Shown here piece after piece: positions 1-26,231 of a stretch of 26,231 nucleotides of DNA. Source of the stretch: a virus; the IMG/VR virus record IMGVR_UViG_3300027365_000053, positions 1 to 26,231 of that record. One strand, given 5' to 3'. Each line of letters starts with the position of its first letter. Within the stretch, counting starts at the first letter, position 1. Below the pieces are notes generated by a model. It made no database searches. It worked only from the letters and a program-made list of their open reading frames with translations, and was not told where the DNA came from. The position numbers and the translations under genes are program-made.

Positions 1-2
1 TC

Positions 3-548
3 CCTGGCGGTAACATCGTTACCGACGCTGCCCTGGCACCGGACGGCACCACTGGTGTTGTTGACGGTAAGGCCTGGATCGACGCGATCCGCGCAGCCAA
101 CAAGCAGCTGTTCGAGAAGGATGTGCCGGAAGAACAGGAACGGTACATGGCTGTCGACTACGACACCTTCGAGGCGATCAAGTATGCCACTGACGCCAAC
201 GGCAACTATCTGGTGCTGAACCGTGACTTCGGTCACTCCGGTGCCGGTGGTTTCGAGAACCGCGCCGAGGTGATCCGCATCGACGGTGTGAACATCTACA
301 AGACCCGGAACAAGCCGAACACCGATGAGTCTGCGGACACTGGCGTGTACTCCAAGTACCGCGCCAACTACGCAAACACTCTGGGTGTTCTGTGGACTCG
401 GGACGCGATGGCCACCGTTAAGGTGCAGGATATCGCCTTCGAGACTGAACGTGACACCCGTCGTCTGGAAGACTTCATGGTCGCCAAGATGCTGGTAGGT
501 CACGGCGCTATGCGCCCGGAATGCGCGGTGGAGTTCGCCTCCGCGTAA
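3..548 (+). CDS. 10: Major capsid protein (T7 gp10-like), C-terminal part; 5' end outside window
   Basis: The frame is open from the window edge with no start needed, so this is the C-terminal 181 residues of a larger protein. The end reads ...MATVKVQDIAFETERDTRR then FMVAKMLVGHGAMRPECAVEF, which lines up with the T7 gp10A C-terminus (TVKLRDLALE..., MGHGGLRPEAAGAVVF). The protein forms the icosahedral shell. It is followed at once by a hairpin terminator and then the tail tubular A gene, exactly as in T7. An in-frame GTG at 123 is internal, not a start. T7 makes a frameshifted minor form 10B; I see no obvious slippery site near this stop. Identification is by remembered sequence similarity plus gene order. 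Confidence 0.9.
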   Translation, partial: PGGNIVTDAALAPDGTTGVVDGKAWIDAIRAANKQLFEKDVPEEQERYMAVDYDTFEAIKYATDANGNYLVLNRDFGHSGAGGFENRAEVIRIDGVNIYKTRNKPNTDESADTGVYSKYRANYANTLGVLWTRDAMATVKVQDIAFETERDTRRLEDFMVAKMLVGHGAMRPECAVEFASA

Positions 549-555
549 CCCTTCA

Positions 556-594
556 AGTACCTCGATCTGGAAACAGGTCGGGGTACTATTTTTT
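556..594 (+). terminator. Rho-independent terminator after the capsid gene (T7 T-phi equivalent)
   Basis: A 14-bp stem (556-569 with 574-587, two G-U pairs, GAAA loop) is followed by A and six T. It lies 7 nt after the capsid stop. T7 has its only late terminator, T-phi, at the same place, where it lets capsid mRNA outnumber the downstream tail transcripts. The structure is read directly; the role is inferred from position. Confidence 0.9.
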
Positions 595-608
595 GCCCGA
601 GGTAAACC

Positions 609-1211
609 ATGCTGACCAAACTTGAAGCAATCAACCAGATGCTGGACGCCATCGGTGAGGACGCCGTTTCGTCACTTGAGGCGACCGATATTGAGGACGT
701 GGAGGCGGCTCTGCGTACCTTCGACCGAGTCAACCGGCAGATCCAGGCCAAGGGTTGGCATCGGAATACTGATACCGAATACGAATTGTCTCGGGATGTG
801 AACAATCGGATCATCCTGCCGTCAAACACACTGCGTGTAGACTCGGCAGGTCCGCACCGTCACATCAATATAGTCCCGAGGAAGTTGAATGGGTTCTTGT
901 ACCTCTACAACAGGGACATCAACTCTTTCACCTTTGATCAAGACCTGATCGTTGACATCGTCCGTCTACTCGACTTCGAGTCCCTCACCCCGGAACTCCA
1001 AATGTACATCGCAGCGAAAGCCTCTGCGGAATACTACGCGGACTCCCTCGACTCAGGCACTGCAAGTCAAACGCTGGTTAAACGTGAGATGGAAGCGTAT
1101 GCGGCGCTCATGGATGCCGAATCGGATACCGACGACCTCAACATTCTGAGGGACAGTAAGAGCGCACACTTCATTTCCTATCGAGTGAACAATCTTTTGA
1201 GCGGAGTGTAA
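609..1211 (+). CDS. 11: Tail tubular protein A (T7 gp11-like)
   Basis: A 200-residue protein (T7 gp11 is 196). The N-terminus, LEAINQMLDAIGEDAVSSLE then NRQIQAKGWHRN, matches the gp11 pattern ([32 protein letters not shown]). In T7-like virions gp11 forms a dodecameric ring (gatekeeper/adaptor) under the portal and carries the fibre attachment surface. The start ATG at 609 has a GAGG Shine-Dalgarno just upstream, within the tail of the terminator region. The tail tubular B gene follows after 3 nt. Confidence 0.92.
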   Translation: MLTKLEAINQMLDAIGEDAVSSLEATDIEDVEAALRTFDRVNRQIQAKGWHRNTDTEYELSRDVNNRIILPSNTLRVDSAGPHRHINIVPRKLNGFLYLYNRDINSFTFDQDLIVDIVRLLDFESLTPELQMYIAAKASAEYYADSLDSGTASQTLVKREMEAYAALMDAESDTDDLNILRDSKSAHFISYRVNNLLSGV

Positions 1212-1214
1212 GCA

Positions 1215-3545
1215 ATGGGTCAACCTGTCGAAGGCTCTGTGTATCGCCTGTTCCAGGGCGTGAGTCGCCAACCTGATTCGCTACGTCTTGAGGGTCAGGT
1301 TGAAGAAGCTGTGAACGTCTGGATGTCTATAGTCAGTGGAGGTTTCGAGCCCCGCCCTGGCTCAGAGAGGTTTTTCTCCTCAAGTGTTACTGGCGAAGCT
1401 CGTCCGTTCGTTCATGCGTATCGAAGGGATAATGAGGAGAACTACCTTTTTGTCGTCCTCGATGGGCAGCTTAGAGTCTTCAATTCCGAAGGAACTGTCG
1501 TCTATAACCTGTCACTTCCTTACTTTGAAACTCCTGAGCCCATGGCGGATATCCGTGCAGTCACAGCCGGCGATACCACAATTCTTGTCAACAGAAGGGT
1601 CACTGTCAGCTACACAGATGCTCAAAAACCTGTCGGCGAAGACAGCGCGCTCATCACCTGTGTTAAAGGAGATAACACGTATGGTAGTTGGTATCTGCGC
1701 GTTGATATCGGCTCCTCCACCTATACAGCCTCTGCGTCCGATCTGGCCGATACCACCAGCGTAATCTCTACTCTCAAGAATGGACTAGGTATCCCGCCTG
1801 AGAAAGCCTCAGTGACGTTGAGCGGCTCCACATTGATCATCCGAAACGAGACGAACGAACCAATGAACGTGAGTCATCGTGATTTCTGGGGAGATCAGTC
1901 GCTGGTGGTGATCCATAAAGAAACACCTTCCACGTCAGATTTACCGCTGATAGCTGAGAACGGGATGATGGTTGCTATAGGCTCAGATCCTGAAACTCAG
2001 GTATGGATGCAGTTCCAAGCTACAGGGGCTTCTGAAGGTATGCGGATGATCGGAAGAGGTCAGTGGGTGGAAACCGTTGCGCCCGACTCAAAGTACGCCC
2101 TAGACGCCACCACCTTGCCGCGAGCCTTCAAGAACACAGCCGTGGACAGTTTTGCCTACGAAAGTATCGCGTGGGGTAGTCGCAATTTTGGCTTCGACGG
2201 GGATATTTTTGAACCCGCGTTCATCGGGAAAGGAATCGAAGATGTGACCTTCCACAGGGATCGTCTGGTAGTACTTTCTGGGGAACACGTCGATTGCTCC
2301 GCTCAGGGTGACTACTTTAATTTCTTCCCCGAACGGTCCACGGAAGTACTGGATACAGACCCTTTCAGCAGGACAGCCAGTTCGAGGAACGTGAATTACC
2401 TGTACCACGCGGTTCCTTTCCGCTCCCAGTTATTCATCATGTCGGAGAACGGACAGTTCGAGCTTCGAGGGGACCCTGTGTTGACCCCGAAAACAGCCAC
2501 TTTAGAGCTGGCCACACAGTATCAAGCAGAACCCCGCTGCGCTCCGGTGGTTATGGGCAGTGAGCTGTACTTCCCGGCGACTATTGATAGTAACGTCACA
2601 GCCCTCTTTGAATACTACTTTCAGGAGGCTTCAGTCAGTCACACGGCTACAAACGCAACGATCCAGGTAGAGGATTATGTTCCTGGACCTGCCGTTAAGA
2701 TGGTAGCCGACTCAGTGACCAACACCTTGTTCCTCCTACAGGAGCAAGAACAAAACGCTGTGTACGTTTATAAGACGTTCTGGGACGGGACAGAGAAGCG
2801 GCAATCTTCCTGGAGTAAATGGGTGTTTGGTCACGACATCAAGAACATAACCATCTTCAGGGACCGATTACTTTTAATCACCATTGAGGATGGACAACTG
2901 GTTACCTACCAAGTCCCGCTGAGCAACGCCTCACCGCTACTCAGCAAGGCTTCCAGTAAGTATCACCTGGACGCTGCGCTGAAGTCGACCAACATTACGA
3001 AAGACATGGAGAACGGTATTACCTACGCCGAGTTCTCTCAGAACCTCACCCCGTCCAGTGAGGTGTACTGCGTCTTAGCAGCAGGTGAGGATTCTTTAGT
3101 TGTTCTCGGAATGGTTCAAGCTGATGGCGTGACGGTACTCATTCCTCATGTCTCTGAGGCTGAATACGAAGTCTATGCGGGAGAACCCTTTGAATCCTCC
3201 GTAACGCTGTCGAAGCTATTCCCGAAAGATCCAGAAGGACGAGCCATCCAGCACGGACGGACTCAGCTGAAACGACTCTCCATAGACTACGAAGATTCCT
3301 CATACTTCAACGTCGAGTGGGAAGCCCCAGGGAGGACTAAGAAGCGGAGTCCCATGGACAGCAGGGAATCGAGTGACGCGCTTAACGTGAACCTTTTCCC
3401 AGAGCTTGTCGATGGGGTCCATAACGTGAAGCTAAGGGGAAGCTCTGATCAGTTGCGGATCAAGATCGGCAGTAACCAACCATACCCTTACAAGATCACC
3501 GGCCTCCGGTGGAAAGGAACCTATCACGATAAATACGGTGGTTAA
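1215..3545 (+). CDS. 12: Tail tubular protein B / nozzle (T7 gp12-like)
   Basis: A 776-residue protein (T7 gp12 is 794) starting MGQPVEGSVYRLFQGVSRQPDSLRLEGQVEEAVNVW. The motif GVSRQP...GQ.EE..N is the hallmark N-terminus of the T7 nozzle protein. It forms the hexameric nozzle at the tail tip through which DNA leaves. The body is beta-rich, as expected for the propeller and platform domains, and ends YPYKITGLRWKGTYHDKYGG, a typical gp12 C-terminus. GGAG lies upstream of the ATG. The gene is tightly coupled to gene 11 upstream and gene 14 downstream (2 nt gap), so it is translated as part of one late message. Some stretches use more varied, AT-richer codons than gene 15. Confidence 0.93.
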   Translation: MGQPVEGSVYRLFQGVSRQPDSLRLEGQVEEAVNVWMSIVSGGFEPRPGSERFFSSSVTGEARPFVHAYRRDNEENYLFVVLDGQLRVFNSEGTVVYNLSLPYFETPEPMADIRAVTAGDTTILVNRRVTVSYTDAQKPVGEDSALITCVKGDNTYGSWYLRVDIGSSTYTASASDLADTTSVISTLKNGLGIPPEKASVTLSGSTLIIRNETNEPMNVSHRDFWGDQSLVVIHKETPSTSDLPLIAENGMMVAIGSDPETQVWMQFQATGASEGMRMIGRGQWVETVAPDSKYALDATTLPRAFKNTAVDSFAYESIAWGSRNFGFDGDIFEPAFIGKGIEDVTFHRDRLVVLSGEHVDCSAQGDYFNFFPERSTEVLDTDPFSRTASSRNVNYLYHAVPFRSQLFIMSENGQFELRGDPVLTPKTATLELATQYQAEPRCAPVVMGSELYFPATIDSNVTALFEYYFQEASVSHTATNATIQVEDYVPGPAVKMVADSVTNTLFLLQEQEQNAVYVYKTFWDGTEKRQSSWSKWVFGHDIKNITIFRDRLLLITIEDGQLVTYQVPLSNASPLLSKASSKYHLDAALKSTNITKDMENGITYAEFSQNLTPSSEVYCVLAAGEDSLVVLGMVQADGVTVLIPHVSEAEYEVYAGEPFESSVTLSKLFPKDPEGRAIQHGRTQLKRLSIDYEDSSYFNVEWEAPGRTKKRSPMDSRESSDALNVNLFPELVDGVHNVKLRGSSDQLRIKIGSNQPYPYKITGLRWKGTYHDKYGG

Positions 3546-3547
3546 TT

Positions 3548-4078
3548 ATGTGTACCGGCTATGAGGTTGCAGCACTCGTCATGATGGCTGCAGGTACTGC
3601 CACAACCATCCACAACAACAACCAAGCCGCTGAAGCCCAGGCCGAGGCGCAGGTGGAGATGGTGAAGCAGCAGTACGCTAACTCTCAGGACACGATCCGT
3701 GAGATCAATGAGTCCACCGAACAGCAGTACACAGATAGGATGCGTCAGGCACGGCGGGAGATTTCCGCCTTGTCTGCCTCTCTGGGCGAGGCCGGAGCCG
3801 TAGGGGCTTCCGGTCAGCGTGTCCTGTATGAGGCTGCTTACGGTGAGAATGTTGACCTGATGCGTATAGCGTCAAACGCCAAGAGTCAGCTCGATAAAGT
3901 CAACAGTCAGAACTTCGCGGCCTCCAAAGGCGCTTCCCTGAGAAACGCCATCCGGGCAGAAACGGCGAAGAATCAGAACATGGGCGCTGTTATGAACTTC
4001 GGAGCTAACGCCTCAAGCGTTGGAATCTCCTCGCAGAACCGCAAAGACGCGACCACACCGAAATCGAAAGGAGGCTGA
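3548..4078 (+). CDS. 14: Internal virion protein B (T7 gp14-like)
   Basis: A 176-residue protein (T7 gp14 is 196). It has the characteristic MC start, a short alanine/methionine-rich hydrophobic segment (about residues 7-20), then a long helical, glutamine/alanine-rich body with coiled-coil character and a lysine-rich tail. In T7, gp14 is ejected first and makes the outer-membrane pore of the ejectosome. Sequence identity to T7 looks low; the call rests on length, composition, the N-terminal pattern and position between genes 12 and 15. There is no gene 13 equivalent between 12 and 14, unlike T7. Confidence 0.85.
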   Translation: MCTGYEVAALVMMAAGTATTIHNNNQAAEAQAEAQVEMVKQQYANSQDTIREINESTEQQYTDRMRQARREISALSASLGEAGAVGASGQRVLYEAAYGENVDLMRIASNAKSQLDKVNSQNFAASKGASLRNAIRAETAKNQNMGAVMNFGANASSVGISSQNRKDATTPKSKGG

Positions 4079-4079
4079 T

Positions 4080-6410
4080 ATGCAGCGAGACACCAGTAGT
4101 CGGGTCCGTCGCATGAACCTGGATGCGCTGGATACAGCTCCTCGGGTACAAACCACGGTCACCAACCAGAACGTACAGATTGATCGTGGCGATCCTGGAG
4201 CCCCGTACAAGGCTCTCTCGTCCTCCCTGTCGAACTTTTTCAACAAGGGAGCCAACATGCTTCTGGAGAAGCAGCAGGCCGAAACTGAGGCCGAGATACG
4301 CTTACAGGAGCAGAAAGCCAAGGAGGCAGCGTTCGAGGCTTACACGGAGTTCGCCGCGTTCAAGGAATCAGAATGGGACCCGGATACCCAGGACTTGGGA
4401 GAAGAAGCCAGTCGTATCTTCACTGAGAAGTTCGGTGAGGAACTGTCCGGCTACTCTGTGTTCGATCAGACGCTGCAGCAGTCCTTCGACGCGATGACCC
4501 GCCAGGACATCGTTCAGGGCAGAGTCTTCCAGGCGCAGCGTCAAGTGAAGAAACTCTCTAGTGACCTGTCGACCGACATCCAGCATAGCTTCGCGGACCC
4601 GGCTCTGCGGGGTGACGTGAGTTCTGAGGACATCATCGGCTGGGCCAAGCAGATCAGGGAAATTGATAAGTCCCTAACTGATGGTGAGGCCTATGCGTAC
4701 GTCTTCAAGAATCTGTATGACGGAGCCTCTGCCGGTGGCGGGGCAGCTGTCGCACGGTTCTCCAAAGTGTTGAGCGAAGTGCCTGTCGACGAGCGGGGCA
4801 ATACGTTTGCCCGCCTGTTCCCCGGTCAGGCTCGGAAGCTGCTCACCTCGCTTACCGCTGATGTCCTGAACAAGGCAACCATCGGCACCCGAGAGTTTGC
4901 CGCCCAGGCCGCGAACAAAGCGGATATGTTGGCTGGTCAGCAGGATGTGGACGGTCTGATCGACTTGATGGGTGACCTGTCGGCTCACGTTTCAGCCAAC
5001 GGCGGGGAGTCTGCTATCGGCCCTGTACGTGAGCGGATCAGTAAACACCTTCAGCAAATCTACGCCCGAGAAACCACGATCAAGAATATCCACGAACTTG
5101 GGCAAGACCCGAGCGTTGTGTCGAATCTGAGTAATGATCAGCTGAATGACCACGTCGGGGACTACCTCAAGCGAACCGGAATGCACGACCTCAAGTCTCT
5201 CGACAGTGAGCGTATCGTTCAGCTCTCCGGGTTCCTGGATAACGTCCAACAAGGTCGTGGTTACCTGCCGGAATCGGTGACCTCCTGGTTCACCACGGCG
5301 GTGGCCCGCGCTGACGATCCCATGGTCATGCAGAACGCGCTCATGCTGGCTGACTCCCTGTCTCCCCAGGCCCGGAAAGAGCTGTTCAAGGGGAACGAAT
5401 ACGTCTCCTCAGTGTTGAACGCTTACCGGGACATGAAGGAGTCCGGGGTGGCTAACGCACAGCAATACGTTCGGGAGTTCCTGGAAGACCCGCAGCTGGC
5501 CCAGCGGTACAAAGACTTCAGCTGGGAAAGCTATGAGGTCGAGAACTTCCAGGAGATTCTGGACGACGACCCAATCAGTCCGTTCACCGGGAATGCGGCT
5601 GACGAGATCGTTTCCTACCTGAACGCGGAAGGCGTGGTCGATGACGTTGACGCATGGTCCGACGTACGGCTCACCCCTGCGGCTGCTGACCGGATCGAGA
5701 AGGCGATGAAGCTGCGGGTGCTTCTCCATGAGAAGACCAATGGTTTCGCCTCACGCAGCACCATCACGGACATCCGTAACACGGTCGTCCGGGAACTAGC
5801 GAGAGATGGTCTGGCTGCTCGGAAGGTTAAGGCCGGGGGTTTGATCTCTGCGGATGAATGGGTGATCGACACCTATAACCCGAAACCCACGAACTGGGGC
5901 GGGAAGGATAACTACCTGACTGCCTACGACGACTTCGGTCGGCAGGAGATTCGGGCTCCTCACGTTAACGCAGAGGTGACCAACCCCGCTGGCGTACGGG
6001 AGAACCCTGTGCAGAACCTGCAGATGGCTCTGGACGAGCTTCCTGATTACCTTGAGGGGTTTGACTCGGAGATCATCGGTAAGGAAGTACCGAATGATCC
6101 GACCGGAGCTTTCATGGTTCATCACCAGTATGACGCCGGTATGCCTACCGTTCCGTTCTACATGCAGCCTGGGTACGCCTATGAAATCAACGGACAGGAG
6201 ATTGTCATCCCCGAAGACCTCACGGAGGAGAGTCTGAAACCTTTGGCGGACCTACTGCCCAAGGGTGTCTATCCAGAAGTCGATGAGTTTGGAGGCGGGG
6301 TGAATCTCCTCGTCTATCCACATTATCGAGGTATGGATGACTTCAAGAATATGGAAGCTCTTAAAGCTGGTCCGAAGGAATTGGGCCGACCAGACCGGCA
6401 AGGTCTGTAA
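4080..6410 (+). CDS. 15: Internal virion protein C (T7 gp15-like)
   Basis: A 776-residue, largely helical protein (T7 gp15 is 747), third in the internal core/ejectosome set 14-15-16. In T7, gp15 forms the periplasmic tunnel together with gp16. I chose the ATG at 4080 because it follows AAAGGAGG by 5 nt and lies immediately after the gene 14 stop; the frame is open farther upstream to a TTG at 4020, which would overlap gene 14. No membrane segment or enzymatic motif is visible. The C-terminus (about 74 nt of coding sequence) overlaps the proposed start of the next gene. Confidence 0.88.
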   Translation: MQRDTSSRVRRMNLDALDTAPRVQTTVTNQNVQIDRGDPGAPYKALSSSLSNFFNKGANMLLEKQQAETEAEIRLQEQKAKEAAFEAYTEFAAFKESEWDPDTQDLGEEASRIFTEKFGEELSGYSVFDQTLQQSFDAMTRQDIVQGRVFQAQRQVKKLSSDLSTDIQHSFADPALRGDVSSEDIIGWAKQIREIDKSLTDGEAYAYVFKNLYDGASAGGGAAVARFSKVLSEVPVDERGNTFARLFPGQARKLLTSLTADVLNKATIGTREFAAQAANKADMLAGQQDVDGLIDLMGDLSAHVSANGGESAIGPVRERISKHLQQIYARETTIKNIHELGQDPSVVSNLSNDQLNDHVGDYLKRTGMHDLKSLDSERIVQLSGFLDNVQQGRGYLPESVTSWFTTAVARADDPMVMQNALMLADSLSPQARKELFKGNEYVSSVLNAYRDMKESGVANAQQYVREFLEDPQLAQRYKDFSWESYEVENFQEILDDDPISPFTGNAADEIVSYLNAEGVVDDVDAWSDVRLTPAAADRIEKAMKLRVLLHEKTNGFASRSTITDIRNTVVRELARDGLAARKVKAGGLISADEWVIDTYNPKPTNWGGKDNYLTAYDDFGRQEIRAPHVNAEVTNPAGVRENPVQNLQMALDELPDYLEGFDSEIIGKEVPNDPTGAFMVHHQYDAGMPTVPFYMQPGYAYEINGQEIVIPEDLTEESLKPLADLLPKGVYPEVDEFGGGVNLLVYPHYRGMDDFKNMEALKAGPKELGRPDRQGL

Positions 6411-7233
6411 ACGGTGGGGGCTCTGTGCCCTCACCTACTCCATCATCTTCTCCCTTCTCCTGATCACCGGAGTGCATCACAGCATGGAAGTGAAAGCCCA
6501 AGAGGCCGTTCCGTACAATGCGGAGGCCCTTAACTCTATGCGTCGTCTGTACGAGCGTCAGGGCATGATCTCCTCCACAAAGAATCTCACTACGTTTGAG
6601 AACGTGCAGGATTATGAAGACCCGTCCAAGTACGTTGACGACTTGTATCACGAAGCTGCTGAACGGCATGGCTGGAGCGTCCACGATACAAAGGATCGCG
6701 CCTATAAGCAGGAACGGTTCGAGTTCATTAGTGGTCTGGAAGGCTACCGCCGACAGGTCTACAAGGACACGAAGGGCATCGCCACGATTGGCTACGGCTT
6801 TAACCTTGAAGACCCGGCGAACCGTCGGTTGGCGAAGAATGTCCTGAATATTAACGACTCAGAGTACAGCAAGTTGGTGACGGGCAAGCGTTCAATCAGT
6901 AAGGACGAAGCGCAGGTTCTGTTCGACGCTGCTGTAGCTGAAGCCGAAAAGCAGGTCCGCTCGAAAACCAAAGGTCTGAAGCTCTCCAAGCATGAGCATC
7001 TGGCCCTGGTGTCGATGGCCTACAACAACCCCTCCCTGCTGGGCCGCGACCTCATGAAGGCGCTCAAACAGAAGGACCGCGAAGCAGCGATCCACGAAAT
7101 CCTCTACAAGTCCAACCGCTCGAAATCCGAAGGGCTGGCGCACCGCCGTTACATGGAAGCCTCCATGTTCGTCGGAATGTCAGACGCAAAGTCTGTCCTG
7201 CCGCCGCTTGAGGATTACATGAGCAATTATTGA
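6337..7233 (+). CDS. Lysozyme-fold (GH24, T4-lysozyme type) muramidase with N-terminal signal/anchor; endolysin or virion lysozyme
   Basis: Residues about 127-290 form a phage lysozyme domain: FEFISGLEGYRRQVYKDTKG then IATIGYG. Numbered from this start, the catalytic triad is Glu135, Asp144 and Thr150, with spacings of 9 and 6 identical to T4 lysozyme Glu11/Asp20/Thr26. The C-terminal GLAHRRYMEASMF matches the GH24 GL..RR..E pattern. The enzyme should cleave the MurNAc-GlcNAc bond of peptidoglycan. From ATG 6337 (GAGG at 6328-6331) the N-terminus is basic and then hydrophobic (LCALTYSIIFSLLLITGV, residues 29-46), followed by VKA-QEA, a possible signal-peptidase site. This suggests export as a signal-peptide or signal-anchor endolysin. 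The alternative start ATG 6484 removes that segment and avoids the overlap with gene 15; it would fit an internal virion enzyme. The domain is certain; the start and role are not. Confidence 0.85.
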   Translation: MTSRIWKLLKLVRRNWADQTGKVCKRWGLCALTYSIIFSLLLITGVHHSMEVKAQEAVPYNAEALNSMRRLYERQGMISSTKNLTTFENVQDYEDPSKYVDDLYHEAAERHGWSVHDTKDRAYKQERFEFISGLEGYRRQVYKDTKGIATIGYGFNLEDPANRRLAKNVLNINDSEYSKLVTGKRSISKDEAQVLFDAAVAEAEKQVRSKTKGLKLSKHEHLALVSMAYNNPSLLGRDLMKALKQKDREAAIHEILYKSNRSKSEGLAHRRYMEASMFVGMSDAKSVLPPLEDYMSNY

Positions 7234-7244
7234 TCGAGGTGACC

Positions 7245-10200
7245 ATGGCAGACCCGAGACAGAACTACGCTGAGCAGCGTCGGCGGGAAGCCCTTATGAG
7301 GGAGTCTCAGCTCTCTCAACAAGTTGGAACCCCTAGCAACGTAAAACCTGGGGGACTCGAAACGGCCAAAGCGTTTTTCATCAACCAATCGCTGGTCGGC
7401 TCGTCTCTCGTTTACGGGTCTGACCGGGTCACTGAGAACGCTTTCGCCGGGGAGGCCGAGGAAGGTTTCAACCCGTACACCTACTGGTACGAGAACCGTG
7501 ATCGGTTTGAGGACATCGGTCAGTTCATCCAGCAAGGTAAGTTCGACGATGTTCGCAATCCCCTGGCATTCGGCCTGAGAGCTGAGCGATACCGTAAAGA
7601 ATTGGAAAACCGGAAGACCGAACAGGGAGGCCCTCTATGGGGTCAACTCCTGGGCATGGGTCTTTCGATGATCGACATCACTTCGCTCATCCCTGGTCTG
7701 GGTCAAATGCGGAAAGCCAAGACCCTTGTTGACCTGATGAAGAACACCGGCAAGGTAGCTGGTTATGGTGCCGGACTGACCGCTGCACAGGAAGTGGCTC
7801 TCCACCAGATGCAGGATCAGCGCACCGTGGAGGAATCCTTGTACGGTATCGGGGCGGGTGCTGCATTCGGTGCAGGTCTTGGAGCCCTGGTATCCGGGAA
7901 CCCCAAGTCCATCTTCCACGCCACCAACCCGGATCACCCTCTGACCACGAAGAAGCCTATTGAAATCGGTGAGTGGCGTCCCGGTAAGGACATGCAGGAT
8001 GCCAAGAGAGAGGCAGTCCCGGAGCCTGCCAGTGTTGGCGCAAAGTCTGCCGAGGACTACACGTACAAGATTCGTGGTCAGGATAAGCATGGCAGGGTCC
8101 GTACGTACGGCTCCAAGTTCTTCAACCTGTTCACCCCAGGTGGACGAATGGTCCGCTCCCTGTCCCAGACCGCTCGTAAGGTCTACTACGAGATGGCTGA
8201 TTCTCCTCAGACTTTCACCGAGGAGAACCTTCAGGGTGTCGCTCACCATCCGGCTGAGATCACCGCGTCACGCTACTACCAGGACTTTATGGACCTCCGG
8301 GAGGAGGCCGAGATGGCTCTGGTCCAGGTGAACCAGCGGTTGGGCGAGAAGGATTCTGCAGCCAAGCAGGAGGCTAAGTCTCTTGGTGCCCGAGCGGTTA
8401 ACTACGGGCGTTCCCTGGCTGGTAAGGAAGAAAATGTCCACTTCAACCCGGTGGAACGCTGGGAGTACAACGAACTGGTTAACTCTGCGTTACACGGCGG
8501 GCTGAACAAACAGCTACGCGATCAGTGGCTCGAACGGTTAGGCAGTGAGGATATGGTCGATGATCTGTTCCAGACTGCTAAGAAATCCGCCAAGGCCGTC
8601 CAAGACCTGAACACCCGGATGGAAAACAAGCTGATCGACGCTGGCCTGTTGGACCCGGACGATGCTCTGGGCGACAAGTTCAAGCTACCTCACATCTGGG
8701 ACCACAAAGCAATCCGAGGGTCTTACGGTGAGTTCCGCGCTTGGCTGCTCGACTCGCTGGCTTCACGTCCAACCGATGACTACCTGCAGGAAGTCTGGAA
8801 GATCGACCAGAAGACCTTCGACAAGCTCGGTAAGGAGCCGGTCAAGGCTTACACCTACCCGGAGCGTGGGCAGAAGGCAGAACTGGTCGAGCAGGAATTG
8901 AGTCCGCTGGAAGGCGAAAAGCTCCGCACTCAGATTCTCGAAGACTGGTCCGGCGAGGAATACGAGCAGATGCTGGCCACGGCACATGCTCGACTGGAAG
9001 ACGCCAAGGCTGCTGAGAAGCAGGCCAACAAGGACGTCATCGACATCAACAGGGAGCTGTTCGGGGCTGATGCGAAACTCAAAGGCTCCAAGCTCAAGAA
9101 GGCCCGAGCGGAAATCCGTAAGAAGGAAGCCGATTACCAGTGGTATCAGGCAGAAATCAAGAAGGCCAAGGCTGAGCGTCAACAGCTAATCCGTGCAGCA
9201 GAGGCGGCACGTCAGCAGAAGGTCGACCGACTGACCGCCTACAGTGACGAGGTTCCGACCTCCTCCGCAGATACCTCACTGGACATCACCACGTCCATCA
9301 GGGAGTCCCGCAGCAAGCGTAACGCTGGTGATGTCGTCTTTGATCGAGTTCGAGGCCCTGAGTCTGGCACAACCAAGCAGATCAAAGGCCGCATCCAGGA
9401 GATCGACAAGCAGGTCGCTGAGTGGACCAAGAAGTCTAACCAGCTGGCTGCGAAGGTGGACGAAGTGAACGCCCGACTGGACGCCGCCGAGGAAGCCTTT
9501 GAGAACGCCAAACGCTGGCGCTCCGAAGTGAAACAGCTCAAGGAGGAAATGCAGCGTGACAGGAACACTGCCCGAAAGGAGCGGCGCTCTGCAGCGAGAG
9601 CTTACAAGGCTGCTGAGAAGCGTCGTCCTATCGACGTGGTTGTGGACGAGATCGTTGAAAAGCTCACACGATCCTCTGAAGTTCCAACAGCCATGCTCAA
9701 GGACCTGGACATTGAATCCGGGCGTCTGAAGAAACGGCAGCTCGATCTGACAGACGAACAGGTGCTTGAAGCTCAACGTAAAGGCTGGCTCCGTTCCGAT
9801 GTCTACGGGGTTCTCGACCGGGCTCATCAAGAGCTGTCGGCCACAATCGCCCTGAAAGAGAAGTTCGGAAGTCACACGCTCCGTGATCAAATCGTGGACG
9901 TGAAGCGGGAGTACGACGAGATCATCGAACAGCGCAGACTGGAAGGTGACTCCGAGAAGAATCTCGCACGGCTGGCTAATGAGCGTGACCGCGTGGTTAA
10001 GGACATCGAGGGTCTGCGTGACCGGCTGAAAGGTCACTATCGGATACCTGATGATCCTGAGTCCCTGACCTACTGGATATTCGACCGGTTCAGGGAGTTC
10101 AACTTTGCGCGGTTCGGTGCCGGGTTCCTGATCTCGTCTCTGACTGACCTTGCCTCTGTGTCTCTCCACAAGATAGGCGCAGCCCCGGTCTTTCAGAAGA

Positions 10201-11303
10201 AGTACCGTAAGGCGGTCGCAGAGGCGATGCGTGGTGCCCGCTCCGATGAGCTACGCCGAATAGTACAGGCCCTGGAACGCTCAATGCACCATAGCCGAGC
10301 GTCCACAATCGCTGGCGTGGATCAATCTCACGCAGCTGCTGGTCTGGGTCACGTTGGCTCCCGGAAGCATCGCATCACGTCTGCCATCGAACGGTTCACC
10401 AGAGGCACCTCTGAGTCGATGAACTTCGTCTCTGGGATGCAGTGGTGGAACGAGCGGTGGAAAGCCCTGGCGCTGATCCACATGCAGGACAATGTGGTCC
10501 GTAACATCGACGATCTTCTGGCTGCAGTGTCTTCCAAGTCGAAGACCAAAGAGCAGATCACGCTGACAGACAAACTGACCAGCGTTGGGCTCGGCACCGA
10601 GGAACTCACGTTGATCAAGCGGCAGCTGGAGAAGCATCCGCCGGTCGAGCAGGACGGTGTGTTCGAGCTGGGCATGGCCCGTTGGATGGACACCGAGGAG
10701 GGTCGACTGGCTGCGGATTACATGCAAGAAGCGATGATCCGTGAGGCAAACCGGGCGATCAACTCCCCAGGCATTGCGGACACTCCGTTGTTCATGTCCG
10801 GGCCGTTCGGCAAGACCCTCATGCAGTTCCAGACCTACTCGTTCACCTTCGTTAACCGGTTCATGAATCCGGCCATGCGTCGGATGCTGGACCAGCAGGA
10901 CATGCAGACCATCTTCTCGATGGCTCATTTGGCCATGATGGCGTCTGCCGTTGTGACCATCAAAGACCTGCAGCGAGGTGAAGACCCAACGGAGCGCACA
11001 GCTCAGCAGTGGATTCACGACGTCATGGACCGTTCAGGTTTCCTGGCGATGTACTCCCCGTATGTCGCTCTGGCAAGCCAAGCGTTGGGCGGTACGACTC
11101 CCAGTCGGTACTACTCCAACACCTTCGGTAACCAGATGTTTGGCCCGTCGTTCTCCGCGATCACTGATCTGGGGAGCATGGGGTTGACCATCGTTGACCC
11201 GGAGGAGTCACCAAGCTGGAGCGACGTGCAACGCCTCATGGTCTACAAGCCGTTCCTCGACGTGATCGAGCGGGCTGCAGCTATCTCAGCGGATGAAGAC
11301 TAA
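7245..11303 (+). CDS. 16: Internal virion protein D (T7 gp16-like) without transglycosylase domain
   Basis: A 1352-residue protein (T7 gp16 is 1318), the largest of the ejected core proteins, which carries the leading end of the genome across the inner membrane. The ATG at 7245 follows CGAGGTG; the frame opens slightly earlier at a TTG. Visible parts: a Gly/Ala-rich hydrophobic stretch near residues 200-220, two long charged coiled-coil regions (about 563-665 and 707-792), and the conserved C-terminal segment [19 protein letters not shown] typical of gp16 proteins. T7 gp16 begins with an SLT-type lytic transglycosylase domain; I see no such domain here. The lysozyme gene directly upstream may supply that activity as a separate polypeptide. 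Confidence 0.88.
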
Positions 11304-11322
11304 GGGGACCGCAATGGTCCCC
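11304..11322 (+). promoter_or_regulatory. Short hairpin between gene 16 and the tail fibre gene
   Basis: Perfect 7-bp stem GGGGACC/GGTCCCC with a 5-nt loop, starting right after the gene 16 stop. No T-tract follows, so it is unlikely to be an efficient intrinsic terminator. It may stabilise or separate the upstream and downstream messages, or be an RNase III site. T7 has a phage promoter (phi17) in the corresponding gap; no promoter is recognisable here. Confidence 0.5.
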
Positions 11323-11341
11323 ACGTTTCAGGAAGAAACAC

Positions 11342-12361
11342 ATGGCCCAATATCAACCTTCAGTAATCGTACTGGATGGTTCGACTTGGCAATTCCCTGT
11401 CCCCTTTGCATACGAAGATAAATCCTACGTAGTCGTCAAGGTTGACGGGGTGGAGGTTCCGTACGATTGGGTGGATGACTCGACGGTCATCATCTCCTCC
11501 GGCTACTTCCCAGGCCAAGTTCTTACCATCGAGAGACAAACCTCTCCGCACAACAGGCTGGTGTCATTCAGTCTACCTGGATCTGTCACCCAGGCCTCTC
11601 TTGAACGTGACTCGAAGCAAGCGTTTGCCCTTATTCAGGAGGCGATGGCCGAGGCTTTAAGCGCCCTGCGTATGGGCGAATCCAAAGACCGAGCCACTGG
11701 ATACGACGCGCACGAACGCCGCATCCACCGCGTCGGCGCTCCTGTCGACTCAACTGATGCGGCAAACAAAGAGTTTGTTGAATCCAAGCTGGCGAACGTC
11801 GACGTCAAGGCCTCTCTCTATGACGAGGGTCTTCAGGAAGTCCAGGCGCTGGCTGAGTCATGGCGAAATCTGAACATCTCTGTAACTGCAATCGCTCGGG
11901 GAACTCCTGGCTACGGCGTGTTCGATCCTGATGCCGGGACCCTGAACCTCTACCTGCAGGAAGGCCCCCAAGGTCCACCCGGCCCGCAAGGCCCTCAAGG
12001 CCCGATGGGTCCGGTAGGTCCTGAAGGTCCTCAAGGCCCGATGGGTCCGGTAGGTCCGGTAGGTCCGGCAGGTCCAGTGGGTCCATCAGGTCCAGAGGGT
12101 CCCCCAGGTCCAGAAGGCCCTGAAGGTCCAGAGGGTCCCCCAGGTCCTGAAGGTCCCGAAGGTCCTCGTGGTCCCATGGGTCCCCCCGGTCCCGAAGGTG
12201 ACAAAGGCCCTCAAGGCGATATGGGTCCGACTGCTCTCGGGCTGGCTTTCGGCGGTTTCCTGATAGACCCGGACGGTTATCTGGCGTGTCAATACTACGG
12301 AGACGCTGATGAACACGATTTCAACATTGGCGCTGACGGCGTACTTGAGGTAACTATCTAA
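11342..12361 (+). CDS. 17: Tail fibre protein with T7 gp17-type N-terminal anchor and collagen-like stalk
   Basis: A 339-residue protein. Residues 1 to about 150 resemble the T7 tail-fibre N-terminal domain that docks on the tail ([54 protein letters not shown]). Residues 208-297 are 30 consecutive Gly-X-Y triplets, mostly Gly-Pro-X, encoded by 11963-12232: a collagen-like triple helix that would form a rigid trimeric rod. A roughly 40-residue C-terminal cap ([20 protein letters not shown]...) ends the protein with no receptor-binding head. It is much shorter than T7 gp17 (553), so the distal part of the fibre is probably supplied by the next genes. Its stop overlaps the next ATG by one base (TAATG). 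Confidence 0.9.
11963..12232 (+). repeat. Collagen-like Gly-X-Y coding repeat of fibre 1
   Basis: Thirty uninterrupted GGN-CCN-NNN-type codon triplets. At DNA level there are near-exact internal repeats (for example CGATGGGTCCGGTAGGTCC occurs twice about 36 nt apart), so this stretch is prone to length change by slippage or recombination. The number of triplets may differ between isolates. Confidence 0.9.
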
Positions 12362-13674
12362 TGGCAACTCTCCGCATTGGTAAGGTACGCCCCTCCCCCA
12401 AGGGAGCGTACGATGTCAATCTCACCTATTCAGCTTTTGACCTTGTCAACTGGAAAGGTAATTCCTATCTGGCGCTGAAAGATGTGCCCATCGGCCAGGA
12501 GCCGGACCTCGCTCCGACTTACTGGCAGCTCTACGCTGAACGCGGGACCGACGGTCAAGACGGTGCGACAGGTCCCCAAGGACCAGAAGGTCCTCAAGGC
12601 CCTCAAGGTGCCAAAGGTGACACTGGTCCCCGCCCGTCTCACGAATGGGGTGACGGCTCGACAAACCCGTCGACGTCCATCCGGTTCCAGAACGCTGACG
12701 GCTCCTGGGGCACTTACGTGGATATTCTGGGTCCGGTAGGGCCAACAGGTCCGCAAGGTCCCGAGGGTCCAAGAGGCCCACGCCCAGGTCATGAATGGTC
12801 AGGCACATCGCTCCGGTTCGAGCAGAGTGATGGCACCTGGGGCGCTTACGTCGACCTCCAAGGTCCGCAAGGCCCGGAAGGCCCCCAAGGCCCTCAAGGT
12901 GATCCGCCTCCGGCATCCGAACTGCTCTCCACTCTGAAGTCAGTAGACGGCTCTGGGTCAGGACTTGACGCTGATCTCCTGGACGGTCTTCAAGCCTCCG
13001 CCTTTCTACGGTCCAACGCCGCATCCGTGACGTCCAACACTCTGGGTGCCCGGTTCGGTGTGCATGGCGACTATGCCGGTGGTGCCGGTACTGGAACCAA
13101 CTGGGGCGCGAACATCTGGGCAATGGGTCCGGCATACGACGGCTCCTCGTCCGGTACGGCCTACACCCTGGGTAACTACTACGGCATTAACTGGCTGAGA
13201 GCCGGTCACGGTAACGCTGATGCTGAAGTCGGTGAAGGCCTGTATATCTGGCAAGCAGGTGTTCGTCAGGCTGGCATCGGAACCGCAGGCATCGCAACCA
13301 TCGGTGCTGTCCGGGCAGAAGGTGACGTAGTCACTCAAGGCTCTGTGACCGCCGCTGGGGACGTTACGGCCTTCTCCGACCAAAGGGTCAAGGTCAACGT
13401 CAAACCCATGCAGAAAGCCCTCACGAAGCTCCAGAAGCTAACCGGAGTGACCTACGACAGGACTGACATTAAGACTGATCGTCAAGCCGGTCTGATCGCT
13501 CAAGACGTGCAGAAGGTCTTGCCGGAAGCTGTGCGTGAGGTCGTTGTGGATGGTCACGGGGAAACCCGACTGACGCTGAACTACAACGCTGTTGTCGGGC
13601 TCCTGGTGCAATCCGTGAAGGAGTTGACAAACAGAGTAATCGAACTGGAGAAAGCTAATGGCTCTGCAGAATAG
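12361..13674 (+). CDS. Collagen-like tail fibre/spike with C-terminal S74 intramolecular chaperone
   Basis: A 437-residue protein. Residues 1-60 (FDLVNWKGNSYLALKDVPIG, APTYWQLYAERG) look like the small chitin/carbohydrate-binding-like module often seen at the start of phage fibres. Three collagen segments (about 65-90, 124-140 and 168-181) are separated by two copies of a HEW...RF..DG.WG.YVD module. Residues 200-216 carry the common fibre motif LDADLLDGLQASAFL. The C-terminus from about residue 339 (SDQRVKVNVKPM, AGLIAQDVQKVLPEAV, YNAVVGLLVQSVKEL) is a peptidase S74 / endosialidase-type intramolecular chaperone. Ser339 and Lys344 have the spacing of the catalytic pair, so cleavage before Ser339 would release the chaperone after trimer folding. 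It probably forms the distal part of the fibre. Confidence 0.88.
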   Translation: MATLRIGKVRPSPKGAYDVNLTYSAFDLVNWKGNSYLALKDVPIGQEPDLAPTYWQLYAERGTDGQDGATGPQGPEGPQGPQGAKGDTGPRPSHEWGDGSTNPSTSIRFQNADGSWGTYVDILGPVGPTGPQGPEGPRGPRPGHEWSGTSLRFEQSDGTWGAYVDLQGPQGPEGPQGPQGDPPPASELLSTLKSVDGSGSGLDADLLDGLQASAFLRSNAASVTSNTLGARFGVHGDYAGGAGTGTNWGANIWAMGPAYDGSSSGTAYTLGNYYGINWLRAGHGNADAEVGEGLYIWQAGVRQAGIGTAGIATIGAVRAEGDVVTQGSVTAAGDVTAFSDQRVKVNVKPMQKALTKLQKLTGVTYDRTDIKTDRQAGLIAQDVQKVLPEAVREVVVDGHGETRLTLNYNAVVGLLVQSVKELTNRVIELEKANGSAE

Positions 13675-14569
13675 CGGAACTATTAAGGCCTCCGACATCA
13701 ACATTGAGCTGGGGCGTTCTGCCTCGGCTCAGCTTTCGTTTGGAGGCTCAGAAGCCAGGGAATTGGCCGGGGTAGGTTCAGGTCCTATTAGCCTGAGCGA
13801 CTTCTACGGTAAGTCGGACATCCTTGAAATAACCTACACAAACACTCAGGACCGCACCGCCGCCAACATCTATGAACTTATGGGCTCCCCTTCAGAACCT
13901 GGGATCTTCACCTTTGAGAACGACGCAGTTATCAGTGCAGGCTCGTCTAGCTATGCGCTTAGGACTGGAGCATTTCCTACAGGGTCCACGCTCATAATCG
14001 TGAACCGAGGAAAAATCCAAGGACGTGCTGGTAATGGGGGCTCTGATCACTCTGCAGGCACTCCTGGAGGGAACGCCCTACATCTTGATTGTCCATGCTC
14101 CGTCGACAACAGCGTAGGGCTTATATTCGGCGGAGGCGGCGGAGGAGGCGGTAGCCGCACCTACTACGACTCCTCCTGGGGCTTGTGGTGCCCTGGCGGC
14201 GGTGGTGCTGGTCTGAGTCCAGGCGTCAAAGGGTCAGGGTTCCGATACGGCACATACTCCGGGGGCTTCGCAAACTCCCGTGCCAGAGCCCCTCAATCAG
14301 GCACATCCACCTCCGGCGGTCTCGGAGGAAGAGCCCGTGTTTATAACACAGCGAACGGCCGGTACTACGAAGCCGAAGGTGGGGCCGGTGGTGGTCCTGG
14401 AATCTCTGGCGGATCAGGTGTCATAAGGGATGGCGGCTTGAGTTCCGTTAAGGGGAATCAAGCGACCTTTGCTGGAGGTTCGGCAGGTAAGGCTATCAAC
14501 CTTAACGGATACTCCGTTGACATCACAGCAGGGAACACTCCAGACAGAATCAAAGGAGCCATATCATGA
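13658..14569 (+). CDS. Glycine-rich distal tail adhesin
   Basis: A 303-residue protein starting inside the previous gene (17-nt overlap). The N-terminus MALQNSGTIKASDINIELGRSASAQLSF, ending PISLSDFYGKSD, is a short conserved module seen in many phage tip/fibre proteins. The middle and C-terminal part is extremely glycine-rich, including a run of eight glycines and several GGAGGG/GGGG blocks. This is reminiscent of the polyglycine sandwich folds of T-even gp38-type adhesins that bind outer-membrane receptors at the fibre tip. The gly-rich loops between the conserved blocks would be the host-range determinants. The receptor is unknown. ATGA overlap with the next gene indicates translational coupling. 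Confidence 0.75.
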   Translation: MALQNSGTIKASDINIELGRSASAQLSFGGSEARELAGVGSGPISLSDFYGKSDILEITYTNTQDRTAANIYELMGSPSEPGIFTFENDAVISAGSSSYALRTGAFPTGSTLIIVNRGKIQGRAGNGGSDHSAGTPGGNALHLDCPCSVDNSVGLIFGGGGGGGGSRTYYDSSWGLWCPGGGGAGLSPGVKGSGFRYGTYSGGFANSRARAPQSGTSTSGGLGGRARVYNTANGRYYEAEGGAGGGPGISGGSGVIRDGGLSSVKGNQATFAGGSAGKAINLNGYSVDITAGNTPDRIKGAIS

Positions 14570-14829
14570 CCGCTCAACCTACGCCAAAGATACTATCAGT
14601 CGATGAAGTCGCAAAGACAATGATCATCGACTGGGGAAATCAGATCCTAAACCACGAAATCCCTCTGTATATCCTTGAGAACCCAGGACTCACCAAGGAG
14701 GAGATTGTTGTGGTTATAGAAAGTCTACGACCTCCTGCTCCTGTCGAGTATGAAGTTCCTCAGTCCTTGAAAGATATGGTGGAACCTGAAGGCTCTGCCG
14801 AGGTGGTTACTGAGGAGGTCAGCCTGTGA
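14566..14829 (+). CDS. Unknown 87-aa protein in the fibre cassette
   Basis: Start ATG overlaps the adhesin stop (ATGA) and its own stop overlaps the GTG start of the next gene, so it is a coupled member of the fibre operon. The protein is acidic (pI low by eye) with a proline-rich segment (RPPAPVEYEVPQSL) and no membrane segment. I do not recognise it. Position after an adhesin suggests a fibre assembly factor or small structural partner, but nothing in the sequence shows that. Confidence 0.75.
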   Translation: MTAQPTPKILSVDEVAKTMIIDWGNQILNHEIPLYILENPGLTKEEIVVVIESLRPPAPVEYEVPQSLKDMVEPEGSAEVVTEEVSL

Positions 14830-15320
14830 TAGTTAGAAACGTAAATTACTACAGAGGTTTCGCTATATGCACAGGCTCGATAACTAAAGGTGACAGTCTG
14901 GTAAACCCAAACAATCCAATAAACGCTGAGTATAACCAGCTCCTATACCTAGTGATCGGGAGTGGGAAGGCTAATGACGTAGACCTACCGTCAGCTGGGA
15001 GGATGTACGATCTATCCCAGCTCAAGGGACAGCCGATCACTTACCAGGGGGTTAGCGAAACCTCTGCCTGGGTTGCCTTTAACCCGCTCAAGCAGGATAA
15101 GGAACTGGACGTCGAAATCCTCAAAGGGGAGTCGGAGCGTACCCTTCTGGACGACGTTAACGACATTATCGTGGTTCCTATCGACGGTAACGTGTCAGTT
15201 GGCTCAACGACTATCGAAACCCTCAAATCAGGACGCCTGCCCGCAGGTAAATCAGCTGTGTTAACAGTCCCTACTGAAGCGGTCTGCGCGATAGTTAAAG
15301 TAGTTGATAGCTCCGTTTAA
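14826..15320 (+). CDS. Unknown 164-aa protein in the fibre cassette
   Basis: Start GTG at 14826, preceded by GAGGAGGT; GTGA overlap with the previous stop. The sequence (ICTGSITKGDSLVNPNNPIN, LLYLVIGSGKANDVDLPSAG, VPTEAVCAIVKVV) looks beta-rich and soluble, without a signal peptide. I do not recognise the family. The DNA is visibly AT-richer than the flanking morphogenesis genes, consistent with a swapped receptor-binding cassette. It could be a tail tip or decoration component, or an accessory gene expressed late. Confidence 0.75.
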   Translation: MIVRNVNYYRGFAICTGSITKGDSLVNPNNPINAEYNQLLYLVIGSGKANDVDLPSAGRMYDLSQLKGQPITYQGVSETSAWVAFNPLKQDKELDVEILKGESERTLLDDVNDIIVVPIDGNVSVGSTTIETLKSGRLPAGKSAVLTVPTEAVCAIVKVVDSSV

Positions 15321-15339
15321 CTAGATAGGACCAAAACGC

Positions 15340-15597
15340 ATGGCTCAGGGTGATCGTCACTTCGATATCGCCCATGCAGTCGGGGAACTGAAGGGACGCA
15401 TAGATACCCTGATTGACCTCCAGAACCACCACTTCCAGCAGATCGAAAAGGTCGAAGAACGCCAGGACAAGGTGGAGGAACGTGTGGGCGTTCTGGAGAA
15501 AAACTGGTCGAAGCTCGTAGGGATGTGCGTAGGAGCGTCGACCCTGATCACCCTGGCTGGATGGATCATCAACGCACTGCTCAAAGGAGGAGCATAA
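15340..15597 (+). CDS. Holin candidate: coiled coil plus C-terminal membrane segment (XhlA-like architecture)
   Basis: An 85-residue protein. Residues about 12-57 are charged heptad-like helix (LKGRIDTLIDLQNHHFQQIE, KVEERQDKVEERVGVLEKNW), followed by one strong membrane segment (LVGMCVGASTLITLAGWIINALL, about 60-82) at the C-terminus. This is the layout of haemolysin XhlA-type proteins, which work with small holins in phage lysis, and the gene sits where T7 has its holin (17.5). It is not a T7-type holin by sequence. Its stop overlaps the next start (TAATG). Confidence 0.65.
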   Translation: MAQGDRHFDIAHAVGELKGRIDTLIDLQNHHFQQIEKVEERQDKVEERVGVLEKNWSKLVGMCVGASTLITLAGWIINALLKGGA

Positions 15598-15773
15598 TGT
15601 TCGCAACTATTGGTATGAAACTGGTAACCGGCATCGCCACCAAACTGCTGACCGAGAAGTTCATCATGAAGGTTCTGGTCGCTGTCCTGGGCAAGATTGC
15701 CGAGAACACCGACAACAAGATTGACGACGAGCTGATCAAGTCCGTCGAGGAAGCCTACTTCGGAGCTAAGTAA
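15597..15773 (+). CDS. 58-aa hydrophobic/amphipathic protein, possible second lysis protein
   Basis: Start at the ATG overlapping the previous stop by one base and preceded by AAAGGAGG; the frame is open farther upstream but would overlap the previous gene. The N-terminal 35 residues (MFATIGMKLVTGIATKLLTE, KFIMKVLVAVLGKI) are hydrophobic/amphipathic and the C-terminus is acidic. Its position between the XhlA-like gene and small terminase makes a holin partner or pinholin plausible, but the family is not recognised. Its stop overlaps the next ATG by one base. Confidence 0.7.
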   Translation: MFATIGMKLVTGIATKLLTEKFIMKVLVAVLGKIAENTDNKIDDELIKSVEEAYFGAK

Positions 15774-16009
15774 TGGCCGAGCGTGAACACTCTCCCGACC
15801 AGCTCAAGGACGAACTGGAAGCGAAGCTGTTCAGGCACTTCCGCGAGACTCCTGCAGACCAACTTCAGGCATCCATGGTGAACGCCGCAGTGTCTTACTT
15901 GAAGGCGTTCCCGCCGACCAAGAAGTCTGAGCAGGAGAAGTCCGAGATCCGGTCCCGTATGGGCAACATGGATATGCCCATCCCCTTCCCGAAGCAAGCA
16001 AGGAAGTAA
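15773..16009 (+). CDS. 18: Small terminase subunit (T7 gp18-like)
   Basis: A 78-residue protein (T7 gp18 is 89) directly upstream of the large terminase, as in T7. It is helical and charged, with the segment FPPTKKSEQEKSEIRSRMGN and a C-terminus MPIPFPKQARK. Small terminase recognises concatemeric DNA and stimulates the large subunit. Identification rests mainly on size and position; the sequence is too short and divergent for a firm motif. Confidence 0.75.
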   Translation: MAEREHSPDQLKDELEAKLFRHFRETPADQLQASMVNAAVSYLKAFPPTKKSEQEKSEIRSRMGNMDMPIPFPKQARK

Positions 16010-16015
16010 CGCACA

Positions 16016-17887
16016 ATGCTTCAGCCCCTCAAGATCGAGGGGCGTCCTCACTGGGAGTCCTGGGTGGAGCCCGAGCTGTGGCCCATCTTCGAGGACTTCC
16101 GTAATTTCCTGGCCGTTCTGTGGAACCACCTGGGGCTCCCTGAGCCTACTCCAGCGCAGTATGAGATCGCCCATAGGCTTCAGTATGGGTATGACTCTGC
16201 GGAGGCCCTGGAGCTGCCACAGGAGCTTCTGGAGGCATTCGAGTACGAGCCCCGAGAGGATATCGTACGGTGCTTCCGGTCCCTCGGTAAGTCCTACATC
16301 ACGTCTGGCTTTGTGACCTGGCGATTGATGAGGAACCCACGGGACGAGAAGGTCCTGGTTGTCTCAGCTTCAGGCAGTAAGGCCAAGGAGTTCGTAGCGC
16401 AGACCAAGGGGGTGATGGCCTCCATGGAAATCTGCAAGTGGCTCCTGGACGGTGACCGTGAGAAAGGCGCGACCCGACGTGACCAAGCGGATCAGTTCGA
16501 CGTCGCCTACGGCTCACTCTCACAGTCCTACTCAGTGGCAGCGCGAGGTATCACCGGTCAGATCACCGGTAGTCGTGCCACGTTGCTGGTTGCTGACGAT
16601 ATCGAGATCGAGAAGAACTCCCTCACTGAGGACGCCCGACAGCGTATCCTGCGGACGGTACAGTCCGACTTCGTACCCATCACCAAGACCGAACACGGTA
16701 AAGGCGACATCATCTTCCTGGGCACTCCCCAGACTGAGGAGTCCGTCTACAACGTGCTGGTCAAGCAGATGGGCTTCCGCTGTATCTGTATCCCGGTCAA
16801 GTACCCGAAGGCAGACAAGCGGAAGAACTACATCCTGACTCGGGATGAAGATGGCCAGCAGATCGACATCCTGGCCCCCTACCTGAAAAAACAGTTCGAC
16901 GACGGAGAGATCGGCTACGACGATCCGACCGACACACGTTTTGGCCGTGACGAACTGATCAAGATCGAATCGAAAGGCCGTGCGACCTTCGCTCTGCAGT
17001 ACATGCTGGACACCTCACTGTCCGATGCCGAGCGGTATCCCCTCAAGCAGCACGACCTGATCGTAATGTCCCTCAACCCGGAGAAAGCTCCGCTGACCCT
17101 GCAATGGGGTAAGGATTCCGATAGGAAGAACGTCATCGACGATATCCCAAACGTGGGCTTCACTGGTGACCACTTCCTGCGCCCGCTGTTCGCTGACACC
17201 GAATGGGCTCCGTATGACGCCCGGACTCTCTTTGTGGACCCTGCCGGTCGAGGCAAAGACGAGACAGCCTGGGCCATCATGTCCTCCCTCGGCGGCACGT
17301 TGTTCCTGCACAAGGTTGGAGGCTACAAGGGTGATCCTGCCGAGGCCATGGAGAAGATCGCCCTGGACGCCAAGAACTACAAGGTGAACATCGTGGAGGT
17401 CGAACCGAACTTCGGACAGGGAATGTGGGTGACGTCCTTTGGTCCGATCCTGCAGCGTGTGTGGCCAGGAGGTTGCACCGTACAGGAATCACCCTGGGCC
17501 AAAGGGATGAAGGAATCCAGAATCATCGACACCCTTGAGCCAGTCATGACGCAGCACCGTCTGGTCTTCGACGAGACTCTCATCAGGTCTGACGTGAAGG
17601 CTGACGATCCGGTCTATTCACTCATGTATCAGCTGACACACATCGCCAATGAGCGTGGGTGCCTGAAGCATGACGACCGGTTGGACGCTGTGGCAGGCGT
17701 AGTGGCTCACTTCATGCGGACCATGGCGCAGGACTCTGTGTCTCACCGTCAGGCTTACCTGGATGAACAGATGGAAGCTGAGATCGAGGACTTCTACGAG
17801 ATGTTCGAGCAGTCCCCCATCGGGTTCCGTCGTCGAGGTAAACGCAGAGACGGAGAACGGAATGAAGTCTTGATGTGGTCTGTCTGA
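16016..17887 (+). CDS. 19: Large terminase subunit, ATPase-nuclease (T7 gp19-like)
   Basis: A 623-residue protein (T7 gp19 is 586). Domains: N-terminal ATPase with a variant P-loop RCFRSLGKSYIT (residues 85-96), Walker B ATLLVADD (188-195) and coupling motif IIFLGTPQT (232-240); C-terminal RNase-H-type nuclease with acidic residues in LFVDPAGRGKDETAWA (Asp408, Asp415), the EVEPNFGQGMW segment (461-471) and KHDDRLDAVAGVV (551-563). It drives DNA into the prohead and cuts the concatemer. The start ATG at 16016 follows AGGAAG. This is the last late gene; the packaging junction should follow it. Confidence 0.95.
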   Translation: MLQPLKIEGRPHWESWVEPELWPIFEDFRNFLAVLWNHLGLPEPTPAQYEIAHRLQYGYDSAEALELPQELLEAFEYEPREDIVRCFRSLGKSYITSGFVTWRLMRNPRDEKVLVVSASGSKAKEFVAQTKGVMASMEICKWLLDGDREKGATRRDQADQFDVAYGSLSQSYSVAARGITGQITGSRATLLVADDIEIEKNSLTEDARQRILRTVQSDFVPITKTEHGKGDIIFLGTPQTEESVYNVLVKQMGFRCICIPVKYPKADKRKNYILTRDEDGQQIDILAPYLKKQFDDGEIGYDDPTDTRFGRDELIKIESKGRATFALQYMLDTSLSDAERYPLKQHDLIVMSLNPEKAPLTLQWGKDSDRKNVIDDIPNVGFTGDHFLRPLFADTEWAPYDARTLFVDPAGRGKDETAWAIMSSLGGTLFLHKVGGYKGDPAEAMEKIALDAKNYKVNIVEVEPNFGQGMWVTSFGPILQRVWPGGCTVQESPWAKGMKESRIIDTLEPVMTQHRLVFDETLIRSDVKADDPVYSLMYQLTHIANERGCLKHDDRLDAVAGVVAHFMRTMAQDSVSHRQAYLDEQMEAEIEDFYEMFEQSPIGFRRRGKRRDGERNEVLMWSV

Positions 17888-17897
17888 GGTGCTGTGT

Positions 17898-17922
17898 GGG
17901 GAGGAGATTATTAATCCTCCCC
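17898..17922 (+). terminator. Stem-loop after large terminase (terminator-like, no clear T-tract)
   Basis: An 8-bp perfect stem GGGGAGGA/TCCTCCCC with an AT-rich loop, 10 nt after the terminase stop. The downstream sequence is TACTTC then A-rich rather than a T run, so on the plus strand it is a weak intrinsic terminator. It may be a 3' mRNA stabiliser or pausing signal at the end of the late transcript. Confidence 0.5.
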
Positions 17923-17954
17923 TACTTCAAGAAAAAACAGGTGACAGTCGTAAG

Positions 17955-18015
17955 GACTATCGTAAAGTTAATCGTACAGAGTAACTTACAGTATATCGTA
18001 CAGTATATCTTTCAG
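17955..18015 (+). repeat. AT-rich short repeats after terminase
   Basis: Degenerate units of the type TATCGTAAAG, ATCGTACAG, TATATCGTACAG and TATATCTTTCAG follow one another. ACAGTATATC occurs exactly twice with a 12-nt period (17988-17997 and 18000-18009). Short repeats flank the terminal repeat in T7 and are involved in end formation; these may be the counterpart. The GTACAG core also recalls the 20-nt early element further right. Confidence 0.6.
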
Positions 18016-18416
18016 GTGATCTTTCTGGAGGGACTGCGTCCCTCATAAGAACCCTCGAAGTGAACACCAGGAACTCTGTGGGTCAGAACGTAAGGCTACT
18101 CGATGAGAGGCTCTCAGATGCCGCACAGCACGTTTTTATGTAAGGATGACTCATTGCACCTCTTACCGATTTAAAGGTCATTCCTGGGCGTGAGACTTGG
18201 CGAGAGACTGTGGGTTGACATGGGGTTAGCCGTTTTGAAAAATACCCCGAAAATTTATACGCACACACCTCTCCCCCGCCGCACCCGCGCAGCACCCCCC
18301 GGTGGGGTCCAGGAATTTGCAGAGTGGGCCGGGTCGAGCCCAGGTAGATGATCGCGCACACGCGGTTAAGGCTCACTCGCCCGCCCGTTTCCACCTACTC
18401 GCAAGCCATGCCGTGT

Positions 18417-18433
18417 ACAAAACCGTGTACACC
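18417..18433 (+). repeat. 17-nt repeat copy 1 (GTGTAC boxes)
   Basis: ACAAAACCGTGTACACC is found here and again, exactly, at 25995-26011 beside the attachment site. A second GTGTAC lies 12 nt upstream (18414). GTGTACAC is a palindrome, suggesting a protein-binding site near both the genome-end junction and attP. Confidence 0.7.
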
Positions 18434-18542
18434 TACAGCAGCATCACGCATAACTCATTGATTCAAAAGGGATTCTTCAGGTGGGCAAGTTGGCTGGATA
18501 CTATCGAGGCCGGGTTAACTCCCTGATTTCCCTGCAGAATCA

Positions 18543-18590
18543 CGAAAAGTACAGCAAGGGGTTGACTCAAGGCGACTGAATCGCTATAGT
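18543..18590 (+). promoter_or_regulatory. Early promoter P1 with 20-nt element copy 1
   Basis: Element AAGTACAGCAAGGGGTTGAC (18547-18566) ends in a -35 box TTGACT (18562-18567); 17 nt later is -10 TATAGT (18585-18590). This is a good sigma70 promoter. The 24-nt block starting CGAAAAG is identical in P2, exactly 150 bp downstream, and both -10 boxes run into AGTTCGCCC. By position these are the equivalents of the T7 A1-A3 host-polymerase promoters. Confidence 0.85.
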
Positions 18591-18662
18591 TCGCCCAAAG
18601 TAAACGCGGTTTGTGCTGTAGCACTCACACGCGAACCCCTGTTGAACTGTTTTTTCGCAATG

Positions 18663-18687
18663 TTCAACGCAACGCTTCAACGCAACG
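18663..18687 (+). repeat. Tandem 13-nt repeat TTCAACGCAACG
   Basis: TTCAACGCAACG occurs twice with one intervening C. The first copy also forms the right arm of a GTTGAAC/GTTCAAC stem with sequence just upstream. AACGCAACGG recurs at 18887-18896 and 19111-19120, so the short motif AACGCAACG is scattered through the whole early leader. Confidence 0.7.
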
Positions 18688-18692
18688 AACAC

Positions 18693-18740
18693 CGAAAAGT
18701 ACAGCAAGGGGTTGACAAGGGGTAAAGCAACTGTTAAAGT
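18693..18740 (+). promoter_or_regulatory. Early promoter P2 with 20-nt element copy 2
   Basis: Element copy at 18697-18716 is identical to copy 1. The -35 is TTGACA (18712-18717), spacer 17 nt, -10 TAAAGT (18735-18740). A near-duplicate of P1, evidently produced by duplication of about 150 bp with divergence in between. Confidence 0.85.
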
Positions 18741-18781
18741 TCGCCCCAAGTTCCTCGCAAGGCAGACGCCAAGCGGTACAA

Positions 18782-18865
18782 GGTAACAGGCTGCTGAGTC
18801 TCTACCGGCAGATAACGGGACGTAAAACGCCGGAGCCTGAAACCTAAAGGGAGCGACCTGTTACC
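18782..18865 (+). ncRNA. Structured early leader RNA, nested stems
   Basis: GGTAACAGG (18782-18790) pairs perfectly with CCTGTTACC (18857-18865); nested inside, CCGGC (18805-18809) pairs with GCCGG (18829-18833), whose loop contains ACG-GGA-CGT. It lies within the transcript from P1/P2 and contains no convincing reading frame. It could be a processing site, a leader structure controlling read-through, or a small RNA; I cannot assign a family. Confidence 0.45.
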
Positions 18866-18904
18866 GATCCGGCAAGACTGGTAGGTAACGCAACGGTCAA
18901 ACCC

Positions 18905-18963
18905 GAGTACAGCAAGTTAATGACTAGCGAGGGGTTGACAAGCAAAACATAATCTGGTTCAAT
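18905..18963 (+). promoter_or_regulatory. Early promoter P3 (weaker) with 20-nt element copy 3
   Basis: Element GAGTACAGCAAGTTAATGAC at 18905-18924 is followed by a second GGGGTTGACA; -35 TTGACA at 18935-18940 with a 17-nt spacer gives TTCAAT (18958-18963), a mediocre -10. Unlike P1/P2 the element and the -35 box are separate here, so a protein bound to the element would sit just upstream of the polymerase. Confidence 0.65.
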
Positions 18964-18981
18964 ACGAACCATCGAAACGAG

Positions 18982-19200
18982 GAACCAAACGGGTTCCGAT
19001 AGAGAGACGGGAAGTCTCGACTTCGACGGCATGATGCCTAGCTCGCACTGGCTGACTTCGAGTGCCACCGGCCCCTTCAAAACGCACTGTGGCCGACCGG
19101 TGATAACAATAACGCAACGGCTACTGGCAATGCTGACGGTTGATTCTTTCAGTGGTCTGTAGGTCTGCCCTACGGGCCACTCTGAGAGTCTTCCGGCTCT
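18982..19200 (+). ncRNA. Multi-hairpin untranslated region ahead of the first early gene
   Basis: A run of stems: GGAACC/GGTTCC near 18980-18997, GAGAC/GTCTC near 19006-19020, GCACT/AGTGC near 19045-19065, CACCGG/CCGGTG (19066-19071 with 19097-19102), a 13-bp stem 19151-19163 with 19169-19181 (two G-U pairs), and AGAGTC/GGCTCT (19185-19200). The longest frame (42 codons from 19031) lacks a ribosome site. This density of hairpins in a T7-like early leader recalls RNase III processing sites; it could also be a small regulatory RNA. Confidence 0.5.
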
Positions 19201-19205
19201 ACTCA

Positions 19206-19225
19206 AAGTACAGTAACTTGTTGAC
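19206..19225 (+). promoter_or_regulatory. 20-nt element copy 4, before the first early gene
   Basis: AAGTACAGTAACTTGTTGAC, immediately followed by the Shine-Dalgarno (GAGGTGAT) and ATG of the Gp88-like gene. No -10 box at a workable distance, so it is not a complete sigma70 promoter. The surrounding 24 nt (19205-19228) are identical to copy 5. Confidence 0.75.
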
Positions 19226-19235
19226 GAGGTGATCT

Positions 19236-20012
19236 ATGACTAAGAAAGAATTGGTCAATATCGCCAGACAGTACGGGTGCGCCTCACTGTTAGGCGTGGA
19301 CACCAACGCAAAGACCGTCAAAGGGCAAAAGCAACGGTATCTGACAGGAATCCTGTACATGATGCCTGATGACAAGCTCTGCCCAATGTCCATCAAAGCG
19401 GGCTGTCGTGAGGCCTGCTTAGTGTCTGCCGGTCGAGCTGCCTTTACGCCGGGAATCGGTCAGGTACGCGCTGCCCGTACACGGTTCTTTCATCAGGATC
19501 GTGAACACTTCATGGCGCTGCTGCTGACTGAAATCCGGGCGCTGGTACGCAAGGCCCAACGCAAAGGCATGACACCTGCAGTGCGCCTGAACGGCACCAG
19601 TGATGTGAACTGGGCCAATGTCACTTATCAGGGTCTGTCCGTCTTTGAGCATTTCCCGGAGGTGCAGTTTTACGACTACACCAAAAGTCCGTCCATCGTG
19701 CGGGCTGCTGCCGGTGAATCGAACTGGACCGTAACGGCTTCCTATAGCGAGGCCAGCGTTCAGTACGCAATGCTCATCAAAGCGGCTGCTGACAAGTACG
19801 GGGCGAACCTGGCAGTGGTGTTTCGGGATGGAAATCTGCCTGAAACCTTCATGGGTCGTCCGGTCATTAACGGGGATGAAACCGACCTGCGGTTCCTCGA
19901 CAAGCAAGGCGTGATCGTGGGCCTGAAGGCCAAAGGTCAGGCCAAAAAGGATAAAACCGGGTTCGTGGTCGATGCTGCCCTGCTCGGGGACCGTCTGATC
20001 GCTGCGGCGTAA
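19236..20012 (+). CDS. Gp88-family phage protein, first early gene
   Basis: A 258-residue protein. Recognisable blocks are a cysteine cluster LCPMSIKAGCREACLVSAGR (Cys49, Cys57, Cys61), AVRLNGTSDVNW (about 115-126) and VQFYDYTKSP (about 143-152). These are typical of the 'gene product 88' family found in mycobacteriophages and many other phages and plasmids. The family has no established biochemical function; the clustered cysteines could bind a metal. It has GAGGTGAT before the ATG and is the first gene behind the early promoters, the position where T7 encodes its anti-restriction protein 0.3, so a host-takeover or counter-defence role is a fair inference only. Confidence 0.75.
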   Translation: MTKKELVNIARQYGCASLLGVDTNAKTVKGQKQRYLTGILYMMPDDKLCPMSIKAGCREACLVSAGRAAFTPGIGQVRAARTRFFHQDREHFMALLLTEIRALVRKAQRKGMTPAVRLNGTSDVNWANVTYQGLSVFEHFPEVQFYDYTKSPSIVRAAAGESNWTVTASYSEASVQYAMLIKAAADKYGANLAVVFRDGNLPETFMGRPVINGDETDLRFLDKQGVIVGLKAKGQAKKDKTGFVVDAALLGDRLIAAA

Positions 20013-20031
20013 AGTACAGTAACTTGTTGAC
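20012..20031 (+). promoter_or_regulatory. 20-nt element copy 5, overlapping the Gp88 gene stop
   Basis: AAGTACAGTAACTTGTTGAC, identical to copy 4 and starting within the TAA stop of the Gp88-like gene. About 70 nt of leader follow before the next ATG, with no -10 at 16-18 nt. Placement at a gene end in the direction of transcription fits a roadblock-type site better than a promoter. Confidence 0.75.
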
Positions 20032-20099
20032 GAGTGGCTATCCTCTGGCGTCCCTGCGGGGCGTCACGGGATGTTCACACGCAACGATGGAGAACAGTC

Positions 20100-20456
20100 A
20101 TGGCCTACATGAGTCAAGACAAGAAAAAACAGCTGATGCCGGGAATCAAAGCGGCACTCAAACAGCACGGCTTTAAGGGGTCCGTACGGGTGGATAACCA
20201 CTCGACCCTCTGCCTGACCGTCACCGAGGGGCCATTCCGTGAGGCTGACGGCTGGTATCGACCGGTGAACCACTACTGGTTCGAGCAGCACGACTACCCG
20301 GAACACGTCAAGGCATTCCTGCGGGACGTGCTGGCCGCTATGAACGACGGGAACTGGGATAAGAGCGACCCAATGACCGACTACTTCAACGTTGGCTGGT
20401 ACGTCGAAATCCAGATCGGTCGCTGGAACAAACCGTTCACACATAAGGAGGCCTGA
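20100..20456 (+). CDS. Conserved phage/plasmid protein of unknown function, 118 aa
   Basis: I start it at ATG 20100 (MAYMSQDKKKQLMPGIKAAL) because GGAGA lies 8-12 nt upstream; the frame extends back to 20034 through sequence that looks like leader. The pattern KxxLxPxIKxxLKxxGxKGSxxVxNHSTLxLxV is one I recall from small proteins encoded by many phages and plasmids, without a known function. It is aromatic-rich toward the C-terminus (WYRPVNHYWFEQHDY, VGWYVEIQIGRW) and soluble. Confidence 0.75.
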   Translation: MAYMSQDKKKQLMPGIKAALKQHGFKGSVRVDNHSTLCLTVTEGPFREADGWYRPVNHYWFEQHDYPEHVKAFLRDVLAAMNDGNWDKSDPMTDYFNVGWYVEIQIGRWNKPFTHKEA

Positions 20457-20458
20457 TC

Positions 20459-20809
20459 ATGGCTTTAACAATGCGTGAGAAAACCGGGCTTGCTGCCCTG
20501 ATCCTGATCAACGCCGCCCGCAAGGCAAACTGTCAGCCACTGTACCTGACCGACCCGGAAGGCCGGGAGAACGTCACCTTCTGGCCTGACTACGAGATTG
20601 CACACGTCCTGTCCGACGTGGAGCAGGCCTCCATCACGTTCATCGGCCCGGACGACGTCAAGTCCACCTTCTACACCGTCCTTGGCAATCAGCCGTGGGA
20701 GTTCGTCTACGACCACTCCGACCACGCGCTGGCCGAGCGGATCGGTAAGGCATGGGAGGTCGCCTGTCGAGCGGCCTTCGACCCGGACTACATGGGGGAG
20801 GAATCCTGA
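20459..20809 (+). CDS. Unknown early protein, 116 aa
   Basis: Start ATG is preceded by AAGGAGG inside the end of the previous gene; its stop overlaps the next start (TGATG). Soluble, acidic C-terminus (FDPDYMGEES), a possible N-terminal helix (TGLAALILINAARKANCQ). Family not recognised. It belongs to a tightly coupled early operon (20100-22894). Confidence 0.75.
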   Translation: MALTMREKTGLAALILINAARKANCQPLYLTDPEGRENVTFWPDYEIAHVLSDVEQASITFIGPDDVKSTFYTVLGNQPWEFVYDHSDHALAERIGKAWEVACRAAFDPDYMGEES

Positions 20810-21048
20810 TGTACATGCTCAGCGCCTACTCACCAGAACGCCAGCTCGGGGCGGTGATCCCGATCTCCGAGCGCGGTATGGCCAACTTAGCGACCCGTCT
20901 GCATGGCTGCTGGACGGAGGAACAAACCGCTGACGCAGTGCTGGCCTTCCGTGAAATGCGGGAGGGGCACTGGTCGAGTCCTAACGATCTGATGGCAGTA
21001 ATCAAGGTGACCAATGAACAGGCAGGAGTACAACCAGCTGCGGCTTGA
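20809..21048 (+). CDS. Unknown early protein, 79 aa
   Basis: The ATG at 20809 overlaps the preceding stop and has GGGGGAGGAAT upstream; the frame is open farther back but that part overlaps the previous gene. The sequence (MYMLSAYSPERQLGAVIPIS...) is not recognised. Its 3' end overlaps the next gene by 35 nt, more than is usual, so one of the two starts may be off. Confidence 0.65.
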   Translation: MYMLSAYSPERQLGAVIPISERGMANLATRLHGCWTEEQTADAVLAFREMREGHWSSPNDLMAVIKVTNEQAGVQPAAA

Positions 21049-21244
21049 GGCCGAACACTGCGACGACTACTCGCAATACAAGCGGGAGATCAGAGAGATC
21101 GAACGCAAAGCACGTCAAGCGGGGCTCATTCAGTCCCCTGCCCGGTTCCAGGGCAAACCTGTGACATTCATCAAACGTCGACCAACTGGCCGTGTGAGGG
21201 CGAGAGACGCCCGTCATGCGGCTCAACTGATTATCGGAGGGTAA
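21014..21244 (+). CDS. Unknown basic early protein, 76 aa
   Basis: Start ATG with AAGGTG upstream, inside the end of the previous gene. The protein is rich in Arg/Lys with a charged helical middle (KREIREIERKARQAG) and a basic C-terminal half (FIKRRPTGRVRARDARHAAQ). Small basic proteins in phage early regions often bind nucleic acid or host polymerase, but no family is recognised. Confidence 0.65.
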   Translation: MNRQEYNQLRLEAEHCDDYSQYKREIREIERKARQAGLIQSPARFQGKPVTFIKRRPTGRVRARDARHAAQLIIGG

Positions 21245-21248
21245 CCCT

Positions 21249-22001
21249 ATGACTGACCGTGCAATGGACGCTGTCGTCCTCTGGGAGGAGATGCTGACCG
21301 AAATGAACCGGGCTGACGTGGACGACCAGTCAGTCAGGACGATTGGCCGGTGGTTAAACAACTACCAGCGAGACCACGGCATCTGTGAGACACGCCAGCT
21401 GGCCATCGAACTGGCCGAACCGGCTGACGATATGTGGCGCATGTTCGAGCCTGCTCACAGCTGTGACCGTCCGTTCGACTTTGAGTGGGCTCCGGCATGG
21501 CTCCTCGCCCTGCATGAGATAGGGAATGGCCTGAGCGTGACCGCCCGCTGGGCTCATATCGTGGCCGGGATCATCGCCAGCTACGGAATCGACACGGAAG
21601 ACGACGAGGAAATGAGCGATCACTTTCACTCGCTCCGGTCATTCCATACCGAACACAAGATGTCCTACCGCGATCCGAACGACGGGAAGATGTACGTCTG
21701 CGACAACGACCCGGACGACCCTGACGCACTTGAGCGGTTCTGGGGTGTGTACGGACTGAACCCTGAAGGCTTCGCCATGCACGTCGTCGATGTCCAGACC
21801 GAGGCGCAGGCCCGCGAGGTGATCGCTGCGCTCAACTTCTGGCTGAAGCGCAAGACCTACGACATCGTCGAGGAGCTGCCGAACGGCACCGACAACGTGT
21901 TAGTCCGTGGGCTGGAGCTTGAGGACGCCGAGCTGTGCCTTGTCCGCTGGATCGAGCGAGGCCACAACGCTTACCTACAAGACGTCGGAGGAGTGTTATG
22001 A
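21249..22001 (+). CDS. Unknown acidic early protein, 250 aa
   Basis: The largest unknown in the early operon. Strongly acidic with Asp/Glu patches (DTEDDEEMSDHF, DNDPDDPDALERF) and many Trp residues in the N-terminal half (WLNNY, MWRMF, FEWAPAWLL, TARWAH). No catalytic motif recognised. The acidic, compact character would be compatible with a DNA mimic or host-protein inhibitor, but that is speculation. The next gene starts in its stop codon (ATGA). Confidence 0.75.
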   Translation: MTDRAMDAVVLWEEMLTEMNRADVDDQSVRTIGRWLNNYQRDHGICETRQLAIELAEPADDMWRMFEPAHSCDRPFDFEWAPAWLLALHEIGNGLSVTARWAHIVAGIIASYGIDTEDDEEMSDHFHSLRSFHTEHKMSYRDPNDGKMYVCDNDPDDPDALERFWGVYGLNPEGFAMHVVDVQTEAQAREVIAALNFWLKRKTYDIVEELPNGTDNVLVRGLELEDAELCLVRWIERGHNAYLQDVGGVL

Positions 22002-22213
22002 CCCGGCACATTCAATTCATCAACGTACGGCAGGACGTCAAGTCCACTGTTCTGAGGAACATCCGAAAGCTGGATGAGGAGGGAGTCCGCACCTTCATCA
22101 GGGCGCGAGGCTTCCGTCCGCTCAACCCCAAGGAAGACCTGGAGCTGGCACTGACGCTGGCATCAAACGAGGTGGACGCCATGTCCACACCTGAACTGCA
22201 AGCCTACCTGTAA
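21998..22213 (+). CDS. Unknown early protein, 71 aa
   Basis: I use ATG 21998 because it gives the ATGA overlap with the preceding gene and has GGAGGAG upstream; the upstream extension of the frame is a shadow of the previous gene. Helical, charged sequence (LRNIRKLDEEGVRTFIRARGF, EDLELALTLASNEVDAM). Not recognised. Confidence 0.7.
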   Translation: MTRHIQFINVRQDVKSTVLRNIRKLDEEGVRTFIRARGFRPLNPKEDLELALTLASNEVDAMSTPELQAYL

Positions 22214-22232
22214 ACCGAGAGGAGAAGTGACT

Positions 22233-22478
22233 ATGGCATTTACTGAAGCTCAGAAAGCAGCGTTCGAGTGCATCAAGGCTGGCGTTGAAGACAAGAACCT
22301 GTGCCTCGTTGAGTGTACCGACGACCGGACTGGCGAGGATGTGGTAGCCCTGTGCGGGGCCATCGAGATGGGAGAAGGTCGAACCATGTTCATCCCTGTC
22401 GCCAAGATGTTCGACGGCAACCCGTTCGAGCAGATCACCCCGAAGTTCAGCGAGGAAAGCGAGGAGGATGCGGCATGA
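22233..22478 (+). CDS. DUF6117-like small protein, 81 aa
   Basis: Start ATG 22233 follows GAGAGGAGAAG; a GTG 6 nt earlier is possible. The pattern NLCLVECTDDRTGEDVVALC then MFIPVAKMFDGNPFEQ resembles a widespread small phage/plasmid family (DUF6117 as I remember it: ALMECTD..TGE...LC and a DGNPY/F motif). Function unknown. The C-terminus is acidic (SEESEEDAA). Its stop overlaps the next start (ATGA). Confidence 0.7.
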   Translation: MAFTEAQKAAFECIKAGVEDKNLCLVECTDDRTGEDVVALCGAIEMGEGRTMFIPVAKMFDGNPFEQITPKFSEESEEDAA

Positions 22479-22894
22479 AGGTCGAAGTATTCCGCAACCT
22501 GCGGAAGAACTGCTTCTCTGTCCGGGCTCTCGAAGGCGAGAACAAGGGCAAGGTGATCCTGCATACCGACGCTGTCTTGCTGAAGGACGTGGAGTTCCGC
22601 GTCCAGCAAGGCGGTCAGGCTCGGGTCCGCCGGGAGCGCAAGAAGTATGTCCATGCGTTTGTCCGGGGAGAAATCCGGGCGGTATCTTCCTTCGCGGCCA
22701 ACACGCTGAAGGGTCTGGCCAAGTCCAGGAACATTCGGATGAATCAGTTTGCGTACAACCCGTACGAAAACGACACGTTCATCGACCGGCACCTGAGAGT
22801 CCCTCTCGCGTCCTCTGATTGGGCTGTTCTTGGGGTCAATGGTAACTGGTACATCAACGAAGTTAACGCCGCTGAGCAGCGTCTCAGCGCCTGA
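22475..22894 (+). CDS. Conserved phage/plasmid protein of unknown function, 139 aa
   Basis: Start ATG 22475 overlaps the previous stop. The sequence KVEVFRNLRKNCFSVRALEG, KVILHTDAVLLKDVEFRVQQ, GGQARVRRERKKYVHAFVRG matches a family I recall from many phages and plasmids (N-terminal K..RNL, central R..R.....VHA.V.G); no function is established. It is basic, which would suit nucleic-acid contact. It is the last gene of the coupled early operon. Confidence 0.72.
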   Translation: MKVEVFRNLRKNCFSVRALEGENKGKVILHTDAVLLKDVEFRVQQGGQARVRRERKKYVHAFVRGEIRAVSSFAANTLKGLAKSRNIRMNQFAYNPYENDTFIDRHLRVPLASSDWAVLGVNGNWYINEVNAAEQRLSA

Positions 22895-23105
22895 GAGTAC
22901 AGTGAGTTATTGATATGGACGAACTTACTATTTGTGAGACTGCCAGCAGGGACACCGGAGTCCCTCTGGCGGACGTTCTTCTGCTCATTTCTTGCTCACT
23001 TTAATCCTTAACAACTTGTAATTATTTAAACGCTTGTTTTATAGGTAGCAGTCCGTATATTACGGCTACGTGACGCTGCCGATTGCATGAATGGAGGATA
23101 AGTTC
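22895..23105 (+). promoter_or_regulatory. Intergenic region with 20-nt element copy 6 (22895-22914) and AT-rich promoter-like stretch
   Basis: GAGTACAGTGAGTTATTGAT at 22895-22914 overlaps nothing coding and starts at the preceding stop. A 29-codon frame (22915-23004) follows without a ribosome site and is probably not a gene. A GGGAC/GTCCC hairpin lies near 22948-22964. At 23016-23050 an AT-rich stretch with TTGTAA, 17 nt and TTATAG could be a weak promoter for the next gene. Confidence 0.5.
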
Positions 23106-23441
23106 ATGATTGGTAACGCTATTGCTGATGTGGATTTCTTCAACCCCACTCACAGTCCGGCAGCGAAAGCCCGAGAGTTAGCTCGGCAGCTCCTCATCCA
23201 GAGTTCTGGTGAGACTGTCAACGTGCTGTTCCAGAAGAAAGACCGCTCTCTCCGGTATCTTCGTGGACGGCTCGGGGTGGTGGATCATTTGGTTGACCCG
23301 ATCAACGGCGATCCCCAGGCTGCCGACACCCCAGAGATGATCACGATCTTCGACGACGACGTGAAGGGTTACCGGAGCGTCACCATAGACCGGATTCTCG
23401 CAGTGAATGCCTGCGGTGTCAGGTTATGCGTCGGCCTGTGA
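23106..23441 (+). CDS. Small SH3/Sm-like barrel protein (WYL_2 / DUF2693-like), 111 aa
   Basis: Start ATG 23106 with GGAGG at 23092-23096; an in-frame ATG at 23091 lies before the ribosome site. The pattern VNVLFQKKDRSLRYLRGRLG, then MITIFDDDVKGYRSVTIDRI, resembles the small beta-barrel WYL_2 family (VTF.KKDG..R.M......V.D...K.WR.FR.D.I). Members are common in phages and thought to be nucleic-acid or nucleotide-sensing accessory proteins. Its own leader separates it from the early operon. Confidence 0.65.
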   Translation: MIGNAIADVDFFNPTHSPAAKARELARQLLIQSSGETVNVLFQKKDRSLRYLRGRLGVVDHLVDPINGDPQAADTPEMITIFDDDVKGYRSVTIDRILAVNACGVRLCVGL

Positions 23442-23447
23442 TCGTCT

Positions 23448-23469
23448 GGGCATAAGGGCTGCAAAAGGT
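23448..23469 (-). repeat. Inverted partial copy of the 34-nt module-border repeat
   Basis: GGGCATAAGGGC, three variable bases, then AAAAGGT: the reverse complement of the right and middle parts of the repeats at 23593 and 25628. With the copy at 23593 it forms an inverted repeat enclosing the 37-aa gene. The three variable bases fall at the same place in all three copies. Confidence 0.75.
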
Positions 23470-23487
23470 AACGAGAGGTAAAACTGC

Positions 23488-23601
23488 ATGGAAGACAACA
23501 ACTTACATTCAGGATCATCTGGGCTTGCGAAATACTTCGCTATCTTCTGGCTGGTAACACCGGCAATAATCCTTTTGATTCAGATAGTTAGGCAGGGGTG
23601 A
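23488..23601 (+). CDS. 37-aa single-pass membrane protein
   Basis: ATG preceded by GAGAGGT with an 8-nt spacer. The peptide has a hydrophilic start (MEDNNLHSGSSGLAK), one membrane segment YFAIFWLVTPAIILLIQIV (residues 16-34), and ends RQG. Its last codons (CAG GGG TGA) lie inside the 34-nt repeat, exactly as the last codons of integrase do in the other copy. It could be a superinfection-exclusion or membrane-stress peptide, but no family is known to me. The ribosome site and sharply defined membrane helix argue for a real gene. Confidence 0.55.
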   Translation: MEDNNLHSGSSGLAKYFAIFWLVTPAIILLIQIVRQG

Positions 23602-23626
23602 CACCTTTTTGAGCCCTTATGCCCAA
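23593..23626 (+). repeat. 34-nt module-border repeat, copy 1
   Basis: CAGGGGTGACACCTTTTT, two variable bases, GCCCTTATGCCCAA. 32 of 34 positions are identical to 25628-25661. It contains the stop codon of the 37-aa gene. The pair brackets the regulator-ORF-integrase module. Confidence 0.85.
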
Positions 23627-23660
23627 TGAGAAAGAACATTGTGTAGTCATTAAGATATAA

Positions 23661-23678
23661 CACTGCGACTTCGTAGTG
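23661..23678. promoter_or_regulatory. 18-bp dyad upstream of the XRE regulator, possible operator
   Basis: CACTGCGACTTCGTAGTG is a near-perfect dyad (one G-U or mismatch) about 130 bp before the regulator start. As the only clear DNA dyad beside the regulator gene it is a candidate self-operator, or simply a small RNA hairpin. Confidence 0.35.
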
Positions 23679-23719
23679 ACTAACATAATGTTTGTCTTTG
23701 GGTCTGCCTCCCACTATCA

Positions 23720-23739
23720 TAGTCCAGTGAGTTATTGAC
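23720..23739 (+). promoter_or_regulatory. 20-nt element copy 7, upstream of the XRE regulator
   Basis: TAGTCCAGTGAGTTATTGAC; shares CAGTGAGTTATTGA with copy 6. A TTGACA is present but no -10 at 16-18 nt. It is 72 nt before the regulator start, where an autoregulatory site would be expected. Confidence 0.7.
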
Positions 23740-23810
23740 ACTTGAGTTACAGTGCAGCCCAACGTTCTCCGATGGAGAAACGCTCGGGCAAGAGTTTAAG
23801 GGAGACAGCT

Positions 23811-24158
23811 ATGTCTACTAGATTGACCGCCGACAGGACGTCAGTTGATTCAAAAGCGCGGAGGAAGCGCGCAGGGATGGTTCTCAAGCAACTGAGAGCA
23901 AAGGCAGGATACACACAGAAAGAGCTGGCACAGAAGGCTGGCTTGGAGTATTACACTTTCATCTCCCAGATCGAGAACGGAAGTGGTCGTGTCCCTGTTG
24001 AACTGTACGGTGAGTTCGCCCAGGCCTACGGTGTGGATGTCGAGAAGTTTGCCCGAATGATGGTCCGACTGTATGACCCGGCGCTCTACAACTGGCTGTT
24101 CTATAACTCTCGGGATGTTGATGAGGACCAACAACTGTTGGAACTGATGAACTCGTGA
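23811..24158 (+). CDS. XRE-family helix-turn-helix regulator, candidate lysogeny repressor
   Basis: A 115-residue protein. Residues about 24-76 form a HTH_3 domain: LKQLRAKAGYTQKELAQKAG, then LEYYTFISQIENGSGRVPVE, with the recognition helix near 46-54. The C-terminal 40 residues have no LexA/CI-type protease, so RecA-triggered self-cleavage is not expected. I start at ATG 23811 (AAGGGAGA upstream); the frame is open back to 23742. It lies two genes before integrase, the normal place for a lysogeny regulator. It could also be an early regulator or antitoxin-like protein. Confidence 0.8.
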   Translation: MSTRLTADRTSVDSKARRKRAGMVLKQLRAKAGYTQKELAQKAGLEYYTFISQIENGSGRVPVELYGEFAQAYGVDVEKFARMMVRLYDPALYNWLFYNSRDVDEDQQLLELMNS

Positions 24159-24165
24159 GGAAGGA

Positions 24166-24522
24166 ATGATTGGTTATACACTCGATCTGATTAACAACAT
24201 CAACCAAGACATCCTGTTCACCGCCTGCTTTGGGGCGTTGAGCCGGGTCACTCACTGCTCTGTTGAGCTGTCAGATGTGTGTACGACCGACGAAGGAGAC
24301 TTCTATCAGGTAGGCGAACTACCTTTCTGTAGTGTCACTGTGTCCGTCGTAACGAACAACGATAACAACCAACTTCAGGTATTCGTAACGCCCCTGTCGG
24401 GCTCACTCGAAGACATGGGCAAGGTGGAGGACTGGCTTGGCTTGCTCAAGAGGGAGCATACCAAAGTCATCCAGGATTATTTGCTGGAGGATCAGGGCTA
24501 TGAGCGTATTCAAACGGCCTAA
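24166..24522 (+). CDS. Unknown 118-aa protein between regulator and integrase
   Basis: Start ATG preceded by GAGGAAGGA directly after the regulator stop; its last 23 nt overlap the integrase start, so the three genes are co-transcribed. Acidic, four cysteines in the first half, no membrane segment. Not recognised. By context it may modulate the regulator (antirepressor-like) or assist excision, but it has no HTH typical of excisionases. Confidence 0.7.
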   Translation: MIGYTLDLINNINQDILFTACFGALSRVTHCSVELSDVCTTDEGDFYQVGELPFCSVTVSVVTNNDNNQLQVFVTPLSGSLEDMGKVEDWLGLLKREHTKVIQDYLLEDQGYERIQTA

Positions 24523-25636
24523 CTCAAAACATTACTACATGCAGGTTCCCGATGGTAAGGGAGGCGTTAAGCGCCTCTCTACCAAACGGACCACAAAACG
24601 TGAGGCCGAGCAGGTCAAAGCGGCGTACCTCAAGGAACTGCAGGACCGCCAGCAGCTCGGCGTTAAGTCTACCATCAAACTACAGCAACTAGCTGACGAG
24701 TTTATCGAGTACAAGAAGTCAGAGAACTTGGACTCGATTGACAAGATCGAACATCACATTAACAAGCTGATCGGTGGCGGGAAGTGGGGCCGGGAGGTCT
24801 ACCACCTCGACCCTGACATGGAAGCCCATGAGCTAACCGTCCGGGACATCGACAAGTACAAACAGGCTCGTCTGCGTGAAGGTCGAGCCCGAAAGACAAT
24901 CAACCTGGAACTCGAACAGCTGCGCGGAATGCACAAGTACGCTGTCAGCCGTGGGTACAAGGCGAACTTCCGTCTGGAAATCCCCATGTTCAAAGTGAGG
25001 GGCAAGTCTCGCTGGCTCAGTCATGAGGAGGAGGAAGCCCTGCTCCGTGAGCTGGACCCTAAGCGTGAGGCTCCGGGCATGGCCAAGTATGAGGACCGGG
25101 AAGGTTCTGTCCTTCAGGCCAAGCTGCAGGACCAGCACGACATGACCGTCGTTCTGTTGGACACCGGCAAGAGGTACATGGAGATCGCCTCCATGCCGTG
25201 GTACTCAGTGGATACCAGGAACTGGCAGTGGATCGAGGTCTATCAGGAGAAGACTGATGATTGGGGCAGATTCCCCATGACAAAGCGCCTGAGAGCCGTC
25301 CTGAAGCGTCGTTGGGAGAACCGTAGGTCACCCCAGTGGGTCTTCCCTTCTTTCATCGACAAGAAGAAGCACAGGGCCTACAGCACGAAAGGTTTGAAGA
25401 ACGCCATCGAACGGGCGGGACTGAACTCTGACCCTGAACTGGTTCGTCGTCGGGGCCGGGTCACTCCGCATACGTTGCGTGATACCTTCGCCTCCAAACT
25501 GGTGCAACGGAACGTCAGTCTCAAGACAGTCCAGACCCTGCTCGGTCACAAGTCAGGAGCGTCCACTCAGAAGTACGCACACCTGCAGCTGACCGACGCT
25601 GCGAACGCTGCCGTGGCGGCGCTCGAACAGGGGTGA
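24500..25636 (+). CDS. int: Tyrosine-family phage integrase
   Basis: A 378-residue protein. I use ATG 24500 with GGAGG 9 nt upstream; the frame is open to 24437 but that part overlaps the previous gene. N-terminal arm-binding domain (about 1-50: YYMQVPDGKGGVKRLSTKRT), SAM-like core-binding domain (about 58-160), catalytic domain with the full set: Arg225 (TGKRYMEIASM), Lys251, His324 and Arg327 (HTLRDTF), His350 (LLGHKSG) and the nucleophile Tyr359 (STQKYAH). It recombines attP with the tRNA-Lys attB lying about 440 bp downstream. The final codons lie in the 34-nt repeat. Confidence 0.95.
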   Translation: MSVFKRPNSKHYYMQVPDGKGGVKRLSTKRTTKREAEQVKAAYLKELQDRQQLGVKSTIKLQQLADEFIEYKKSENLDSIDKIEHHINKLIGGGKWGREVYHLDPDMEAHELTVRDIDKYKQARLREGRARKTINLELEQLRGMHKYAVSRGYKANFRLEIPMFKVRGKSRWLSHEEEEALLRELDPKREAPGMAKYEDREGSVLQAKLQDQHDMTVVLLDTGKRYMEIASMPWYSVDTRNWQWIEVYQEKTDDWGRFPMTKRLRAVLKRRWENRRSPQWVFPSFIDKKKHRAYSTKGLKNAIERAGLNSDPELVRRRGRVTPHTLRDTFASKLVQRNVSLKTVQTLLGHKSGASTQKYAHLQLTDAANAAVAALEQG

Positions 25637-25661
25637 CACCTTTTTACGCCCTTATGCCCAA
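25628..25661 (+). repeat. 34-nt module-border repeat, copy 2 (integrase 3' end)
   Basis: Same sequence as 23593-23626 except two central bases (AC instead of GA). It includes the integrase stop codon. No resemblance to the tRNA-Lys sequence, so it is not the attachment core; integrase arm sites, or the scar of module acquisition, are the main options. Confidence 0.85.
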
Positions 25662-25681
25662 CCGGCATTCCCCACCTTGAT

Positions 25682-25707
25682 GCCCTGCCCTTCGGCGGGG
25701 CTTTTTT
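25682..25707 (+). terminator. Strong rho-independent terminator after integrase
   Basis: An 8-bp stem GCCCTGCC/GGCGGGGC (one G-U), CTTC loop, then six T. It should end most transcripts that run through the early and lysogeny genes. Confidence 0.95.
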
Positions 25708-25726
25708 ATTTGCGGAGGATTCCTCT

Positions 25727-25933
25727 ATGTTGCGATTGATCGCCACACCTTTCCGTTGGATCGGCAACCACCTCGCCGCTCGTCTCGTCGCCTTGCTGGT
25801 GATCGGAGCGTCACCGCTGATGGTGGTTCAGGATTTCTTTGAAGGGCAGCGAATGGATAAGGACTACTGGTCAAGCGTACTGGAGGTCCTGGGGAACTGC
25901 CTGGACCTGATCCTGGTTGGCCGTACGCTGTGA
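25727..25933 (+). CDS. Small membrane protein, 68 aa, last gene before the attachment site
   Basis: ATG preceded by GCGGAGGATTCC. One or possibly two hydrophobic segments (LAARLVALLVIGASPLMVV, about 17-35; VLEVLGNCLDLILVG, about 51-65) separated by charged residues. Not recognised. It lies beyond the integrase terminator yet before att, so in the lysogen it may be expressed from little or no promoter, or by read-through; lysogenic-conversion or exclusion proteins often sit here. Confidence 0.65.
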   Translation: MLRLIATPFRWIGNHLAARLVALLVIGASPLMVVQDFFEGQRMDKDYWSSVLEVLGNCLDLILVGRTL

Positions 25934-25975
25934 GGTACAGTAAGTGTTTAACTAGTTAGTTACACTGTGTACAGT
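25933..25975 (+). promoter_or_regulatory. 20-nt element copy 8 with candidate promoter reading toward att
   Basis: Element AGGTACAGTAAGTGTTTAAC at 25933-25952, ending in -35-like TTTAAC; 17 nt later TACAGT (25970-25975) is a fair -10. In the phage genome this would read across attP into the next early gene (expected to be the phage RNA polymerase); in the lysogen it points into the tRNA antisense strand. Confidence 0.5.
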
Positions 25976-25994
25976 CAGGCTGAAAAGGTTAGTG

Positions 25995-26011
25995 ACAAAA
26001 CCGTGTACACC
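25995..26011 (+). repeat. 17-nt repeat copy 2 (GTGTAC boxes) next to att
   Basis: ACAAAACCGTGTACACC, an exact repeat of 18417-18433. Another GTGTAC lies at 25967-25972. The cluster of GTGTAC boxes about 70-110 bp from the tRNA end is where integrase arm-type sites would be expected. Confidence 0.65.
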
Positions 26012-26031
26012 GGGGATGAACTTTATGAGGG

Positions 26032-26067
26032 CAAAAAGAAGGGGGACCGGTAAGTACCTGATCCCCC
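26032..26067 (-). terminator. Rho-independent terminator for the tRNA-Lys transcript
   Basis: On the minus strand GGGGGA...TCCCCC (arms 26062-26067 and 26041-26046) with an inner GGTA/TACC, followed by TTCTTTTT. It lies just downstream of the tRNA 3' end, on the prophage side of the junction, so it is likely phage-supplied and replaces the host terminator displaced by integration. Confidence 0.75.
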
Positions 26068-26077
26068 TGCTAAATAA

Positions 26078-26122
26078 TGGTGGGTCGTCGGCGACTCGAA
26101 CGCCGGACCAATTGGTTAAAAG
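26078..26122. other. Probable attR core: 3' half of tRNA-Lys
   Basis: Phages with tyrosine integrases commonly recombine in the anticodon-to-3' end part of a tRNA gene and restore it. Here the tRNA 3' end faces the integrase and lies at the boundary between phage and non-phage sequence. The left copy (attL) is outside the window, so the exact core cannot be fixed. Confidence 0.6.
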
Positions 26123-26153
26123 CCAACTGCTCTACCAACTGAGCTAACGACCC
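26078..26153 (-). tRNA. tRNA-Lys (anticodon UUU)
   Basis: A 76-nt cloverleaf on the minus strand: acceptor GGGTCGT/ACGACCC, D arm GCTCAGTTGGTAGAGC, anticodon stem-loop with CTTTTAA loop (anticodon TTT, bases 26120-26118), T arm with GTTCGAG, encoded CCA at 26080-26078. It is intact, as expected when the phage restores the gene end. Confidence 0.97.
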
Positions 26154-26231
26154 AAACGAGGCGCATATAGTAATGAATTTTTTGGGCTGTTCAACCCCTT
26201 TATTCACTTTCTTGTCACTTTTTTTGATCTC
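26154..26231 (-). promoter_or_regulatory. Host flank with tRNA-Lys promoter
   Basis: On the minus strand TTGAAC (26194-26189) with 17 nt to ACTATA (26171-26166), or 19 nt to TATATG, ahead of the tRNA. AT-rich and without any gene; this is the only host DNA visible in the window. Confidence 0.5.

Follow-up and report, generated by a model that had tools for sequence, protein, structure and literature searches.

How temperate T7-like phages stay dormant while carrying an autonomous RNA polymerase (RNAP) is an open question, and an earlier note on the locus described here had proposed that integration itself switches off the RNAP gene and, with it, all late genes. Relocation of RNAP may indeed help to keep the virus dormant. 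If integration opened the transcriptional loop supplying RNAP, perfect repression would not be indispensable for lysogeny, and induction would need excision first. The clade of this phage offers a conserved arrangement across several different tRNA targets.

The DNA analyzed, hereafter the window, is the whole IMG/VR record IMGVR_UViG_3300027365_000053 (26,231 bp; such records may be fragments or chimeric) and represents the right-hand side of a T7-like prophage. From left to right it contains genes for the capsid (partial, at the 5′ edge), tail tube, nozzle, internal core proteins, fibre, lysis and terminase, followed by a 6 kb early region, an XRE-type repressor, an integrase, an ORF of 68 aa and tRNA-Lys. 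The nozzle protein matched PF25675 in Pfam (E 1.4e-148), which together with the PF22530 terminase is a T7-type feature. Megablast of the window against phages gave no match, and comparison of the integrase with genome and viral contigs yielded only a weak partial match from Nocardioides that was set aside. The genes on which the argument depends are:

16016–17887, plus strand: large terminase gene (TerL, T7 type), the last late gene before the early region (PF22530, E 6.5e-33; relatives 56–94% identical)
23811–24158, plus strand: putative repressor gene of the XRE family (HTH_3; PF01381, E 1e-9; homologues with 41–52% identity stand beside the integrase gene in relatives)
24166–24522, plus strand: ORF of 118 aa between the repressor and integrase genes, no Pfam match
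24500–25636, plus strand: tyrosine integrase gene (PF00589, E 2.9e-24)
25727–25933, plus strand: ORF68, a small ORF between the integrase gene and attR, with small ORFs at the equivalent place in relatives

The repressor ORF opens at 23742, and 23811 was chosen as its start. The gene is intact and lies 1.9 kb from the tRNA; in relatives it is likewise separate from attP. The 26,231 bp contain no RNAP gene and the left prophage end is also outside the record, so the proposal about RNAP was tested on relatives: a gene for a single-subunit RNAP, absent from this 26-kb fragment, was present in all relatives of at least 28 kb that were found through TerL.

That the late genes lie to the left of the early promoters was confirmed, as TerL ends at 17887 and strong sigma-70 promoters were found at 18562, 18712 and 18935, with scores of 12.5–15.2 on a matrix whose approximate frequencies were entered from general knowledge. 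These promoters overlap or adjoin copies of a directional 20-bp motif, AGTACAGyrAnnttrTTGAC, which occurs in eight early intergenic copies, all on the plus strand (23.6–29.1 bits, with a matrix built from these same eight copies):

18546–18590, plus strand: copy 1, overlapping the strong sigma-70 promoter TTGACT-17-TATAGT (score 12.5–13.1, 0/300 shuffles)
18696–18740, plus strand: copy 2, overlapping the strong sigma-70 promoter TTGACA-17-TAAAGT (score 14.8–15.2, 0/300 shuffles)
18904–18963, plus strand: copy 3 and the adjoining strong sigma-70 promoter TTGACA-17-TTCAAT at 18935 (score 12.7–14.2, 0/300 shuffles)
19205–19228, plus strand: motif copy (AGTACAGtAAcTTgTTGAC) with an ORF start 8 bp downstream; putative operator of the XRE repressor (29.1 bits; no usable -10)
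20011–20034, plus strand: motif copy, putative operator (29.1 bits)
22894–22917, plus strand: motif copy, putative operator (25.2 bits)
23719–23742, plus strand: motif copy upstream of the repressor gene (24.5 bits)
25932–25955, plus strand: copy 8 (23.6 bits as motif), sigma-70 match at chance (p 0.21)

Two more matches, at 6862 and 24678, lie inside coding sequence. Many asymmetric sites in one orientation within short intergenic spaces, as in the eight plus-strand copies of the window, resemble the stoperators of L5-type phages, and binding by the repressor with a stop of elongation, as in those systems, would be a putative function here; the analysis covered the co-occurrence of motif and repressor gene. 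It is improbable, in our view, that the repeats, copy 8 among them, serve as arm sites for the integrase, which would make copy 8 a part of attP with no bearing on transcription. Copies do stand on both sides of attP in relatives, and several GTACAG/CTGTAC elements cluster to the left of the window tRNA; however, the copies reach up to 7.5 kb from attP, precede early genes and keep a single orientation. Since L163 and L164 carry the 20-bp motif right after RNAP, we also considered it as a promoter for the phage RNAP, a reading made less likely by the relatives without a repressor, which lack this motif but retain the CCTTATGCC-type one.

Copy 8 had been described as carrying a -35/-10 pair that reads over attP. 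It is a genuine instance of the motif. The TTTAAC-17-TACAGT pair in it, however, scored only 6.9–7.3, which 21% of shuffled versions of the 153-bp sequence also reached, and the reading of copy 8 as a promoter over attP is thus unsupported. With the same scoring, the mapped promoters P1 and P2 of phage LUZ100 reached 13.3 and the weak but active P3 only 6.1, showing that weak promoters can look like chance; a weak promoter may exist at copy 8.

Further to the right, the proximity of the integrase gene to tRNA-Lys(TTT) was borne out, with ORF68 and copy 8 between them, and the end of the window contains the following elements:

25682–25707, plus strand: intrinsic terminator after the integrase gene (8-bp stem, -16.9 kcal/mol, z -4.0, T6 tail)
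26041–26069, minus strand: intrinsic terminator ending the tRNA-Lys transcript and located on the phage side of the junction (-20.3 kcal/mol, z -4.0; tail CUUCUUUUU confined to the minus strand)
26078–26153, minus strand: intact tRNA-Lys(TTT) (ARAGORN), its 3′ half being the expected attachment core (attR), as relatives have only a tRNA 3′ half at attP
26154–26231, minus strand: probable host flank with the tRNA-type promoter TTGAAC-16-TACTAT, 13 bp before the tRNA (score 8.5, p 0.064)

Because the tRNA-Lys is complete and has a tRNA-like promoter on its own strand (p 0.064), the rightmost 78 bp are probably host DNA and the window probably stems from an integrated T7-like prophage, of which it forms the right end, with tRNA-Lys marking attR. 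Alternatively, the contig might not be integrated, tRNA-Lys being a complete phage-borne tRNA at attP and the record stopping before RNAP. LUZ100 and phage Pasto carry complete antisense tRNA-Leu genes near the integrase gene, and the record does stop 78 bp beyond the tRNA; however, in close relatives the tRNA at attP is reduced to its 3′ half, whereas the window tRNA is complete and the tRNA-type promoter upstream of it has a GC-rich discriminator, which makes this alternative very improbable. The conclusion about topology would be unchanged even then. A search of viral contigs for the exact 3′ half of tRNA-Lys gave no match.

The earlier note had further placed a terminator opposite a copy 8 promoter in the lysogen. 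This part does not hold: the T-run of the hairpin at 26041–26069 is on the minus strand only, so the hairpin ends the tRNA-Lys transcript and is no intrinsic terminator in the rightward direction. Transcription proceeding to the right from copy 8 would cross the tRNA in antisense direction without meeting an intrinsic terminator. The prophage thus apparently supplies an intrinsic terminator for the tRNA gene that it uses as integration site. The terminator at 25682–25707, in turn, faces early transcription and is located upstream of copy 8. In the free phage, this strong terminator separates the early promoters from attP, so that RNAP would be reached by read-through alone even in the absence of integration.

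Motif comparison revealed a second directional motif of 24 bp, CCTwmTGCCnA, that is common to the window and its relatives. Its sites are found upstream of the repressor gene, around the integrase gene, directly after RNAP, in the middle region and before the capsid operon, positions that suggest promoters of the phage RNAP. As both motif matrices were scored partly on sequences used to build them, the bit scores of the three copies in this part of the window are to be read accordingly:

23446–23469, minus strand: second copy of the putative phage-RNAP promoter, directed leftward, inverted partner of the next (19.7 bits)
23603–23626, plus strand: putative promoter for the phage RNAP (ACCTTTTTGAGCCCTTATGCCCAA), some 190 bp before the repressor gene and at an equivalent position in relatives (24.3 bits)
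25638–25661, plus strand: putative phage-RNAP promoter directly after the integrase gene, directed toward ORF68 and attP (23.2 bits), with an equivalent copy after the integrase gene in provirus G018

Within the late region, the only clear matches to the two motifs were a putative phage promoter at 6239–6262 (17.5 bits), which precedes a lysozyme-like gene, and the 20-bp motif at 6862–6881 (24.7 bits) inside this gene.

The relatives that complete the picture were collected by way of terminase homologues with 56–94% identity, from which contigs with integrase and RNAP genes were obtained, and more were added by RNAP searches. In ten free-form contigs (L058, L059, L063, L068, L069, L168, L172, L173, L178 and L179, with identical RNAP in L058 and L068) the order is XRE repressor, integrase, small ORF, antisense tRNA 3′ half (attP), about 100 bp and RNAP; the tRNA half is Met-like in eight of them and Pro-like in two. 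The permuted 44-kb contig G017 carries the whole series without interruption, from TerL through early genes, XRE repressor, integrase and attP to RNAP. Just as proposed, attP lies between the integrase gene and RNAP in every free-form repressor-bearing close relative with a recognisable tRNA-type attP. The window itself shows the integrase gene, whereas its adjacency to the downstream RNAP gene in free genomes was seen in the relatives; the missing half of this prophage would have the same order. Repressor gene and recognisable attP also co-occur, both being present in G010, G014–G017, L172, L173, L178 and L179 and both absent from G003, G005, G007, G009, G011 and G013 (region read), where absence refers to HTH_3 searches for the repressor and, for attP, to a T-arm pattern blind to attachment sites of other kinds. 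Two of these six relatives without tRNA-type attP, G005 and G013, had no integrase match. An RNAP match from Shinella was left out, since there the integrase gene is 3 kb downstream of RNAP, which is a different arrangement. Upstream of RNAP in L163 (2590–2680) and L164 (100–190), an inverted pair of DnaA-box-like elements (ATCCACAGG...CCTGTGGAT) was found, and no recognisable tRNA half.

Transcripts of six free-form attP regions are predicted to fold into a long hairpin (z -2.9 to -6.3) that encloses the core; its arms are perfect inverted repeats of 12–13 bp and lineage-specific sequence in L172 (4717–4801), L178 (2996–3091) and L179 (5718–5813). The hairpin was absent from the one attL examined (L073, z -1.45), and integration would split its two arms.

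The position of RNAP after integration can be read from proviruses. In the 50-kb provirus G010, RNAP comes directly after a tRNA-His 3′ half, which itself lies next to a host ORF of opposite orientation, and the integrase gene is located at 48.8–50.0 kb. G018 and G019 are trimmed provirus records that start exactly at the RNAP start; the integrase gene is the last gene in G019, and in G018 about 1.3 kb of small genes lie beyond it. The prediction that the left prophage end would consist of a tRNA 3′ fragment followed by RNAP therefore holds for G010 and its gene order fits G018 and G019, but the left end of the prophage in the window is outside the record. From these genome comparisons, attP in the free phage is placed between the integrase gene and RNAP, an order well supported in relatives, and integration relocates RNAP across the prophage, tens of kb away from the early promoters.

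The free phage would thus read, in circular order, terminase, strong host promoters, early genes, XRE repressor, integrase, small ORF, attP, RNAP, and replication and late genes. To reach the RNAP gene, host RNA polymerase from the early promoters would have to traverse attP, as would phage RNAP initiating at its own promoters near the repressor and integrase genes. Integration at the tRNA would cut the genome at attP and bring RNAP to the opposite end, just inside attL and behind the tRNA 3′ half, where it would lie without a strong promoter. In the lysogen, the repressor and integrase genes would stay on the side of the early promoters, the known routes to RNAP would be lost, and excision would restore them. 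The repressor probably binds operators before RNAP in addition, so that topology and repression would act jointly, and that the two together keep RNAP silent in the lysogen is, in our judgment, the fairly probable explanation of the whole arrangement.

Sigma-70 scores in ten attP–RNAP gaps ranged from 4.7 to 10.1 (shuffle median 6.4, 95th percentile 9.9); only L178 exceeded the 95th percentile with a borderline promoter match (10.1), and the other nine of the ten gaps were at chance. Neither a strong host promoter nor a phage-type promoter was seen between attP and RNAP in the relatives, and no copy of the CCTwmTGCCnA motif. Hence, none of the findings that had been named as contradicting the proposal, an RNAP gene elsewhere or a strong promoter between attL and RNAP, was made in the relatives. 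A weak promoter may nevertheless reside in the gap.

On the RNAP side of attP, an operator-like ACAGTRA site was present in all close relatives, about 40–70 bp before the start codon, and in some of them formed part of a dyad, such as TTCACTG-16-CAGTGAA in L058 and GTTACTG-16-CAGTAAC in L172, the arms of which covary between lineages. The short motif GTACAGTRA/TACAGTRA had 25 plus-strand matches in eleven early regions with an XRE gene, compared to approximately 1.5 expected, and none on the plus strand of five early regions without XRE gene. ACAGTRA sites are therefore putative binding sites of the XRE repressor. G010 and G018 lack the short motif despite having repressors, so operators may differ there. 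The location of these sites makes it likely that RNAP is repressed directly as well, and they represent the main argument suggesting that topology is not the sole lock.

The same observations would fit a classical control, in which a weak host promoter between attP and RNAP is shut by the XRE repressor at ACAGTRA and the integration site is incidental, so that topology adds little. Besides the operator-like sites in all close relatives, the dyads of L058 and L172 and the tracking of motif and repressor, A-T-rich -10-like hexamers 8–9 bp before the operator point in this direction, and a similar model was proposed for the MarR phages (PMC10134795). However, the gap scores at chance in nine of ten relatives argue against it, and between L058 and L063 conservation extends to the operator arms but not to the -10-like hexamer. 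We consider this account on its own unlikely. The opposite extreme, for which we have slightly more sympathy but which we advance only tentatively, is that RNAP can be transcribed solely from promoters across attP, first those of the host and then those of the phage in a positive loop. Integration would open this loop, the lysogen would be silent through topology, excision would be obligatory before induction, and the attP hairpin may add a second integration-sensitive element.

Several known phages resemble this arrangement, which appears to be a variant of known temperate T7-like designs with a plausible but putative mechanism. Phage Pasto (MT708545) has an HTH regulator, integrase, terminator, antisense tRNA-Leu and RNAP in this order, and RNAP is across attP from the integrase gene if tRNA-Leu is the attachment site. 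In contrast to the roughly 100 bp and XRE repressor of the window clade, tRNA and RNAP of Pasto are about 0.8 kb apart, with a terminator and the gene of a membrane protein between them, and the regulator is of MarR type in the literature, where Pasto and LUZ100 make up a MarR-regulated group of temperate T7-like phages. The window regulator, upstream of the integrase gene as well, matched HTH_3/HTH_31 in Pfam instead of MarR. LUZ100 (OP329100; PMC10134795) shares early host promoters P1–P3, regulator, integrase, strong terminator after the integrase gene, small ORF and RNAP, which is thought to be reached by read-through (PMC10134795). It differs in having tRNA-Leu upstream of the integrase gene, the phage promoter phi1 directly before RNAP and a MarR regulator, and no stable lysogen was obtained (PMC10134795). 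Among T7-like cyanophages, P-SSP7 and S-TIP37 have attP downstream of the integrase gene, with RNAP next in P-SSP7; integration was shown experimentally and no stable lysogeny was found (PMC8776855). P-SSP7 differs by a fair sigma-70 match in the gap between the integrase gene and RNAP (10.9).

An effect of integration itself on the expression state has a precedent outside the T7-like phages. In the integration-dependent immunity of mycobacteriophages such as BPs (PMC4557955), the expression state changes through integration itself, and attP is located inside the repressor gene. The window clade, in contrast, keeps the repressor gene intact and relocates the gene of an activator, RNAP. In the literature covered, which was incomplete, we did not find relocation of RNAP stated as a switch.

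The RNAP genes themselves had some unusual features. RNAP of the window's clade has approximately 28% identity or less to the compared isolates. In G010 (L051:2527–5077) and G018 (L144:1–3575), it is split at a homologous place into two ORFs of about 270 and 568 aa, with a Bro-N-like ORF between the halves in G018. These are possibly natural two-subunit T7-like polymerases, for which we take the two-subunit RNAPII of phage N4 to be a parallel. In L163 (2771–5372) and L164 (297–2908), RNAP is split elsewhere, just before FRTRLYP (423–426 aa plus 439 aa), and the splits are in different relative frames, making a shared sequencing error unlikely. Finally, T7-like RNAP genes were also found in the plasmid records NZ_AP019656.1 and NZ_CP084403.1, 'plasmids' of 44–48 kb from Vibrio and Sphingobium that are possibly phage-plasmids.
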